Below are positions 1 to 64,000 of a DNA stretch of 64,000 nucleotides, in pieces. The position numbers were made by a program, and so were the translations under genes. The notes below the pieces were generated by a model that saw only the letters and a list, made by a program, of their open reading frames with translations, searched no databases and had not been told where the DNA came from. The stretch is from Streptomyces fradiae (GTDB lineage Bacteria > Actinomycetota > Actinomycetes > Streptomycetales > Streptomycetaceae), in NCBI RefSeq assembly GCF_041270065.1, contig NZ_CP065958.1, positions 2,852,001 to 2,916,000 of the forward strand, read 5' to 3'. Positions within the stretch are counted from its first letter, which is position 1, and each line of letters opens with the position of its first letter.

Positions 1-48
1 ATCTTTCCGCTACACAGGGAGCGGATTCCAGGGTCGTACGGTGAACTC

Positions 49-1128
49 TCAGCTTCCGGTCGCGGACTTCCACCCGTCGACGTACGCCGTCAGGTTCTTG
101 TCGATGTCGGCCCAGTCCGGCTCGAAGACCTCGACGCCGCCCATCAGCTTCGCCAGCTCGATGGCGTTGGCGTCGGTGGCCTTTACGTCCTTGCGGACGC
201 TGAAGCCGCCGCCGATGGAGCTGACCTCGCGCTGGGCCTGCTCGCTCAGCATGAAGTCGAGCAGCTTCTTGCCGTTCTCGGTGTGCGGGGCCTTGTTCAC
301 CAGGCCCGCGGCGTACGGCAGGGCGAAGGTGGTCGGCTTGCCGCCCTCCTTCGCGGGGAACCAGATGGCGAGGTTCGGCATGGACCTGGCCTGGGCGAAG
401 TTCATCTGCACATCGCCGTTGGCGACCAGGATCTCGCCCTTGTCGACCTTGGGCGCGAGCTTGGACGTGGAGGAGGACGGGCCGACGTTGTTGGCCTGGA
501 GCTTCTTCAGGTACTCCATCGCCGGCTCCTTGCCGCCGAAGTCGTGCATCGCCTTGATGAGGACGGCGGTGCCGTCGCCCGCGACGCCCGGGGTGGAGTA
601 CTGCAGCTTGTTCTTGTACTTCGCGTCAAGCAGCTGCTCCCAGGTGGTCGGCGGGGTCGTCAGCTCCTTCTTGTTGTGGACGAAGCCGAAGAAGTTGTTG
701 ACGACGGAGATCCACTTGCCGTCGTCGGCCTTGTCGCCGCCGCTGACCTGGTCGGCGCCCTGCGGGGTGTAGGCCTGGAGCAGGCCCTTGGAGTCGGCCT
801 GCTGGATGAAGGGCGGCAGGGTGACGAGGACATCGGCCTGGGTGTTGCTCTTCTCGCGGGCGGCGCGCTGCACCATCTCGCCGGAGCCGCCCTCGACGTA
901 CTCGACCTTGATGCCGGTCTGCTTCTCGAAGTCCTTGAAGACCTTGTCGTACCAGCCGTCGCCCGCCTCGCCCTTGAGGCCGTCGGCGCTGTAGACGGTG
1001 ACGACCTTCTCGTCGGACGCGGCGGAGGAGGAGCCGCCGCAGGCGGTGAGGGTCGCGGCGAGGACGAGGCCGCCGGTGACGGCGGCGAGCGGCTTGAGGT
1101 ACGGGGGCGTGGTGGACGTGGTGCGCAT
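49..1128 (-). CDS. ABC importer substrate-binding lipoprotein, probably for 2-aminoethylphosphonate
   Basis: An extracellular solute-binding protein of 359 residues that would deliver ligand to the permeases encoded just upstream. The N-terminus has a hydrophobic stretch followed by the lipobox LTAC, with the acylated Cys at residue 30, so the mature protein is anchored to the outer face of the membrane. It resembles the iron/thiamine/phosphonate-type binding proteins. It is the last gene of a seven-gene leftward operon and starts 33 bp after the permease stop. The operon holds a phosphonatase-like hydrolase, so a phosphonate ligand such as 2-aminoethylphosphonate (AEP) is inferred from context. 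Thiamine or a metal complex is the main alternative. Confidence 0.85.
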   Translation of the reverse strand: MRTTSTTPPYLKPLAAVTGGLVLAATLTACGGSSSAASDEKVVTVYSADGLKGEAGDGWYDKVFKDFEKQTGIKVEYVEGGSGEMVQRAAREKSNTQADVLVTLPPFIQQADSKGLLQAYTPQGADQVSGGDKADDGKWISVVNNFFGFVHNKKELTTPPTTWEQLLDAKYKNKLQYSTPGVAGDGTAVLIKAMHDFGGKEPAMEYLKKLQANNVGPSSSTSKLAPKVDKGEILVANGDVQMNFAQARSMPNLAIWFPAKEGGKPTTFALPYAAGLVNKAPHTENGKKLLDFMLSEQAQREVSSIGGGFSVRKDVKATDANAIELAKLMGGVEVFEPDWADIDKNLTAYVDGWKSATGS

Positions 1129-1161
1129 AACGTCGTTCTCTCCTAGCGGTACAGGGGTTTG

Positions 1162-1959
1162 CTAGCGATACGAGGCTTTGGTGCGGATACGGGAGACGGC
1201 GAGCAGGACCAGGAGCGTCGCCGTCATGAGGAGCACGGCGAGGGCCGAGCCCGTGAAGAGCGAACCGCGGTCGGTGGCCGTGAAGACGAGCACGGGCAGC
1301 GGCAGCCAGTCCGGCGGGTAGAGCATCATCGTGGCGCTCAACTCGCCCATGGAAAGGGCGAAGCAGAGGCCGGCCGCCGCGTTGAGCGACGGGAGCAGCA
1401 GCGGCAGCCGCACCCGGAGCAGGACGTACGAGGGGCGGGCGCCCAGGCTGGCCGCCGCCTGCTCGTACATCGGGTCCAGACGCAGGATGGCGGCCGAGAC
1501 CGACTGGTAGGCGAACGCCGTGACAAGAACCGTGTGCGCGAGGATCACGATCCAGCGGGTGCCGTTGAGGAGCAGCGGGGGCTGCGAGAAGGCGACCAGG
1601 ACGGCGAGGCCGACGACGACCGAGGGCACGGCGACCGGCAGCACGAACAGCGCGTCGAGCACCCGGCGGCCCCGCTTGCGCAGCGCGGCGGCGGTGAGCG
1701 CCGCCCAGGTGCCGGCGGTGAGCGCGAGGACGCTCGCGGTGAGCGCGGTGACCAGGCTGGTGGTGAGCGCCTGGAGGGATTCGCCGCGGACGGCCGCCGT
1801 GTAGTGCGCGGTGGTCGGGCCGGACGGGAAGGCGCCGGACCAGTGGGTGGAGAAGGAGGCGGCGAGGATGACGAGGAGGGGCAGGGCGAAGAGCGGCACG
1901 AAGAGGACCGCGAACAGCGCCCGGGCCGCCCACCTGCCCGTACGGCTATGCACCAGCAC
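1162..1959 (-). CDS. ABC transporter permease (phosphonate-type importer)
   Basis: An integral membrane permease of 265 residues with about six hydrophobic segments. The cytoplasmic EAA-type loop that contacts the ATPase is visible as AASLGARPSYVLLRVRLP near residues 168-185. It pairs with the neighbouring permease as the two-subunit channel of the AEP-type importer. The ATG at 1959 lies 14 bp inside the end of the upstream permease gene, which indicates translational coupling. Its place in the operon with ATPase, second permease and binding protein sets its role; the substrate is inferred. Confidence 0.85.
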   Translation of the reverse strand: MLVHSRTGRWAARALFAVLFVPLFALPLLVILAASFSTHWSGAFPSGPTTAHYTAAVRGESLQALTTSLVTALTASVLALTAGTWAALTAAALRKRGRRVLDALFVLPVAVPSVVVGLAVLVAFSQPPLLLNGTRWIVILAHTVLVTAFAYQSVSAAILRLDPMYEQAAASLGARPSYVLLRVRLPLLLPSLNAAAGLCFALSMGELSATMMLYPPDWLPLPVLVFTATDRGSLFTGSALAVLLMTATLLVLLAVSRIRTKASYR

Positions 1960-2857
1960 GACGGCTCACCACCCCGTAGAGGGCGTAGAGGCCCACGGAG
2001 ATCAGGACGTTGACGACGGCGACGACGCAGGCCGCCGCGTAGTCGGACTCGAGGATGGCCTTGCCGTACACGAGCATCGGCAGCGTCGTGACGCCCTTGG
2101 CGCCGGTGAAGAGCACGATGCCGAACTCGTTGAGGCACATGACGAGGACGAGGCTGCCGCCGGCGGCGAGGGCCGGGAGCGCCTCGGGCAGGATCACCCG
2201 GCGCACGATCCGCAGCGGGCGGGCGCCGAGCGAGGAGGCCACCTCCAGCTGGGCGGTGTCGAGTTGGGAGAAGGCGGCGAGCAGCGGGCGCATCACGAAC
2301 GGCGTGAAGTACGTGATCTCCGCGAGCAGCACGCCCCACGGCGTGGTCAGGAACTGGAACGGCCCCTCGGCGGCGCCCGTGACGTCCGTCCACACCCCGT
2401 TGGCCATGCCGACCGTGCCGTACAGGAACAGCAGGGCGAGCGTGATCAGGAAGGACGGGAAGGAGAGGAAGACGTCGATGGACTTCGCGACCGCCTTGCC
2501 GCCGGGAAAGGGCACGAAGGCGATGACGAGGGCGAGCACGAAACCGAGGACGAGACAGCCGGCGGTGGCCGCCGCGGCCAGCCACACGGTGGTGACGAGC
2601 GCGTCGCGGAAGGACGCGGAGGCGAAGACCTGGGCGTACGCGCCGGGGGCGAGGGACTCCTTGACGACGAGCGCGAGGGGGTAGAGGAAGACGACGGCGA
2701 GGGCGAGTACCGGAGGGGCGGCCCAGAGCCAGGTGGGGACGGTGCGCCGGGGGGCCTCGTCGACCGGTTGTGGGCAATCGTCCCGCAGGGCGGGACGGGT
2801 GGGCACAACCCCACCCGCGCGCTGCGCCTCCACGAGCCCCGCACCACGACTAGCCAT
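1946..2857 (-). CDS. ABC transporter permease, 2-aminoethylphosphonate type
   Basis: The second channel subunit, 303 residues. A soluble N-terminal stretch of about 45 residues precedes the first membrane helix, and the EAA-type loop reads ASSLGARPLRIVRRVILPEA around residues 207-226. The start at 2857 overlaps the ATPase stop by 8 bp. The unequal permease pair (303 and 265 residues) with one ATPase and a lipoprotein matches the putative AEP importer arrangement. Substrate assignment rests on the linked phosphonatase-like gene. Confidence 0.85.
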   Translation of the reverse strand: MASRGAGLVEAQRAGGVVPTRPALRDDCPQPVDEAPRRTVPTWLWAAPPVLALAVVFLYPLALVVKESLAPGAYAQVFASASFRDALVTTVWLAAAATAGCLVLGFVLALVIAFVPFPGGKAVAKSIDVFLSFPSFLITLALLFLYGTVGMANGVWTDVTGAAEGPFQFLTTPWGVLLAEITYFTPFVMRPLLAAFSQLDTAQLEVASSLGARPLRIVRRVILPEALPALAAGGSLVLVMCLNEFGIVLFTGAKGVTTLPMLVYGKAILESDYAAACVVAVVNVLISVGLYALYGVVSRRAGA

Positions 2858-3941
2858 CGTTCACCCCTGCGGCCAGCAGCACCGCGTCCTCGCGGGCGAA
2901 GTGCAGCGTGATCTCGTCGCCGAGCGCCGGGGTCTCCCGCAGCTCCCGTACGTCCGCCTTCACCCGGTGGCCGGACGCGCCCACCTCCACGTACAGGCGG
3001 TGGGTGGCGCCGCGCCACTGGACCTCGGCGATGCGGCCGGTCAGGGCGTTGGGCCCGGGCCCGAGGCCGACGAGGTGGGGGCGGACGCAGAGGGTGGCGG
3101 TCGCGCCGGGGACCGCGTCCACGACGGGAACGTCGAGCGTGACCCCGTCCCCGTCGAGAACGACCCCGCCCTCGCCGACCCGCACCGGCAGCAGATTCGC
3201 GTTGCCGACGAAGGAGGCGGTGAACTCGGTGCGGGGCCTGCGGTACAGCTCCTGCGGGGTGCCGCAGTCCTGCAGCCGGGCCCGGTCCATGACGGCGATC
3301 CGGTCGGCGAGGGTGAGCGCCTCGACCTGGTCGTGGGTCACGTACAGGATCGAGACGTCCGGCAACTCGCGGTGCAGCCGGGCGAGTTCGGCGAGCATCC
3401 CGGAACGCAGCCGGGCGTCGAGCGCGGACAGCGGCTCGTCGAGGAGGAGGACGTTCGGGCGGATGGCGAGGGCCCGGGCGATGGCGACGCGCTGCTGCTG
3501 GCCGCCGGAGAGCTCGCGCGGGTAGCGCTGGGCGTAGGCCGCCATGCCGGTCATCTCCAGGGCCTCGGCGACCCGCCCCGGGATCTCGGCCTTGGGGACC
3601 TTGGGGTTCCGCTGCGCCTTGAGACCGAAGGCGACGTTGGCGTCGACCCGCATGTGCGGGAAGAGGGCGTACTGCTGGACGACCATGCCGATGCCCCGCT
3701 GGTACGGCGGGAGCGCGGTGACGTCGCGGTCGCCGATGAACACCCGCCCGGCGGCCGGCCGGACGAACCCGGCGACGGCGCGCAGGGCGGTCGTCTTGCC
3801 GGAGCCGGAGGGGCCGAGCAGGGCCATGACCTCGCCGGGCTCGACGGTCAGGTCGAGGGAGTCGAGGACGGTGTGGCCGTGGTACGCGACGGAGACGCCG
3901 TCGAAGCGGATGCCGCCGGCGGCGGGGGCGGGGGCGCTCAT
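2850..3941 (-). CDS. ABC transporter ATP-binding protein (phosphonate importer)
   Basis: The ATPase subunit, 363 residues, that energises the importer. Walker A is GPSGSGKT at residues 43-50, followed by the Q-loop, the signature LSGGQQQRVAIARAL and Walker B VLLLDEPLSALDA. About 110 C-terminal residues form a TOBE-like regulatory domain, as in the Pot/Fbp/PhnT group. Its ATG at 3941 overlaps the stop of the upstream hydrolase by 4 bp (ATGA type), so translation of catabolic and transport genes is coupled. Confidence 0.9.
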   Translation of the reverse strand: MSAPAPAAGGIRFDGVSVAYHGHTVLDSLDLTVEPGEVMALLGPSGSGKTTALRAVAGFVRPAAGRVFIGDRDVTALPPYQRGIGMVVQQYALFPHMRVDANVAFGLKAQRNPKVPKAEIPGRVAEALEMTGMAAYAQRYPRELSGGQQQRVAIARALAIRPNVLLLDEPLSALDARLRSGMLAELARLHRELPDVSILYVTHDQVEALTLADRIAVMDRARLQDCGTPQELYRRPRTEFTASFVGNANLLPVRVGEGGVVLDGDGVTLDVPVVDAVPGATATLCVRPHLVGLGPGPNALTGRIAEVQWRGATHRLYVEVGASGHRVKADVRELRETPALGDEITLHFAREDAVLLAAGVNDG

Positions 3942-4648
3942 CCCTCGCCCTCCTCGTACTCCCCCTCGTACTCCCGTATCAGGGCGGGGAGTTCGGCGAC
4001 GGAGGACAGGACGCGGGTGGCGCCGTGCTCCTTGAGCGCGGCCTCGTCGTGGGCTCCGGTGAGGACCCCGGCCACGATGCCGGCGCCGGAGCGGACGCCG
4101 CTGAGCATGTCGTACGAGGTGTCGCCGGCGACCACGAGCTGCCGGACGTCGTCGACGGCGCCGGTACGGAGGAGGGCGGCGAGCACCATGTCGGGGTACG
4201 GGCGGCCGCGGCCGCCGGCGTCGGCCGGGCAGAGGGTGAGGTCGACCAGGCCGTCCGCCCAGCCGAGGGCGTCGAGGATGGCGTCCTGGGTGACGCGGGC
4301 GAAGCCGGTGGTGAGGACGACGGTCCGGCCCTGGTCCTTCAGCTGGGCGATGGCCTCGGCGGCGCCGGGGACCGGGGCGATCCGGCCGTCGGCGACCAGC
4401 TCTCCGTACGCCTCCTCGAAGGCGAGGTTGGCCCGCTGCGCGCGCTGCTCGTCGCCGCCGAAGAGGTGGCGGAAGACGGAGATCTTGGACTCGCCCATGG
4501 TGGCGCGGACGTAGTCGATCATCGTGGCCGGGTCCTCGCCGAGGCGGGTCGCGGCGGCGTCGAAGGCCTGCTCGACGAGGCCGCCGTCGGCGACGGTGGT
4601 CCCGGCCATGTCGAGGACGACGAGGCTCATCTGCTGCTTGTTCTTCAT
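3938..4648 (-). CDS. Phosphonatase-like HAD hydrolase (PhnX-like)
   Basis: A HAD-superfamily hydrolase of about 236 residues. Motif I reads VVLDMAGTTV, with nucleophile Asp13 and Ala at the +2 position, as in phosphonoacetaldehyde hydrolase and unlike most HAD phosphatases (DxD). In the cap, MGESK places a lysine at residue 55, 42 residues after the nucleophile. Bacillus PhnX has its Schiff-base lysine 41 residues after its nucleophile, so C-P bond cleavage is plausible. The start is ambiguous: ATGs at 4666, 4648 and 4630 are in frame, and 4648 is chosen because AGGA lies upstream at workable spacing. Phosphonoacetaldehyde is the inferred substrate. Confidence 0.8.
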   Translation of the reverse strand: MKNKQQMSLVVLDMAGTTVADGGLVEQAFDAAATRLGEDPATMIDYVRATMGESKISVFRHLFGGDEQRAQRANLAFEEAYGELVADGRIAPVPGAAEAIAQLKDQGRTVVLTTGFARVTQDAILDALGWADGLVDLTLCPADAGGRGRPYPDMVLAALLRTGAVDDVRQLVVAGDTSYDMLSGVRSGAGIVAGVLTGAHDEAALKEHGATRVLSSVAELPALIREYEGEYEEGEG

Positions 4649-4680
4649 GTCCTGCCTGTCCTGCATGTTCTTCACGCTGT

Positions 4681-5820
4681 TCACCAGCCCAGTTCGTTCG
4701 CGGTGGTCTCGGCGATGGCGGGCGAGCAGGTCATGCCGCGGCCGCCGGGTCCGGTCACCAGCCACACGCCGTCGCGCACCTGTTGGCGGTGGACGACCCG
4801 GGTGGTGTCGGTGCACTGCGCGTACACGCCGGCCCAGCGGCGGCGCACGCGCGGCAGCGGGCGGCCGAGCAGGGACTCGACCACGCGCGTGAGGTGTTCG
4901 TAGGGCTCCTCGACGGTGTCGAAGGCGAAGGGGTGCTCGTACTCGTGGGTGTCGCCGATGGTCAGTCCGCCGTCGAGGCGCTGCACCATGAGCAGCTGCA
5001 TCTTGTGCGCGGCGGCCGTCGGGTCCTGCGCCTGGCGGGAGTTGAGCTCCTCCAGAGCGGGTGAGGCGTAGGCCGGGTAGTAGCGGAAGGAGTCGGCGTC
5101 CGCGACCGAGGTGGTGAGCGCCTCGCCGAGCGGGTCGGTCTGCATCATCTGGAGCCGGACCCGGCGCACCGGCAGATCATCGCCGGCCAGCTCGCGGACC
5201 AGGCCGGACAGCCAGGCGCCGGTGCACAGGACGACGGCGTCGCCGGTGTGGGTGTCGCCGTGGTCGTCGCGGACGGAGCTGTGCCCATTGCTGTCGGCTC
5301 CGATCACCTCCCGGACCTCGCGGTTCGGCAGGAAGGTGTAGCGGCCGGAGGCCAGCAGGGCCTCGCGCAGGGCGAGTTGGGCGGTGCGCGGCTCGACGGC
5401 GGCGTCCCGCTCGCACCAGAGGGCGGCGTCGAAGGCGCCGCGCAGCGCCGGGTTGACCGCCCGCGCCTCCTCGGGGGTGAGCAGCTTGTAGCCGCGGGCG
5501 GCGGCGTCGTCCCGGGCCACGGCCGCCTCGGCGACGGCGAGTTCGAGCGCGCCGCGGACGGGGGTGAGCGAACCGATCGCCCGGAAGCCGAGCTTGGGGA
5601 CGCGGGCGCCGATGCCCTCCCAGAGCTCGCGGGCGCGCAGGGCGGTGTCGAGCTCCTCCCCGCCCGCGCGCCCGCTGACCCAGATCTGGCCGAAGTTGCG
5701 GAGGGAGGCGCCGCGCGCCTCGGCCTCCCGCTCGATGTGGACGACCTCGTGGCCGCGTTCTACTGCCTGCCAGGCGTGCATGGTTCCCACGACGCCGGCT
5801 CCGACGACTATCACCTTCAT
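4681..5820 (-). CDS. FAD-dependent oxidoreductase of the phosphonate-linked TIGR03364 type
   Basis: A glycine-oxidase/DAO-fold flavoprotein of 379 residues. The dinucleotide-binding motif GAGVVG is at residues 7-12, and a second FAD contact, GVWLVTGPGGRGM, lies near the C-terminus. Members of this family are commonly linked to AEP transport and phosphonatase genes and are proposed to oxidise the amine of AEP or N-methyl-AEP to phosphonoacetaldehyde. No PhnW transaminase is in the operon, so this enzyme may replace it (inference). The ATG at 5820 is chosen because the family starts directly with the FAD motif; an in-frame extension to 5946 would cross the presumed promoter. Confidence 0.8.
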   Translation of the reverse strand: MKVIVVGAGVVGTMHAWQAVERGHEVVHIEREAEARGASLRNFGQIWVSGRAGGEELDTALRARELWEGIGARVPKLGFRAIGSLTPVRGALELAVAEAAVARDDAAARGYKLLTPEEARAVNPALRGAFDAALWCERDAAVEPRTAQLALREALLASGRYTFLPNREVREVIGADSNGHSSVRDDHGDTHTGDAVVLCTGAWLSGLVRELAGDDLPVRRVRLQMMQTDPLGEALTTSVADADSFRYYPAYASPALEELNSRQAQDPTAAAHKMQLLMVQRLDGGLTIGDTHEYEHPFAFDTVEEPYEHLTRVVESLLGRPLPRVRRRWAGVYAQCTDTTRVVHRQQVRDGVWLVTGPGGRGMTCSPAIAETTANELGW

Positions 5821-5896
5821 GCCGTTCACGGTCGGGGCGGCGGGTGGCCCGGACGGGGCGGGGTGGCGACGGGACGGTGAACGGACCGACAAGCTT

Positions 5897-5906
5897 GGCC
5901 TAGACC
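5897..5906. promoter_or_regulatory. Candidate GntR-type operator upstream of the phosphonate operon
   Basis: The 149-bp gap between the GntR gene and the oxidoreductase contains GGTCTAGGCC on the minus strand, one base from a perfect palindrome and close to the HutC-subfamily GT-N-TA-N-AC pattern. An AT-richer stretch just upstream (AGAAGATAAC) could hold a -10 element. Repression by the adjacent GntR protein is inferred. Confidence 0.4.
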
Positions 5907-5969
5907 CGTTATCTTCTCGTGATCTGATGCCGGGGACGGACAGCACCGAATGCGTCTATTCCTGGCGAC

Positions 5970-6785
5970 CTATTCCTGGCGGCCCAGGTGGGCGGTGAAG
6001 CTGAACCGGTCGCCGCGGTAGAGCGTGCGGACCCGTTCGAGCGGACGCCCGTCGGTGTCCCGGGACACGCGCTGGATCAGCAGCATCGGCAGCGCGGGCG
6101 GGGTGCCGATGAGCAGCGCCTCGCGCGGGGTCGCGAGCACCGTCTCGATCCGCTCGTCGGCGTCGCCGAAGACCACGCCGAGCCGTTCGTGGAGATAGGC
6201 GTAGAAGGAGGAGTCGGGGTCGAACTCGGTGTCGAGGCGCGGGGCGCGGGCCTCGGAGACGTACGTGCTCTCCAGGCCGACCCGCTCGTCGTCGGCGAGC
6301 AGCACCCGCTCCATGTGCCACACGGGCTCGCCGGCCGCCACGCCGAGCTGGGGCGCCAGCTCCGCCGGGCACGGGAAGCGGTCGAGCGAGATGAGCGCAC
6401 GGCCCGGGGTGCGGCCCTGGCGGCGCACGCCCTCGGTGTAACTCGCGAGCGACAGCGGCTGCTCCAGCTTGGGCCCGGCGACGACGGTGCCGCGGCCCTG
6501 CCGCCGCAGCCGCCCTTCGAGCAGCAGCTCGCGCAGGGCCTGCCGGACGGTCTCGCGCGACACCTCGTAGCGCACGGCGAGATCGCGCTCCGTGGGCAGC
6601 AGCCCGCCCTCCCCCAGCTCGTCGACGAGTTCGGCGACCTTCGCCTTCACCGCGTAGTACTTCGGGATGCGGCCGTGCTCCGGGATGCCGGAACGGATGG
6701 GCGCGCCCGGCCAGTTGCCCATGCCGCCTGCGCTGCCCGTGTTGCTCGTGCTGCTCGTGCTGCTCTTGTCGTTCGTGTCGCTCAT
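5970..6785 (-). CDS. GntR-family transcriptional regulator with UTRA domain
   Basis: A HutC-type regulator of 271 residues. After a Ser/Thr/Asn-rich N-terminal tail (residues 2-22) comes a winged helix-turn-helix with VSRETVRQALREL as the recognition region (about residues 35-100). A UTRA ligand-binding domain follows, with typical features such as PVWHMERVLLADDE and an ending in FTAHLGRQE. It is encoded immediately upstream of the phosphonate genes on the same strand and probably controls them. The ATG at 6785 is taken because the long upstream in-frame extension is a shadow of other genes. Confidence 0.9.
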   Translation of the reverse strand: MSDTNDKSSTSSTSNTGSAGGMGNWPGAPIRSGIPEHGRIPKYYAVKAKVAELVDELGEGGLLPTERDLAVRYEVSRETVRQALRELLLEGRLRRQGRGTVVAGPKLEQPLSLASYTEGVRRQGRTPGRALISLDRFPCPAELAPQLGVAAGEPVWHMERVLLADDERVGLESTYVSEARAPRLDTEFDPDSSFYAYLHERLGVVFGDADERIETVLATPREALLIGTPPALPMLLIQRVSRDTDGRPLERVRTLYRGDRFSFTAHLGRQE

Positions 6786-6835
6786 CCGGTGATGGTCGCA
6801 GACCGTCGTGAACGGAAAGGTGTACGGCGGGTGGC

Positions 6836-7741
6836 CTACGAGCGCCGTGAGCGGCGGGCGAGCAGCACCAGGGCCGCGCCGCCCGCGAGCAGGGCCGCGG
6901 CGACCGGGGCGAGGCGCAGGGCGGTGCGCCGGGCGGTGTTCGCGGCGGACTCGCGCTGTCCGGTACGGGCGAGTTCGGGGCCGCCCGGGTCGGCGGAGCC
7001 GGTGCCCGGGGCGGTCGGGCGGGCCGTGGTTGCGGGGTCGGCCGGGTCGGTGCCGGAACTGACCCCCGTACTGGTACCCGTATCCTCGCCGTCCGGTTCG
7101 GCGGGGCCGATCATCAGGCGGTAAGCGCCGGACTCGCCGACCCAGTCGCCGTCCTCGCCGCGCTTCTGCACGACGGCCGCGCTGACCGTGACCTCGTCGG
7201 GCGCGGCGTCGGCGCCGAACGCGAGCCGTACGGGCACGGTGAGGGTCCGTCCCGCGGGCACCGCGAAGCCGTCGAAGGCGGGCACGGCGGGGATCGGGTT
7301 CTTCGGCCCGGTCTGCAGTTCCGGGCCCGCGAACACGCCCACGCTCTCGGCCCGTTCGGTGCTCTCGAACGCCACCGGCCGCCAGAGCCGCGCCTCCGCG
7401 TCGTAGAACTCGGCCCGGATCTGCCCGGGCCGCAGCGCCTGGTCCCGGTCGGTGAGGACCAGGACCGGGTGCACGGCACGGCACGGTTCGGCGGTCGTGT
7501 TGGTGAGGTCCAGGCTCCAGGTCCGCAGCTCCCCGCCCGCCGGGTACTCCGCCGGCCCGCCGTGGATCCGGGTGGCCAGCGGGAAGTCCTTGTCCCCGGC
7601 CGCCCCGCAGGTGGGGGACACCGGCGCGGTCTGCGCCGCAGGCGCTGCGGCCTGCGCGGCGGACGCCGCCACCGACAGCCCGGCCGCCGTGCCCAGGGCG
7701 GCGAGGGCGAGGGCGGTACTGCTCGGACTCCTCGGTCGCAT
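6836..7741 (-). CDS. Secreted protein with LAxTG sortase-E sorting signal
   Basis: An exported protein of 301 residues. The signal peptide covers about residues 1-32 (hydrophobic core ending in AAQAAAP). A secreted domain contains Cys residues near 44 and 86, then a Thr/Pro/Gly-rich spacer. The C-terminus has ELARTG (LARTG at 257-261), a membrane helix and the basic tail RRSRRS. LAxTG is the known recognition motif of actinobacterial class E sortases, so cell-wall anchoring is likely, and a class E sortase is encoded at 15030. The globular domain is not recognised. The ATG at 7741 begins a good signal peptide; longer starts do not. Confidence 0.75.
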   Translation of the reverse strand: MRPRSPSSTALALAALGTAAGLSVAASAAQAAAPAAQTAPVSPTCGAAGDKDFPLATRIHGGPAEYPAGGELRTWSLDLTNTTAEPCRAVHPVLVLTDRDQALRPGQIRAEFYDAEARLWRPVAFESTERAESVGVFAGPELQTGPKNPIPAVPAFDGFAVPAGRTLTVPVRLAFGADAAPDEVTVSAAVVQKRGEDGDWVGESGAYRLMIGPAEPDGEDTGTSTGVSSGTDPADPATTARPTAPGTGSADPGGPELARTGQRESAANTARRTALRLAPVAAALLAGGAALVLLARRSRRS

Positions 7742-7861
7742 GATGCCGAAGCCTTTGCTGCTCGCGGACGTACGAATCGCCCGCGACGCTGCCATGCGGG
7801 GCGGAGCCGGTGGGGCAACGACGCGGCAAAGGGCGCCGGACGGGGAGGGCATTCCGCCCGA

Positions 7862-9076
7862 TCAGCGTATTTTCAGACTGTTCAGATCTTTGAGATCTTT
7901 GAGATCTTTCGGACCGGTGGTGTCCTGCTTCCCGAAGACCGGCGCCAGGATCAGCTGGGCCGCTCCGTCCGCGACCGTCGTCGTCCCGGTCGCGATCTCG
8001 ACGGTGGCGGGCAGGCCGAGGGCGGTGAGCAGCTCGCGGGTGCCGTGGGCGAAGACGGCCGGGTCGGCGAGGACGGCGCGCCCGCCGAGGAGCACGCGGT
8101 CGATGTCGAGCAGCCGGACCAGGTTGGCGGCGCCGGTGCCGAGCACCCGCGCGGCCTCGGGCAGGTCGCCGCGGGCGAGGGCCGCGAGGCACAGGACCTC
8201 CAGGCAGCCGCGCCCGCCGCAGTCGCAGAGCGGCCCGTCGAGCTGCACCGTCTGGTGACCCAGCTCCCCCGCCCCGGTGCGGCCGCCGCGCAGCACGGCC
8301 CCGCCGAGGACGAGACCCGCGCCCAGGCCCGTACCGAGGTGCACATAGGCGAAGGAGCCGGGCGCGCCGGGGCGCAGGGCGAGGCCGAGGGCGGCGGCGT
8401 TGGTGTCCTTGTCGAGCGCGACCGGGAGACCGAGCCGCCGCGCCAGCTCCTCCCGCAGCGGAAACCCGTCCCACTCGGGAAACCCGGTGACCCGCCCGGG
8501 CCGACCGCTCCGGTGGTCCAGGGGGCCGGGCATGGCGACGCCGACCCCGAGGACGGGGAGGTCCGCCTTCCCGCCCTCGCCCTCGTACCCGGCCCCGGCC
8601 CCGACCCCCAGCAGCGCCGCGACCTCCGCCCCCGCCACCGCGAGAACCGTCTCCGCGCCCGCCCCCAGGTCCAGCGGCGCGCGGCGCTCCGCGACCCGTT
8701 CGCCCGCCAGGTCCAGCAGGACGGCCGTCAGCTCGTCGCGGTCGAGGTGGAGGCCGATCGCGTACGCCGCCGAGGGTACGAGCCGCAGCACCGTGGCCGG
8801 CTTGCCGCCCGTGGACGCGCGCCGGCCCGCCTCCGCCGCCAGGCCCTCCGCGCGCAGGCGAGCGGTGATCTTGCTGACGGCCTGTGGGGTGAGGCCGGTG
8901 CGCTCGGCCAGTTCCAGCCGGCTGACGCCGCCCTCCCCGGCGGTGCGCAGCAGGTCGAGCACGAGTGCCGCGTTGTGGCTGCGCAGCGCCGGCAGATTGA
9001 CCCCGACCCCTACCCCAGCCCCGGCACCGCCACCCGCCCCGCCGCCGCTCCCCTTACTCCCCTTGTCCCTGTTCAC
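7862..9076 (-). CDS. ROK-family transcriptional regulator
   Basis: A sugar-responsive repressor type of 404 residues. The N-terminal winged HTH is at about residues 30-85 (LTPQAVSKITARLRAEGL). The ROK kinase-like domain follows, with the zinc-binding CDCGGRGCLE motif. The GTG start at 9076 is divergent from the oxidoreductase gene at 9133, and a perfect palindrome lies between them, so autoregulation and control of that gene are expected. The last residues read KDLKDLKDL and are encoded by a 9-bp unit repeated three times, an unusual C-terminal extension. Confidence 0.9.
   Translation of the reverse strand: MNRDKGSKGSGGGAGGGAGAGVGVGVNLPALRSHNAALVLDLLRTAGEGGVSRLELAERTGLTPQAVSKITARLRAEGLAAEAGRRASTGGKPATVLRLVPSAAYAIGLHLDRDELTAVLLDLAGERVAERRAPLDLGAGAETVLAVAGAEVAALLGVGAGAGYEGEGGKADLPVLGVGVAMPGPLDHRSGRPGRVTGFPEWDGFPLREELARRLGLPVALDKDTNAAALGLALRPGAPGSFAYVHLGTGLGAGLVLGGAVLRGGRTGAGELGHQTVQLDGPLCDCGGRGCLEVLCLAALARGDLPEAARVLGTGAANLVRLLDIDRVLLGGRAVLADPAVFAHGTRELLTALGLPATVEIATGTTTVADGAAQLILAPVFGKQDTTGPKDLKDLKDLNSLKIR
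7884..7910. repeat. Three tandem 9-bp repeats at the 3' end of the ROK gene
   Basis: The unit AGATCTTTG occurs three times in tandem, the last copy ending in C. It lies in frame and encodes the repeated KDL triplets of the ROK protein's C-terminus, suggesting replication slippage. Confidence 0.9.
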
Positions 9077-9099
9077 GTGTCCATTGTGCCGGGCGCTTG

Positions 9100-9126
9100 C
9101 ACTTTGGCAACAGCGTTGCCAAAGTG
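9100..9126. promoter_or_regulatory. Palindromic operator between ROK gene and Gfo/Idh/MocA gene
   Basis: CACTTTGGCAAC, a 3-nt spacer AGC and GTTGCCAAAGTG form perfect 12-bp arms centred in the 56-bp divergent gap. On the minus strand, TTGCCA inside the palindrome and CACAAT about 16 bp downstream look like -35 and -10 elements for the ROK gene, so binding would block its promoter. The assignment to the ROK protein is from position. Confidence 0.75.
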
Positions 9127-9132
9127 GTTCCC

Positions 9133-10212
9133 ATGAGCTCCCCCCGTACCCCGCTCCGCGTCGGCCTCGTCGGCTACGGCCTGGCCGGCTCCGTCTTCCA
9201 CGCCCCGCTGATCGCCGCCGACCCCGACCTCGTGCTCGACACGGTCTCCACCGGCAACCCGGAGCGCGCCGTGCAGGCCCGCGCCGAGCACCCGGACGTG
9301 CGGGTCGTGGGCTCCCCCGAGGAACTCCTCGGCCGCGCCGCCGAGCTCGACCTCGTGGTGATCGCCTCCCCCAACAAGACCCACGTCCCGGTCGCCACCG
9401 CCGCCCTGCGGGCCGGTCTGCCGGTGGTCGTGGACAAGCCGCTGGCCGGCACCGCCGCCGAGGCGCGCGCCCTCGCCGCGCTCGCCGAGGAGCGCGGGCT
9501 GCTGCTCTCCGTCTTCCAGAACCGCCGCTGGGACAACGACTTCCGCACTCTCCAGGCCCTGCTCGCCGACGGCTCCCTCGGCGAGGTGCAGCGCTTCGAG
9601 TCCCGCTTCGAGCGCTGGCGCCCCCAGCTCAAGGGCGGCTGGCGCGAGTCGGGCGCGCCCGAGGAGATCGGCGGGCTGCTGTACGACCTCGGCAGCCACG
9701 TCGTCGACCAGGCCCTGGTCCTGTTCGGCCCGGCCGTCCGCGTGTACGCCGAGTCCGACGTGCGCCGCCCGGGCGCCGAGGCCGACGACGACACCTTCAT
9801 CGCGATCACGCACGCGGGCGGCGTGCACTCGCACCTCTGGATGAGCGCGACCACCGCCCAGCTCGGACCGCGCTTCCGCGTCCTGGGTCAGAGCGCCGGT
9901 TACGTGAAGTACGGCCTCGACCCCCAGGAGGCGGCGCTCCGCGAGGGCCTGCGGCCGGAACCGGGCAAGGCTTGGGGCGTCGAGCCCGAGGAGCTGTGGG
10001 GCCGGCTCGGGGCCGGCGAGTCCCCGCTGACCGGCGGCGGCACGCCCGTGGAGACCCTGCCGGGCGCCTACCCGGCGTACTACGCGGCCGTCGCCGCCGC
10101 CCTGCGTGGCGCCGGCGAGAACCCGGTGACGGCCCACGAGGCGGCGGCCGCGCTCGACGTCCTGGAGGCGGCGAAGAAGTCCGCCCGCGAGGGCGTGGCG
10201 GTGACCCTGTGA
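9133..10212 (+). CDS. Gfo/Idh/MocA-family NAD(P)-dependent oxidoreductase
   Basis: A sugar or inositol dehydrogenase-type enzyme of 359 residues. The Rossmann motif VGLVGYGLAGSVFHAPL is at residues 8-24, and the family DKPLAGT motif with its lysine is near residue 100. The C-terminal domain contains GGLLYDLGSHVVDQAL. It is similar in layout to YvaA/Gfo-type scyllo-inositol dehydrogenases; the substrate cannot be fixed. The ATG at 9133 is used because the earlier TTG lies within the operator. The stop overlaps the next gene by 4 bp (GTGA), and the ROK repressor probably controls both. Confidence 0.85.
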   Translation: MSSPRTPLRVGLVGYGLAGSVFHAPLIAADPDLVLDTVSTGNPERAVQARAEHPDVRVVGSPEELLGRAAELDLVVIASPNKTHVPVATAALRAGLPVVVDKPLAGTAAEARALAALAEERGLLLSVFQNRRWDNDFRTLQALLADGSLGEVQRFESRFERWRPQLKGGWRESGAPEEIGGLLYDLGSHVVDQALVLFGPAVRVYAESDVRRPGAEADDDTFIAITHAGGVHSHLWMSATTAQLGPRFRVLGQSAGYVKYGLDPQEAALREGLRPEPGKAWGVEPEELWGRLGAGESPLTGGGTPVETLPGAYPAYYAAVAAALRGAGENPVTAHEAAAALDVLEAAKKSAREGVAVTL

Positions 10213-10724
10213 CCAGCGCGGAAAAGACCAGCGCGGAAAAGACCAGCATGGAAGAGACCGGCGTGGAGGAGCTGACGGCGCAGGAGGCGGCGCTTGTCCT
10301 GCCCCGCTTCACGTACGAGGACGCCTGGACGCTCGGCATGATCCTGGCCGACCTGGCGAGGGAGCGGCGCGCGCCGGTCGCGATCGACGTACGACGCGGG
10401 GCGCAGCAGCTGTTCCACTGCGCGCTGCCCGGGTCGAGCGCCGACAACGACGCCTGGATCGACCGGAAGCGGCGGGTCGTCGAGCGGTACGGCGTGAGCT
10501 CGTTCCACGTCGGCGCCCGCTTCCGCGCCAAGGGCACGACCTTCGAGGCCTCGTCCCGGCTCGACCCGGACGTCTACGCCGCGCACGGCGGCTCGTTCCC
10601 GATCGCCGTCGCCGGCGCCGGGGTCATCGGCTCGGTCACGGTCTCGGGCCTGCCGCAGGCCGAGGACCACGCGCTGGTCGTCCTCGGCCTGGAGCGGCTG
10701 ATGGCGGCGTACGGCGCGGAGTAG
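10209..10724 (+). CDS. GlcG/HbpS-like (UPF0303) heme-degrading-domain family protein
   Basis: A cytosolic protein of 171 residues that fits the GlcG/HbpS (PF03928-type) family. It has an alpha/beta core ending in AVAGAGVIGSVTVSGLPQAEDH and no signal peptide. The GTG start overlaps the dehydrogenase stop, so the two are co-translated. The first 13 residues contain a duplicated EKTSA unit encoded by 15-bp direct repeats and may be a disordered tail. Annotations for this family mention heme degradation, but members next to sugar dehydrogenases have no settled function. Confidence 0.7.
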   Translation: MTSAEKTSAEKTSMEETGVEELTAQEAALVLPRFTYEDAWTLGMILADLARERRAPVAIDVRRGAQQLFHCALPGSSADNDAWIDRKRRVVERYGVSSFHVGARFRAKGTTFEASSRLDPDVYAAHGGSFPIAVAGAGVIGSVTVSGLPQAEDHALVVLGLERLMAAYGAE

Positions 10725-10730
10725 GAGTAC

Positions 10731-10779
10731 GTACGGGGCGCGGGTGCCGGTCCGTACCGACCCGCACCCCGACCCGTAC
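10731..10779. terminator. Probable bidirectional terminator between convergent genes
   Basis: GTACGGG and CCCGTAC bracket an inner inverted repeat (GCGGGT...ACCCGC) between the stop codons of two convergent genes. There is no clear T-tract, which is common in Streptomyces. Confidence 0.5.
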
Positions 10780-10781
10780 CG

Positions 10782-11639
10782 CTACGCGTCCTTGAGCTCC
10801 TGGCGCTGCCGCCCCAGGCCCTCGACCTCCAGCTCGACGACGTCGCCGGCGCGCAGGTACGGCTTGGGCTCGGGCTGCCCCATGGCGACGCCGGCCGGCG
10901 TGCCGGTGTTGATGACGTCGCCGGGGTAGAGGGTCATGAAGTGGCTGAGGTAGCGCACCACCTGGGCGACCGTGAAGATCTGGTCGGAGGTGTGGCCGTC
11001 CTGCTTCAGCTCGCCGTTGACCCACAGCTTGAGGCCGAGGGCCTGCGGGTCCGGCACCTCGTCGGCGGTGACCAGCCAGGGGCCGAGCGGGTTGAAGGTC
11101 TCGCAGTTCTTGCCCTTGTCCCAGGTGCCGCCGCGCTCGATCTGGAACTCGCGCTCGGAGACGTCGTGGGCGACGGCGTACCCGGCGACGTGGGCCAGGG
11201 CCTGCTCGTCGGTCTCCAGGTAGCGGGCGGTGCGGCCGATGACGACCGCGAGCTCGACCTCCCAGTCGGTCTTCACCGAACCGCGGGGTACGAGCACGGT
11301 GTCGTCGGGGCCGACGACGGTGTCCGGGGCCTTGAGGAAGACGACGGGCTCCGCCGGGATCGCGGCGCCGACCTCGGCCGCGTGCCCGTGGTAGTTCAGC
11401 CCGATGCACACGACCTTGCCGATCCGGCCGACCGGCGGGCCGATCCGCAGCCCGGCCGGGTCGAGCACGGGCAGCACGCCCGCGCCGAGCGCGGCGCGGA
11501 TCCGGTCGAGCGCGGAGCCGTCGCCGAGCAGGGCGCCGTCGATGTCGCCGACCAGCGCGGACAGGTCGCGCAGCGTCCCGTCCTGGTCCAGCAGGGCGGG
11601 CCGCTCGGCCCCGGCCGGGCCGACGCGCAGCAGCTTCAT
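10782..11639 (-). CDS. Fumarylacetoacetate hydrolase-fold enzyme
   Basis: A 285-residue FAH-superfamily protein of the ureidoglycolate lyase/2-hydroxyhepta-2,4-diene-1,7-dioate isomerase type. The metal-binding core shows DWEVELAVVIGR (acidic metal ligands) and CIGLNYHGHAAE, and the C-terminal region has YPGDVINTGTPAGVAMG. It probably acts on a 2-keto-acid-type C-C or enol substrate; specificity cannot be assigned. The ATG at 11639 is preferred, with AGGAGAAGACC directly upstream as a Shine-Dalgarno sequence; the longer frame to 11723 lacks family similarity. It is monocistronic, with a 195-bp upstream gap. Confidence 0.85.
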   Translation of the reverse strand: MKLLRVGPAGAERPALLDQDGTLRDLSALVGDIDGALLGDGSALDRIRAALGAGVLPVLDPAGLRIGPPVGRIGKVVCIGLNYHGHAAEVGAAIPAEPVVFLKAPDTVVGPDDTVLVPRGSVKTDWEVELAVVIGRTARYLETDEQALAHVAGYAVAHDVSEREFQIERGGTWDKGKNCETFNPLGPWLVTADEVPDPQALGLKLWVNGELKQDGHTSDQIFTVAQVVRYLSHFMTLYPGDVINTGTPAGVAMGQPEPKPYLRAGDVVELEVEGLGRQRQELKDA

Positions 11640-11834
11640 GGTCTTCTCCTCAGGTCGAGCCTCTGGTCGAGGTGGCCCGGGGAGGCGGGCCTCGGTGTGC
11701 CCCGGCCGATGGAGTGCGGCCATCGGAGGATTGGTCGATCCTCCAAGAGTTCGGGTCAGTCTGCAAGCCCCGGTTCACACCCTGGACCCTTACGCACGGG
11801 TAACCCGGCGCGCCCGCTCCCGGTCCCGGCCCGC

Positions 11835-12566
11835 TCAGGCGGCCGGCGCGAGGGCGCCCGCCACGGGCATGTCCCGGTACAGGAAGGCGCGTTCGACGGC
11901 GGTCCAGGTGGTGCTGGTGACGAGGTAGAGCGCGGCGGCCAGCGGCACGGCGGCGACCGAGATCAGGGTCGCGAAGGAGAGCAGCGGGAGGTACTTGGTC
12001 ATGGCGGCCATCGCCCCCGCGCCGGGCTGGTCGGCGGGCACCGCCTGTACCGGGTTGAGCGCCTGCTGCTTCCTCGTACGGAGGTAGGTGTACGTGGCGA
12101 CGACAGCGACGATCGCGAAGAGGACGAGGTAGACGCGCCCGGCCGGGCCGAAGACGCCGCCGTTGCCGAGGGCGTCGGCGTAGTGGCCGCCGAGCGGGGC
12201 GGCGAGCAGGCTGTGTCCGGCCATCCGCCCACTGGAGAAGAGGTGGAACATCAGGAAGAAGGCGGGCGCCTGGAGCAGGCTCGGCAGACAGCCGGCCAGG
12301 GGCGAGACCTTCTCCTTGGCGTGCAGCTCCATGACCGCCTTCTGCAGCCGCTCGGGGTTCTTGGCGTGCTTCTTGCGCAGCTCGGCGAGTTGCGGGGCGA
12401 TCCGGACGCGGGCCTTCTGGCCGCGGGCGGCGGCGCGGGACAGGGGGTGGACGGCGAGGCGTACGGCCATCGTGAAGGCGACGATGGCGGCGGCGGTCGA
12501 GGCGCCGGCGAAGAGGGGGTGGAGCAGGTCGGCGAGCTGCTCGACCAGGCTGGCGAAAACGGACAT
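11835..12566 (-). CDS. yidC: YidC/Oxa1-family membrane protein insertase
   Basis: A membrane insertase of 243 residues with about five hydrophobic segments. It includes the conserved cytosolic coiled segment rich in basic residues (ELRKKHAKNPERLQKAVMEL) and the helix region SPLAGCLPSLLQAPAFFLMF typical of YidC. It is shorter than the main actinobacterial YidC encoded near the replication origin in related genomes, so it is probably a second paralogue. GGAGG precedes the ATG. It lies downstream of a small membrane protein gene on the same strand, 127 bp away. Confidence 0.9.
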   Translation of the reverse strand: MSVFASLVEQLADLLHPLFAGASTAAAIVAFTMAVRLAVHPLSRAAARGQKARVRIAPQLAELRKKHAKNPERLQKAVMELHAKEKVSPLAGCLPSLLQAPAFFLMFHLFSSGRMAGHSLLAAPLGGHYADALGNGGVFGPAGRVYLVLFAIVAVVATYTYLRTRKQQALNPVQAVPADQPGAGAMAAMTKYLPLLSFATLISVAAVPLAAALYLVTSTTWTAVERAFLYRDMPVAGALAPAA

Positions 12567-12693
12567 GGGAGCCCTCCGAGGGGTCTCGTCGTGCCGGGAA
12601 AAGGGTCTGGAAAGCGTCTTTTCGGCAGGACGGAACGCGTCGAGGGGGTTCGACCAGGAGCGCTGGGAGTAACCGGGAGCGCTGGGAGTACCT

Positions 12694-13014
12694 CTACGCG
12701 GCCGTCAGGAGGGGACGGCCGGGTGCCCTGGGCCTGCGACGGCCCGAGGCGTCGGGGTCGCGTTGCGGCAGGAACGCGGTGCGCCGGGCGCGGTCGCGCA
12801 GGGCGGTGCGTACGCGGGTGGGTGGTACGGGCAGGGCCGTACGGCCGCCGCCGATCAGGGCGCAGACGAACGCGCCGGCGGCCACGGCGAACGCGGCGGA
12901 GAGGCCGGCACCGGCGCCGCCGCTGACACCGACGCCGTCGGAGAGCAGCAGGTCGGCGAGGGCGAGGAGGAAGAGGAGCGGCGCGAGAACGCGCAGCAGG
13001 GGCCCACGGGCCAT
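12694..13014 (-). CDS. Small membrane protein (DUF6412-like)
   Basis: A 106-residue protein with two hydrophobic segments (residues 4-24 and 34-57) and an Arg-rich C-terminal half. A strong Shine-Dalgarno (GGAGGAGG) precedes the ATG. It is encoded just upstream of a yidC paralogue on the same strand, as in other Streptomyces genomes from memory, which suggests a linked but unknown role at the membrane. Confidence 0.65.
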   Translation of the reverse strand: MARGPLLRVLAPLLFLLALADLLLSDGVGVSGGAGAGLSAAFAVAAGAFVCALIGGGRTALPVPPTRVRTALRDRARRTAFLPQRDPDASGRRRPRAPGRPLLTAA

Positions 13015-13060
13015 GCCTTCCTCCTCCTTGCTGAGCCGTACGGCTGGTTGTCGTACTCCC

Positions 13061-13132
13061 GTTATACCGGATCAGGCCGTTACGCCGGATCAGGCCGCTA
13101 TACCGGATCAGGCCGCTCTACCGGATCGACCT
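13061..13132. repeat. 18-bp tandem repeat, four copies
   Basis: An 18-bp unit close to GTTATACCGGATCAGGCC is repeated at 13061, 13079, 13097 and 13115. The fourth copy diverges at its 3' end. The array starts downstream of the HxlR-family stop codon and runs into its last codons, so it sets the C-terminus of that protein. Confidence 0.85.
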
Positions 13133-13643
13133 CAAGCGGTACGAGGAGGCGGCGGGGCGCGAGGAGGGCGCGGCCGACCGGGTCGGCGGGGTCGGGGTCG
13201 AGTCCGGCGCCGGGCCGCATCTCGATGTCGGCGGGGTGGACGGGGATCCGGCAGGCCGGGCATTCGCCGTACGCGCCGAGTTCGGTGCCGCAGTCGACGT
13301 GGTGGAAGTGGCGCATGGGGGCGATGCCGGGCAGGTCGCGGCCCCAGCGGCCGAGGGAGCGCAGGACGGGCCACAGTTCGATGCCGCGCTCGGTGAGCAC
13401 GTACTCGTAGCGCGCCGGGGAGTCCTGGTAGCGGCGCTTGTCGAGGACGCCGGCCTCGACGAGGGCCTGGAGGCGGCCGGCGAGGACGGCGCGCGGGGCG
13501 CCGAGGTGGGTGAGGAAGTCGCTGTAGCGCCGCACGCCGTAGAAGGCGTCGCGCACGACGAGGAGGGTCCAGCGCTCGCCGATCACTTCGAGGGCGCGGG
13601 CGATGGAGCACTGCTGGGTCGCGTAGTCCTTGCCGAGGGCCAT
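13098..13643 (-). CDS. HxlR-family transcriptional regulator
   Basis: A winged-helix regulator of 181 residues. The family signature CSIARALEVIGERWTLLVVR is at residues 12-31, and the DNA-binding wing and recognition helix follow through about residue 95. A zinc-ribbon-like CGTELGAYGECPAC segment with two CxxC-type pairs comes after that, then a Pro/Asp-rich tail whose end is encoded by tandem repeats. The gene is divergent from an MFS transporter with two matching operators between them. The ATG at 13643 is preferred to 13670, because the latter lies inside the operator. Confidence 0.85.
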   Translation of the reverse strand: MALGKDYATQQCSIARALEVIGERWTLLVVRDAFYGVRRYSDFLTHLGAPRAVLAGRLQALVEAGVLDKRRYQDSPARYEYVLTERGIELWPVLRSLGRWGRDLPGIAPMRHFHHVDCGTELGAYGECPACRIPVHPADIEMRPGAGLDPDPADPVGRALLAPRRLLVPLEVDPVERPDPV

Positions 13644-13662
13644 GGGAACGAGTGTAGCGGTC

Positions 13663-13679
13663 GGGTTCATTCATTGAAC
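13663..13679. promoter_or_regulatory. Operator 1 of the HxlR/MFS divergent promoter
   Basis: GGGTTCATTCATTGAAC contains the palindrome GTTCA-N5-TGAAC. It overlaps a likely -35 (TTCAAT) for the HxlR gene, with TACACT as -10 on the minus strand. Confidence 0.6.
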
Positions 13680-13712
13680 TAGGACTGGTACGGTGAGCGG
13701 CGAGCCTGCAAG

Positions 13713-13729
13713 GTTCAGTGAACGAACCC
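13713..13729. promoter_or_regulatory. Operator 2 of the HxlR/MFS divergent promoter
   Basis: GTTCAGTGAACGAACCC is an inverted copy of operator 1 with two mismatches and itself contains GTTC-AGT-GAAC. It lies 39 bp upstream of the MFS start, where a bound dimer could block transcription. Confidence 0.6.
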
Positions 13730-13767
13730 AGCGGTGTTGCGCCGCTTACGGAAGCCGAGGCCCCGGC

Positions 13768-15168
13768 ATGCCCAAGACCGCCCCCGCATCGACCCTCAGT
13801 CCCTCACCCACCCGGGAGCTCGGGGCACCCCGCCCCGGCGCGACCCTCGCCGTCACCAGCGCCGCCACCGCGCTCACGCTGATGAACTACACGGCGCCGA
13901 TGCTGACCCTGCCCGCGATGTCCGCCGCCTTCGGGACCCCGGCCTCCGCGCAGGCCTGGCTGCTCAACGGCACCCCGCTCGGCCTCGCCGTCCTCCTCCT
14001 GGTCGCCGGCAGCCTCGCCGACGCCCACGGCCGGCGCCGGATCTTCCTGCTCGGCACCGTCGCCCTCGGCGTCACCACCGCGCTCGGCGCGCTGGCCGGC
14101 TCCACGCTCACCTTCACCCTGGCCCGGATCGCGCAGGGCGCGGCGAGCGCCGCCGTGCTCGCCGCGAGCCTCGGCCTGATCGCCCACGCGCACCCCGGCG
14201 GCGCGGCGCGGATCCGGGCGACGGGGGTGTGGGGCGCGTTCGTGAGCGCGGGCATCGCGCTCGGGCCGCTGCTCGCGGGCGGGCTGAGCGGTCTCGGCGA
14301 GCTGGGCGGCCTGGCCGCGTGGCGGCTGACGTACGGGGTGCTCGCGGCGGGCACGCTGGTCGCGGCCGCGTTCGGGGTCCGCGCCCTGGCCGAGTCGCAC
14401 GCACCGCGGACCGGCCGCCGGGCGGACCTCGCGGGCGCGCTCACCCTGGGCCTGGCCCTGGCCGCCGCGCTCACCGCCCTGACCCTGGGCCGGGACGGCT
14501 GGCTGCGCCCGTCGGTGGGCCTGCTGCTGCTCGCGGCGGCCGTCCTCACCGCGCTCTTCGTGAGCGTCGAGCGGCGCGTCCGGGCGCCGATGATCGACCT
14601 GGCGCTGTTCCGGCGCCCCGCGTTCCGGGCGGCGACGGCGGGCGCACTGTTCACCGGCCTCGCCGTGATCGGCTTCTTCAGCGTGCTGCCGGCCCTGCTC
14701 CAGCACGGCATGGGCATGGCGCCACTCACGACGGCCTGGCTGTTCCTGCTCTGGTCGGGCACGGCGTTCGTCGTCGCGCTCCAGGTGCGCCGCCTCGCGG
14801 GCCGGATCTCGGCCACGTACCAACTCGTCCTGGGCTTCGCCCTCTCGACGGCGGGAGTCCTCGCGCTGTACGGCGCCCTGGAGGGCGGCTCCGTCCTGCG
14901 CCTCTTGCCCGGCCTGGTGGTGGCGGGCGTGGGCAGCGGGCTCCTGAACGCCGCCCTGCCGCGCCTCGCCGTGGACTCCGTACCGCAGGAACGGGCCGCG
15001 ATGGGCTCCGGCGCCAACAACACCGCCCGCTACATCGGCTCCTCGGCGGGCGTGGCCCTCTCCCTGGCGCTGTCCACAGCGGGCCCGGACGCGGCGCTGC
15101 TCACGTCGGCGGCGCTCGGCCTTGCGGGGGCGGTGGTGACGAGCCTGGCCCAGACGACGAGGCGGTAG
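13768..15168 (+). CDS. MFS transporter (DHA2-like exporter)
   Basis: A 466-residue major facilitator with 12-14 hydrophobic segments. The loop 2-3 signature reads GSLADAHGRRRIFLLG, and ARIAQGAASAAVLAASLGLIA is a typical motif C-like region. It is regulated with the divergent HxlR gene through two operators and is probably a drug or metabolite exporter; the substrate is unknown. The ATG at 13768 is chosen because the operator lies upstream of it. The last 139 bp overlap the convergent sortase gene. Confidence 0.85.
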   Translation: MPKTAPASTLSPSPTRELGAPRPGATLAVTSAATALTLMNYTAPMLTLPAMSAAFGTPASAQAWLLNGTPLGLAVLLLVAGSLADAHGRRRIFLLGTVALGVTTALGALAGSTLTFTLARIAQGAASAAVLAASLGLIAHAHPGGAARIRATGVWGAFVSAGIALGPLLAGGLSGLGELGGLAAWRLTYGVLAAGTLVAAAFGVRALAESHAPRTGRRADLAGALTLGLALAAALTALTLGRDGWLRPSVGLLLLAAAVLTALFVSVERRVRAPMIDLALFRRPAFRAATAGALFTGLAVIGFFSVLPALLQHGMGMAPLTTAWLFLLWSGTAFVVALQVRRLAGRISATYQLVLGFALSTAGVLALYGALEGGSVLRLLPGLVVAGVGSGLLNAALPRLAVDSVPQERAAMGSGANNTARYIGSSAGVALSLALSTAGPDAALLTSAALGLAGAVVTSLAQTTRR

Positions 15169-15896
15169 GTGGAGGTGAACTCGGGCGTGCAGGTGGTGAG
15201 GGTGAGATAGCTGCCGGCCCGGTCGTACCCGTAATCCGGGTGGTAGAGCGACCGCGGCACGGGCTCGATGACGCCGGTGTCGCGGGGCGAGGTGACCGGC
15301 AGGATCCGGTCGACGCGGTAGGTGTACGTCCCCTCGCGGGTGCGGACGGTGAGGGTGTCGCCGCGCTGGAGCCGGTTGATGTACCGGAACGGCTCGCCGT
15401 GGGTGTTGCGATGCCCGGCGAGCGCGAAGTTCCCGGGCCGCCCGGGGGCGCCGGTGCCGGGGTAGTGCCCGACGTAACCGCGGTCGAGGACGGCGCGGCG
15501 CCCGACGCCGGGGGCGACGGGGACGGTGAGGCCGAGGCGGGGGATGCGGAGGACGGCGTAGGCGGGGGCTTCCGGCGTGGACGCCGGGGCGGAGGGTGGG
15601 GCGGAGGGTGGGCTGGGAATCGGGGCGGGAGTCGGGGCGGGAGTCGTGGTGGCCGGAGGTGAGGAGTCCCACTCCTGCTCAAGGTTGCGGACTTGCTGGA
15701 CGGCCTGGGCGCGGGCCTGCTGGTTGGTCCACCAGAGCTGGTGGACGACGAGCAGGAGGACGAGAACACCACAGGTGACGAGCACTTCGGCGGCGCTCCA
15801 GAGGACGCGGGCGACCGGCCCGCGCCGCCGACGCCCGCGGGGCGTCTGGACGACGACGGGAACCCGACCGCGCATCCTCGCTCGCACGGCGGGCAC
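15030..15896 (-). CDS. Class E sortase
   Basis: A membrane-bound transpeptidase of 288 residues that would anchor LAxTG proteins to peptidoglycan. It has an Arg-rich cytosolic N-terminus, a membrane helix at about residues 31-53 and a Pro/Thr-rich linker (78-112). The sortase barrel carries His162 (AGHRN), Cys236 in TLTTC and Arg245. An uncommon C-terminal tail of about 35 residues follows the barrel and is encoded by DNA overlapping the MFS gene. The GTG at 15896 is used; an ATG at 15875 is possible. A candidate substrate with LARTG is encoded at 6836. Confidence 0.9.
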   Translation of the reverse strand: MPAVRARMRGRVPVVVQTPRGRRRRGPVARVLWSAAEVLVTCGVLVLLLVVHQLWWTNQQARAQAVQQVRNLEQEWDSSPPATTTPAPTPAPIPSPPSAPPSAPASTPEAPAYAVLRIPRLGLTVPVAPGVGRRAVLDRGYVGHYPGTGAPGRPGNFALAGHRNTHGEPFRYINRLQRGDTLTVRTREGTYTYRVDRILPVTSPRDTGVIEPVPRSLYHPDYGYDRAGSYLTLTTCTPEFTSTYRLVVWARLVTTAPARPSAADVSSAASGPAVDSARERATPAEEPM

Positions 15897-15949
15897 GATA
15901 AGCGGTGGAGCGCCAACTCTCCAGGGCCGTACAGCAGTACGGTGAGGAC

Positions 15950-16948
15950 ATGCGCCCCGACACGCCTGCCGACCACACCACCGAAGCCGAGCGTCTGCTC
16001 CGCACCGCGGGGCAGTACCCGGAGGACCGCGAACCGCTGCTGCTGCGCGCCGCCGCCCACCTGGAACTGGCGGGCGAGCGGGAGCGGGCGACGACCCTGT
16101 ACGACGACCTGCTCGCCGCCGAGCCGGGGAACCCCCTCCTCATCAGGTCGCTGAAGGCGTCGAACCTGTGGGAGTACGGCCACGAGGCCGAGGCCCGCGC
16201 GATCATCGACGGCGTCCGGCGCGCCCGCCCGGAGGAGCCGGCGCCGTGGGAGATCGTGGCGGAGACGCTGGAGGCCCACGACGAGCTGGAGGAGGCGGAG
16301 GCGGCCTTCTCGGAGGCGGCCGGGATGCTGGTGCTGCCGGGCGAGGAGACCTCCTACGGGTTGCAGTCTCTGTTGTCGGGCCGCCACCGGGTGCGCCGGA
16401 TGCTGGCCCTCCCGCACGACGCGTGGGACACCCTCGCGGACCGCCTCCACACGGCGGAGGTCCCGCTGGACGAACTGCACGACCCGAAGCGCCTGTGGTC
16501 CCTCGGCTCCTCGGACCCGGCCGAGCTCCAGGCCGAGATCACCCGCCTCCGCTCGGAACTGGGCTCCTACCGCACGGCCCTCTCCCGCCCCTTCCCGGTC
16601 GCCGTCCTCCACTGGCCGGAACCGGAACTCGACGAGCTCCTCGCGGCCTACCCCGAGCTGGAGGCCGAGTACCCCACCTACACGGCCCACCTCACCGACA
16701 TCGAGGCCTCCCTCCGCGAACTCGCCGCCTCCGGCACCCCCAACCTCGGCATCGTCCCGGCCACGGTCCCCTCCTACGAGGCCTTCGCCGCCTCGGAATC
16801 CTCCACCCCCGCCAACCCCGCCCTCCTCCCCCAATACACCACCACCCTCGCCGCCCGCGGCCGCGCCACCCCCTGGCCCCCTGCCCGCACGGCCCCCTGC
16901 TGGTGCGGCTCGGGGCGGACGTACGGGGACTGCCACGGCGCGGACTAG
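15950..16948 (+). CDS. SEC-C motif protein with TPR-like repeats
   Basis: A 332-residue cytosolic protein. The N-terminal third contains helical, TPR-like pairs rich in Ala/Glu/Leu (about residues 15-140). The C-terminus carries CWCGSGRTYGDCHG, a SEC-C zinc motif with Cys317, Cys319, Cys328 and His329, as in the SecA tail and several uncharacterised proteins. The function is unknown; SEC-C motifs usually mediate zinc-dependent protein contacts. The ATG at 15950 is chosen with GGTGAGG upstream; a GTG at 15905 would add 15 residues. It is convergent with the nuclease-like gene, 11 bp between stops. Confidence 0.75.
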   Translation: MRPDTPADHTTEAERLLRTAGQYPEDREPLLLRAAAHLELAGERERATTLYDDLLAAEPGNPLLIRSLKASNLWEYGHEAEARAIIDGVRRARPEEPAPWEIVAETLEAHDELEEAEAAFSEAAGMLVLPGEETSYGLQSLLSGRHRVRRMLALPHDAWDTLADRLHTAEVPLDELHDPKRLWSLGSSDPAELQAEITRLRSELGSYRTALSRPFPVAVLHWPEPELDELLAAYPELEAEYPTYTAHLTDIEASLRELAASGTPNLGIVPATVPSYEAFAASESSTPANPALLPQYTTTLAARGRATPWPPARTAPCWCGSGRTYGDCHGAD

Positions 16949-16959
16949 CCGACGCTCGG

Positions 16960-18075
16960 CTACTCCGACGTCATGCCCCACTCACGTGCCTTGGGGGAGC
17001 CGTCCCAGCCCGAACCGTCTCGCCAAATCGAGGCGATTCCCTGCTCCTCCAGGTACGGGGCATAGGCGCCGATCGCTTCGGAGAAGAGCCCTATGAGGAA
17101 GGGTGTGGGGCACCCCAGATAGAGGAAGTGGCGATACTCGTAGAGTTGCCCGACAGCCTCACGCACCGCCTGGGTCGGATTCCCATTGCGCACCACCTTC
17201 GCTTCGACCAGCCATTCCTCACCCGATGCCTCGGTAGCACGGTGTGAACGCAGCACAAGGTCCTTCGGGTGCTGAAGTAGCGTGATCGGCTCGTACCCGC
17301 GCTCCGATACATAGAGACCGAAGTCTCTGATGAGCTCCTCGTGGCTGCGCTGCTTAACCTGCTGCCGAGCCTTGATCTGCGCCACGTAAGCGCTGCCGTC
17401 CTTCGGCCGGAAGTTGGCCAGCGGATCCACTATCGGCTGGGCAACGTGGCTGCCCGGTTCGTAGTACATCTCCAAGGCTTCGGGAGCATCGCTCCCCCAC
17501 CACACGCGATCTGCCTCTTCCACGCGCCGAAGGGACTCGATGCCGATCAGAAGGTCTTCCATCAGCGTGACATCGCTGGGGAGGGCGGCAGTGTCGTACA
17601 CCTTGGCAATCACGCTCGCGGCCTCATACGCCTTAGGGCGGGCCGCATGGTCCCTGAGTTCCGGCTCGTCTATCCAGCCCTGCCGTTCCTGCCTCCGCAC
17701 GGCCCGGCGAAGCCGCGCCGCGTGCCGCCGGAGGTGGTCTTCGCGGGCTCGGCCTCTTCCCAGCCGCTCCTCCAGCCAGGTAATGCCCTGCTGCAATGTC
17801 AGCGTCACGTTTTTCAGATCGGCGCTGAAGATGTAGGCGAGGTACAGCCCCTTCTTGGGATCGCGGTGACCCTCCTGGTCGAAGACGCCAATCCACGGAG
17901 TCGCGGCCGGTGTCGTCTGCCCTCCGTGTCCCTCCGCCTTGAAGCCCAGCGGCAGCGCGAGATCGGTACGACTCGCGACCTTCCGCAGAACCTGCTGCCC
18001 CTTCACATCTCGTCCGGAGCCGGCCGTGCGGTCGTATGTGCTCGCGACCTCGCTGAGCAAGTCTCGAATCCCCAT
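16960..18075 (-). CDS. MrcB-domain protein fused to a PD-(D/E)xK nuclease-like domain
   Basis: A 371-residue protein. Residues 1-130 match the MrcB/DUF3578 N-terminal domain pattern, with TPWIGVFDQEG and LAYIFSADLKNVTLTLQQG. The C-terminal part (about 240-345) has DLVLRSH, then EEWLVEAKVV and REAVGQLYEYRHFLY, which fit a D...ExK active site plus the QxxxY motif of restriction-endonuclease-fold proteins. No AAA+ McrB or McrC partner is adjacent. A role in restriction or DNA processing is inferred from domains only. Base composition is less extreme than in neighbours, consistent with an accessory gene. Confidence 0.75.
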   Translation of the reverse strand: MGIRDLLSEVASTYDRTAGSGRDVKGQQVLRKVASRTDLALPLGFKAEGHGGQTTPAATPWIGVFDQEGHRDPKKGLYLAYIFSADLKNVTLTLQQGITWLEERLGRGRAREDHLRRHAARLRRAVRRQERQGWIDEPELRDHAARPKAYEAASVIAKVYDTAALPSDVTLMEDLLIGIESLRRVEEADRVWWGSDAPEALEMYYEPGSHVAQPIVDPLANFRPKDGSAYVAQIKARQQVKQRSHEELIRDFGLYVSERGYEPITLLQHPKDLVLRSHRATEASGEEWLVEAKVVRNGNPTQAVREAVGQLYEYRHFLYLGCPTPFLIGLFSEAIGAYAPYLEEQGIASIWRDGSGWDGSPKAREWGMTSE

Positions 18076-18145
18076 GCGGGGAATCTAGATCAGGAGATCG
18101 CGGCGCACACCGGGATTCGTCCCACCTCGTCACATCACGTGCCAC

Positions 18146-18787
18146 TCAGAGGCCGGATTCGAATCTCGTCTGCGCCATGTCCAGTACGTCATCAGCGTCG
18201 TAGCCATGTGCGCCCATCCAGTGGAGCAGGTCCACGATCACGTCGATCGCGGCGTCTTTGGCCACGGCGACGGAGAGCCGACTAGCGTTCACCGCTCGCG
18301 GGGACGCGACAGCCCCATAGAGGGAGATCATGGCCTCCGCTCGCGTGACACGCATGCCGCCCGCGTGGCCATTGGGCGTGGTGAGATCAGTGGCGATCTC
18401 ACACCAGGTCACCTTTCGATCCGACCCGAGCAGCACTCCCCAGCGGTCAGCCATCGCGTCCACAAGCGCCATCCCTCGCCCCGACTCAGCCTCCGGACCG
18501 GCGGCGATCACTGTCGGCAGCGCCCGGCAGTCCGGGTCGCGCACTTCGATCCGAAGGTACGTGCCGTTCATGGCGAGCCGGAGCGACGTCGGCGTGCCAG
18601 GCCCCACATGCCGGATCACGTTCGTGACCAGTTCACTCACGCAGAGCTGGGCCACTCCCACCTGCCGTGGCAGCCCCCATGCTTTCAAGTGGAGCCGCAC
18701 GATACGTCGCAGCGCGGCTACTTCCTGCGCCTCCGCCAAGAACGGAAGCTCCCACGGCTGCCGCACCATGCATCCTGCCTCGATCAC
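18146..18787 (-). CDS. ATP-binding (HATPase_c) anti-sigma-like regulator
   Basis: A 213-residue protein with a GHKL ATPase domain: VSELVTNVIRHV (N box, about residue 50), a central D-x-G-like region and SGRGMALVDAMADRWG (G box). Such single-domain kinases accompany HTH/DUF397 pairs in Streptomyces and act as RsbW/SpoIIAB-like regulators. The GTG at 18787 is chosen because GGGAGG lies 5 bp upstream; longer frames run into the divergent HTH gene. About 70 C-terminal residues after the ATPase core form an uncharacterised helical tail. Confidence 0.8.
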   Translation of the reverse strand: MIEAGCMVRQPWELPFLAEAQEVAALRRIVRLHLKAWGLPRQVGVAQLCVSELVTNVIRHVGPGTPTSLRLAMNGTYLRIEVRDPDCRALPTVIAAGPEAESGRGMALVDAMADRWGVLLGSDRKVTWCEIATDLTTPNGHAGGMRVTRAEAMISLYGAVASPRAVNASRLSVAVAKDAAIDVIVDLLHWMGAHGYDADDVLDMAQTRFESGL

Positions 18788-18956
18788 CAATGCCTCCCGC
18801 TCCGATGCCCTCTCGATGACAGATCGTGACGAGCCAATATCATTGCGTTGCACATCCCGCCATGCAATGTGCACGACGGGATTCCCACGATCGAGCGATT
18901 GGCAGTCCTCGCTCTGGTGCGCAGACTGAACATCCGCTAGCGAGAAGGGGACTGAG

Positions 18957-19802
18957 ATGGCTGGTTCACCCACCGCCCGCCGCCGCCGACTGTCGATCGA
19001 GCTGAAGAAGCTCCGCGAGACAAGCGGCTTCACCTGCGCCCAGGTTGGTGCGGCCCTCGACTGGAGCGGCTCCAAGGTCAACCGCATGGAGACGGGTACG
19101 GGCCGCGTCCAACCTTCTGACGTCGACGCGCTCTGCCGCTTCTACGGTGTGGAGGACGAGCTACGCGAGTTCCTCAAATCGCTTGCGAAACAAGCGAAGA
19201 CGAAGGGTTGGTGGCAAGCCCACGGCAACGGCGTCCCCGCCTGGTTCTCGATCTACATCGGCCTAGAGCAGGACGCTTCCACGTTCCGCCAGTACCAGAA
19301 CGAGTTCGTTCCCGGCCTCATGCAGACCCCCGCGTACGCCGCTGAACTGCACCGCGCGACCAATCAGATGTCCGACGAGGACATCAACCACGCCGTGAGT
19401 GTCCGGATGGAACGCCAGACGCGCCTCCAGTCACCGAGTGCGCCGGACACTTGGTTCGTGGTGCACGAAGGTGCACTGCGCTCCTTCATTGGTGATGAGG
19501 CTGTCATGCGCGAGCAGCTTGAGAAGGTGCTGGAGATGACTGAACTCCCCAGCGTCACCCTGCAGGTCCTGCCCTTCGACGCTGGCCCGTACCCCGCCAC
19601 CGGCACCTTCACGATGCTGGGCTTCCCCGATCCAGAGGATCCAGACATCGTGTACCGAGATGGCATCACAGATGCCATCTACCTGGAGGGAGCCGAGGAG
19701 GTACGTGCGTACAACAGGGCCTTCGACAATCTGCGCGCCGCCGCGGCAAGCCCCCACCGCTCAACCCACCTCATCACGACTCTACTGAAGGGCTACACGT
19801 AA
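18957..19802 (+). CDS. XRE-type HTH regulator with DUF5753 (Scr1/WhiJ-like family)
   Basis: A 281-residue regulator. The N-terminal HTH at about residues 15-70 reads TCAQVGAALDWSGSKVNRME, and the DUF5753 domain covers about residues 95-275 (EFVPGLMQTPAYAAEL is characteristic). These proteins are expanded in Streptomyces and work with a small DUF397 protein, encoded here with 1-bp overlap; some pairs affect development or resemble toxin-antitoxin modules. ATG at 18957 with GAGAAGGGG upstream. A 169-bp gap separates it from the divergent ATPase gene. Confidence 0.9.
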   Translation: MAGSPTARRRRLSIELKKLRETSGFTCAQVGAALDWSGSKVNRMETGTGRVQPSDVDALCRFYGVEDELREFLKSLAKQAKTKGWWQAHGNGVPAWFSIYIGLEQDASTFRQYQNEFVPGLMQTPAYAAELHRATNQMSDEDINHAVSVRMERQTRLQSPSAPDTWFVVHEGALRSFIGDEAVMREQLEKVLEMTELPSVTLQVLPFDAGPYPATGTFTMLGFPDPEDPDIVYRDGITDAIYLEGAEEVRAYNRAFDNLRAAAASPHRSTHLITTLLKGYT

Positions 19803-20032
19803 TGAGCAGTTCCACTCCGGCAACGCCCAACCGCAACGAGTGGTTCAAGTCCTCCTACAGCAATGGCTCTGGGGGCGAGTGCGTGGAGTGCTCCCGAACC
19901 GAGGACGGAACTCTTATACGAGACTCCAAGCGACCGGAAGGGCCGGCGCTGGCTGTACGTAGGGGCGCGTGGAGCGTCTTCATCGAAGGCGTCTCCTCGC
20001 CTTGGCGCACAGGGGTGCAGGCGAGGCCATAG
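19802..20032 (+). CDS. DUF397 small partner protein
   Basis: A 76-residue DUF397 protein with the hallmark WFKSSYSNGSGGECVEC at residues 14-30, a strand-rich core and a VRRGAWSVFIEGV-type end. It overlaps the HTH gene by one base (TAATG) and should be produced together with it as regulator and partner. DUF397 proteins often continue further; this one ends normally for the family. Confidence 0.9.
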   Translation: MSSSTPATPNRNEWFKSSYSNGSGGECVECSRTEDGTLIRDSKRPEGPALAVRRGAWSVFIEGVSSPWRTGVQARP

Positions 20033-20112
20033 GAACCCCATACGGCACAAAGCCAGTAGTACGATCAACAGTTGTTGAAACTGAGCACTAGTCAACTCCC
20101 TGGGAGGCAAAC

Positions 20113-20178
20113 GTGACTACTGCCCCGACCACCATCCAGGGCCGCACACGCACCCTGCTCGCCTTCTCCCTCGGCTGA
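20113..20178 (+). CDS. Putative 21-residue leader-like peptide
   Basis: A small ORF starting GTG at 20113, with a strong Shine-Dalgarno GGGAGG 5 bp upstream (20102-20107), and ending at TGA 20178. The peptide is Thr/Arg-rich (TTAPTTIQGRTRT) and ends in LLAFSLG. It lies 38 bp before the ParB-like gene on the same strand. It could be a translated leader or the remnant of a gene; no family is recognised. Confidence 0.4.
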   Translation: MTTAPTTIQGRTRTLLAFSLG

Positions 20179-20216
20179 AGCTGCTCAGAAGTCAAGATCA
20201 CGAAAGTAGGTTGGGC

Positions 20217-21026
20217 ATGTCCTCGGTCAGCCACACCGTTACCTACGGCGTCCAGATACCGGTGCAGAAGCTGTTTGTTGACTACGACGTGCAGCGCGAG
20301 CCTGACAGGAGGCGCGCGAAGAAGATCGCTGAGGCCTTCGACGAGAACAAGCTCGGTTCCATCATCGTCTCCGACCGTGGGGACGGCACCTTCCACATCA
20401 TCGACGGGCAGCACCGTTGGCTCGCCGCGAAGGAAGCCGAGCACCCGTACCTGCACGCGGACGTACACACCGGACTGGAACGGGCTCAGGAAGCCGACAT
20501 GTTCCTGGCCAAGAACCGCGACAGCAAGAAGCCCAGTGCCTTCGACGAGCACAAGAACGGGGTCGCCGCCGGGCACAGCCCGTATGTCGAGGCCGAGGCA
20601 GTGCTGAAGAAGCACAACCTGACCGCTGGCAGCAGCTCCGCCAACCAGTTCGGCGCGATCACCAAGGCGCACGCGCTGGTCAAGCAGTTCGGACCTGACG
20701 TTCTCGACCGCGCGCTGACCGTCGCCGAGAACGCCTGGGGACGCTCCCGGTTTACCTGGGAAGGCGTCATCATCCATGGTCTCGGGCTCATCATCGGGCG
20801 CCATCCGGAGTTGATCGACGACAAGCGGATGGCCCAGCGACTCGCCTCCACAAGTACAGCGGAAGGTATGAAGGGCAGGATCACGACGGCGGCCACGGGT
20901 GGCGGGACCCGGCATGACGGAACGGGCGGGCGGGCGACCGCCGCCTACTGGGTCATGGTCACCGTCTGGGACACCGGCCTCCCCAAGACCTCGGCGAAGC
21001 GGATTCGCAAGGCTGAGGAGTTCTAA
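20217..21026 (+). CDS. ParB/Srx-like domain protein (DUF6551-like)
   Basis: A 269-residue protein. The N-terminal half resembles the ParB N-terminal nuclease/CTPase-like fold: a VPVQKLFVDYDVQR-type opening, then HIIDGQHRWLAAKEA at about residues 60-74 (the GxHRxxA box). No ParB HTH is evident in the C-terminal half. Such stand-alone proteins occur on actinobacterial mobile elements and phages; the function is not established. ATG at 20217 with GTAGG 6 bp upstream; the TTG at 20211 is less likely. Confidence 0.75.
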   Translation: MSSVSHTVTYGVQIPVQKLFVDYDVQREPDRRRAKKIAEAFDENKLGSIIVSDRGDGTFHIIDGQHRWLAAKEAEHPYLHADVHTGLERAQEADMFLAKNRDSKKPSAFDEHKNGVAAGHSPYVEAEAVLKKHNLTAGSSSANQFGAITKAHALVKQFGPDVLDRALTVAENAWGRSRFTWEGVIIHGLGLIIGRHPELIDDKRMAQRLASTSTAEGMKGRITTAATGGGTRHDGTGGRATAAYWVMVTVWDTGLPKTSAKRIRKAEEF

Positions 21027-21093
21027 CAACCGGAGGTAGCTGGCGACACCCGCCTCGCTCAGGCACCGGGGCCACCCACTCACCCGCCAAGCG

Positions 21094-21463
21094 GGCTTCT
21101 GGTACGGCCGCCCTCACTCCGAGTGTGGCCCCCTCCACCACCGCGTCAAGGGCGCTCCCTGCGGTCGCGTCGCAGGCGATGGGCTGCGCCCACCCTTGAC
21201 CCGGTGCCTCCGGGCGCCTTTAACCACTCGGAGGGCGGCCGGGGGCCCGGCCACGCGGATAGGCCCGGATATCGGCCGGCCGCCGTAGGCGAGTGGCAGG
21301 CCGGTGGCGGGTGGGCCCGGATATCGCTCCCGAGCAGAGGGATCCCTCGGGCCGGTGGGTGGGGGCCCAGTTCGCGGCCGGAGCCGGTGGGACGCCGTCC
21401 CCCGGTCAGGGGTGCGCGGAAGTGGATTGGTTAGCCGGGCCTGGTTCGGCGGCCGACTGCTGG
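21094..21463. repeat. Left arm of a ~370-bp inverted repeat
   Basis: This non-coding segment is matched in inverse orientation at 22488-22857. The best blocks are a perfect 40-nt match (21121-21160 with 22793-22832) and a perfect 22-nt match (21409-21430 with 22522-22543). Within the arm, GTCAAGGG and CCCTTGAC can pair as a helix, and CCTGCG with CGCAGG inside it. The open frames here are artefacts of the repeat. No gene is seen between 21027 and 21775. Confidence 0.85.
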
Positions 21464-21552
21464 CACGGAATGAGCCCGTGCGACGGATGGTGCGCTGGCG
21501 GCCCGGCACGGCGGCCCCAAGTGCACACCTCCATCCCGAGCGCCGAAGGAGT

Positions 21553-21575
21553 GAACTCCGGTGACTGCAGAGGCG
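21553..21575. repeat. Left copy of a 23-bp direct repeat
   Basis: GAACTCCGGTGACTGCAGAG plus GCG recurs at 22383-22405 with two mismatches. The two copies flank the 178-residue gene inside the inverted repeats. Confidence 0.75.
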
Positions 21576-21775
21576 CTTCGAGTGGCTTCCCGTGCGGCTT
21601 TGGCACGGAAGAGGCTCACCCAGGGGGCGTACGTCATCAGGGTGCGGCGCGTGAAGGGCTTCCGAACTCGGCCTCGGGGAGCAATCCGTGGGATTCCCCT
21701 GAACCTCCGGCTCGCCGCCGACTACCGTACGGACATGCCGCGTTACCCACCGCGGTCACACGAGGAGGAGTCCCT

Positions 21776-22312
21776 GTGCCATCTCCCTGTCACCCCCGGC
21801 ACGCTCCCGTCGGCGACGTGGGCACCGCGCTCATGATGATCGACTCTCAGCTCACGGCCATCCACAACGGCAAGGACGGAACCGACCCTGAACAACGGTC
21901 GTGGGTCGCCCAGGTCGCGTCCTCCCTGGGTCCCGGGGGAGTCGATGACGTGCTGGACGGTGCGTGCACTCTCATCTACATGTTCATGCAGTGGCTGCGG
22001 ATGGCCTACGAGGAGCACGACAAGGACGTCATCGAGTACGTCGTGCCCAACCTCGTGGGCACCATGCGCATGATGCCCAAGAGCGTCCGGCCCGAGGCCA
22101 TCCCCACCATGGCCGGCCTCCTCGTCGCCGCGGGCACCGGCCTCAGCCCCAACCTTTGGCGCAAGCAGTACGGAGACTGGACCAAGGAGGAGCTGACTCC
22201 CCTCGAAGCCACCGCCCTTCTGCTCGCGGAGCACATCAACCGCCTCACCGACGACCCCGACTTCGCCACCCGTATGGTCACCGAGGCCCTGCCCAGGTCA
22301 CTCGAAGACTGA
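21776..22312 (+). CDS. Unrecognised 178-residue helical protein inside the inverted-repeat unit
   Basis: I do not recognise this family. The GTG at 21776 has GAGGAGGAG ending 5 bp upstream, a convincing start. After about 20 residues the protein is predicted largely helical and acidic, with MMIDSQLTAIHNGKDG near the start, a hydrophobic stretch DGACTLIYMFMQWLRMAYEE and a Met-rich VGTMRMMPKSV segment. It has no signal peptide and no clear membrane span. It is the only gene between the inverted repeats, so it may be cargo of that unit or a gene into which the repeats inserted on both sides. Confidence 0.65.
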   Translation: MPSPCHPRHAPVGDVGTALMMIDSQLTAIHNGKDGTDPEQRSWVAQVASSLGPGGVDDVLDGACTLIYMFMQWLRMAYEEHDKDVIEYVVPNLVGTMRMMPKSVRPEAIPTMAGLLVAAGTGLSPNLWRKQYGDWTKEELTPLEATALLLAEHINRLTDDPDFATRMVTEALPRSLED

Positions 22313-22382
22313 CGTTCCACTGCCGTGCACCCCGACCCGGCCGAGCAAAGTCGGCAATCCGCAGCCGAAATGGGGCGGGTAC

Positions 22383-22405
22383 GAACTCCTGTGACTTCAG
22401 AGGCG
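22383..22405. repeat. Right copy of a 23-bp direct repeat
   Basis: GAACTCCTGTGACTTCAGAG plus GCG matches 21553-21575 in the same orientation with two mismatches. Confidence 0.75.
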
Positions 22406-22487
22406 GCCACGGGGCCCAAGGGCTCGCGTGAGCGGGGTTTGCATCACCCACCGGCCGTGACCAGCAGGGCATGAGTCCCGGCCGAAG

Positions 22488-22857
22488 GCGGGCGTCTGCC
22501 GCCGGGCTGGGGCCAGCCGTCCCAATCCACTTCCGCGCACCCCCAACCGGCGGGATGCGGTCTCCCGGCCCCTGCCACAAACCGAGCCCCCACCCCGCCG
22601 GGCAGCAGAAGCTCTCTCCGTCCGGAGCGATACCCGGGCTCATCCACCACCGGCCCGCCGTCCGCCCACGGCGGCCGGCCGATACCCGGCACCCCGCGCG
22701 GCCCGCTCCCCCGGCCGCCCTCCGAGTGGTCAAAGGCTCCCGGAGGCGCCGGGTCAAGGGTGGCCGCAGGCCATCGCTTGCGACGCGACCGAAGGGAGCG
22801 CCCTTGACGCGGTGGTGGAGGGGGCCACACTCGGAGAGAGGGCGGCCGCACCAGAAG
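22488..22857. repeat. Right arm of a ~370-bp inverted repeat
   Basis: The inverse counterpart of 21094-21463. The outer part (22711-22857) is very well conserved, with more divergence towards the inner end. The helix GTCAAGGG/CCCTTGAC is kept in both arms. No gene is supported between 22313 and 22937; the frames that cover it are repeat-derived. Confidence 0.85.
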
Positions 22858-22937
22858 CACACGCAGGAACCTCGTACCTTGGGCCTCTCGTTAGGCTCGT
22901 GAGTACGAAAGACCTTGCCGACTGATTGGACCCCGTC

Positions 22938-23246
22938 ATGCCCAGCGCCCGCACCCTCTCCCCCGTTGTCGCCGCCGCCGGGCTTGTCGGGGGGTATGCC
23001 GTGGCGCGGTGGACCAAGAAGCGGCCGTTGGGTGGGGTTGTGCTGGCGGTGGCGGGTGGGGTGGCGGCGCGGGAGTGGCAGCAGGTGGCTGGGGGGAAGG
23101 TGGCGGCTGGGCTGACGGCGGCCTATGTGGGGGCGTTCGCCGGGTCTCATCCGCTTGCGAAGAAGATCGGGGCGTGGCCCGCCGTGTTCTCCGTGGCTGC
23201 CGGCATGGCCGGGGCCGCGTACGCGGTGACCCGTAACGCCGAGTGA
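22938..23246 (+). CDS. Small hydrophobic membrane protein
   Basis: A 102-residue protein, Ala/Gly/Val-rich, with three or four hydrophobic segments separated by short basic loops (WTKKRPLGG, HPLAKKIG). It has no recognised domain. The ATG at 22938 starts the hydrophobic part directly. It is convergent with the DUF445 gene, with only 3 bp between stops. It is probably a conserved Streptomyces membrane protein of unknown role. Confidence 0.65.
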   Translation: MPSARTLSPVVAAAGLVGGYAVARWTKKRPLGGVVLAVAGGVAAREWQQVAGGKVAAGLTAAYVGAFAGSHPLAKKIGAWPAVFSVAAGMAGAAYAVTRNAE

Positions 23247-23249
23247 GGC

Positions 23250-24518
23250 TCAGCCGCCCAGCGCGTGGCTGATCGTGTAGATCAGGAGGCCGGCCAGGGC
23301 GCCCACCACCGTGCCGTTGATGCGGATGAATTGGAGGTCGCGGCCGATGTTGGCCTCGATCTTCTTAGAGGTCTGGGTGGCGTCCCAGCCGGCGACCGTG
23401 TCGGTGATCAGGGAGGTGATCTCGGCGCGGTAGGTGGTGACGACGTAGGCGGCGGCGTCCTCCGCCCAGCCCTCGACCTTCGCCTGGAGGCGGGAGTCGG
23501 TCGAGAGGCGGGTGCCCAGGGAGATGAGGGAGGCGCGGGCGCGGCGGCGGAGTTGGCTCTGGTCGTCCTCGGCCGCGGCCAGGATCAGGGCGCGGACCGA
23601 GGACCAGGCGGAGGCGATGACGTCCTGGACCTCCGGGCGGGCCAGGAGTTCGGACTTCAGGCGCTCCACGCGGGCCCGGGTGTCGGTGTCGCCCTGGAGG
23701 TCGGCGGCGAAGTCCGTGAGGAAGCGGTCGATCGCGCCGCGCGCTGGGTGGCCCGGCATGTCGCGCATCTCGGTCACGAAGCGGAGCAGCTCCTTGTAGA
23801 CCCGCTCGCCGATCCTGCGGTCCACGAAGCGCGGGGTCCAGCCGGGCGCGCCGCCCTCGATGGCCTCCATCACCGAGTCGCGGTGGGTGATCAGCCAGTC
23901 GTGGCCGCGGGCGCAGACGAGGTCGACGGCGCGGTGGTGGGAGCCGTCGGCGACCATCCGTTCCAGGGTCTTGCCGAGGCCGGGGCCGATCTCCGCCGCC
24001 TCCGCCCGCCGGGTGATCGCCTCACCCACGACCGCCTGCACGTCGGAGTCGCGCAGCACCGTCAGCGCGCCGCGCAGGGCCGCGGCCAGTTCGGAGGTGA
24101 CGCGGTCCGCGTGCGCCGGGTCCGCGAGCCAGAGGCCGAGGCGGCGGGCGATACCGAAGCCGCGCAGCCTGCCCCGTACGACATCGGCGGAGAGGAAGTT
24201 CTCTCCGACGAAGGAGCCGAGCGAGGCGCCCAACTGGTCCTTCTTCGTCGGGATGATCGCGGTGTGCGGGATGGGAAGCCCCAGCGGACGCCGGAACAGC
24301 GCCGTGACCGCGAACCAGTCCGCCAGCGCGCCCACCATGCCGGCCTCCGCCGCCGCCGCGACATAGCCCGCCCAGGCACCCGCGTCGGACGACTTCGCCC
24401 AGGTCGCCAGGGCGTAGATCGTCGCGACGAGAGCAAGGAGGCCCGTCGCCAGCGCCTTCATACGGCGGACGCCCCTGCTCTTCTCCTCGTCCGCCGCCGT
24501 GTACGTGAAGCTCACCAT
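23250..24518 (-). CDS. DUF445 membrane protein
   Basis: A 422-residue protein of the DUF445/YheB-like family. A hydrophobic N-terminal region (about residues 21-65) contains GALADWFAVTALFRRPLGLPIPHTAIIP, the family hallmark. A long helical, charged middle follows, and a C-terminal membrane helix (TVVGALAGLLIYTISHALGG). The family has no assigned biochemical function. The ATG at 24518 is used; upstream sequence is GT-rich without a perfect Shine-Dalgarno. It is probably the fourth gene downstream of the ABC exporter genes, 29 bp after the ATPase stop. Confidence 0.85.
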   Translation of the reverse strand: MVSFTYTAADEEKSRGVRRMKALATGLLALVATIYALATWAKSSDAGAWAGYVAAAAEAGMVGALADWFAVTALFRRPLGLPIPHTAIIPTKKDQLGASLGSFVGENFLSADVVRGRLRGFGIARRLGLWLADPAHADRVTSELAAALRGALTVLRDSDVQAVVGEAITRRAEAAEIGPGLGKTLERMVADGSHHRAVDLVCARGHDWLITHRDSVMEAIEGGAPGWTPRFVDRRIGERVYKELLRFVTEMRDMPGHPARGAIDRFLTDFAADLQGDTDTRARVERLKSELLARPEVQDVIASAWSSVRALILAAAEDDQSQLRRRARASLISLGTRLSTDSRLQAKVEGWAEDAAAYVVTTYRAEITSLITDTVAGWDATQTSKKIEANIGRDLQFIRINGTVVGALAGLLIYTISHALGG

Positions 24519-24547
24519 CGCACCATCACCCTCACCACCCCACCTCC

Positions 24548-25531
24548 TTACCTGACAGACTCCCCGGCCGCACGTGGAGTTCCTCCGGTCCCTCCGTACA
24601 TCTTCGCGATCACCGACTCGATGTCGGGCTCCCGCACCGACAGGTCCACCAGCGGATACGCGGCGGCCACCGCCGCGACCACCGGCGCCGCCGACGCGGA
24701 GGCGGGCAGCGCGAGCCACTGGCGCGGGCCCTCCGCCCGTACGAAACGGGCGCCCGGCACCTCGATCGGGGCGGTCTCCCGGGCCAGGTCGACCACCAGG
24801 CTGCGCTCGCTCTCCCCCGCCTCGTGCAGGCCGGCGAGCCCCCCGTCGTACATCAGGCGCCCGTGGTCGATGACCATCACCCGCGAGCACAGCTGCTCGA
24901 TGTCGGTGAGGTCGTGGGTGGTGAGCAGCACGGTCGTGCCGCGCGTCGCGTTCAGCTCGCGCAGGAACTCGCGGACCTTCGCCTTCGACACGACGTCGAG
25001 GCCGATCGTCGGCTCGTCGAGGTACAGCACGTCCGGGTCGTGCAGCAGCGCCGCCGCGATGTCGCCGCGCATCCGCTGCCCGAGGGACAGCTGCCGTACG
25101 GGTACGTCGAGCAGCTCGCCGAGGTCCAGGAGGTCCACGCAGCGGGCCAGGTTCTCGGCGAAGCGGGTGTCGGGGATCCGGTACATCCGGTGGACGAGCG
25201 CGTACGAGTCGCGCAGCGGCAGGTCCCACCACAGCGTGGTGCGCTGGCCGAAGACCACGCCGATACGGTGCGCGAGTCGGGTCCGGTCCCGCGAGGGGTC
25301 GATTCCGGCCACCCGCAGCCGGCCGCCGCTGGGGGTGAGGATGCCGGTGAGCATCTTGATGGTGGTGGACTTCCCGGCGCCGTTCGGGCCGATGTAGCCG
25401 ACCATCTCCCCCTTCCCGATCCCGAACGAGATGCCGTCGACGGCCCTGACCTCGCGTTTCTCGCGGCGGAGCAGTCCGGCCCGCTTCCTGATCGTGAAGG
25501 TCTTCTCCAGGGCTTCCACCTCGATGAACAT
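24548..25531 (-). CDS. ABC-2 exporter ATP-binding protein
   Basis: An ATPase of 327 residues for the two ABC-2 permeases encoded upstream. Walker A is GPNGAGKS, the signature LSLGQRMRGDIAAALLH and Walker B VLYLDEPTIGLD. About 90 C-terminal residues form a DrrA-like accessory domain. ATG at 25531 opens with FIEVEALEKTF; a longer frame overlaps the permease. It starts 16 bp after the permease stop. The substrate is unknown. Confidence 0.9.
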   Translation of the reverse strand: MFIEVEALEKTFTIRKRAGLLRREKREVRAVDGISFGIGKGEMVGYIGPNGAGKSTTIKMLTGILTPSGGRLRVAGIDPSRDRTRLAHRIGVVFGQRTTLWWDLPLRDSYALVHRMYRIPDTRFAENLARCVDLLDLGELLDVPVRQLSLGQRMRGDIAAALLHDPDVLYLDEPTIGLDVVSKAKVREFLRELNATRGTTVLLTTHDLTDIEQLCSRVMVIDHGRLMYDGGLAGLHEAGESERSLVVDLARETAPIEVPGARFVRAEGPRQWLALPASASAAPVVAAVAAAYPLVDLSVREPDIESVIAKMYGGTGGTPRAAGESVR

Positions 25532-25547
25532 CCGCCTCAGCTTCCCC

Positions 25548-26462
25548 TCAGCTTCCCGTCGATCGGTACGCCCGCAGGCCGGTCCGCCACGCCAGGCCCG
25601 CCACCGCACAGCACACGCCCGCCACCAGCGGCGACGCGAACGCCGCGCCCGCCGGCACGCCGTCCGGTGCCGGGCGGCCCAGCACGTACAGCGCGGGCAG
25701 CCAGTTCACGAAGGCGAGCGGTACGACGTAGACGACGCCCCGCACCAGGTCCTGGGCGAAGATCGTCGGCGGGAACTGGAGCAGGTTGTTGCCGCCGTAC
25801 GTGAAGGAGTTGGTCACCTCCGCCGCGTCCTGCGCCCAGAACAGCACCGAGGCCCCGATCACCATCACCGCCCCGAAGATCACCGCGCCGCTCACCAGCA
25901 TCACCGGCACGAGCAGCACCTTCAGCGGCGTCCAGGCCACGAGCGAGGACTGCGCGAGCAGCACCAGGCTCCAGATCAGGACGATCAGGCCCTGGGTGAC
26001 CCGCCCCAGGCGGCGCAGCCCGAAGCGGTCCGCCGCGACCTGCGCGAGGACCGGGGCCGGGCGCAGCAGGAAGGTGTCGAAGGAGCCGTCGCGCACCCGC
26101 TTGCCCATCCGCGGCAGCGAGCCCATCACCAGGTCGGCGAGGCCGAAGGAGGTCGCGGTCGTCCCGTACAGGAACGCCACCTCGGGGAAGGAGAAGCCGC
26201 CGAGGGCGCGCACCTGACCGAACATCAGGAGGATCACGACGAGGTCGAAGAAGGTGACGACGAGGTTGGAGAGGAGGGTCAGCGCGAAGGACGCCCGGTA
26301 GGTGAGGGTGGAGCGGATCCACATGGCCGCGACCATCCGGTACGTACGCCAGGACGCCCCGACCCGGCCCACCGGCCCCGCACCCGTATCCGCACCCGCC
26401 GAAGGCGCCACCCCCACCCCCGCACCCGCACCCGCACCCGTCTCCGTCTCCGTCTCAGCCAC
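25548..26462 (-). CDS. ABC-2 family permease
   Basis: A 304-residue membrane subunit with six hydrophobic segments beginning near residue 58. It belongs to the ABC-2 family seen in paired permease systems (PF06182-like), with PRMGKRVRDGSFDTFLLRP in the cytosolic loop. The first 30 residues are low complexity (ETETETGAGAGAG), encoded by hexamer repeats, and are probably disordered. The GTG start overlaps the upstream permease gene by 8 bp. Confidence 0.85.
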   Translation of the reverse strand: MAETETETGAGAGAGVGVAPSAGADTGAGPVGRVGASWRTYRMVAAMWIRSTLTYRASFALTLLSNLVVTFFDLVVILLMFGQVRALGGFSFPEVAFLYGTTATSFGLADLVMGSLPRMGKRVRDGSFDTFLLRPAPVLAQVAADRFGLRRLGRVTQGLIVLIWSLVLLAQSSLVAWTPLKVLLVPVMLVSGAVIFGAVMVIGASVLFWAQDAAEVTNSFTYGGNNLLQFPPTIFAQDLVRGVVYVVPLAFVNWLPALYVLGRPAPDGVPAGAAFASPLVAGVCCAVAGLAWRTGLRAYRSTGS

Positions 26463-27267
26463 CCTGCACCACCACCTTCCGCGTCGCCGCCGTCTGCACC
26501 AGCCGCCCCGCAGCGAGCAGCACCACCGCCCAGCAGGCCTGGAAGGCGTACGCGCCGAGCAGTGCCCAGCCCTCGTACCGGCCCAGGTAGACGTCGGCCG
26601 GCACCTGGAGCAGCGAGGCCCAGGGCAGCAGGCGGGCGATCTCGCCGAGGGTGCCGGGGAAGACGTTCAGCGGGAGGAGCATCCCGGAGAAGAACAGGCC
26701 GCCGAGCCAGGCCACCTGGACCACGCCCTGGCCGTCGAGCAGCCAGAAGGCGCTCATCGCGACCAGGTACCAGAGCGCGAAGCTGACGATCGAGCCGAGC
26801 GTGACGGCGAGGAGGAAGGCGAGCCAGGTGCCGGGGCCGGCCGGGAGGGTGAAGTCGAAGACGAGGGAGCCGAAGAGCATGGGGAGGACGCCGCGGCCGA
26901 GCAACTGGTAGGCGGAGCGGCCGAGATTGGCCGAGAACCACCAGGCCTGGAGGTCGGCGGGGCGGTAGAGGTCGACGGCGATGTCGCCGGTCCTGATCCG
27001 TTCGATCAGCTCGTCCTCGAAGCCGCCGCCCATCAGTCCGCAGACGGTGATGAGGCCCTGGCCGAGCCACACATAGGCGAGGGCGTCGGCCTGGGTGTAG
27101 CCGCCGAGGGCGGGACGGGCGTCCCACAGGGCCATATAGGTGTACGACAGGATGAAGCCGAAGACGGTGTTGGTGAACACGCCCGCCGCGGTGGCCACCC
27201 GATAGGTGGCATGGCGCCGGAAGCCACCCGCCGCCACGGTGCCGTAGAGCCGTAACACGTGCCCCAT
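26455..27267 (-). CDS. ABC-2 family permease
   Basis: The first gene of the exporter operon, 270 residues with six hydrophobic segments. The cytosolic segment FEDELIERIRTGDIAVDLYRP is shared in form with its partner (GSFDTFLLRP), consistent with a heterodimeric channel. ATG at 27267 follows GGGGGGACGGGG as ribosome-binding sequence. The promoter would lie in the 147-bp gap that is divergent from the penicillin-binding protein gene. Confidence 0.85.
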   Translation of the reverse strand: MGHVLRLYGTVAAGGFRRHATYRVATAAGVFTNTVFGFILSYTYMALWDARPALGGYTQADALAYVWLGQGLITVCGLMGGGFEDELIERIRTGDIAVDLYRPADLQAWWFSANLGRSAYQLLGRGVLPMLFGSLVFDFTLPAGPGTWLAFLLAVTLGSIVSFALWYLVAMSAFWLLDGQGVVQVAWLGGLFFSGMLLPLNVFPGTLGEIARLLPWASLLQVPADVYLGRYEGWALLGAYAFQACWAVVLLAAGRLVQTAATRKVVVQGG

Positions 27268-27414
27268 CCCCGTCCCCCCTTCCCACCGGCGCCCGCACGC
27301 GCCCGCATCCGCATGCATCCGTTCGCACCAAAGCGCCCGACCTTAGTGGGACCCGAGGAGCGCAGTCGAGTCGTTTTGCGGACTTCCGGCGCCGCGCGTG
27401 CAGGATGTAGTGTT

Positions 27415-29841
27415 ATGTCCCCTTCATCCGGTATGCCCACCAGTGCGGCGGGCGAGACCCTGCCGTCGGAACCGGAGGCCTGGGAGCCCCGCGACCCGAC
27501 CCTCCCACCGCGCCCCGACCAGGCCCGCGCACGCCGTCCCCGCCGTCCCCGCCGCCTCCGCCGCTTCCTCCGGCGCCTGTTCGGCCTCGCCGCGCTCGGC
27601 GTGCTGCTCCTGCTCGGCGGGCTCGTCGCCGGCTACCTCCTCGTGGACGTACCGGCCGCCAACGCCACCGCCGTCGCCCAGTCCAACCTCTTCCTCTACC
27701 GCGACGGAACCCAGCTCGCCCGGGACGGCGAGGTCGACCGCGAGAACGTGAGCCTGGCCCGCGTCCCGCTCGGCGTACAGCGCGCCGTGCTCGCCGCCGA
27801 GGACCGCGACTTCCACACCTCGCAGGCCGTCGACCCGCGCGCGATGGTCCGCGCCACCTGGAACACCCTCACCGGCAAGGGCCGCCAGTCCGGCTCCACC
27901 ATCACCCAGCAGTACGTCAAGAACTACTACCTGGGCCAGGAACAGACCCTCACCCGCAAGGCGAAGGAGTTCTTCATCGCGCTCAAGCTGGGCCGCGAGA
28001 AGAGCAAGGACGAGATCCTCGAGGGCTATCTGAACACCAGTTACTTCGGGCGCAACGCGTACGGCGTGCAGGCCGCCGCCCGCGCCTACTACGGCAAGGA
28101 CGCCCACGCCCTGTCCACCGCCGAGGGCGCGTACCTCGCTTCCCTGCTCAACTCCCCCAACGCGTACGACGTGACCGAGCACCCCGAGAACCGCGACCGG
28201 GTGCTCGCCCGCTGGCGCTACGTCCTGGACGGCATGGTCACCGAGGGCTGGCTCTCCCGGGCCGCCCGCGCCGCCGCCGTCTTCCCCGACCCGCAGCCGG
28301 CCCGCGCCTCCGCCGGTCTGTCCGGACAGCGCGGCTATCTGGTGCAGGCCGTCCGGCAGTACCTCACCGAGCACGGCATCGTCGACGAGAAGACGCTGGC
28401 CGCCGGCGGCTTCCGGATCACCACGACCCTGGAGCGCGCCAAGCAGGACGCCTTCGTGAAGGCCGTCGAGGAGAGCGTGACGGCGAAGCTGGACCCGCGG
28501 CACAACCCCACCGACCGGTTCGTACGGGTCGGGGGCGCGGCCGTCGAACCGGGCTCCGGCCGGATCGTGGCGATCTATGGCGGCATCGACTACACCCGGC
28601 AGTTCGTCAACAACGCCACCCGCCGCGACTACCAGGTCGGCTCGACCTTCAAGCCCTTCGTGCTCGCCTCCGCCCTGCAGAACGGGGCACAGACCCAGGA
28701 GGGCGAGCGGATCACCCCCAACACCGTGTACGACGGGGACAACCGGCGCCCGGTGCAGGGCTGGAACGGGGCGTACTACGACCCGGCGAACGAGGACGAC
28801 GAGAGCTTCGGCCCGATCAGCGTCCGGACGGCCACCGACCGCTCCGTCAACGCGGTGTACGCGCAGATGGCGGTGGACGTCGGCCCGGCCCGGGTGCGCG
28901 ACACCGCCGTGACGCTCGGCCTGCCGGCCCGCACCCCCGACCTCACCGCCACGCCGTCCATCGCGCTCGGCCCGGCCACCGCGAGCGTCCTGGACCTCGC
29001 GCAGGCGTACGCGACGCTCGCGAACCACGGCCGGCACGCCCCGTACACGCTGGTCGAGAAGGTCTCCCGGGACGGCGAGGAGCTGGACCTTCCGGGGTCG
29101 GGGTCGGAGCCGGAGGGCCGTCAGGTGCTGTCCCGCGAGGTCGCCGACACCACGACCTCGGTGCTGCGCAGCGTGGTGCGCGAGGGCACGGGCACGGCGG
29201 CGCTGGCGGCCGGGCGGCCCGCGGCGGGCAAGACGGGCACGGCGGAGGACGACAAGGCGGCCTGGTTCGCCGGCTTCACGCCGGAGCTCGCGACCGTCGT
29301 CGCGATGATGGGCCAGGACCCGGAGACGGGCCGGCAGCTGCCGCTGTACGGGGCGCTCGGCCGGCCGCGGATCAACGGGGGCGGGGAGCCCGCGGAGATC
29401 TGGGCCCGGTTCACGCGGGACGCGCTCGCCGGGGTGCCGGCGAAGGAGTTCGACCTGCGGCTGATGGAGGGCGCGGAGGAGCTGCCGCTGGAGTCGCCGC
29501 CGGCGGACTTCTCCGGTGATCCGTACGGGGCGGGGCAGGGGTACGAGGGGCCCCAGCGTCACCGCGGGAAGGCGCCGGTCACGCCGCACGTACCGCGCCC
29601 GGCGGTACGGGAGCGGGGCGCCGAGCCCGTACGGCCGGAGCCCGTGCGGCCCGCGCAGCCTCCCCGGCAGGCGCCGCAGCCCCTCCAGGCGCCGCCCGCG
29701 CCGCAGCCCGAGCCCGAGCCCGTACCCGTAACACCGACCGAGGCACCCGTGGCGCCGGCGCCCGTCGATACGGGTGCGCCTGGGACGCCCATGACAGCCG
29801 TGGCACCGGCCAGTGACGTCAGTGGCCCGACGTCGCCTTGA
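27415..29841 (+). CDS. Bifunctional penicillin-binding protein (transglycosylase/transpeptidase)
   Basis: A class A PBP of 808 residues that polymerises and cross-links peptidoglycan. A basic cytosolic N-terminus precedes the membrane helix (about 60-82). The GT51 domain has EDRDFHTSQAVDP and GSTITQQYVKN. The transpeptidase domain has STFKPF (catalytic Ser-x-x-Lys), SVN and KTGTAEDD. A Pro/Ala-rich tail of about 100 residues follows. The ATG at 27415 with AGGA upstream fits a short cytosolic tail. Its last 23 bp overlap the convergent gdx gene. Confidence 0.9.
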   Translation: MSPSSGMPTSAAGETLPSEPEAWEPRDPTLPPRPDQARARRPRRPRRLRRFLRRLFGLAALGVLLLLGGLVAGYLLVDVPAANATAVAQSNLFLYRDGTQLARDGEVDRENVSLARVPLGVQRAVLAAEDRDFHTSQAVDPRAMVRATWNTLTGKGRQSGSTITQQYVKNYYLGQEQTLTRKAKEFFIALKLGREKSKDEILEGYLNTSYFGRNAYGVQAAARAYYGKDAHALSTAEGAYLASLLNSPNAYDVTEHPENRDRVLARWRYVLDGMVTEGWLSRAARAAAVFPDPQPARASAGLSGQRGYLVQAVRQYLTEHGIVDEKTLAAGGFRITTTLERAKQDAFVKAVEESVTAKLDPRHNPTDRFVRVGGAAVEPGSGRIVAIYGGIDYTRQFVNNATRRDYQVGSTFKPFVLASALQNGAQTQEGERITPNTVYDGDNRRPVQGWNGAYYDPANEDDESFGPISVRTATDRSVNAVYAQMAVDVGPARVRDTAVTLGLPARTPDLTATPSIALGPATASVLDLAQAYATLANHGRHAPYTLVEKVSRDGEELDLPGSGSEPEGRQVLSREVADTTTSVLRSVVREGTGTAALAAGRPAAGKTGTAEDDKAAWFAGFTPELATVVAMMGQDPETGRQLPLYGALGRPRINGGGEPAEIWARFTRDALAGVPAKEFDLRLMEGAEELPLESPPADFSGDPYGAGQGYEGPQRHRGKAPVTPHVPRPAVRERGAEPVRPEPVRPAQPPRQAPQPLQAPPAPQPEPEPVPVTPTEAPVAPAPVDTGAPGTPMTAVAPASDVSGPTSP

Positions 29842-30139
29842 GGCCGACCACCGCCACCAGCAGCAGACAGACGAAGAAGATCCGGGCGGCGGTCGCCGGC
29901 TCGCCGAGCACCACCATGCCGAGCACCGCCGCACCGGCCGCGCCGATGCCGACCCAGACGCCGTAGGCCGTACCGATGGGGAGGGACTTGGTGGCCTGGG
30001 CGAGCAGCACCATGGAGGCGATGATCCCGGCGACCGTGAAGACGCTCGGCCAGAGGCGGGTGAAGCCCTCGGTGTACTTCATGCCGATGGACCAGCCGAC
30101 TTCGAGCAGACCGGCGAGGACGAGAAGGACCCAGGCCAT
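29819..30139 (-). CDS. gdx: Gdx/SugE-type SMR guanidinium exporter
   Basis: A four-helix SMR transporter of 106 residues. The sequence LAGLLEVGWSIGMKYTEGF contains the essential membrane Glu (residue 13) and the Gdx-type pattern (WxxGxKYTxGFTRLWPS) that separates guanidinium exporters from multidrug EmrE types. A guanidine-III riboswitch lies upstream on the same strand, which strongly supports guanidinium/proton exchange. The ATG at 30139 is chosen over the GTG at 30151, which abuts the GGAGG sequence. Confidence 0.9.
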   Translation of the reverse strand: MAWVLLVLAGLLEVGWSIGMKYTEGFTRLWPSVFTVAGIIASMVLLAQATKSLPIGTAYGVWVGIGAAGAAVLGMVVLGEPATAARIFFVCLLLVAVVGLKATSGH

Positions 30140-30177
30140 GACGACGAACACCTCCGCGAGACGGAATCAACAGGGGT

Positions 30178-30220
30178 GCGTCGTCTTGTCGTGAACCCGG
30201 TACGGCGCGTCTCGTCGGGG
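30178..30220 (-). promoter_or_regulatory. Guanidine-III riboswitch (ykkC-III) upstream of gdx
   Basis: The minus strand reads CCCCGACGAG, then ACGCGCCGTACCGGG, then TTCACGACAAGACGACGC. Remembered guanidine-III aptamers have CCGGACGAG...GCGCCGUACCCGG...GGACAAGACGGCGC, so the CGACGAG, GCGCCGUACC and GACAAGACG blocks match. The G-C pseudoknot strands (CCCGAC/CGGG-type) are preserved. It ends about 38 nt before the gdx start, with GGAGG between, consistent with control of translation. Confidence 0.85.
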
Positions 30221-30247
30221 TGCTTCCACCGTAGCAAAGAACAGGCA

Positions 30248-30279
30248 AAGGCCCTGGTGACACCGGTCACCAGGGCCTT
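30248..30279. terminator. Strong hairpin terminator between groES-like gene and gdx
   Basis: AAGGCCCTGGTGAC, loop ACCG, GTCACCAGGGCCTT form perfect 14-bp arms. On the minus strand the stem is followed by TTGCC. It separates the GroES-like transcription unit from the riboswitch-led gdx unit. Confidence 0.85.
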
Positions 30280-30327
30280 GCGCCATCCGGGCTACAGCAG
30301 CTCTCGCAGGAGCTCTTGCAGCAGCAT

Positions 30328-30663
30328 TTACAAGTACAGGCCGGTCGAGTCCGCGCTCTGGAAACGGTCCGCCGCCACCGCGTGCAGATCGCGCTCGCGC
30401 ATCAGCACATAGGCCACGCCCCGCACCTCGACCTCGGCCCGGTCCTCGGGGTCGTACAGGACCCGGTCGCCGATCTCCACGGTGCGGACGTTCTGCCCGA
30501 CCGCGACGACCTCCGCCCAGGCCAGGCGCCGCCCGACCGCCGCGGTCGCCGGGATCAGGATGCCGCCGCCCGACCGCCGCTCCCCCTCGGGGGTGTCGGT
30601 CCGGACCAGGATCCGGTCGTGGAGCATCCGGATGGGCAGCTTGTCGTGGGTGTTCTCGCTCAC
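30328..30663 (-). CDS. GroES-family co-chaperonin-like protein
   Basis: A 111-residue protein with the Cpn10 fold pattern: PIRMLHDRILVRTD at residues 10-23, a mobile-loop region rich in Gly/Ser (RRSGGGILIP) and VGDRVLYD-like IGDRVLYDPEDRAEVEV. It is a divergent GroES without a groEL gene alongside, so it is probably not the main co-chaperonin. GTG start at 30663; Met13 is an alternative. A strong terminator follows downstream. Confidence 0.8.
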   Translation of the reverse strand: MSENTHDKLPIRMLHDRILVRTDTPEGERRSGGGILIPATAAVGRRLAWAEVVAVGQNVRTVEIGDRVLYDPEDRAEVEVRGVAYVLMRERDLHAVAADRFQSADSTGLYL

Positions 30664-30686
30664 GGGAACGAACCTACCGGCCCGGC

Positions 30687-31007
30687 TCAGTCCTTGTGCC
30701 GCCGGGAGGAGCTCACCAGGAGCCCGATGACGGCGACGGCGACGACCGCCACCGGCACCACGCGCTCCAGGCGCGGCGCGCCGTCGTCATGGGTGAAGCG
30801 GGCCTTCACGTCCGAGACGACCCGGTTGACGGCCACGAACGCGCGGCCGGCGGTGTGGTCGACCTGGGCGGCGACCTTCGCCTTCGCATCCCCGATGATC
30901 GTCTTCGGGTGCATCCGAATGCCGATCTCGTCGAGAGTGACGGCGAGCTGCTCGCGCCGGCGGACGATGTCCGCCTCGATCTGCGCAGGGGTCCTGGCGT
31001 CCGACAC
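30687..31007 (-). CDS. DUF3618 membrane-associated protein
   Basis: A 106-residue DUF3618 protein. Residues 4-40 (RTPAQIEADIVRRREQLA) form the family's charged helix, an amphipathic middle follows, and a C-terminal membrane helix (about 80-100) is followed by SSRRHKD. GTG at 31007 with GGAGG 7 bp upstream defines the start. It is upstream of the GroES-like gene, 23 bp apart. The function is unknown. Confidence 0.85.
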   Translation of the reverse strand: MSDARTPAQIEADIVRRREQLAVTLDEIGIRMHPKTIIGDAKAKVAAQVDHTAGRAFVAVNRVVSDVKARFTHDDGAPRLERVVPVAVVAVAVIGLLVSSSRRHKD

Positions 31008-31195
31008 CGAGCTGCCTCCGTAGTGGTGTTTCCGGTCTTGTGTTCCGGCCGTGTGTTCCGGTCGTGTTCTCAGTCGTGCTTTCCGGGGTGTTCCGGTCGT
31101 TGACAGACAGTCTGTCAGCTTCCCCCGCCGCGGGTTGTCCCCGACCCCCATTAGGCTCTCATCGCGTAAGCGAGTTTTCCCGAGGAGAGCCAGCC

Positions 31196-31669
31196 ATGAG
31201 CGAGCGACTGCAGCCCGGCGACACCGCCCCCGCCTTCACCCTCCCCGACGCGGACGGCACCGAGGTCTCCCTCGCGGACCACCTGGGCCGCAAGGTCATC
31301 GTCTACTTCTACCCGGCCGCGCTGACCCCCGGCTGCACCAAGCAGGCGTGCGACTTCACCGACAACCTCGACCTGCTGGCCGGCGCGGGCTACGACGTCA
31401 TCGGCGTCTCCCCCGACAAGCCGGAGAAGCTGGCGAAGTTCCGCGAGAAGGAGAACCTCAAGGTCACCCTGGTCGGCGACCCGGACAAGAAGATCCTGGA
31501 GGCGTACGGCGCCTTCGGCGAGAAGAAGCTCTACGGCAAGACCGTGACGGGCGTGATCCGCTCGACGATCGTCGTGGACGAGGAGGGCAAGGTCGAGCGC
31601 GCCCTCTACAACGTGAAGGCCACCGGCCACGTCGCCAAGATCCTCAAGGACCTGAAGATCGAGGCCTGA
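31196..31669 (+). CDS. bcp: Thioredoxin-dependent thiol peroxidase (Bcp/PrxQ)
   Basis: A 157-residue atypical 2-Cys peroxiredoxin that reduces peroxides using thioredoxin. Peroxidatic Cys47 is in TPGCTKQACDF, and resolving Cys52 sits five residues later as in E. coli Bcp. The size matches the family. ATG at 31196 with GAGGAG upstream. A terminator follows the stop and precedes the tRNA gene. Confidence 0.95.
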   Translation: MSERLQPGDTAPAFTLPDADGTEVSLADHLGRKVIVYFYPAALTPGCTKQACDFTDNLDLLAGAGYDVIGVSPDKPEKLAKFREKENLKVTLVGDPDKKILEAYGAFGEKKLYGKTVTGVIRSTIVVDEEGKVERALYNVKATGHVAKILKDLKIEA

Positions 31670-31692
31670 CCCGACGGCGGTCTGTGAGCAGG

Positions 31693-31722
31693 GCTGCCCG
31701 GCCAGTAGCATGACCGGGCAGC
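31693..31722. terminator. Hairpin between bcp and tRNA-Leu
   Basis: GCTGCCCGG and CCGGGCAGC form 9-bp arms around a 12-nt loop. The loop contains TAGCAT (31706-31711), which is placed as a -10 element 13 bp before the tRNA 5' end, so terminator and promoter overlap. Confidence 0.6.
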
Positions 31723-31724
31723 GA

Positions 31725-31808
31725 GCGGCCGTGGTGGAATTGGCAGTCACGCTGGGTTTAGGTCCCAGTGGGGTAATACCCGTGGGGGTTCGAGTCCCCC
31801 CGGCCGCA
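31725..31808 (+). tRNA. tRNA-Leu (anticodon UAG)
   Basis: Acceptor arms GCGGCCG (31725-31731) and CGGCCGC (31801-31807) pair fully, with discriminator A. The anticodon stem CTGGG/CCCAG encloses TTTAGGT, giving anticodon TAG that reads CUA. A long variable arm, typical of tRNA-Leu, precedes the T-arm GGGGGTTCGAGTCCCCC. The 3' CCA is not encoded, as is common in Streptomyces. Confidence 0.95.
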
Positions 31809-31846
31809 CTTACGACACCTGCGTCGGGTCACGACACCTGCGCCGG

Positions 31847-32458
31847 TCACGACTCCGGCGACAGCAGCTCCCGCACCACCGGCACCAGCGCCCGGAACGC
31901 CTGGCCGCGGTGGCTGATCGCGTTCTTCTCGGCCGGGGTGAGTTCGGCGCAGGTCACGTCGTGGCCCTCGGGCTGGAGGATCGGGTCGTAGCCGAAGCCG
32001 TTGGTGCCGGTGGGCTCGTGGCGGAGGGTGCCGGGGAGGCGGCCTTCGACGACGCGTTCCGTGCCGTCCGGGAGGGCGAGGGCCGCCGCGCAGGCGAAGT
32101 GGGCGCCGCGGTGGGCGTCGTCGATGTCGGCGAGCTGGGCGAGGAGCAGGTTGAGGTTGGCCTTGTCGTCGCCGTGGGTGCCGGCCCAGCGGGCGGAGAA
32201 GATGCCGGGGGCGCCGTTCAGGACGTCGACGCAGAGGCCGGAGTCGTCGGCGACGGCGGGCAGGCCGGTGGCCTGGGCCAGGGCGTGGGCCTTGAGCAGG
32301 GCGTTCTCGGCGAAGGTGACGCCGGTTTCCTTGACGTCGGGGATCTCGGGGTACGCGTCCGCGCCGACGAGTTCGAGGTCGAGGCCTGCGTCGGCGAGGA
32401 TCGCGTGGAGTTCGGTGATCTTGCCCGCGTTGCGGGTGGCGAGGATCAGACGGGTCAT
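31847..32458 (-). CDS. rdgB: Non-canonical purine NTP pyrophosphatase (RdgB/HAM1)
   Basis: A 203-residue house-cleaning enzyme that hydrolyses dITP, XTP and similar nucleotides to the monophosphate. Family motifs are TRNAGKITEL near the N-terminus, SGLCVDVLNGAPGIFSARWA and TGTNGFGYDPI. Gene order rph, lipoprotein gene, rdgB on one strand resembles the common rph-rdgB linkage. Confidence 0.95.
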   Translation of the reverse strand: MTRLILATRNAGKITELHAILADAGLDLELVGADAYPEIPDVKETGVTFAENALLKAHALAQATGLPAVADDSGLCVDVLNGAPGIFSARWAGTHGDDKANLNLLLAQLADIDDAHRGAHFACAAALALPDGTERVVEGRLPGTLRHEPTGTNGFGYDPILQPEGHDVTCAELTPAEKNAISHRGQAFRALVPVVRELLSPES

Positions 32459-32499
32459 GCCCCGATTATCCGGGCCTCCGCGGACGGACCACGCACGGT

Positions 32500-32886
32500 C
32501 TAGCCGGGGGTGCAGACCTTGCCGACCTCGGTGGCCGCGTCGGTGATCGGCTTGATGTCGGGCGTGGTGTCGCCGTTCTTCACGGCCGTACGGACGGATT
32601 CGACGCCCTTGGTGAGGTCGTCCACGGCCTTGGACAGGTCCGCGTTGTCCGTCGTGTTCTTGAGGTTGCCCAGCTCGGTGTCGATGCTGTTGAGGGCTTC
32701 CTCGATCTGCGTCGGGTCGTTGGAGGCGTTGCTCACGGCCTGCGAGAGCTTGTCGACGGAGGTCGCGATGGCATCGGCCGTCTTGATGCAGTCCGCGGCC
32801 TTGTCGAGCGCTCCGCAGCCGGTCAGGCCGGTGACGGCGATGGCGACGGTGGCGGCGGCGAGGGCTATGGTGCTGCGGCGCTTCAC
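32500..32886 (-). CDS. Small helical lipoprotein
   Basis: A 128-residue secreted lipoprotein with lipobox LTGC (Cys24) after a typical signal peptide. The mature part is mostly acidic helix (SVDKLSQAVSNASND, LSKAVDDLTKGVESV) with Cys33 and a second Cys near the C-terminus (KVCTPG) that may pair. No enzymatic motif is seen. It sits between rph and rdgB on the same strand. Confidence 0.8.
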   Translation of the reverse strand: MKRRSTIALAAATVAIAVTGLTGCGALDKAADCIKTADAIATSVDKLSQAVSNASNDPTQIEEALNSIDTELGNLKNTTDNADLSKAVDDLTKGVESVRTAVKNGDTTPDIKPITDAATEVGKVCTPG

Positions 32887-33016
32887 GTTCGGGTCCTCCC
32901 CCTACATACGTACGGACACGTACTGACGTACAGACATGGACGGGGCGCACGGTTTCGACCCGTGCGCCCGTGTCGTAAAGGACGCGGTGGCGTCCCGCAG
33001 AGTTCCTGACGGGTTC

Positions 33017-33748
<732 letters not shown>

Positions 33749-33772
33749 GGAATGAGCGTAGCCCCATGCGGA

Positions 33773-33804
33773 AGGGGCCCGTTCCCCTGCCGGAACGGGC
33801 CCCT
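33773..33804. terminator. Terminator downstream of nagF
   Basis: AGGGGCCCGTTCC, a 6-nt loop and GGAACGGGCCCCT form perfect 13-bp arms in the gap between nagF and rph. Confidence 0.85.
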
Positions 33805-33848
33805 CCTGCCGACGTCGGCCGGTCTCGGTGCCGGCCGGTGTCAGCTCG

Positions 33849-34082
33849 TCACATCATGTCTTCGATGTCGGCGGCGATCGGGTCGGCGTCGGTGCCGATG
33901 ACGACCTGGATGGCGGTGCCCATCTTCACGACGCCGTGGGCGCCGGCGGCCTTGAGCGCGGCGTCGTCGACGAGGGACGGGTCGACGACCTCGGTGCGGA
34001 GGCGGGTGATGCAGCCTTCGACCTCTTCGATGTTCTCGATGCCGCCGAGGCCGGCGACGATCTTCTCAGCCTTGCTGGCCAT
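33849..34082 (-). CDS. nagF: PTS N-acetylglucosamine EIIB component
   Basis: A free-standing 77-residue EIIB domain that transfers phosphate from EIIA to incoming sugar. The phosphorylated residue is Cys24 in [12 protein letters not shown]. In S. coelicolor (remembered) NagF works with NagE2 for GlcNAc uptake, and the same divergent arrangement is seen here. ATG at 34082 with AGGGAGAAGC upstream. A DasR-like site lies in the shared upstream region. Confidence 0.9.
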
Positions 34083-34242
34083 GTGCTTCTCCCTGTCCGT
34101 TCTGCGCACCGACGATCCGCGGTGATCCGCTTTGTCACGGTAACCCACGGTTGGCCCAACCTCGCGAGCGGATGCCGCCGTTCTGCCGAATGATGACGAT
34201 CACCGGCGGCCTGCCCTGAGCGACCTCCGGGACCCTACCGCA

Positions 34243-34258
34243 ACTGGTCTACACCAGT
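34243..34258. promoter_or_regulatory. DasR-responsive element (dre) between nagF and nagE1
   Basis: ACTGGTCTACACCAGT matches the dre consensus (A-S-TGGTCTAGACCA-S-T) in all but one position. It lies 31 bp before the nagE1 start codon, placing PTS expression under GntR-family DasR control released by glucosamine-6-phosphate. Confidence 0.85.
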
Positions 34259-34288
34259 ATGCATCCGCAGCACCCCGGGAGGACGCCG

Positions 34289-35599
34289 ATGAGTAGCGCC
34301 AGCGCCGATGCCGCCGCCGCCGCGCCGAAGAGATCGATGGGGAGCCGCTTCTTCCAGGGGATGCAGAAGATGGGCCGCAGCCTCCAGCTGCCCATCGCGG
34401 TGCTGCCGGCGGCGGGCATCATCAACCGGTTGGGCCAGCCGGACGTGTTCGGCGCCGACGGACTGGGGTGGGACAACGTCGCGAAGGTGATGGCGGGGGC
34501 CGGCGGTGCGCTGCTCGACGGCAGTCTGGGCCTGCCGCTGCTGTTCTGCATCGGTGTCGCCATCGGCATGGCGAAGAAGGCGGACGGCTCGACCGCGCTG
34601 GCGGCGGTGGTCGGCTTCCTCGTCTACTACAACGTGCTGCGGCAGTTCCCGAAGACCTGTCCGCCGGGCACGAAGGACATCGCCGGCGGCTGCCTCGCCC
34701 CGGACGAGGCCTTCGTCGGCTACACGTATCAGAACCCGGGTGTCTTCGGCGGCATCATCATCGGTCTGCTGACGGCCTATCTGTGGCAGCGGTACCACCG
34801 CACGAAGCTGGTCGACTGGCTGGGCTTCTTCAACGGGCGCCGGCTCGTCCCGATCATCATGGCCTTCGTCGGGATCGCCGTCGCCTCGCTGAGCGTGTGG
34901 ATCTGGCCGCCGATCGGCGACGGCCTGGAGAGCTTCAGCGACTGGCTGGTCGGACTCGGCTCCTGGGGCTCGGGCATCTTCGGCGTCGCGAACCGCGCGC
35001 TGCTCGTGATCGGTCTGCACCAGTTCCTGAACGTGCCCGTCTGGTTCCAGTTCGGCTCCTACACCAAGCCGGACGGCATCACGGTGCACGGTGACATCAC
35101 CATGTTCCTGGCCGGCGACCCGGAGGCCGGCCAGTTCACCACCGGCTTCTTCCCGATCATGATGTTCGCGCTGCCGGCCGCGGCGCTCGCGATCACCCAC
35201 TGCGCCAAGCCGCACCGGCGCAAGGAGATCGGCGGCATGATGCTGTCGGTCGCCCTGACCTCGTTCGTCACCGGCATCACCGAGCCGATCGAGTACTCGT
35301 TCCTCTTCATCGCGCCGGTGCTCTACGCGATCCACGCGGTGCTCACGGGTGTGTCGATGGCGGTGAGCTGGGCGCTCGGGGTGAAGGACGGCTTCAGCTT
35401 CTCGGCCGGTCTGATCGACTACGTGATCAACTGGAACCTGGCGACCAAGCCGTGGCTGATCATTCCGATCGGGCTGTGTTTCGCCGTCGTCTATTACGCG
35501 ATCTTCCGCTTCGCGATCACCAAGTTCAATCTGCCGACTCCCGGGCGCGAGCCGGAGGAGCTGGAGGAGGAGATGGAGCGGGACGTCACGAAGGCGTGA
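34289..35599 (+). CDS. nagE1: PTS EIIC permease, N-acetylglucosamine family
   Basis: A 436-residue EIIC membrane component of the glucose/GlcNAc family. It has about ten hydrophobic segments, RSLQLPIAVLPAAGI at the N-terminus, the HRTKLVDWLGFFNGRRLVPI loop and the substrate-site motif GITEPIEYSFLF. ATG at 34289 with GGGAGG 6 bp upstream; an earlier in-frame ATG at 34259 overlaps the dre. It is a paralogue of the next gene, likely by duplication. Confidence 0.9.
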   Translation: MSSASADAAAAAPKRSMGSRFFQGMQKMGRSLQLPIAVLPAAGIINRLGQPDVFGADGLGWDNVAKVMAGAGGALLDGSLGLPLLFCIGVAIGMAKKADGSTALAAVVGFLVYYNVLRQFPKTCPPGTKDIAGGCLAPDEAFVGYTYQNPGVFGGIIIGLLTAYLWQRYHRTKLVDWLGFFNGRRLVPIIMAFVGIAVASLSVWIWPPIGDGLESFSDWLVGLGSWGSGIFGVANRALLVIGLHQFLNVPVWFQFGSYTKPDGITVHGDITMFLAGDPEAGQFTTGFFPIMMFALPAAALAITHCAKPHRRKEIGGMMLSVALTSFVTGITEPIEYSFLFIAPVLYAIHAVLTGVSMAVSWALGVKDGFSFSAGLIDYVINWNLATKPWLIIPIGLCFAVVYYAIFRFAITKFNLPTPGREPEELEEEMERDVTKA

Positions 35600-35644
35600 A
35601 GCCGCCCCAGGACCCGCCCGACGGGCATTGAACCCGTCCCCCAC

Positions 35645-35674
35645 GGGCCCTCGGACCTCATGGTCCGGGGGCCC
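35645..35674 (+). terminator. Terminator downstream of nagE1
   Basis: GGGCCCTCGGACC, loop TCAT, GGTCCGGGGGCCC (one mismatch) followed by TTTGTC. It separates nagE1 from nagE2. Confidence 0.8.
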
Positions 35675-35748
35675 TTTGTCGTCCCCTGTCCGACTTTGCC
35701 GAAGCCCACAGAATTCACAGGTTCCTTATCTAAGTCTCACGTGCTACA

Positions 35749-35764
35749 ACTGGTCTACACCACT
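35749..35764. promoter_or_regulatory. dre site 1 upstream of nagE2
   Basis: ACTGGTCTACACCACT closely matches the DasR consensus. Confidence 0.85.
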
Positions 35765-35765
35765 C

Positions 35766-35781
35766 ATTGGTGTAGACCACG
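35766..35781. promoter_or_regulatory. dre site 2 upstream of nagE2
   Basis: ATTGGTGTAGACCACG is a second DasR-like site one base from the first, giving a tandem operator as remembered for S. coelicolor nagE2. A weaker GGTCCAGACC lies just downstream. Confidence 0.8.
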
Positions 35782-35868
35782 CGGTCCAGACCACCGCGTT
35801 CCCCGAGACGCCGCCGTCACCCCCTTTCACTGTCCTCTGGCGGCGCCTTGCCCAACTGGAGGAAGTTG

Positions 35869-37134
35869 ATGAGTACGGCCACCGCCCAGGCCGCCGCTCC
35901 CGCGAAGAAGCGCGGATCCGGCCTGTTCCAGGGCCTGCAGAAGGTCGGTCGCAGCCTGCAGCTGCCGATCGCCGTGCTGCCGGCCGCGGGTATCTTGCTC
36001 CGTCTCGGCCAGCCCGACGTCTTCGGCGCCGAGGGTCTCGGCTGGGGCAAGGTCGCCACGGTCTTCGCCAATGCCGGAGACGCGGTCTTCGCCAACATGC
36101 CGCTGCTGTTCTGCGTCGGCATCGCGATCGGTTTCGCCAAGAAGGCCGACGGCTCCACCGCCCTCGCCGCCCTCGTCGGCTTCCTCGTCTACCAGAGCGT
36201 CCTGAAGGCGTTCCCGGTCACCGAGGCCGTGGTCAACACGACCGCCAACGACGGTGTCGACGTCGCCGCGACGTACAACGACCCCAAGGTCTTCGGCGGC
36301 ATCATCATGGGTCTGCTCGGTGCCGTCGTCTGGCAGCGGTACCACCGCACCAAGCTGGTCGACTGGCTCGGCTTCTTCAACGGCCGCCGGCTCGTCCCGA
36401 TCCTCATGGCCTTCGTCGGCACCCTGATGGGCGTGCTGTTCGGTCTCCTCTGGGAGCCGATCGGCGGCGTCATCACCGACTTCGGCAACTGGATGACCGG
36501 CCTCGGTGCCGCCGGCTCCGGCATCTTCGGCGCCATCAACCGCGCCCTGCTCCCCATCGGCATGCACCAGTTCGTGAACACCGTCGCCTGGCAGGAGATC
36601 GGCTCCTTCACCGACTCCACCGGCGCCGTCTGGCACGGCGACCTGCCGCGCTTCTTCCACGGTGACCCGGCCGCCGGCCAGTTCATGTCGGGCTTCTTCC
36701 CGATCATGATGTTCGCCCTGCCGGCCGTCGCCCTGGCGATCACCCACGCCGCCCGCCCCGAGCGCCGCAAGGTCGTCGGCGGCATGATGTTCTCGCTCGC
36801 CCTGACCTCCTTCGTCACCGGCATCACCGAGCCCATCGAGTTCGCCTTCATGTTCCTGGCGCCGCTGCTGTACGTGATCCACGCGGTGCTCACCGCCGCC
36901 TCGATGGTCATCACCTCGGCCCTCGGCGTGCACCACGGCTTCACCTTCTCCGCCGGTGCGCTGGACTACTTCCTGAACTGGACGTACGCGACCAAGCCGT
37001 GGCTGATCATCCCGATCGGTCTGGTCTTCGCGGCGATCTACTACGTGGTCTTCCGCTTCGCGATCGTCAAGTTCAACATCATGACCCCGGGCCGCGAGCC
37101 CGACGAGGAGCTCGAGGACCTCACCAAGGCGTGA
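35869..37134 (+). CDS. nagE2: PTS N-acetylglucosamine EIIC permease
   Basis: A 421-residue EIIC protein highly similar to the preceding gene product: same RSLQLPIAVLPAAGI opening, HRTKLVDWLGFFNGRRLVPI loop and GITEPIEF motif. In S. coelicolor NagE2 is the main GlcNAc permease and is controlled by tandem dre sites, also found here. ATG at 35869 with GGAGG 6 bp upstream. Confidence 0.93.
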   Translation: MSTATAQAAAPAKKRGSGLFQGLQKVGRSLQLPIAVLPAAGILLRLGQPDVFGAEGLGWGKVATVFANAGDAVFANMPLLFCVGIAIGFAKKADGSTALAALVGFLVYQSVLKAFPVTEAVVNTTANDGVDVAATYNDPKVFGGIIMGLLGAVVWQRYHRTKLVDWLGFFNGRRLVPILMAFVGTLMGVLFGLLWEPIGGVITDFGNWMTGLGAAGSGIFGAINRALLPIGMHQFVNTVAWQEIGSFTDSTGAVWHGDLPRFFHGDPAAGQFMSGFFPIMMFALPAVALAITHAARPERRKVVGGMMFSLALTSFVTGITEPIEFAFMFLAPLLYVIHAVLTAASMVITSALGVHHGFTFSAGALDYFLNWTYATKPWLIIPIGLVFAAIYYVVFRFAIVKFNIMTPGREPDEELEDLTKA

Positions 37135-37156
37135 GCCTCCTCCCGTACGCACCAGG

Positions 37157-37182
37157 GGCCCGGAACCGTATGGTTCCGGGCC
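37157..37182. terminator. Terminator between nagE2 and the convergent MBL gene
   Basis: GGCCCGGAACC, loop GTAT, GGTTCCGGGCC: perfect 11-bp arms between two convergent stop codons. Confidence 0.85.
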
Positions 37183-37205
37183 ACTGGCCGTGTGTCCGCG
37201 CGCTC

Positions 37206-37958
37206 TCAGATCTCGTACACCGCGCCCGCGCGGGCCAGTTCCGCCGGGCCGTGGAAGACCTCGCGGGCGTCGGCCAGGTTGCGTTCGCCGTCCGTCCACG
37301 GGGGGATGTGGGTGAGGACGAGGCGGCCGACGGAGGCGCGGGCGGCGTGGGCGCCGGCTTCGCGGCCGTTGAGGTGGAGCGCCGGGATGTCTTCCTTGCC
37401 GTGGGTGAAGGAGGCCTCGCAGAGGAAGAGGTCGGTGCCGTCGGCCAGCTCGTGGAGGGCGTCGCAGACGCCGGTGTCACCCGAGTAGGTCAGCGAGCGG
37501 CCGCCGTGCTCGATCCGGATGCCGAAGGCCTCGACCGGGTGCTGGACCTTCTCCGTGCGCACCTGGAAGGGGCCGATCTCGAAGCTGCCGGAGCTCAGGG
37601 TGCGGAAGTCGAAGGCCTCGCCCATCGCGCCGGGCGTGGGGATGTCCGCGTACGCCGTGGTCAGGCGCTGCTCGGCGCCCTCGGGGGCGTAGACGGGGAG
37701 GGCCGGGCACCGGCCGCCGTCGTGGCGGTAGTAGCGGGCGACGAAGTAGCCGCACATGTCGATGCAGTGGTCGGCGTGCAGATGGCTGAGGAAGATCGCG
37801 TCGAGGTCGTACAGACCGATGTGGCGCTGCAGCTCGCCGAGGGCGCCGTTGCCCATGTCGAGGAGCAGCCGGAAGCCGTCGGCCTCTACGAGGTAGCTCG
37901 AACAGGCCGATTCCGCGGACGGGAACGACCCGGAGCAGCCGACGACGGTGAGCTTCAT
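37206..37958 (-). CDS. Metallo-beta-lactamase-fold hydrolase (RNase Z-like)
   Basis: A 250-residue MBL-fold protein with the zinc motif HLHADH (His59, His61, Asp63, His64), a further metal Asp in TYSGDTG and His in LVLTHIPPW. The general form KLTVVGCSGSFP...SSYLVEADG resembles RNase Z-like and cyclic-phosphodiesterase-like hydrolases. The substrate is not known. The upstream 202-bp gap is divergent from the PemK-like gene. Confidence 0.85.
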   Translation of the reverse strand: MKLTVVGCSGSFPSAESACSSYLVEADGFRLLLDMGNGALGELQRHIGLYDLDAIFLSHLHADHCIDMCGYFVARYYRHDGGRCPALPVYAPEGAEQRLTTAYADIPTPGAMGEAFDFRTLSSGSFEIGPFQVRTEKVQHPVEAFGIRIEHGGRSLTYSGDTGVCDALHELADGTDLFLCEASFTHGKEDIPALHLNGREAGAHAARASVGRLVLTHIPPWTDGERNLADAREVFHGPAELARAGAVYEI

Positions 37959-38160
37959 GGAGCGTGAACCTCCGTGGACGGGTGCGGAAAGCGCGCTGCT
38001 GGCGGGGAGGTCGTGCGGTCTGTCGAGAGTACGGCGCGTGGCGGCCGGTCGCTCCTCCGTGGCGGCCCGTTGTGGGGGAACTCACGGGCTCTGTCACCGG
38101 TTCGGATGGATGGCGGGGCGTCCCGGCGGCGCGGCGTGCGCGACGGTACGGTCTTGAGGT

Positions 38161-38634
38161 ATGGACATGTCGTGGTGGCCCGCGCTCGTCGCGGTGGTGG
38201 TGCTCGCACTCGTCGTGGCGCTGGCCGACGGGTGGCGCCGCTCGGGCCGCCGGCCTTCCGGGCGTACGCGTCCGCCGGCCCGGCCGAAGCGGACGGCGCC
38301 GCCGCGCGGGCCGGCGCCGGAGCGGCTGCCGCGGCCCGGTGAGATCTGGTGGGCGGACGTGCCCTTCGAGGACGGGCCCGGGTCCAAGGACCGGCCGTGT
38401 CTGGTGCTCGCGCTGCGCGGGGACAATGCCCTGGTCGCGAAGATCACCAGCAAGTACCACGACGAGCGGCCGGGGGTGATCGCGCTGCCGCCGGGCTCGG
38501 TGGGCGACGCGCAGGGGCGGCCGAGCTTCCTGGAGACGGACGAGCTGCGGGACGTGCCGGTGTGGGAGTTCCGCCGGAGAGTGGGAACGGCGGACCCGGT
38601 CGTGTGGGACCAGGTCCGCCATCTGGCGCGTTAG
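38161..38634 (+). CDS. Membrane-anchored PemK/MazF-like protein
   Basis: A 157-residue protein with an unusual layout. Residues 4-24 form a membrane helix (WWPALVAVVVLALVVALADG) and residues 25-58 an Arg/Pro-rich linker. Then comes a PemK/MazF-fold domain with PRPGEIWWADVPFEDGPGSKDRPCLVL, the conserved start of the toxin fold. No antitoxin gene is adjacent: the neighbours are an MBL hydrolase and cysM. It may be a non-toxic or regulatory relative; endoribonuclease activity is not established. Confidence 0.8.
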   Translation: MDMSWWPALVAVVVLALVVALADGWRRSGRRPSGRTRPPARPKRTAPPRGPAPERLPRPGEIWWADVPFEDGPGSKDRPCLVLALRGDNALVAKITSKYHDERPGVIALPPGSVGDAQGRPSFLETDELRDVPVWEFRRRVGTADPVVWDQVRHLAR

Positions 38635-38656
38635 CGGAGATACGCGGGCCGGGGGC

Positions 38657-40180
<1,524 letters not shown>

Positions 40181-40212
40181 TCATCGTATCGATTCCCGGT
40201 CCGGGTTCCGGA

Positions 40213-40226
40213 ATGTGATCTCACAT
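40213..40226. promoter_or_regulatory. Palindrome upstream of the cys leader peptide
   Basis: ATGTGATCTCACAT is a perfect 14-bp palindrome (arms ATGTGA/TCACAT) located about 35 bp upstream of the putative transcription start of the leader-cysO-cysM unit. The cognate regulator is unknown. Confidence 0.5.
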
Positions 40227-40308
40227 CGCGGACTGATCGCGTTCGCCTGCCGGACCCGGAGGCGGGACGGCCCGCCGTGCGCCCTGCTCGTACGCCTGCT
40301 CCCGCGCC

Positions 40309-40734
40309 CTACTCGTACGCCTCGACGACCTTGACCTCTTCCTCCTCCACCACGCCCTCGACGATGGTGTACGAGCGGAACTGGAAGGGGCCCGCGCCGT
40401 CGGCGTCCGCGGTGGAGACGAGCACGTAGTGCGCCTGCGGCTCGTTGGCGTAGGAGATGTCGGTACGGGACGGGTAGGCCTCCGTCGCCGTGTGCGAGTG
40501 GTAGACGATCACCGGCTCCTCGTCGCGGTCGTCCATCTCGCGGTAGAGCTTGAGCAGATCGGCGGAGTCGAACTCGTAGAAGGTGGGCGAGCGTGCCGCG
40601 TTCAGCATCGGGATGAAGCGCTCGGGGCGGCCGCTGCCGGCCGGCCCCGCGACCACGCCGCAGGCCTCGTCGGGGTGGTCCGCGCGGGCGTGTTCCACGA
40701 TCTGGTCGTACAGGGCTCGGGTGATGGTCAGCAT
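40309..40734 (-). CDS. mec: M67-family JAMM metallopeptidase Mec
   Basis: A 141-residue zinc protease that hydrolyses the CysO-cysteine adduct in the CysO pathway. JAMM residues are Glu23 (DEACG), His79-x-His81, Ser89 and Asp92 (HSHTATEAYPSRTD). It lies upstream of the leader, cysO and cysM on the same strand, completing the pathway. TATCCT on the minus strand at 40742-40747 looks like a -10 only 8 bp from the ATG, suggesting a leaderless transcript. Confidence 0.93.
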   Translation of the reverse strand: MLTITRALYDQIVEHARADHPDEACGVVAGPAGSGRPERFIPMLNAARSPTFYEFDSADLLKLYREMDDRDEEPVIVYHSHTATEAYPSRTDISYANEPQAHYVLVSTADADGAGPFQFRSYTIVEGVVEEEEVKVVEAYE

Positions 40735-40753
40735 GCCGACAGGATAAGCAGAC

Positions 40754-40790
40754 GGGCCGCCCCGTACCGAGATTCGGTACGAGACGGCCC
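40754..40790. terminator. Terminator downstream of the amino-acid permease
   Basis: GGGCCG...GTACCGA-GAT-TCGGTAC...CGGCCC forms a two-part stem between the permease stop and mec. Confidence 0.75.
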
Positions 40791-40830
40791 GGATGCTGAG
40801 ACCACGCAGGTCAGCACGGTACGGAGCCGG

Positions 40831-42267
40831 TCAGACCTGCTTGCTGAACGCGGCGCCCTCGGGGTTGCGGGCCTTGAGCACCAGGTAGGAGACGGCCAGG
40901 ATCAGGCCCCACACCGGGGCGCCGTACAGCGCCACGCGGTTGTCCTTGTCCATCGCCATCGTCGTGATGACCATGCCGATGAAGGCGAGCGAGAAGGCGC
41001 TGAGCCAGATGCCGCCCGGGGCCTTGAAGGAGGACTGGGGCAGCTCGCCGCGGTCGGCCTTGAGGCGGTAGCGGATCTGGCAGACCAGGATGACGATCCA
41101 GGCCCACATGCCGGAGATGGTGGCGAAGGAGACGACGTAGTTGAACGCCTCGCCGGGCCACTGGTAGTTGATCCAGACGCCGACCATCATCAGCGCGGCC
41201 GAGACGGTGGTGCCGACCAGCGGGGTGCCGCTCTTCGTCAGCCGGGTGAAGACCTTCGGGCCCTGGCCGTTGAGCGCGAGGTCGCGCAGCATCCGGCCGG
41301 TGGAGTACATGCCCGAGTTGCAGGAGGACAGGGCCGCGGTCAGGACCACGAAGTTGACGATGGCGGCGCCGATGCCCAGGCCCATCTTCTCGAAGGCCGC
41401 GACGAACGGGGAGACGCCGGGCTGGAACTCGGTCCACGGCACGACCGAAAGGATCATGATCAGCGCGCCGACGTAGAAGACGGCGATGCGCCACGGCACG
41501 GTGTTGATGGCCTTCGGCAGGACCGTCTTCGGGTCCTTGGACTCGCCCGCGGTGACGCCGACCAGCTCGACGGCGAGGAAGGCGAACATGACCATCTGCA
41601 GGGTCATCAGGGTGGAGAAGATGCCGTCCTTGCCGGCGAAGAAGCCGCCCAGGTCCCACAGGTGGGTCACGGACGCGGTGTCGCCCGCGTCGGAGAAGCC
41701 GAGGGTGAGGATGCCGGCGCAGATCAGGATCATGCCGACGATGGCGGTGACCTTGACCATGGAGAACCAGAACTCGAGCTCACCGAAGAGCTTCACCGAG
41801 ATCAGGTTGGCGGCGTAGAGGATCACCGTGAAGACGAGGGCGGACAGCCACTGCGGGATGTCCCACCAGTACGTCATGTAGGTGGCGGCGGCGGTGACCT
41901 CGGTGATGCCGGTGACGACCCAGAAGAGCCAGTACGTCCAGCCGGTCACGAACCCCGCGAAGGGGCCGATGAACTCGCGGGCGTACTCGGAGAAGGAGCC
42001 CGAGACCGGGCGGTACATGAGGAGCTCGCCGAGCGCCCGCATGATGAAGAAGATGACGAGGCCCGCGACGGCGTACGCGAGGATCAGGCTGGGTCCCGCG
42101 ATGGAGATGCCCTTGCCCGCGCCGAGGAAGAGGCCGGTGCCGATGGCGCCGCCGATCGCGATCATCTGGATCTGACGTGCGCCGAGTGCCCGGTGATAGC
42201 CCTCGCCGGCTGCGGTGTCCGCGGCCTCATTGCCGTCGTGCTGCTGGTCGACCTGCACTGAGGTCAT
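40831..42267 (-). CDS. APC-family amino acid permease
   Basis: A 478-residue transporter with 12 hydrophobic segments. The first helix has ARQIQMIAIGGAIGTGLFLGAG, the APC/AAT signature, and MRALGELLMYRPVSGSF follows. It probably imports an amino acid by proton symport; specificity cannot be read. GAGAAAGG precedes the ATG at 42267. The 325-bp upstream region is its promoter region. Confidence 0.9.
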   Translation of the reverse strand: MTSVQVDQQHDGNEAADTAAGEGYHRALGARQIQMIAIGGAIGTGLFLGAGKGISIAGPSLILAYAVAGLVIFFIMRALGELLMYRPVSGSFSEYAREFIGPFAGFVTGWTYWLFWVVTGITEVTAAATYMTYWWDIPQWLSALVFTVILYAANLISVKLFGELEFWFSMVKVTAIVGMILICAGILTLGFSDAGDTASVTHLWDLGGFFAGKDGIFSTLMTLQMVMFAFLAVELVGVTAGESKDPKTVLPKAINTVPWRIAVFYVGALIMILSVVPWTEFQPGVSPFVAAFEKMGLGIGAAIVNFVVLTAALSSCNSGMYSTGRMLRDLALNGQGPKVFTRLTKSGTPLVGTTVSAALMMVGVWINYQWPGEAFNYVVSFATISGMWAWIVILVCQIRYRLKADRGELPQSSFKAPGGIWLSAFSLAFIGMVITTMAMDKDNRVALYGAPVWGLILAVSYLVLKARNPEGAAFSKQV

Positions 42268-42592
42268 GGTGGTGCGCCTTTCTCCATGCTGATCCGCGCA
42301 CCGGCCGGCTCGGCCGTCCGTGCTGCGGATCAGGTCCTGATCCCCCCGGATGTGGAATGGAGTGCTACCGGCGGTCAGCCGGTCCCAGCGCCCCCGGGGA
42401 CAGGGGTGGCGTCCCCGGGTGGTCGTGAAGATTTATCACGGGGTTCACCGTGATCGACCGTTGTGCGCGTGACCCACACCACTCGAAAGAGCGGACGAAA
42501 AGGACTCAATAGAGCAAGGAAGGCACTTGAATAACGTATTCGTTATCCGGATTTGAGCGTCCGCTGAGCGAACGCACGACGAGCGGACCGAT
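42268..42592. other. 325-bp gap upstream of the permease
   Basis: No gene is seen. It has a comparatively AT-rich segment (42478-42556) with the inverted repeat ATAACG-TATT-CGTTAT at 42531-42546 and several short GC inverted repeats nearer the permease. It probably holds the permease promoter and operators. Confidence 0.5.
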
Positions 42593-43177
42593 CTACGCCA
42601 GCAGGGTGTCGACGAGCGACTCCTGCAGCGCGCCCAGCCAGAGGTACGCCATCACCATCGGCTTGCGCGGATCGTCGTCCGGGAGCCGGTACAGGTCCTC
42701 GCTCTCGTCGTCGTCCGTGACCTCCAGGCGGGTGCCGATGGTCAGCCGGAGGTCGTTGAGCGCGCCGAGCCAGGCGCGGGACTCGTCGGCGGTCAGCTTG
42801 AGGATGCCGCCGCCCTCCCCCGCCGCGTCGGTGCTGAGCGAGTCGAGGCTGCGCACCACCGTGTGCGCGTCGTCGCGCTTGCGGGCCCGCAGGTCGTTCT
42901 CGGTGTAGCGGCGGAAGTCGGCGGCCGCCTGGCGCAGCTCGTCGGTGTCGTCCCCGTACGCGTCGGGGAAGAGCCGGCGCAGCGCCGGATCGGCGGGCGG
43001 CTCGCTGGGGCCCTCGGCGAACAGCGCGGCCAGCGGGTCCGCGTCCTCGGCCGGCTCGTCGCCGGGGCCGATCAGCTCCATGAGCTGGACGGCGAAGGAG
43101 CGCAGGATGGAGATCTCGACCTCGTCGAGCGCGACGGCCGCGCCGCCACCCGGAACGGCCTCGAATCGCCCCGCCAT
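42593..43177 (-). CDS. DUF2017 protein
   Basis: A 194-residue acidic, helical protein of the actinobacterial DUF2017 family (EISILRSFAVQLMELIGP near the N-terminus, PMVMAYLWLGALQESLVDTLLA at the end). It overlaps the ClpS stop by one base (TGATG) and is nearly always next to clpS in actinobacteria. It may be an accessory of ClpS-mediated proteolysis; the role is not known. Confidence 0.85.
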   Translation of the reverse strand: MAGRFEAVPGGGAAVALDEVEISILRSFAVQLMELIGPGDEPAEDADPLAALFAEGPSEPPADPALRRLFPDAYGDDTDELRQAAADFRRYTENDLRARKRDDAHTVVRSLDSLSTDAAGEGGGILKLTADESRAWLGALNDLRLTIGTRLEVTDDDESEDLYRLPDDDPRKPMVMAYLWLGALQESLVDTLLA

Positions 43178-43491
43178 CAGCCGCGGTCCTGGGAGAGGGT
43201 CGCCCACAGGCCGTAGCCGTGCATCGCCTGCACGTCCCGTTCCATCTCCTCGCGGGTGCCGCTGGAGACCACCGCGCGGCCCTTGTTGTGCACGTCGAGC
43301 ATCAGCTTGTGCGCCTTGTCCTTGGAGTAGCCGAAGTACGCCTGGAAGACGTAGGTGACATAGCTCATCAGGTTCACCGGGTCGTTGTGCACGAGGGTCA
43401 CCCACGGCACGTCCGGTTCGACGACGGCGGAGACCTCCTCGGCCGACTGGGTCTGCTCGATCTCGATAGGCGCGACGCTCACTTGTCCCAT
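43177..43491 (-). CDS. clpS: ATP-dependent Clp protease adaptor ClpS
   Basis: A 104-residue adaptor that delivers N-degron substrates to ClpA/ClpC. The core motif [20 protein letters not shown], followed by the [17 protein letters not shown] helix region, is intact, including the residues that bind the N-terminal amino acid (Asn-Asp and Met). ATG at 43491 fits the family; an upstream codon would add nine residues. Confidence 0.95.
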
Positions 43492-43554
43492 GCTGCCACC
43501 CTTACCGGCCCGTCGCACAAACGGGTCGCTCGCACGGGGACGCTCCCGAAGCAG

Positions 43555-43581
43555 GGGTATTCGTCAAACTGACGAATACCC
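43555..43581. promoter_or_regulatory. 27-bp palindromic operator upstream of pncB
   Basis: GGGTATTCGTCA, spacer AAC, TGACGAATACCC: perfect 12-bp arms, ending 15 bp before the pncB start. TTCGTC (43560-43565) and TAGCAT (43584-43589) fit -35/-10 with 18-bp spacing, so a bound repressor would block RNA polymerase. A Nudix-type NAD regulator (NrtR) is a possible owner. Confidence 0.75.
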
Positions 43582-43596
43582 GCTAGCATTCCTCAT

Positions 43597-44925
43597 ATGA
43601 ACGCTGCGGACCTTGGGCTCCCGGTGGACGTGCCGTCGACCGCGCTCTTCACCGACCAGTACGAGCTGACCATGCTCCAGGCGGCCCTCAGGGCCGGCAC
43701 CGCGGACCGCCGGTCCGTCTTCGAGGTCTTCACCCGCCGGCTGCCCGAGGGGCGGCGCTACGGAGTGGTGGCGGGCATCGGACGGGTCCTGGACGCGGTC
43801 GAGAACTTCCGCTTCGACCCGGGCGTGCTCGGCTTCCTGCGCGAGCAGGGCATCGTCGACGAGCCGACCCTCCAGTGGCTGGCCGGCTACCGCTTCTCCG
43901 GCGACATCTGGGGCTACCCGGAGGGCGAGGTGTACTTCCCGGGCTCGCCGATCCTGCGGGTTGAGGGCTCCTTCGCCGAATGCGTGCTCCTGGAGACGGT
44001 GATCCTCTCGATCCTCAACCACGACTCGGCCATCGCGGCCGCCGCCTCCCGGATGTCGGCCGCAGCGGGCGGCCGCCGGCTCATCGAGATGGGCGCCCGG
44101 CGCACCCACGAGCTGGCCGCCGTGGCCTGCTCGCGGGCCGCGTACGTGGGCGGCTTCGAGGCCACCTCCGACCTGGCGGCGGGCTTCCGCTACGGCATCC
44201 CCACCGTGGGCACCTCCGCCCACGCCTTCACCCTCCTGCACGACTCGGAGCGGGACGCCTTCCGGGCCCAGGTGGACTCGCTGGGCAACGGCACCACGCT
44301 GCTCGTCGACACGTACGACGTCGCCGAGGCCGTCCGTACCGCCGTCGAGGTGGCGGGCCCCGGGCTCGGAGCCGTACGCATCGACTCCGGCGACCTGCTG
44401 CTCGTCGCGCACCGGGTGCGGGCGCAGCTGGACGAGCTGGGCGCGACGGACACCAAGATCGTGGTGACCTCGGACCTCGACGAGTACGCCATCGCCTCGC
44501 TGGCGGCGGCGCCGGTCGACGCGTACGGGGTGGGCACCCAGCTGGTCACCGGCAGCGGTCACCCGACCTGCTCCATGGTCTACAAGCTGGTCGCCCGGGC
44601 CTCCTCGGCCGATCCGAAGGCGCCGCTGACGCCGGTGGCGAAGAAGTCGGTGGGCGGCAAGGCCTCCATCGGCGGCCGCAAGTGGGCGGCCCGCCGCACC
44701 GACGCCGCCGGGGTCGCCGAGGCCGAGATCGTCGGCACCGGTCAGGTCCCGCCGGAGCTCGTCGACCGGCAGCTGCTGGTCGAGCTGGTCAAGGGCGGTG
44801 ACGTGGTGGCCCGGGAGCCCCTGGACGCCGCCCGCGCCCGGCACATCGCGGCCCGCGCCGCGCTCCCGATGTCGGCGATCCAGCTGTCGCGGGGCGAGCC
44901 GGTGCTCCCGACCGAATACCTGTAA
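43597..44925 (+). CDS. pncB: Nicotinate phosphoribosyltransferase
   Basis: A 442-residue NAD-salvage enzyme converting nicotinate and PRPP to nicotinate mononucleotide. Typical features are LFTDQYELTMLQAAL at residues 17-31, the GARRTHE region, and VRIDSGDLL with the Asp-Ser-Gly-Asp loop. ATG at 43597; the transcript is probably leaderless because the -10 is only 8 bp upstream. Followed by pncA on the same strand. Confidence 0.95.
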   Translation: MNAADLGLPVDVPSTALFTDQYELTMLQAALRAGTADRRSVFEVFTRRLPEGRRYGVVAGIGRVLDAVENFRFDPGVLGFLREQGIVDEPTLQWLAGYRFSGDIWGYPEGEVYFPGSPILRVEGSFAECVLLETVILSILNHDSAIAAAASRMSAAAGGRRLIEMGARRTHELAAVACSRAAYVGGFEATSDLAAGFRYGIPTVGTSAHAFTLLHDSERDAFRAQVDSLGNGTTLLVDTYDVAEAVRTAVEVAGPGLGAVRIDSGDLLLVAHRVRAQLDELGATDTKIVVTSDLDEYAIASLAAAPVDAYGVGTQLVTGSGHPTCSMVYKLVARASSADPKAPLTPVAKKSVGGKASIGGRKWAARRTDAAGVAEAEIVGTGQVPPELVDRQLLVELVKGGDVVAREPLDAARARHIAARAALPMSAIQLSRGEPVLPTEYL

Positions 44926-45014
44926 CCCCTCCTGGCGCCCCCTCCCGCCCGGCGGGGGAAGTCTCTAGGCTCGAAACCGACCCCGCCCGCCCAGCCTCAG
45001 CAAGGACACCCGCC

Positions 45015-45608
45015 ATGCACCGCGCATTGATCGTTGTGGACGTTCAGAACGACTTCTGCGAGGGCGGCAGCCTCGCGGTGGCGGGGGGCGCCGATGTCGC
45101 CGCCGCCGTGACCGAGCTGATCGGGGCGGCGGGCGGCGCCGGGTACCAGCACGTGGTGGCCACCCGCGACCACCACGTGGAGCCGGGTCCGCACTTCTCG
45201 GACCACCCGGACTACCTGACCTCGTGGCCGCGGCACTGCGTGGCCGGCACCGAGGGCGTCGGGTTCCACCCGAACTTCGCGCCCGCCGTCGCCAGCGGCG
45301 CGATCGACGCGGTCTTCGACAAGGGCGCCTACGAGGCGGCGTACAGCGGCTTCGAGGGCCGGGACGAGAACGGCAGCACCCTCGCCGACTGGCTGCACGC
45401 CCGCAAGGTCACCGAGGTGGACGTGGTCGGCATCGCGACCGACCACTGCGTCCGGGCGACCGCCCTGGACGCGGCCCGCGAGGGCTTCCGCACCCATGTG
45501 CTGCTCGATCTGACGGCCGGGGTCGCGAAGGAGTCCACCGACCGGGCCCTGGACGAGCTGCGCGCGGCGGGCGTCGAGCTGACCGGAAAGCCGGTCGTCG
45601 CCCCGTAA
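45015..45608 (+). CDS. pncA: Nicotinamidase
   Basis: A 197-residue isochorismatase-fold amidase converting nicotinamide to nicotinate, which pncB then uses. The triad is Asp9 (VVDVQNDF), Lys103 (FDKGAYEAAYSGF) and Cys145 (IATDHCV); metal-binding Asp52, His54 and His60 are in RDHHVEPGPH. 89 bp separate it from pncB; AAGGACACC lies before the ATG. Confidence 0.93.
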   Translation: MHRALIVVDVQNDFCEGGSLAVAGGADVAAAVTELIGAAGGAGYQHVVATRDHHVEPGPHFSDHPDYLTSWPRHCVAGTEGVGFHPNFAPAVASGAIDAVFDKGAYEAAYSGFEGRDENGSTLADWLHARKVTEVDVVGIATDHCVRATALDAAREGFRTHVLLDLTAGVAKESTDRALDELRAAGVELTGKPVVAP

Positions 45609-45632
45609 CGCCGCCGCACCGGTCGCCGGTCG

Positions 45633-45935
45633 CTAGGCCGCCGGGGCCTTCGGCAGGGACCGTATGGGGTGCCACAGCTCCTGGGGACAGCCGCGCCAGA
45701 GCATGCCGTCCGGGTGGTGGAGCACGGCCGTGATCTCGTCCGGGGTGGGCGGCTCGGCGTTGCCGCGGAGGTAGACCGCGCGGAGGCCCAGGTTCCGCAG
45801 CCTGGTCAGGGCGCGGGCCCGGTTCGCCGCGTGTACCAGGAAGCGCACCGTGGCCCCGTCGCCGGCCGGGCTGGGCAGGCCGATGGCGACGACGACACTG
45901 CCTCCCGGCAGTCTGCAGAACCCTCCATTGGGCAT
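45633..45935 (-). CDS. Hypothetical protein, 100 residues
   Basis: Not recognised. The sequence PNGGFCRLPGGSVVVAIGLPSP is followed by an Arg-rich helix (HAANRARALTRLRNLGLRAV) and a segment with HHPDGMLWRG. Pattern is alpha/beta with no signal peptide. ATG at 45935 has GGGGGAG 9 bp upstream; a GTG at 46007 would add 24 residues but lies at the foot of a terminator hairpin. Convergent with pncA. Confidence 0.6.
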   Translation of the reverse strand: MPNGGFCRLPGGSVVVAIGLPSPAGDGATVRFLVHAANRARALTRLRNLGLRAVYLRGNAEPPTPDEITAVLHHPDGMLWRGCPQELWHPIRSLPKAPAA

Positions 45936-46007
45936 ACGGAACCACTCCCCCGTGGAACTACTGTCAATAAGGTCGGACGGCCAGGGGCCGTAGACGCACC
46001 TAAACAC

Positions 46008-46043
46008 GATCGGCCGCCGCCCGCTAGAGGGCGACGGCCGATC
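46008..46043. terminator. Terminator downstream of the M6 protease gene
   Basis: GATCGGCCGCCGCCC, a 6-nt loop, GGGCGACGGCCGATC: 15-bp arms with one mismatch, 37 bp after the protease stop on the minus strand. Confidence 0.8.
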
Positions 46044-46079
46044 ATGCTCTGACCTGCGAAGACGCAGGAGAATTCGCTT

Positions 46080-48494
46080 TTACTTCACCGAGGGGCCGAC
46101 CTGGACCGTGATGGTCTGGCCGTTCTTCGGCTCCTTGACGACGCGGATCTGGGTGTTGGTGTCAGTTACCTGGACACCGGCGCGCGGGTTCTCGGCGAAC
46201 CAGTAGACGCCCTTGTGGTCGTCGAAGACCCGGTTGCCGGCCTGCGACGGGACCCAGGTGGCCTCGCCCTTGTTGTGCAGCTGGAAGCCGTCCGTGCGGG
46301 AGATGCTGAACGGCGAGTCGTACGCCTGGACGCGGTTGCGCATCAGGCTGCCGTCACGCCACTTCAGCGGGCTCGGGTGAGCGTCGATCGGGAGGATCCG
46401 GCCGACACCCGGGTGCTGGGAGGTGTTGTTGTCCTTCTGGGACAGGTCCCACTTCCAGATCAGCAGCCCGTTCTGGTACGGGTAGTGCTCGACCCAGCTG
46501 GCCTTGTCGCCGGTGAAGCCGAAGTTGTACGGACCGACCTTGAGGGTCTTGTCGTACGACACGTACTGGCGGTTCTCCGCGATGTAGTACTGCTCGTACT
46601 CCTTCGTGAAGCCCTTGCCGACCCGCGAGAAGCCCTTGGCGACCCAGCCGTTGTCACCGTTCTCGGCGTTGTCCGAGAAGACGGCGGCACCGTCGGCGGT
46701 CAGCGTGATGGCGTCGGCGGTGAAGCCCTTGCCGCCCGCGCCGCCGTCCGTCTGGTAGCGGAAGCGGAGGTCGAACTTCTTGCCCGCGTACGCGTCCAGG
46801 TTGTAGACGAGCTTCTTGTGCGCGCCGGAGACGTCGGTCAGCGCCGGGGCGCCGGAGGCGTCCTTCGGGATGGCCACGCCGTCGGCGGTGCCGTCCACGG
46901 CGGTCCAGTTGGCGCCGCCGTCCGTCGACACCTCGGTGTAGAGGTAGTCGTAGTCCAGCTCGATGTCGTACCAGCCCTGGAGCTCCAGGGAGGCCGAGGT
47001 CTTGCCGGTCAGGTCGACGGAGCGGGTCAGGGTGTTCTTGAGGTCGTCACCCATGTCGCTCCACCACTGCGTGGCGCCCTCGGCGGGAGCCACGATGTCG
47101 GTGGTGACCTGCTTCTTCGGCAGCTCGACGACGAGCGCCTGCGGGTTCTTGGTGTTGTACGCCGAGACGCCCAGCTTGTGCGTGGTCTTGGTGCCGCGCT
47201 GCCAGTCGTTGACCTTGGCGTAGTTCAGCCAGCCGAGCTGCAGCTTGTCCCAGGCGCTCATGTCGCCGGGGAGGTCGCCGATCGAGTCCTTGCCGGTGCC
47301 GAGCCAGGAACCGGAGGACATCAGGTCCCAGAAGCCGGTCGAGTTCTCGCCGCCGGAGGTGTCGTAGTTGTCCGGCAGACCGAGGTCGTGGCCGTACTCG
47401 TGTGCGAAGACGCCGAGGCCGCCGTTCTCCGGCTGCATCGTGTAGTCGCCGACCCAGATGCCCGAGTCGCCGATCTGGGTTCCGCCGGCCTTGTTGTTCG
47501 CCGGGCCGGTCTTGCCGGCGTCCGTGCCGTAGGCGTACCAACGGTGGGCCCACAGGGCGTTGGTGCCCTCGACGCCGCCGCCGGCCGACTCGTCCTCGCC
47601 CGCGTGGACGATCTGGAAGTGGTCGATGTAGCCGTCGGGCTCGTTGAAGTTGCCGTCGCCGTCGAAGTCGTAGCGGTCCCACTGGTCGTACTGCGCCAGC
47701 GTCGCCTTGATCTCGGCGTCGGTCTTGCCCTTGGCCTTCTGGTCGGCGTTCCAGGCGACGAGACCGTCGCGCACGGTGTCCCACACGTTGGCGCAGTTGG
47801 TCTGACCGCAGTAGTTGGAGCCGTATCGGGCCTCGTTGTACGGGACCTTGACCCAGTCGGAGACGGCGCCGTCGACCGAGTAGCGGCCGGACGAGGTCTT
47901 CTCGTAGTAGGTCTTCAGGGACTGCTTCGGCTGGCCCTTCTTGTCCTTGCCGGTGCCGAAGTACAGGTCCTGGAAGTGCTGCTGGTTGTAGTCCGCCTGC
48001 CAGGCGGTCGAGTTGTCCTTCGACCGGTCGGGCTGGGCTATGGAGTTGTGGAGCGGGCCGGGCTCGCCGCCGTACTTCGGCTTGAGCTCGGTGGTGTCGT
48101 CGTCCTTGCGGTCGACCAGGGTGGTGTTGTCCACCTGGTCGCCGAACTCGACGAGGATGGTGAAGATCTTGTCGGTCTTCTCGCGGGCCAGCTCGACGTA
48201 CTTCTTGCTGTCGAGCTTGACCACCTTGGAGCCGTGGCGGCTCTCGACCTTGGTCTCGCCGTTGAGCACCTGCTCGATGGCGGCCTGCCGCTGCGCAGCC
48301 TGCTGCTTGCTGTACGGACCGTCGAGGTCGTGGTCGACGGTGGTCTTGTCAGCGGCGTTGGCCCGGGCCGCGGTGGCGGCCTGCGCGGGGGTGGTCGTGT
48401 CCGCCCACGCGGTGAAGGTCGATGCGGTCGCGGCCGTGGCGGCGAGGGCCACCACGACTGCGGACGCGCGGAACGCCCGTCGTCTGTTGGTCAC
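46080..48494 (-). CDS. Secreted M6-family metalloprotease (immune inhibitor A-like)
   Basis: An 804-residue exported protease. A signal peptide at residues 1-32 is followed by a propeptide (to about 110). The M6 catalytic domain has the zinc motif HEYGHDLGLPD, with His365, Glu366 and His369, and the Met-turn-like FWDLMSSGSW. The C-terminal half has beta-rich domains with Asp/Gly calcium-type turns (YDFDGDGNFNEPDG lies in the catalytic domain). The family degrades host and environmental proteins. Strong terminator downstream. Length is normal for the family. Confidence 0.92.
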   Translation of the reverse strand: MTNRRRAFRASAVVVALAATAATASTFTAWADTTTPAQAATAARANAADKTTVDHDLDGPYSKQQAAQRQAAIEQVLNGETKVESRHGSKVVKLDSKKYVELAREKTDKIFTILVEFGDQVDNTTLVDRKDDDTTELKPKYGGEPGPLHNSIAQPDRSKDNSTAWQADYNQQHFQDLYFGTGKDKKGQPKQSLKTYYEKTSSGRYSVDGAVSDWVKVPYNEARYGSNYCGQTNCANVWDTVRDGLVAWNADQKAKGKTDAEIKATLAQYDQWDRYDFDGDGNFNEPDGYIDHFQIVHAGEDESAGGGVEGTNALWAHRWYAYGTDAGKTGPANNKAGGTQIGDSGIWVGDYTMQPENGGLGVFAHEYGHDLGLPDNYDTSGGENSTGFWDLMSSGSWLGTGKDSIGDLPGDMSAWDKLQLGWLNYAKVNDWQRGTKTTHKLGVSAYNTKNPQALVVELPKKQVTTDIVAPAEGATQWWSDMGDDLKNTLTRSVDLTGKTSASLELQGWYDIELDYDYLYTEVSTDGGANWTAVDGTADGVAIPKDASGAPALTDVSGAHKKLVYNLDAYAGKKFDLRFRYQTDGGAGGKGFTADAITLTADGAAVFSDNAENGDNGWVAKGFSRVGKGFTKEYEQYYIAENRQYVSYDKTLKVGPYNFGFTGDKASWVEHYPYQNGLLIWKWDLSQKDNNTSQHPGVGRILPIDAHPSPLKWRDGSLMRNRVQAYDSPFSISRTDGFQLHNKGEATWVPSQAGNRVFDDHKGVYWFAENPRAGVQVTDTNTQIRVVKEPKNGQTITVQVGPSVK

Positions 48495-48828
48495 TTGTTT
48501 CTGTCCTCCCCAGGCGCACCTCGCACGGCAGATCGATGGTGGGGTGTCCGCCGGACGGGTGACGCGTCACAAGTGACGACATTCGACCGGAGTTGAAGCA
48601 GAAAAGACAGACCTTGACTTGGACAGGCCAACTGCACTATGTGGGATCGGATTTCCGATAGTCGAACATCGAACGAACTTCCGTCGCCCGCATATGCGAC
48701 ATGACCGTGCGCCCCTGCGCCCCCCGTGCATCGCGGCGTGGGTTAGGTCACGCTTAGTTCCCCTGCGGCCGGGCATCCACCGTCGTAGAGTCGCACTCGC
48801 CCAGCGCCCCCGAGGGACGGTAACCGCC
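48495..48828. other. 334-bp divergent gap with palindromes
   Basis: No gene is seen. Overlapping palindromes TGACGCGTCA (48560-48569) and GTCAC-AA-GTGAC (48566-48577) lie 66-83 bp upstream of the protease start, and ATCGGA-TT-TCCGAT at 48646-48659 lies in the middle. These are candidate operators for the protease promoter. Confidence 0.5.
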
Positions 48829-49110
48829 ATGCAGCGACCGAACGCCGCACAGTACGCCACCGGTTCGGCCACCGTCGTACTCTCGACCGTCGCCCTGCTG
48901 CTGCTCGCCGGCACGCCCACGACCCTCGGCATCGCGGTCGTGTGTGCCGCCGGCCTGTTCCTGGGTGTGCTGGTTGCGGTGACGATGCCGGTGCGCGCGC
49001 GGCACGTCAAGACCCCTACGGCGACTCCTGTCAATGTGGCCGAGGAAACAGCGATCCGAGTGCCCGCCGCGCCCGTGGGCGCGGGCGCGGACACCCGGAT
49101 CGGTTCGTGA
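48829..49110 (+). CDS. Small membrane protein
   Basis: A 93-residue protein with two hydrophobic helices (about residues 11-28 and 33-53), then a cytosolic or external tail of 40 residues with VNVAEETAIRVPAAPV. Not recognised. The last four codons lie in a 17-bp tandem repeat. ATG at 48829 after GGGACGG. Confidence 0.65.
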   Translation: MQRPNAAQYATGSATVVLSTVALLLLAGTPTTLGIAVVCAAGLFLGVLVAVTMPVRARHVKTPTATPVNVAEETAIRVPAAPVGAGADTRIGS

Positions 49111-49182
49111 CGACGATCGGTTCGTGACGGCGATCGGCTCGTGACGGCGATCGGCTCGTGACGGCGATCGGCTCGTGACGGC
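49098..49182. repeat. 17-bp tandem repeat, five copies
   Basis: The unit GATCGGCTCGTGACGGC (first copies with T and A variants) is repeated five times without spacers, filling the gap between two convergent stop codons exactly (49108 and 49183) and encoding the end of the membrane protein. Confidence 0.9.
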
Positions 49183-49905
49183 CTATTGCGGGACGGACAC
49201 CACCACCGTCTTCGCCGCCTTGTCGTGCAGGCCCTGTTTGTACGGCTTGTCCACGAGGATGAGGATCAGCAGGAGCAGCGGCCACAGGCACGCGCAGCAG
49301 ATCAGCGTCGGCAGCCACAGCACGACCGCGCGGATGAGGGAGGCGTTCATCGGCGGCGTGGAACCGTCGTTGAGCATCGCGACCCGCAGCTTCATCCACT
49401 TCTTGCCGAGCGTCTGGCCGCCCTTGGCCACCATGACGGTGTCGTACGCGACATACGCGACGATCGTGATGAGCTGGAAGACCAGCTGCCCGCCGCCGTT
49501 GAGGCTGTTGACCGTGTCGTCCCAGTCGTTGCCGTCCCCGGCCCGGTCGTAGATCTTGAACGGAATGCCGATGACCGCGAGCGGCACGGCGATGATCAGC
49601 CAGTCGATGACCCGGGCGGCGATGCGCTTGCCGGACTCGGCGAGCGGCGGCATCCCGGAGAGCGGGTCGGTCCCGCCGTACGGTCCCCCGCCGTAGGGCC
49701 CGCCGCCGCCACCGCCGTACGGATCACCGCCGCCACCGCCGTACGAGGGGGGCGGCGGGGGCATGCGGTCGTACGGGCTCCCCGACGGCGGCCCCTGCGG
49801 AGGCTCTTGCGGCGGTCCCTGCGGGGGCTCCTGCGGGGGCCGTTTGCGGAACGGATCGTCGTCGGGCGGCGGCTGACCCGGGGGCGGCGGCTGATCGTTG
49901 CTCAT
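49183..49905 (-). CDS. RDD-family membrane protein with Pro/Gly-rich N-terminus
   Basis: A 240-residue protein. Residues 1-85 are Pro/Gln/Gly-rich and contain PPQEPPQGPP-type and GGGG(D/G)PYGG repeats. An RDD domain follows with AARVIDWLIIAVPLAVIG, GGQTLGKKWMKLRV and a final hydrophobic pair. RDD proteins are proposed transporters or antiporters. ATG at 49905; the next RDD gene lies 47 bp upstream, probably in the same transcription unit. Confidence 0.85.
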   Translation of the reverse strand: MSNDQPPPPGQPPPDDDPFRKRPPQEPPQGPPQEPPQGPPSGSPYDRMPPPPPSYGGGGGDPYGGGGGGPYGGGPYGGTDPLSGMPPLAESGKRIAARVIDWLIIAVPLAVIGIPFKIYDRAGDGNDWDDTVNSLNGGGQLVFQLITIVAYVAYDTVMVAKGGQTLGKKWMKLRVAMLNDGSTPPMNASLIRAVVLWLPTLICCACLWPLLLLILILVDKPYKQGLHDKAAKTVVVSVPQ

Positions 49906-49952
49906 GGGGGCAGTGCACCCCGCGCACCGGACCCCCGCAATCCGGGCTGGCC

Positions 49953-51308
49953 CTACCGGGCGACGAAGGTACCGGCCGCCTTGTCGTGCCAGCACTGGCG
50001 CCACGGGCGGTCGAAGAGGCACCAGACGACGTTGAGCACGCCGATGCCGAGCAGTCCGAGCACGCCGTAGAGCAGCCAGCGGCGCAGCGCAGCACCGAAG
50101 GTCGGCGGCTGGTGGCCCTCGATGTCCCGGACCTCCAGGCCGCACAGCTTCTTGCCCAGCGTGCGCCCCCACTTGGCGGTGGGCAGCGCCTCGTACAGCG
50201 TGCCGAGCACGAGGAACGCGGCGAGCACGATGCCGAGCTGCACGGAGGTGGTGCCGTCGAGCAGCCACACCTGCACGGTGACGCCGGTCTGCCGGGCGGC
50301 CTCGATCTTCTCGTCGATGTGCTCGATCGCGGCCGTCACGAAGGGGTACGACACGGCGCCGACCAGCGCCCCGAGCACCACACCGTCCACCAGCCGCGCG
50401 AGCAGCCGCCGCCCGAGCCCGGCGGGCCGGGCCGCCGCCTGCGCCCGCGCCGCCGCCTGGAACACGTCCTCGACGGGTGGCTTCCACGGCACGACGGGCT
50501 GCTGCGGGTCCTGCGCGGCCGGCGTGGGGGTGGGGACGGGAGCGGGAGCCGGAGTCGGGACGGCCGGGTGCGCGGGCTGCGGGCTCCACGCGGCGGGGGC
50601 GGGCGCGGGGGTGACGGGCATTCCGCCGAGGCGTGCGGCCGGGGCGGCGGGAGCGGCCGGGGCGGGAGCCGGGGCGGCGGCCGGGTCGGCGGCGGGGCGC
50701 TGTTCGGGGACGGTGCCGCCGGCCTCCGGCCAGGCGGGAGCGGGGGTGGGCGTCGGGGTGGCCGGGGCCTCCGGGGCGGCCTCCTCCACGGGCGCGACGA
50801 CCGTCGCCGGGTCGCGGCGCATCGAGACCCCGCCGCCGGAAGCGGCGGGCCAGGCGGCCGCGGCGCGCGGGTCGGTGGCGGGGGCGGCGGCCGGCGCGGC
50901 GGGCTGGGGCTCGTCCTGGACGCCCCACGAGACCTTCTGGTCGCGCTCGCCGCCGAAACCGGTCTGCCGCGAGGTGCTGGCCTGCCACGCGGAGGCGGGC
51001 TCCTGGGGAGCGGCCGCGGCGGGCTCCGGTTCGTCGTCGAGGAAGACCGGGCCGGTCTCCTCGACGGCCGGGACCGCGGGAACCGCGGGGGCCACGGGGA
51101 GTTGGGGCGCCGGGGCCGGGCTCGGCGCCACCTGCGGGGCGACCGGCACGGGCGGCGCGGGCGGCGTCTCGCCCTCCTTGGGCGCGGGCCGGCTCGTACC
51201 GGGCACCCACGCGCCGCCGTTCCAGAAGCGGATGTACCCGGGAATCGAGGGGTCCGGGTAGTAGCCCGCCTGCGGTACCTCTCCGCCGCCTCCAGGTGGA
51301 GTAGCCAC
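49953..51308 (-). CDS. RDD-family protein with DUF2510 domain
   Basis: A 451-residue protein. Residues 10-40 form a DUF2510 motif (AGYYPDPSIPGYIRFWNGGAWV), then about 240 residues of Pro/Ala-rich disordered sequence. The RDD domain at the C-terminus has LGRRLLARLVDGVVLGALVGA, GRTLGKKLCGLEV and the last helices. Two adjacent RDD genes suggest duplication. GTG or ATG at 51308 follows GGTGGAGTAGCC. Confidence 0.85.
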   Translation of the reverse strand: MATPPGGGGEVPQAGYYPDPSIPGYIRFWNGGAWVPGTSRPAPKEGETPPAPPVPVAPQVAPSPAPAPQLPVAPAVPAVPAVEETGPVFLDDEPEPAAAAPQEPASAWQASTSRQTGFGGERDQKVSWGVQDEPQPAAPAAAPATDPRAAAAWPAASGGGVSMRRDPATVVAPVEEAAPEAPATPTPTPAPAWPEAGGTVPEQRPAADPAAAPAPAPAAPAAPAARLGGMPVTPAPAPAAWSPQPAHPAVPTPAPAPVPTPTPAAQDPQQPVVPWKPPVEDVFQAAARAQAAARPAGLGRRLLARLVDGVVLGALVGAVSYPFVTAAIEHIDEKIEAARQTGVTVQVWLLDGTTSVQLGIVLAAFLVLGTLYEALPTAKWGRTLGKKLCGLEVRDIEGHQPPTFGAALRRWLLYGVLGLLGIGVLNVVWCLFDRPWRQCWHDKAAGTFVAR

Positions 51309-51609
51309 TGCCCCGACTCCGTTCCGTCACAACGCCTTGATCCACACGGGCCGCGCCTGCGGCCCAGGGAGGACAGTAACGAAGAACGACGCCGCTGGGA
51401 CGAGGAGCCCACCATAAAGACCGCCTTCGGGGGACACCCCGGCGAAAACATCACGCACAGTGACCCTCGGGCCTCCACCTACCCCCGTGGACCCGGCCCC
51501 AAAAAAATTTCCCAGAAACTCTTCCGAAGTCGCGTAATGGAACCGGCCGACCCCTCTCTCTCCCGGTGAAGGCCCACCCCGGGCCCACGAGCAGAGAGGG
51601 CGTCACGCC
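51309..51609. other. 301-bp divergent gap between RDD gene and ssgG
   Basis: No gene is seen. It has an A/T run at 51501-51510 (AAAAAAATTT), rare in this genome, about 100 bp before ssgG; it may mark an UP-like element of the ssgG promoter. GGAACC at 51539-51544 is a possible -35 for an alternative sigma factor. Confidence 0.4.
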
Positions 51610-52101
51610 ATGCAGAACACCGAGAACAACGTGGTCGAGCGCGAGCTGGAGCTGAAGCTGGTCCTGTCCCCGGAGCGTTCGGTGCCGGTCCCGGCCCGGC
51701 TCGCCTACCGCGTGGACGACCCGTACGCCGTCCACATCACCTTCCACATCGGCTCCGAGCACCCGGTCAACTGGACCTTCGCCCGCGAACTGCTCGTCGA
51801 GGGCGTCTTCCGGCCGTGCGGCCACGGGGACGTGCGGATCTGGCCGACCAAGGTCGACGGCCGCAACGTCATCCTGATGGCGCTGTCCTCCCCCGACGGC
51901 GACGCGCTCCTGGAGGCGCCGTCCGCGCAGGTGTCCGCCTGGCTGGAGCGGACCCTGCGCGCGGTCCCGCCGGGCACCGAGACCGAGCAGCTCGGCATCG
52001 ACGACGGCCTGGCCGAGCTGCTCGCCGCCACCGTGGTGGCGGACGAGCTGTGGCTGCGCGACCCGTGGCCGTCGGACGAGGCCGGCGACGGCGAGCTGTG
52101 A
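51610..52101 (+). CDS. ssgG: SsgA-family sporulation/cell division regulator, probably SsgG
   Basis: A 163-residue SsgA-like protein. The family core runs from VPVPARLAYRVDDPYAVHITF through WTFARELLVEGVFRPCG and DVRIWP to LSSPDGDALLEAP. These actinomycete proteins control septum placement during sporulation. Synteny (RDD genes before, FAD oxidase and hppD after) matches S. coelicolor ssgG from memory. AGAGAGGG precedes the ATG. Confidence 0.88.
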   Translation: MQNTENNVVERELELKLVLSPERSVPVPARLAYRVDDPYAVHITFHIGSEHPVNWTFARELLVEGVFRPCGHGDVRIWPTKVDGRNVILMALSSPDGDALLEAPSAQVSAWLERTLRAVPPGTETEQLGIDDGLAELLAATVVADELWLRDPWPSDEAGDGEL

Positions 52102-52189
52102 GCTCCGCTTTGCGCTCGTACGGGACGGGGCCCCCAACCCGTCGCCGTGCCCGTACTCGTACCCGGAAAGCTCAGAGGGCTCAGGAGGC

Positions 52190-53578
52190 TCAGAACAGCT
52201 TGCCCGGGTTCAGCAGGCCCAGCGGGTCGAAGGTCTCCTTGATCCCGCGCTGCAGCTCCACGCCCACCGGACCCAGCTCCCGGGCCAGCCACTCCTTCTT
52301 CAGCACGCCCACCCCGTGCTCCCCGGTGATCGTGCCGCCGAGCGCGAGGCCGAGCGCCATGATCTCGTCGAAGGACTCCCGCGCCCGGCGCGACTCGTCC
52401 TCGTCGGCGTGGTCGAAGCAGACGACGGGATGGGTGTTGCCGTCGCCGGCGTGCGCGCAGACCCCGATGGTCAGCCCGTACTTGGCGGCGATCTCCGCCG
52501 TGCCCGTGAGCATGGCGGCGAGCTTGGTGCGCGGCACGCACACGTCGTCGATCATCGTGGCCGTCTTGATGGCCTCCAGGGCGGTGAGCGAGAGCCGGCG
52601 GGCCTGGAGGAGCAGTTCGGACTCGGCGGCGTCCTCGGCGGGCACGACCTCGGTCGCCCCGGCGGCCCGGCACAGCTCCGCCACCGCGGCCAGATCGGCG
52701 GCCGGGTCGGGGGTGTCGAAGGCGCACAGCAGCAGCGCCTCGGTGGTGTCGGGCAGACCCATGTGGGCGAGCTTGTTGACGGCTCGGACGGTGGTGCCGT
52801 CCATCAGTTCCAGGAGTGAGGGTGTGTGGCCGCGCTCCATGATCGCGCAGACGGCCTCGCAGGCGGCCTCCGCCGAGGGGAACTCGGCGGCGAGCGCGAG
52901 CTGCGCCGGCGGCTGCGGCTTGAGCGCGAGCACGGCGCCGACGACGATGCCGAGGGTGCCCTCGGAGCCGACGAACAGCCGGGTCAGGTCGTATCCGGCG
53001 ACGCCCTTGGCGGTGCGGCGTCCGGTGCGCAGGAGCCGCCCGTCGGCCAGGACGACGTCGAGCCCGAGCACGTACTCGGCGGTGACCCCGTACTTCACGC
53101 AGCACAGACCGCCGGACGCGGTGCCGATGTTGCCGCCGATGGTGCACATCTCCCAGCTGGAGGGGTCCGGCGGGTAGTAGAGGCCGTGTTCGGCGACGGC
53201 GCGGGACAGCACGGCGTTGACGACGCCCGGTTCGACGACGGCGATCCGGTCGACCGGGTCGATCTCCAGGATGCGGTCCATCTTGACGAGCGAGAGCACG
53301 ATGCAGCCCTCGGAGGCGTTGGCGGCGCCGGACAGACCGGTGCGGGCGCCCTGCGGGACGACCGGGACGCGCAGTTCGGTCGCGGTGCGCATGACGTGCC
53401 GCACCTGTTCGACGGTGCGCGGGAGCACGACGGCCGCGGGGGTGCCGGCCGTGCAGAAGCTCGCCATGTCGCGGGCGTAGGAGGCGGTGACGTCGGGGTC
53501 GGTGAGCACGGCCTCGGCCGGGAGTCCGGCGCGCAGACGGGCGTGCAGGGTGTGGAGCCTCTCGTGAAGATCGTCCAT
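52190..53578 (-). CDS. FAD-linked oxidase, GlcD/D-2-hydroxyacid dehydrogenase-like
   Basis: A 462-residue flavoprotein of the VAO/GlcD group. FAD-binding segments are VVPQGARTGLSGAAN and GGNIGTASGGLCCVKYG; the C-terminal FAD oxidase domain contains GVCAHAGDGNTHP and GEHGVGVLKKEWL. It oxidises 2-hydroxyacids such as glycolate or lactate, passing electrons to an unknown acceptor; no GlcE/GlcF partner is nearby. ATG at 53578. Confidence 0.9.
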   Translation of the reverse strand: MDDLHERLHTLHARLRAGLPAEAVLTDPDVTASYARDMASFCTAGTPAAVVLPRTVEQVRHVMRTATELRVPVVPQGARTGLSGAANASEGCIVLSLVKMDRILEIDPVDRIAVVEPGVVNAVLSRAVAEHGLYYPPDPSSWEMCTIGGNIGTASGGLCCVKYGVTAEYVLGLDVVLADGRLLRTGRRTAKGVAGYDLTRLFVGSEGTLGIVVGAVLALKPQPPAQLALAAEFPSAEAACEAVCAIMERGHTPSLLELMDGTTVRAVNKLAHMGLPDTTEALLLCAFDTPDPAADLAAVAELCRAAGATEVVPAEDAAESELLLQARRLSLTALEAIKTATMIDDVCVPRTKLAAMLTGTAEIAAKYGLTIGVCAHAGDGNTHPVVCFDHADEDESRRARESFDEIMALGLALGGTITGEHGVGVLKKEWLARELGPVGVELQRGIKETFDPLGLLNPGKLF

Positions 53579-53677
53579 GGGTCCAGCGTGGCACCCGGGG
53601 CCATCGGTGTGAACCCGCCGGGGAGCGGGCGCTGATGTGCTCTTCGTACGGCCGGTCGCGGGCGCACAGTGTGCGCC

Positions 53678-55060
53678 ATGAGACCCGAGAACGTGTCGCG
53701 GACGGTCCTCGCCTCGGGCGTGGGCGCGGTGCTCGCCGCGACGGCGCTGCTGTACGTGCCCGAGCTGGCCGGCCGGTCCGCGCCGCCCCCGCCCGGTCCC
53801 GCCGAGCGCGCGGCGCACGCGGCGACCTCGGGGGCGCAGGCGGCGCTGCCGGACCTGGTCGCGCTGATCGGAGACCGGGAGAAGTGGCTGCGGGCGCACC
53901 CCGGTGACACGGGGTCCTGGGCGGTGCTCGGCTCGGCCTACACGGAGCGGGCGCTGCGCCGCGCCGACCCGGCGGACCTGCCGCGGGCCGAGGCGGCCCT
54001 GAAGCGGGCGCCCGGGAGCCTGGACGCGCAGGTGGGCCTGGCTGCGCTCGCCAACGCGCGCGGCGACTGGGCGACGGGCCGGGCGTGGGGCGAGCGGGTG
54101 CGGAAGGCGGACCCGAAGCGCTGGTCCGCGTACCCGGTGCTGATCGACGCGTACAACGGTCTCGGCGACTACAAGGCGGCCGGCAAGGCCGCCGAGAAGC
54201 TGGCCGAGCTGCACACGGGCGCGGCGGTCAGCGGCCGCTCGGCGCAGCTGTACCGCGACCGCGGCTGGCGCGAGGACGCGGGCGCGGCCGCCCTCGACGC
54301 GGTGGCCCTCGCGGAGACCGGTGCCGAGAAGGCGGTCGCGCTGTCCCGGCTTGGCGACCTGGCGTGGGAGCGGGGCGAGCCGGCGGAGGCGCTGGCGCAG
54401 TACGGGGCGGCGCTCGGGCTCGTACCGGACCACGGGCCGGCGCTCGCGGGGCGGGCGCGGGCGCGGGCGGCGCTCGGGCGGACCGAGGAGGCGGTACGGG
54501 ACTGGCGGGCGGCGATCGGGCGCCTTCCGCTGCCCGGGTATCTGCTCGAAGCGGCCGAACTGGACGAGTCCCTCGGCCGCGACGAGGACGCGCGGGCGCT
54601 GTACGCGCGGCTGCGGGCGGGCCGCTGGCCGGACGCCGAGGTCGAGCTCGGCCTCCTCGACGCGGACCACGGCGACCCGGCGGCGGCCGTGCGTCGGCTG
54701 CGGGCGGCGTGGGCGGGCGGGCACCGCTCGGTGCGGGTCGCGGACGCGCTGGGCTGGGCGCTGTACCGGTCGGGCGAGCCGAAGGAGGCTCTGGACTACG
54801 CCAAGCGCGCCACCGACGAGGGCCTCCGCAGCGCCCTCTTCGCGTACCACCGCGCCGAGATCGAACGCGCCCTGGGCGACCTGAGCCCGGCCCGCCGCCA
54901 CCTCGCGGAGGCGCTCCGTACCAACCCGCACTTCTCGCCGCTGCTCGCGCCGCGCGCGAAGCAGGCGGCGGCGACCCTGGGCGACTTCCCGGACGAGCTC
55001 CCGAAGGACGCCATGGCTCCGCGGGACGTCACGCCTCCGCAGGAGCCGGCGCGGTCCTAG
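53678..55060 (+). CDS. TPR-repeat protein with N-terminal membrane segment
   Basis: A 460-residue protein. A hydrophobic N-terminal helix (residues 8-28) suggests a membrane anchor or signal peptide. Many TPR-like helix pairs follow (for example ALAQYGAALGLVPDHGPALAGRA and a final SALFAYHRAEIERALGDLSPA), about 10-12 repeats over residues 70-440. It probably scaffolds a protein complex at the membrane. A terminator follows the stop. Confidence 0.8.
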   Translation: MRPENVSRTVLASGVGAVLAATALLYVPELAGRSAPPPPGPAERAAHAATSGAQAALPDLVALIGDREKWLRAHPGDTGSWAVLGSAYTERALRRADPADLPRAEAALKRAPGSLDAQVGLAALANARGDWATGRAWGERVRKADPKRWSAYPVLIDAYNGLGDYKAAGKAAEKLAELHTGAAVSGRSAQLYRDRGWREDAGAAALDAVALAETGAEKAVALSRLGDLAWERGEPAEALAQYGAALGLVPDHGPALAGRARARAALGRTEEAVRDWRAAIGRLPLPGYLLEAAELDESLGRDEDARALYARLRAGRWPDAEVELGLLDADHGDPAAAVRRLRAAWAGGHRSVRVADALGWALYRSGEPKEALDYAKRATDEGLRSALFAYHRAEIERALGDLSPARRHLAEALRTNPHFSPLLAPRAKQAAATLGDFPDELPKDAMAPRDVTPPQEPARS

Positions 55061-55097
55061 GCGGGGGTTCGGGGTTCGCCCGCTCCGTGGGGGCGAG

Positions 55098-55128
55098 CCC
55101 CGGGCGGGTCCCCCGTGCCCGCCCGGGG
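55098..55128 (+). terminator. Terminator downstream of the TPR gene
   Basis: CCCCGGGCGGG, a 9-nt loop, CCCGCCCGGGG: perfect 11-bp arms. Confidence 0.8.
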
Positions 55129-55174
55129 TGTCCCGGTGGTGCCCCGGCGCGGTCGGCGTGCGGCGGGGCATGCG

Positions 55175-55211
55175 GGGGCCCGGCTCCGGGACGTACCCGG
55201 GGCCGGGCCCC
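55175..55211 (-). terminator. Terminator downstream of hppD
   Basis: GGGGCCCGGCTCCGGG, loop ACGTA, CCCGGGGCCGGGCCCC with one mismatch, located 20 bp beyond the hppD stop on the minus strand. Confidence 0.85.
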
Positions 55212-55231
55212 TCGTATGGGGGGAGCGGCGG

Positions 55232-56431
<1,200 letters not shown>

Positions 56432-56498
56432 TCAATCTGCACAGTGACCGTTCAGTATGGGCGGACGACTTGTACATGATGACCACCGGGAGGCCGCC

Positions 56499-56981
56499 GT
56501 GGCGATCGATCATCTGGACGGGCGGCTCATCGTGCTGCTCGCGCAGGAGCCCCGGATCGGGGTCCTGGAGGCCTCGCGCCGGCTCGGGGTGGCACGCGGC
56601 ACCGTGCAGGCCCGGCTCGACCGGCTTCAGTCGAATGGAGTCATCAGCGGTTTCGGCCCCCAGGTCGACCCCGCCGCCCTCGGCTATCCGGTCACGGCCT
56701 TCGCCACCCTGGAGATCAAGCAGGGCCAAGGCGCGGACGTGCGCGGGCACTTGGCGACCGTGCCGGAGGTCCTCGAACTGCACACCACCACCGGCCACGG
56801 CGACATGCTCTGCCGGCTGGTGGCCCGCTCCAACGCCGATCTCCAGCGGGTGATCGACCGGGTCGTCGGTTTTGATGGCATCGTCCGGGCCTCCACGGCG
56901 ATCGTCATGGAGAACCCGGTCCCCCTGCGGATCATCCCGCTGGTGGAACAGGCCGCGGAGGACCCGCTTCCGCCGCGGTAG
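56499..56981 (+). CDS. Lrp/AsnC-family regulator
   Basis: A 160-residue regulator. HTH at about residues 18-45 (GVLEASRRLGVARGTVQARLDRL), then the RAM/AsnC ligand domain. It is divergent from hppD, so tyrosine or hydroxyphenylpyruvate sensing is likely. GTG at 56499 has GGGAGG 5 bp upstream, which decides the start; the longer frame from 56457 is rejected. Confidence 0.9.
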   Translation: MAIDHLDGRLIVLLAQEPRIGVLEASRRLGVARGTVQARLDRLQSNGVISGFGPQVDPAALGYPVTAFATLEIKQGQGADVRGHLATVPEVLELHTTTGHGDMLCRLVARSNADLQRVIDRVVGFDGIVRASTAIVMENPVPLRIIPLVEQAAEDPLPPR

Positions 56982-57009
56982 CCCTACAGCGCTTGCGGAG
57001 GGGTCGCGC

Positions 57010-57657
57010 GTGAGCTTCTGGGAGTACGTGGTCAGTCGCCACCAGCAGCTGCTCACCGACGCGTACCAGCACGCCAGCGTCGTCTTCCAGTGCATGGTGA
57101 TCGCCACCGCGCTCGGGGTGCTGATCAGCCTCCTCACGTATCGCAGCCCATGGGCCGGGAACCTGGCCATCCTCTCCACCGCCTCCCTGCTCACCATCCC
57201 CTCACTCGCCGCGATCGGTCTGCTGATCCCGCTGGTCGGCCTGGGCGTGCCGCCGACCGTGATCACCCTGACCCTGTACGGGCTGCTTCCGGTCGTACGG
57301 AACGCGATCGTGGGGCTGCGCGGGGTCGACCCGAGCCTGGTGGACGCGGCGACGGGCATCGGCATGTCCCGGCCGGCCCGGCTGCTGCGCGTCGAGCTGC
57401 CGCTGGCCTGGCCGCCGATCCTCACCGGCATCCGGGTGTCGACCCAGATGCTCATGGGCATCGCCGCCATCGCCGCGTACGCCTCCGGGCCCGGCCTCGG
57501 CAACGAGATCTTCCGCGGCATCGCGTCCCTGGGCAGCGCCAACGCGATCAACCAGGTGCTCGCCGGGACGCTCGGCATCGTGATCCTGGCGCTGCTCTTC
57601 GACGGGGCGTACGTGTTGCTCGGCCGGCTGACGATTCCGAGGGGGATCCGTGTCTGA
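57010..57657 (+). CDS. Osmoprotectant ABC transporter permease (OpuB/OpuC-like)
   Basis: A 215-residue permease with five or six hydrophobic segments and the OpuC-type loop GIGMSRPARLLRVELPLAWPPILTGIR. It is the first gene of a four-gene operon for glycine betaine/carnitine/choline-type solutes. GTG at 57010 with GGAGGGG 6 bp upstream. It overlaps the ATPase gene by 8 bp. Confidence 0.9.
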   Translation: MSFWEYVVSRHQQLLTDAYQHASVVFQCMVIATALGVLISLLTYRSPWAGNLAILSTASLLTIPSLAAIGLLIPLVGLGVPPTVITLTLYGLLPVVRNAIVGLRGVDPSLVDAATGIGMSRPARLLRVELPLAWPPILTGIRVSTQMLMGIAAIAAYASGPGLGNEIFRGIASLGSANAINQVLAGTLGIVILALLFDGAYVLLGRLTIPRGIRV

Positions 57658-58924
57658 ACCCGTCCACGGTATGAGCGTCAACGGCATGAACGGGACCGGC
57701 GGTGTGCACGGCGCGACCTCCGGGGCCTCGATCGAGCTGGAGGGGCTGACCAAGCGCTACCCCGGCAACCCCAACCCCGCCGTGGACGACGTGAACATGG
57801 AGATCAAGGCGGGCGAGACGGTCATCTTCGTCGGCCCGTCCGGCTGCGGGAAGTCCACCACCCTGAAGATGATCAACCGGCTGATCGAGCCGACCGCCGG
57901 CCGGATCCGGATCGGCGACGAGGACGTCACGAAGATCGACCCGGTGAAGCTGCGCCGCAAGGTCGGTTACGCGATCCAGTCCTCCGGGCTCTTCCCGCAC
58001 ATGACCGTCGCCGAGAACATCGCCCTGGTCCCGAGGATGGTCGGCTGGTCCAAGTCCCGTACGAAGGACCGGGTGGAGGAGATGCTCGACCTCGTCGGGC
58101 TCGATCCGCGCGAGTTCCACGGCCGCTATCCGCGCCAGCTGTCCGGCGGCCAGCAGCAGCGGGTGGGCGTGGCGCGGGCGCTGGCCGCCGACCCGCCCGT
58201 ACTGCTCATGGACGAGCCCTTCGGCGCGGTCGACCCGATCACCCGCGACCACCTCCAGGACGAGCTGATCCGGCTCCAGCACGAGCTGCGCAAGACGATC
58301 GTCTTCGTCACCCACGACTTCGACGAGGCGATCAAGCTGGGCGACCGGATCGCGGTGCTGCGGGAGCGCTCGCACATCGCCCAGTTCGACACCCCGGAGG
58401 CCATTCTCACCAACCCGACGGACGACTTCGTCTCCGGTTTCGTCGGCGCGGGTGCCGCGCTGAAGCGGCTCAACCTGACCCGGGTACGGGACGTGGGGAT
58501 CGCCGACTTCCCGACGGTGACCGTCGACGACCCGCTCCAGTCGATCTTCAACACCCTGCGCGAGGGCCGCCACAACGAGCTCCTGATGCTCGACCGGCGC
58601 GGCCGCCCGTACAAGTGGCTGCGGCGCGGCGACCTGATGCGCGCCAAGGGCTCGCTGGCCCGCGCGGGCACCCTGGTGCACGACACGGTGACCCGGGACG
58701 CGACCCTGCACGACGCCCTGGAGGCGGTGCTCCTCGACAGCGGTGGGCGGGTCGCGGTGACCGGGCGGCGCGGCGAGTACATCGGCGTGGTCGACATGGA
58801 GACCCTGATGAACTCGGTCCACGAACTCCTGGAGGCCGACCGGCTGACCGCGATCGAGCACCAGCACGACCTGGAGGAGCATCGCGCCCATCTGACCGAG
58901 CAGGAGCTGGAGGGCGGGGCGTGA
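57650..58924 (+). CDS. Osmoprotectant ABC transporter ATPase with CBS domains
   Basis: A 424-residue ATPase of the OpuA/OpuC type. Walker A is GPSGCGKST, signature LSGGQQQRVGVARAL and Walker B VLLMDEPFGAVD. A C-terminal CBS-domain pair (about 275-385) would sense ionic strength or nucleotides. The first 24 residues (Gly/Asn/Met-rich) precede the usual start. GTG start overlaps the permease. Confidence 0.9.
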   Translation: MSEPVHGMSVNGMNGTGGVHGATSGASIELEGLTKRYPGNPNPAVDDVNMEIKAGETVIFVGPSGCGKSTTLKMINRLIEPTAGRIRIGDEDVTKIDPVKLRRKVGYAIQSSGLFPHMTVAENIALVPRMVGWSKSRTKDRVEEMLDLVGLDPREFHGRYPRQLSGGQQQRVGVARALAADPPVLLMDEPFGAVDPITRDHLQDELIRLQHELRKTIVFVTHDFDEAIKLGDRIAVLRERSHIAQFDTPEAILTNPTDDFVSGFVGAGAALKRLNLTRVRDVGIADFPTVTVDDPLQSIFNTLREGRHNELLMLDRRGRPYKWLRRGDLMRAKGSLARAGTLVHDTVTRDATLHDALEAVLLDSGGRVAVTGRRGEYIGVVDMETLMNSVHELLEADRLTAIEHQHDLEEHRAHLTEQELEGGA

Positions 58925-59820
58925 ACGGCGGGAGTGGGGGCGGTGGGGGCGCGGGCACTGGGGGCGGCGGGGGCGGGGGCGGTACGGAGCCGGGGGGCGC
59001 GGAGGCCCTGGTGGAGGGCCCGGCCGGGGAGGAGCGCCCGGCCGAGGAGGAGCCGCCGCCTCCGCTGCCGGCCGCGCCGCCGCGCCGGATCACCTGGCGC
59101 AAACTCGTCTTCCTGCCCGCCTTCGTGGCGGTCGTGCTGCTCGCGACCTTCCTGTGGATCTCCAACGTCGATCTCGACTCCATCGCGCGCAACGCCCTCG
59201 CCGAGGGCGTCGTGTGGCTGCGACTGCGGCAGCACATCCAGCTGACCGCGATTTCCACCTTCTGGGTGCTGATCATCGCGATCCCGCTCGGCATCGCCCT
59301 GACCCGGCGCGGCCTCAGCCGGGCGGCGCCCGTCTTCACCACCATCGCCAACATCGGCCAGGCCACCCCGGCGATCGGCCTGCTCGCGCTCCTGGTGATC
59401 TGGCTCGGCGTCGGCGCGTCGACGGCGATCATCGGCATGGTCATCTACGCGGTGCTGCCGGTGCTCTCCAACACGGTGGCCGGCCTGAAGGCCATCGACC
59501 CGCAGCTGGTGGAGGCCTCCCGCGGCATCGGCATGTCGCCCTTCGGCACCCTCTCGAAGGTCGAACTCCCGCTCGCCGTCCCGCTGATCCTCGCGGGCGT
59601 GCGCACCGCCCTGGTCCTCAACGTGGGTACGGCGACACTCGCGACCTTCGGCGGGGGCGGCGGCCTCGGCGACCTGATCACCTCCGGCATCCAGACCCAG
59701 CGGATGCCGGTCCTGGTGCTGGGCTCCGTGCTGACCGTGTCGCTCGCGCTGATCGTGGACTGGCTGGCCTCGCTCGCCGAGCTGATGCTGACGCCGCGCG
59801 GTCTGGAGGCGTCGGCATGA
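58921..59820 (+). CDS. Osmoprotectant ABC transporter permease with Gly-rich N-terminus
   Basis: A 299-residue permease. Residues 1-65 are an unusual Gly-rich then Pro/Glu-rich tail (GGGGGAGTGGGGGGGG); six helices follow from about residue 66. The loop GIGMSPFGTLSKVELPLAVP matches its partner. GTG overlaps the ATPase stop by 4 bp. The Gly tract could reflect slippage-prone DNA and the true start could lie further in, but no better one has a ribosome-binding site in register. Confidence 0.85.
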   Translation: MNGGSGGGGGAGTGGGGGGGGTEPGGAEALVEGPAGEERPAEEEPPPPLPAAPPRRITWRKLVFLPAFVAVVLLATFLWISNVDLDSIARNALAEGVVWLRLRQHIQLTAISTFWVLIIAIPLGIALTRRGLSRAAPVFTTIANIGQATPAIGLLALLVIWLGVGASTAIIGMVIYAVLPVLSNTVAGLKAIDPQLVEASRGIGMSPFGTLSKVELPLAVPLILAGVRTALVLNVGTATLATFGGGGGLGDLITSGIQTQRMPVLVLGSVLTVSLALIVDWLASLAELMLTPRGLEASA

Positions 59821-60827
59821 GCGGACGACAGGGGCGCGGACGCGGGTGCGGACGTCCCCGGATGCTGCTGGCGGGCGGGCTCGCCGGGGTGCTCGCCCTG
59901 GCGGTCGGCGGCTGCGGGCTGAAGAGCGGTTCGCCGATGGTGGACGACGTCTCCCCCGGTTCGGTCGGGCAGGGCCGGCCGCTGGAGGGCGCCTCGCTGA
60001 CGGTCACGTCCAAGAACTTCAGCGAGAACATCATCCTGGGCCAGATGATCGGCCTGGTCTTCAAGGCGGCGGGCGCCGAGGTCCTGGACCGCACGAACCT
60101 CGCCGGTTCGATCAGCACCCGCGAGGCGATCGTGAAGGGCGACGCCGACGCGATGTACGAGTACACGGGCACGGCCTGGATCACGTACCTCGGCCACGCC
60201 GAACCGATCGTGGACCCGCAGAAGCAGTGGGAGGCGGTGCGCGACGCGGACCGCGCGAACGGGGTGGTCTGGCTGCCGCAGTCCACCCTCGACAACACCT
60301 ACGCGCTCGCCATCAGCCGCAAGAACAACGAGAAGTACAAGCTCAGGACGCTCTCCGACGCGGCGGCGCTCGCGAAGAAGGACCCGTCGGCGGTGACGCT
60401 GTGCGTGGAGAACGAGTTCGCCTCGCGCGACGACGGGCTGCCGGGGATGCAGAAGGCGTACGGGATGAGCCTGCCGGCCTCGAACATCCAGAAGATGGAC
60501 GCGGGGATCATCTACACCCAGGTCTCGAAGTCCGACTCGTGCCTGCTCGGCGAGGTGTACACGACGGACGGCCGGATCAAGGCGATGGACCTGACCGTCC
60601 TGGAGGACGACAAGCACTTCTTCCCCAACTACAACGCGGCGCCGGAGCTGAACGGCAAGGCCTTCGCCGAGCACCCGGAGATCGCGGACCTGCTGAACCC
60701 GGTGACGGCGAAGCTGACGACGGAGGTGGCGCAGGACCTCAACGCCAAGGTGGACGTGGAGGGGCAGGACCCGCACGAGGTGGCGAAGGAGTGGCTGATC
60801 AAGGAGGGCTTCATCAAGGGAAGTTGA
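59817..60827 (+). CDS. Osmoprotectant-binding lipoprotein (OpuC-like)
   Basis: A 336-residue lipoprotein (lipobox VGGC, Cys33). The OpuAC domain opens TVTSKNFSENIILGQMIG, with the aromatic-cage-type YEYTGTAWITYLG. It ends the operon with ATGA overlap. The likely ligand is glycine betaine, carnitine or choline; the exact choice cannot be read. Confidence 0.9.
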   Translation: MSGRQGRGRGCGRPRMLLAGGLAGVLALAVGGCGLKSGSPMVDDVSPGSVGQGRPLEGASLTVTSKNFSENIILGQMIGLVFKAAGAEVLDRTNLAGSISTREAIVKGDADAMYEYTGTAWITYLGHAEPIVDPQKQWEAVRDADRANGVVWLPQSTLDNTYALAISRKNNEKYKLRTLSDAAALAKKDPSAVTLCVENEFASRDDGLPGMQKAYGMSLPASNIQKMDAGIIYTQVSKSDSCLLGEVYTTDGRIKAMDLTVLEDDKHFFPNYNAAPELNGKAFAEHPEIADLLNPVTAKLTTEVAQDLNAKVDVEGQDPHEVAKEWLIKEGFIKGS

Positions 60828-60851
60828 GTCGCCACCCCGCCCCTGGAGAAG

Positions 60852-60870
60852 TTGCAAAGAAGTTCTGCAA
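60852..60870. promoter_or_regulatory. Operator 1 upstream of ArsR-like regulator
   Basis: TTGCAAAGAAGTTCTGCAA has TTGCA/TGCAA arms and precedes a second matching site. Confidence 0.6.
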
Positions 60871-60877
60871 AAAAGGC

Positions 60878-60897
60878 TTGCAGAGAGCTCTTTGCAA
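60878..60897. promoter_or_regulatory. Operator 2 overlapping the promoter of the ArsR-like regulator
   Basis: TTGCAGAGAGCTCTTTGCAA is a near-perfect palindrome. TTGCAG doubles as -35 (60878-60883), and TACGGT (60901-60906) is the -10 after 17 bp, so occupancy should block transcription. Confidence 0.7.
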
Positions 60898-60912
60898 CTC
60901 TACGGTTGTTCC

Positions 60913-61554
60913 ATGCCCGAGAACGAGCACGAGAAGAACGAGCGCGGGACGAGCGAGCGCGCGGAGAACCAGCGCGGGAACGAAGCGCCGGTGAGCCGGG
61001 TCCTCGACCCGCGCTCCCTGCGGGCGCTCGCCCACCCGCTGCGCATCCAGATGCTGCGCGCCCTGCGCCACCACGGCCCGGCCACCGCCTCCCAACTCGC
61101 CGAGCGGCTCGGCGAGTCGAGCGGTGCCACCAGCTACCACCTGCGCCAGCTCGCGGCCCACGGCTTCGTCGAGGACGCCCCGGAGCTCGGCAAGGGCCGG
61201 GAGCGCTGGTGGCGGGCCATGCAGCAGGGCACCACGTTCGACGGTGCGCTGTACAAGAACCCCGACCCGGAGGTCCAGGGTGCCGTCGAGGTCTACCTCC
61301 ACGAGATCGCGAACATCCACACCACGGAGCTCAACACCTACCTCGGCACCCGCGACCAGTGGGACGACGTCTGGCGGGACTCCTCCGACATGAGCGACTT
61401 CACGCTCCACCTCTCGCCCGAGCGCGCACACGAGCTCAACGAGAAGATCCACACGCTGATCGACGAGTACCGGGACAGCGCCGACCCCGAGGCGGCGGAC
61501 GCCCAGCGGATACGGATGCACCTGCACGCCTTCCCCCAGCACGGCGTCAACTGA
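60913..61554 (+). CDS. ArsR-type winged-helix regulator
   Basis: A 213-residue regulator with a charged N-terminal tail (residues 1-30), a winged helix (residues 32-110; LAHPLRIQMLRALRHHGPATASQL and SGATSYHLRQL) and a C-terminal helical domain (about 110-210). The family often controls a co-transcribed exporter, here the MFS gene. The ATG at 60913 sits about 7 bp after the -10, so the mRNA is probably leaderless. Confidence 0.85.
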   Translation: MPENEHEKNERGTSERAENQRGNEAPVSRVLDPRSLRALAHPLRIQMLRALRHHGPATASQLAERLGESSGATSYHLRQLAAHGFVEDAPELGKGRERWWRAMQQGTTFDGALYKNPDPEVQGAVEVYLHEIANIHTTELNTYLGTRDQWDDVWRDSSDMSDFTLHLSPERAHELNEKIHTLIDEYRDSADPEAADAQRIRMHLHAFPQHGVN

Positions 61555-61628
61555 CCCCGCCCCTCCTGCTCGCCCGCTCCCCCGCCCTCCGCCCCCACGC
61601 AGCACCTACCGGAAAGGCCACCATCACC

Positions 61629-61838
61629 ATGCACGCCGACATCCACCTGACGCTGCACCACCTCGCCGACGCCGAACGCGAGCTGTCCGCCGTTCCCGTC
61701 GCCGCCCCTGCCGCCACCGTCGGGCCGCCCTTGCGCGTCCAACTCGGATGGCGGGTCGTCGAGTTCGGTCTGCGGCTCGCGCTGCCCGAGGGCCACCGCG
61801 CCACCGCCTCCCGCGCCGCGCACGCCGTCGCCGCCTGA
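61629..61838 (+). CDS. Small hypothetical protein, 69 residues
   Basis: A short protein, too small to be well classified, with LTLHHLADAERELSAV at the N-terminus, then QLGWRVVEFGLRLALPEGH. GGAAAGG lies upstream of the ATG. It sits between the ArsR-like and MFS genes on the same strand, so it is probably co-transcribed. No domain recognised. Confidence 0.6.
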   Translation: MHADIHLTLHHLADAERELSAVPVAAPAATVGPPLRVQLGWRVVEFGLRLALPEGHRATASRAAHAVAA

Positions 61839-61866
61839 CCGACGCCCGAAACCGGGGGGAACCACC

Positions 61867-63231
61867 GTGCCCGCGCGCACCGACACACACGCACGCCCGA
61901 TCTCACACTCACCCACGGCGTCCCGTCTGCCACTGGCCGCCGTCCTGTCGGCCAACGCCATCTCCATCAGCGGCAATTCGCTCACCCTCATCGGCGTCCC
62001 GTGGTTCGCCCTGGAGACCACCGGGAGCGCCGGCAAGGCCGGCCTGGTCGCCTTCTGTGCCGCCGTGCCCGTGGTCGTCTCCGCCATCGCGGGCGGTCCG
62101 GTCATCGACCGGATCGGCCGCCGCCGGGTCTCCGTCGCCTCCGACCTGATCTGCGCCCTCGCGCTCGCCGCGATCCCGCTGCTCAACCGGGCCGGTGTGC
62201 TGCAGTTCTGGATGCTGTGCGCGCTGATGGCCGTCACCGGCCTCTTCCACGCCCCCGGCGAGACCTCGCGCCATGTCCTCGTCCCCGACCTCGCCCAGCG
62301 CGCCGGCACCCCGCTGTCCCGCGCCGCCAGCCTCTACGACGCCGTCTCGCGCGGCGCCCGGATGACCGGCGCCGCCGTCGGCGGCCTCCTTGTCGCGCTG
62401 ATAGGCGCCGACACGGTGCTTTACGTGGACGCCGGTACGTTCCTGCTGTCGGCGCTGCTCGTCCTGGCTGGCCTGCGGGGCGTCCCGGCGGCCGAACCGC
62501 TGCGCGACGCACCGGCGTTGAGCCTCGCCGCCTACCGCGCCGATCTGCGCGAGGGCTACTCCTTCCTGCTGCGCACCCGGCTGCTGCTCGCCGTCGACCT
62601 GATGGTGATGGTCACCAACGGGCTCGCCCTGAGCTGGAGCGCGGTGCTGCTGCCGATCCACGCCCGCGAGGAGCTCGGCGGCTCGGCCGCGCAGGGTCTG
62701 CTGGTCGCCGTCTTCGGCGGCAGCGCCCTCGCCGGCGCGCTGCTCTACGGCGCGGTGGGCCACCGCTTCCCGCGCCGGCCGGTCTTCACCGCCGGCTTCC
62801 TGATATCCGCCGCGCCGATCCTCACGGCCGCGTTCACCGACACCATCGCGCCGATGGTGGTGGCGGGGGCGTTGGGCGGGCTCGGCGCCGGGGTGCTCAA
62901 CCCGATCCTCACCACCGCGTTCTACGAGGTGGTGCCGGAGGAGCTGCGCAGCCGCGTGGGCGGCGCCAGCACGGCCGCCGTGCTGCTCACCACCCCGCTC
63001 GGCGGCCTGGCCGCCGGCTTCCTGGTCGAGAGCGTGGGCATCACCTGGGCGCTGCTCACGATCGGCGGCGCGTTCGCCCTGACCACCCTCTCGCCGCTGC
63101 TGTTCCCGGTCTGGCGCGAGCTGGACGCCCCGGCCGGGCCGTCGGCTGAGGCCGGCACAGGTCCTAGCAGCTCGGGACCTGCGACTCCTGCCCCTGTTCC
63201 AGTGCCCGGAGGGACGCCACCGCGTCGCTGA
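61867..63231 (+). CDS. MFS exporter (MFS_3/enterobactin exporter-like)
   Basis: A 454-residue major facilitator with 12 hydrophobic segments. GGPVIDRIGRRRVSVASD is the loop 2-3 signature and AGAVGHRFPRRP-like GAVGHRFPRRPVFTAG is the repeat in the second half. The tail is Pro/Ser-rich. GTG at 61867 after GGGGGGAACCACC. It lies in the ArsR-like operon. Its last 68 bp overlap the convergent Lon-like gene. Confidence 0.85.
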   Translation: MPARTDTHARPISHSPTASRLPLAAVLSANAISISGNSLTLIGVPWFALETTGSAGKAGLVAFCAAVPVVVSAIAGGPVIDRIGRRRVSVASDLICALALAAIPLLNRAGVLQFWMLCALMAVTGLFHAPGETSRHVLVPDLAQRAGTPLSRAASLYDAVSRGARMTGAAVGGLLVALIGADTVLYVDAGTFLLSALLVLAGLRGVPAAEPLRDAPALSLAAYRADLREGYSFLLRTRLLLAVDLMVMVTNGLALSWSAVLLPIHAREELGGSAAQGLLVAVFGGSALAGALLYGAVGHRFPRRPVFTAGFLISAAPILTAAFTDTIAPMVVAGALGGLGAGVLNPILTTAFYEVVPEELRSRVGGASTAAVLLTTPLGGLAAGFLVESVGITWALLTIGGAFALTTLSPLLFPVWRELDAPAGPSAEAGTGPSSSGPATPAPVPVPGGTPPRR

Positions 63232-63967
63232 GCGCGGTGACGGGAACCAGGCGCAGCCCCTTGGGCAGTTCGGCCCGGGCGTCGGAGCACTCGGCCTTCG
63301 GGACGAGGAAGACGGTGGCGCCGTCGCGGGCGGCGGCCTGCGTCTTCAGGGACACCCCGCCGACCGCGCCGACGGTGCCGTCGGGCTCGATCGTGCCCGT
63401 ACCGGCGACGGTCCGGCCGCCGGTCAGGTCGCCGCCGTCGCCGTCCCCGTCGATCTTGTCGACGATGCCGAGGGAGAAGAGCAGTCCGGCGCTCGGGCCG
63501 CCGACGTCGGCGAGGTGGAGGGTGACCTTGACCTTCTTCGGGTCCAGCTTGAGGTAGCCGAGGGCGGCGAGGGCGGCGGCGTCCTGCGACTCCTTCATCT
63601 GCCCCAGGTTGTGCTGCTCGATCTCCTCGTCGGACTGGCCCGTCGGATAGACCGAGGACTTCGGCAGCACCGCCCGGTCGGTGCGGAACCAGGCGTCGGC
63701 CACATCGCCCAGGTCGATCGACGCGGACGGCCCGGTCGCCAGGATCGTCGTCATCCTCAGCTGTCCGTCGGTCGGGCGGACCGGGGCTCCGGTGACGGTG
63801 ATCACCTCGCGCCCCTGGTCCTTGCCGAGCACATTGGCGGTGGTGCCAGGCTGTGCGATGGCGTACGGCAGCGGCGCGAGCCCGGCGACGGCGAACAGCG
63901 CGACGACGGGCAGGGCGCAGAGCGCGAGGGCACGGGTGCGCGGGAGACTGGCGAGACGGGAGAGCAC
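63164..63967 (-). CDS. Membrane-anchored Lon-like (S16) protease without PDZ domain
   Basis: A 267-residue protein with a membrane helix near residues 14-38, an extracytoplasmic linker and an S16 catalytic domain. Catalytic Ser is in VGGPSAGLLFSLGIVD and catalytic Lys in VGGVSLKTQAA. YlbL-type relatives carry a PDZ domain before the protease domain; here only about 90 residues separate helix and protease domain, so the PDZ seems absent. It ends SQVPSC, and its stop lies inside the MFS gene. Confidence 0.8.
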   Translation of the reverse strand: MLSRLASLPRTRALALCALPVVALFAVAGLAPLPYAIAQPGTTANVLGKDQGREVITVTGAPVRPTDGQLRMTTILATGPSASIDLGDVADAWFRTDRAVLPKSSVYPTGQSDEEIEQHNLGQMKESQDAAALAALGYLKLDPKKVKVTLHLADVGGPSAGLLFSLGIVDKIDGDGDGGDLTGGRTVAGTGTIEPDGTVGAVGGVSLKTQAAARDGATVFLVPKAECSDARAELPKGLRLVPVTALSDAVASLRALEQGQESQVPSC

Positions 63968-64000
63968 GCCCCCAGGCTACTGGGCGCCCGCCCCGGGCCC

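Follow-up and report, generated by a model that had tools for sequence, protein, structure and literature searches.

The window analysed here, a 64,000-nucleotide stretch of Streptomyces fradiae DNA, carries on its minus strand what its sequence identifies as a true Guanidine-III riboswitch of the ordinary kind in front of a gdx gene, with guanidine binding predicted. We consider it very probable that this element turns on translation of a guanidinium exporter, and propose that it does so through the competition of an OFF hairpin with the P2 stem of the aptamer, from a promoter at the aptamer's edge. In this scheme transcription from an extended -10 promoter (30236-30228) would begin where the aptamer has its 5' edge. 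Without guanidine GACGACGCACC (30185-30175) would pair with GGTGTTCGTCGTC (30152-30140), shutting the region from the Shine-Dalgarno sequence through the bases before the start codon, while with guanidine the same GACGACGCACC strand would be kept in pseudoknot P2 and the ribosome site would be open, so that Gdx would be made and guanidinium pumped out.

The aptamer and its exporter gene

Covariance scanning with cmscan, a check that the sequence-only reading of this DNA had proposed, matched RF01763 (Guanidine-III) at 30240-30175 of the minus strand with 57.8 bits, above the gathering score of 36, and with an E value of 2.4e-9 (64 kb against 4227 Rfam families). The alignment spans the full model (1-67 of 67), and a local search returns the same match. 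That earlier reading had given the span 30178-30220, without a strand, and had described three conserved blocks of the ykkC-III aptamer directly before a Gdx-type exporter with GGAGG between. The span turns out to be almost exactly the pseudoknot core, the three blocks are present on the minus strand, and GGAGG (30155-30151) does stand between the aptamer and the ATG at 30139. An annotation that includes an Rfam run would pick up such an element. In the whole window the scan against the 4227 families gave two matches at the gathering threshold, the Guanidine-III element and a tRNA gene (31725-31808, plus strand), and no other riboswitch. Covariance searches of the 7.88 Mb genome returned this single RF01763 match and no match to Guanidine-I.

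The features of the locus are collected in Table 1. All four pairs of P1 and six of the seven pairs of P2 are standard as read from the sequence, the seventh being a C.A mismatch, and the three ligand-contact positions of Guanidine-III (C 30214, G 30213 and G 30203) are kept. The aptamer shares with that of Thermobifida fusca (5NWQ) the core ACGA(G)...CGUACC...ACAAGACG, the predicted H-type pseudoknot of P1 and P2, the contacts C6, G7 and G17 and an SMR exporter gene downstream, but differs in having C15.A38 and A10 in place of C15-G38 and G10. The Guanidine-I, -II and -IV riboswitches have the same ligand and related target genes (excerpts of PMC12186494) and differ from the window's element in their folds.

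Table 1. Coordinates of the features discussed; positions are those of the window, except in the last row, where they are those of each locus.
Feature	Position	Strand	Basis and remarks
RF01763 match	30175..30240	-	Covariance search; first ~19 bases probably promoter, not RNA
Inverted repeat, probable terminator of upstream gene	30248..30279	-	Sequence
Extended -10 element TGC-TACGGT (putative)	30228..30236	-	Conservation in relatives
Predicted transcription start, 5' edge of aptamer	30220..30222	-	Position of the putative -10 element
P1 5' strand CCCG	30216..30219	-	Pairs with 30199-30196; sequence and family structure (excerpts of PMC5696562)
Core and third strand ACGAGAC	30209..30215	-	A10 = 30210; numbering by A5-C6-G7-A8-G9 (excerpts of PMC5696562)
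Ligand-contact bases C6, G7	30214, 30213	-	Numbering from excerpts of PMC5696562
P2 5' strand GCGCCGU	30202..30208	-	C15 = 30205; G17 (ligand contact) = 30203
P1 3' strand CGGG	30196..30199	-	Sequence and family structure (excerpts of PMC5696562)
P2 3' strand ACGACGC	30178..30184	-	A38 = 30181, opposite C15 as C.A mismatch
Switch strand GACGACGCACC	30175..30185	-	Common to P2 (ON) and the proposed OFF hairpin
OFF-hairpin partner GGTGTTCGTCGTC (proposed)	30140..30152	-	Shine-Dalgarno to the base before ATG
Shine-Dalgarno GGAGG	30151..30155	-	Sequence
gdx (sugE)	29819..30139	-	106 aa, predicted SMR-family guanidinium exporter; start ATG 30139, stop 29819
GroES-like (Cpn10) gene, upstream	30328..30663	-	Profile matches
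Genes for proteins with a WIHGSPSAKHN..DPD start	L304:241-1122, L305:296-1177, L306:255-1136, L307:275-1153, L310:269-1138, L311:286-1164, L312:297-1211		

The protein encoded by gdx matched PF00893 (SMR) with 98.9 bits (cut-off 23.7) and the NCBIfam SugE model NF008512 with 128.3 bits, just above the cut-off of 126. Its closest PDB match is Gdx-Clo (6WK5; E 2.3e-34; 57% identity), from which it shows no difference at E13, W16, S42, Y59 and W62, all five being present. The roles of these residues in Gdx-Clo are taken from excerpts of PMC7695847, where W16 is described as a conserved residue of Gdx whose counterpart in Qac proteins is G/A. Three SMR genes were found in the genome; W16 occurs in the window's gdx only, the other two having A and F at this position, and neither of these has an RF01763 match in the genome search. 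Guanidinium is very likely the substrate of the window's exporter, and the earlier estimate that the substrate was nearly certain is fair for a prediction drawn from the aptamer together with the Gdx-type residues. The gdx gene overlaps tail to tail by 23 bases (29819-29841) with a penicillin-binding protein gene on the plus strand (27259-29841).

The Guanidine-III element is ordinary and standard for the genus. At E <= 0.001 RF01763 was matched in 249 of 295 same-genus genomes, 243 of them above the cut-off, and a class-wide draw of 296 genomes, which took in same-genus ones, gave 124 with a match. The remaining 46 of the 295, about one in six, had no match at E <= 0.001, and when 20 of these were searched again with laxer filters none rose above the cut-off, the best E value being 0.0017. 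A search of the named collection gave 438 relatives of gdx; the best 80 are all from Streptomyces, the protein of L224 being 100% identical, and the aptamer is present at all 80 loci, 73 recognised by pattern and seven with a longer loop by eye. Streptomyces L250, L252, L265, L277, L283, L288 and L301 have a longer loop between P1 and AAGACG, which reaches about 44 nt in L283.

Guanidine-III copies were also seen before other genes. Six same-genus loci and one from another genus carry a copy whose distance to the gene behind it is about 20 nt; the proteins encoded there resemble each other and have a WIHGSPSAKHN..DPD start (Table 1). The proteins of L304, L305, L310 and L312, the four scanned, have a metallo-beta-lactamase fold (PF00753) and stay under the cut-off of every NCBIfam model met; the PF00753 proteins behind these copies are possibly a further guanidine-related enzyme. 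In two loci of the same genus (L308:315-767 and L309:3731-4258) an above-cut-off RF01763 match precedes a gene for an Ohr-type peroxiredoxin, so called from a scan of L308 (TIGR03561, PF02566) and from the similar start of L309. The AAGACG block is altered in both aptamers, and these may be a variant or a chance match. In another genus (L314:284-1435 and L315:301-1449) the aptamer stands before an arginase-family (PF00491) gene, in agreement with the speB genes reported for ykkC-III in excerpts of PMC2864571.

The ribosome site and the fate of the mRNA

The leader and the aptamer were compared across 180 loci, of which 110 came from the genus search (the 30 best and the next 80 listed, of the 249 matching genomes) and 70 from the class search (30 listed and 40 picked for genus spread, of the 124 matching genomes). 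The core is to be expected in these loci because all of them were found by the RF01763 model. Orientation by pattern succeeded for 178 (L035 and L174 were left out), and 25 of the 178 were dropped as having no recognised start or strand pattern, which leaves 153: 82 loci with the window's core sequence, all of the same genus and here called type A, and 71 others. It should be noted that the 5' half of the core is part of the pattern that defines type A; invariance there, and A10 with it, thus holds by construction, whereas A38 is not fixed in this way. Swap tests used 151 loci (L142 and L179 left out), the base-triple count 172 (six of the 178 skipped) and the alignment of leaders 72 of the 79 distinct type A leaders. 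Permutations were made by genus or family, using the labels that came with the genus and class searches, with the tree not modelled.

According to excerpts of PMC12186494 and PMC5696562, class III riboswitches turn translation on, and their folding should free the ribosome site. As expected for such a switch, the last aptamer strand is complementary to the stretch that runs from the Shine-Dalgarno sequence up to the start (GACGACGCACC against GGTGTTCGTCGTC), and the minimum free energy fold predicted for the leader contains the OFF hairpin; compared with its shuffles, the whole leader shows no extra stability (z -0.93 and -0.56). GGAGG lies 22 nt past P2, and its distance of 11 nt from the ATG is rather long. 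The computed duplex between the window's switch strand and its own Shine-Dalgarno-to-start bases has -17.5 kcal/mol, a value reached by none of 49 control GGAGG sites of other genes in 464 kb of the same genome (mean -7.0 kcal/mol). At most 5% of the 49 controls equal the own site in 71 of the 82 type A relatives, and more than 5% do so in the other 11. In the models, opening the Shine-Dalgarno-to-start region of the window costs 15.7 kcal/mol when the strand is free and 9.3 when the aptamer is locked; over the 82 loci the means are 13.4 and 9.0 kcal/mol, a difference of 4.4, as against -0.5 kcal/mol when foreign ribosome sites are swapped in. The native difference exceeds the mean of 15 foreign ones in all 82 loci. 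It is 2 kcal/mol or more in 66 and under 2 in 16, and it is negative in three (L130, L123 and L066).

Covariation across genera is unsupported for the OFF hairpin, because own pairs did no better than swapped ones (median p 0.29) when the swap test was restricted to a single locus from each genus (32 groups), and type A is unable to test it because the aptamer strand hardly varies there. In swap tests made without correction for kinship, the mean of the own pairs was reached in 0 of 5000 permutations for all 96 unique pairs, in 1 of 5000 for the 64 outside type A and in 197 of 5000 for the 32 of type A. The type A loci with the weakest pairing at the start region (L091, L119, L123 and L130) have the complement in the linker instead (shuffle p 0.01-0.04). 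Two further candidates were rejected: a second OFF element formed by the aptamer's 5' strand and the linker before the Shine-Dalgarno sequence (-11.4 against -10.0 kcal/mol for shuffled sequences, p <= 0.05 in 8 of 82 loci), and pairing of the switch strand with the linker as a general feature (-7.0 against -5.9 kcal/mol, 9 of 82 loci).

The modelled accessibility of the Shine-Dalgarno sequence itself is nearly the same in both states in most loci. Its mean unpaired probability over the 82 loci goes from just 0.23 to 0.29 (0.20 to 0.46 in the window), rising by more than 0.1 in 25 loci and falling in 18. This would suit a Guanidine-III switch that acts mainly through mRNA stability: with ligand bound, the pseudoknot at the 5' terminus would block a ribonuclease that scans from the 5' end, and access for the ribosome would stay about equal. 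Such an effect would also be in keeping with a review (excerpts of PMC12186494) that reports protection of the mRNA by the class III aptamer against RNase E scanning, and with the predicted start, which puts the aptamer at the 5' end of the mRNA in most type A loci. We nevertheless regard it as rather unlikely to be the main effect, since the cost of opening the ribosome site shifts by several kcal/mol on average and no such shift is seen with foreign sites. The two effects can act jointly.

Putative promoter and 5' end

Where the RF01763 model has a 5' hairpin, the window has an apparent -10 element, TGC-TACGGT (30236-30228), of the extended type by its consensus. Among the 82 type A loci TTGCTANNNT is found in 75 and TTGNTANNNT in 2 more, so that 77 of these close relatives carry TTGNTANNNT and five have neither. 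In 71 of the 77 the last T of the element is followed after 7-9 nt by the C run of P1, and the pattern of conservation, which leaves the middle three positions free, matches a -10 element. Only 12 of the 77, among them the window, have the AGCA with which the element would form the Rfam 5' hairpin. Because of this conservation and position, and because AGCA is rarely kept, we read TGC-TACGGT as an extended -10 element with a start at 30220-30222, and the stretch aligned by Rfam as a 5' hairpin looks like a promoter. It could still be that the hairpin (30236-30221) is real RNA, with a promoter further upstream and a transcript starting before 30240: TGCT and AGCA can pair in the window, and in L094 and L134 a possible hairpin lies between the aptamer and a -10-like element 33-34 nt upstream, as it does by eye in other lineages too. 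Given how seldom AGCA is kept, and that conservation follows the pattern of a -10 element, this seems improbable to us. A pattern scan for sigma-70 promoters and terminators found nothing, which says little in a GC-rich genus.

An inverted repeat at 30248-30279 is presumably the terminator of the GroES-like gene (30328-30663), and a GGTG..GTCACC inverted repeat is found upstream in 66 of the 82 type A loci. Against this, the pattern scan lists no terminator at 30248-30279, as the repeat has no T run. Downstream, a switch acting on transcription by a ligand-controlled terminator or Rho, and not on translation, would resemble Guanidine-I and -IV, which act on transcription (excerpts of PMC12186494). 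It is very improbable here, as a simple pattern scan of 30100-30700 on both strands found no terminator-like site and the stretch from aptamer to ATG is just 38 nt long. The idea that the RF01763 match arose by chance or marks a decayed relic can be dismissed in view of the E value of 2.4e-9 and the matches in 249 of 295 same-genus genomes.

A proposed variant base triple in P2

In T. fusca the third strand forms the triples C16-G37.G9, C15-G38.G10 and G14-C39.U11 (excerpts of PMC5696562). In the window A10, C15 and A38 stand at the second of these, with the C.A mismatch in P2. The C.A form is present in 96 of the 172 loci counted, always with A10, and it extends over eight genera in three families. 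A10 occurs with A38 in 98 of 98 loci. In 82 of these, the type A loci, A10 follows from the way the group was defined; subtracting them leaves 16 A10 loci, and A38 is found in all 16. In the same 172 loci G10 occurs with G38 in 53 of 57 cases, C10 with G38 in 10 of 10 and U10 with A38 in 4 of 7. Counted per genus, 43 of 49 distinct combinations from 38 genera fit the pairing rules (A with A, G or C with G, U with A) against 27.1 expected, and per family 27 of 33 from 18 families against 18.0; neither value was reached in 10,000 permutations, a result that is somewhat flattering since the rules were chosen post hoc. At the family level A10 goes with A38 in 5 of 5 combinations (p 0.0006). The Rfam alignment does not flag the C.A as a bad pair, so sequences of this form are probably within the family already.

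Judged by these sequences, the covariation of bases 10 and 38 is that of a base triple, and a C.A.A in the window replaces the C-G.G of the solved structure. More tentatively, and with less than even confidence, we suggest that Streptomyces and several other actinobacterial genera may have a variant aptamer in which the C-G.G triple of P2 has become C.A.A, the Watson-Crick pair being given up while 10 and 38 covary. The mismatch would weaken the ligand-free P2 and so release the strand that closes the ribosome site, and a protonated A+.C could give pH sensitivity. No description of the 10/38 coupling was found in the literature searched, to which the original class III report did not belong, and the OFF pairing, the promoter or the mismatch may have been described before.

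Beyond a known type of switch, the locus offers a better-defined anatomy and one structural variation, the C.A.A triple. The covarying 10/38 triple would be a natural test of the triplex in the crystal structure, and the keeping of a mismatch across genera raises the question of how ligand dependence is tuned. If it is true that the 5' hairpin of Rfam is a promoter, the aptamer would occupy the first nucleotides of the mRNA, where an effect on decay is directly testable. For the organism, the predicted riboswitch of the window would offer a native guanidine sensor.
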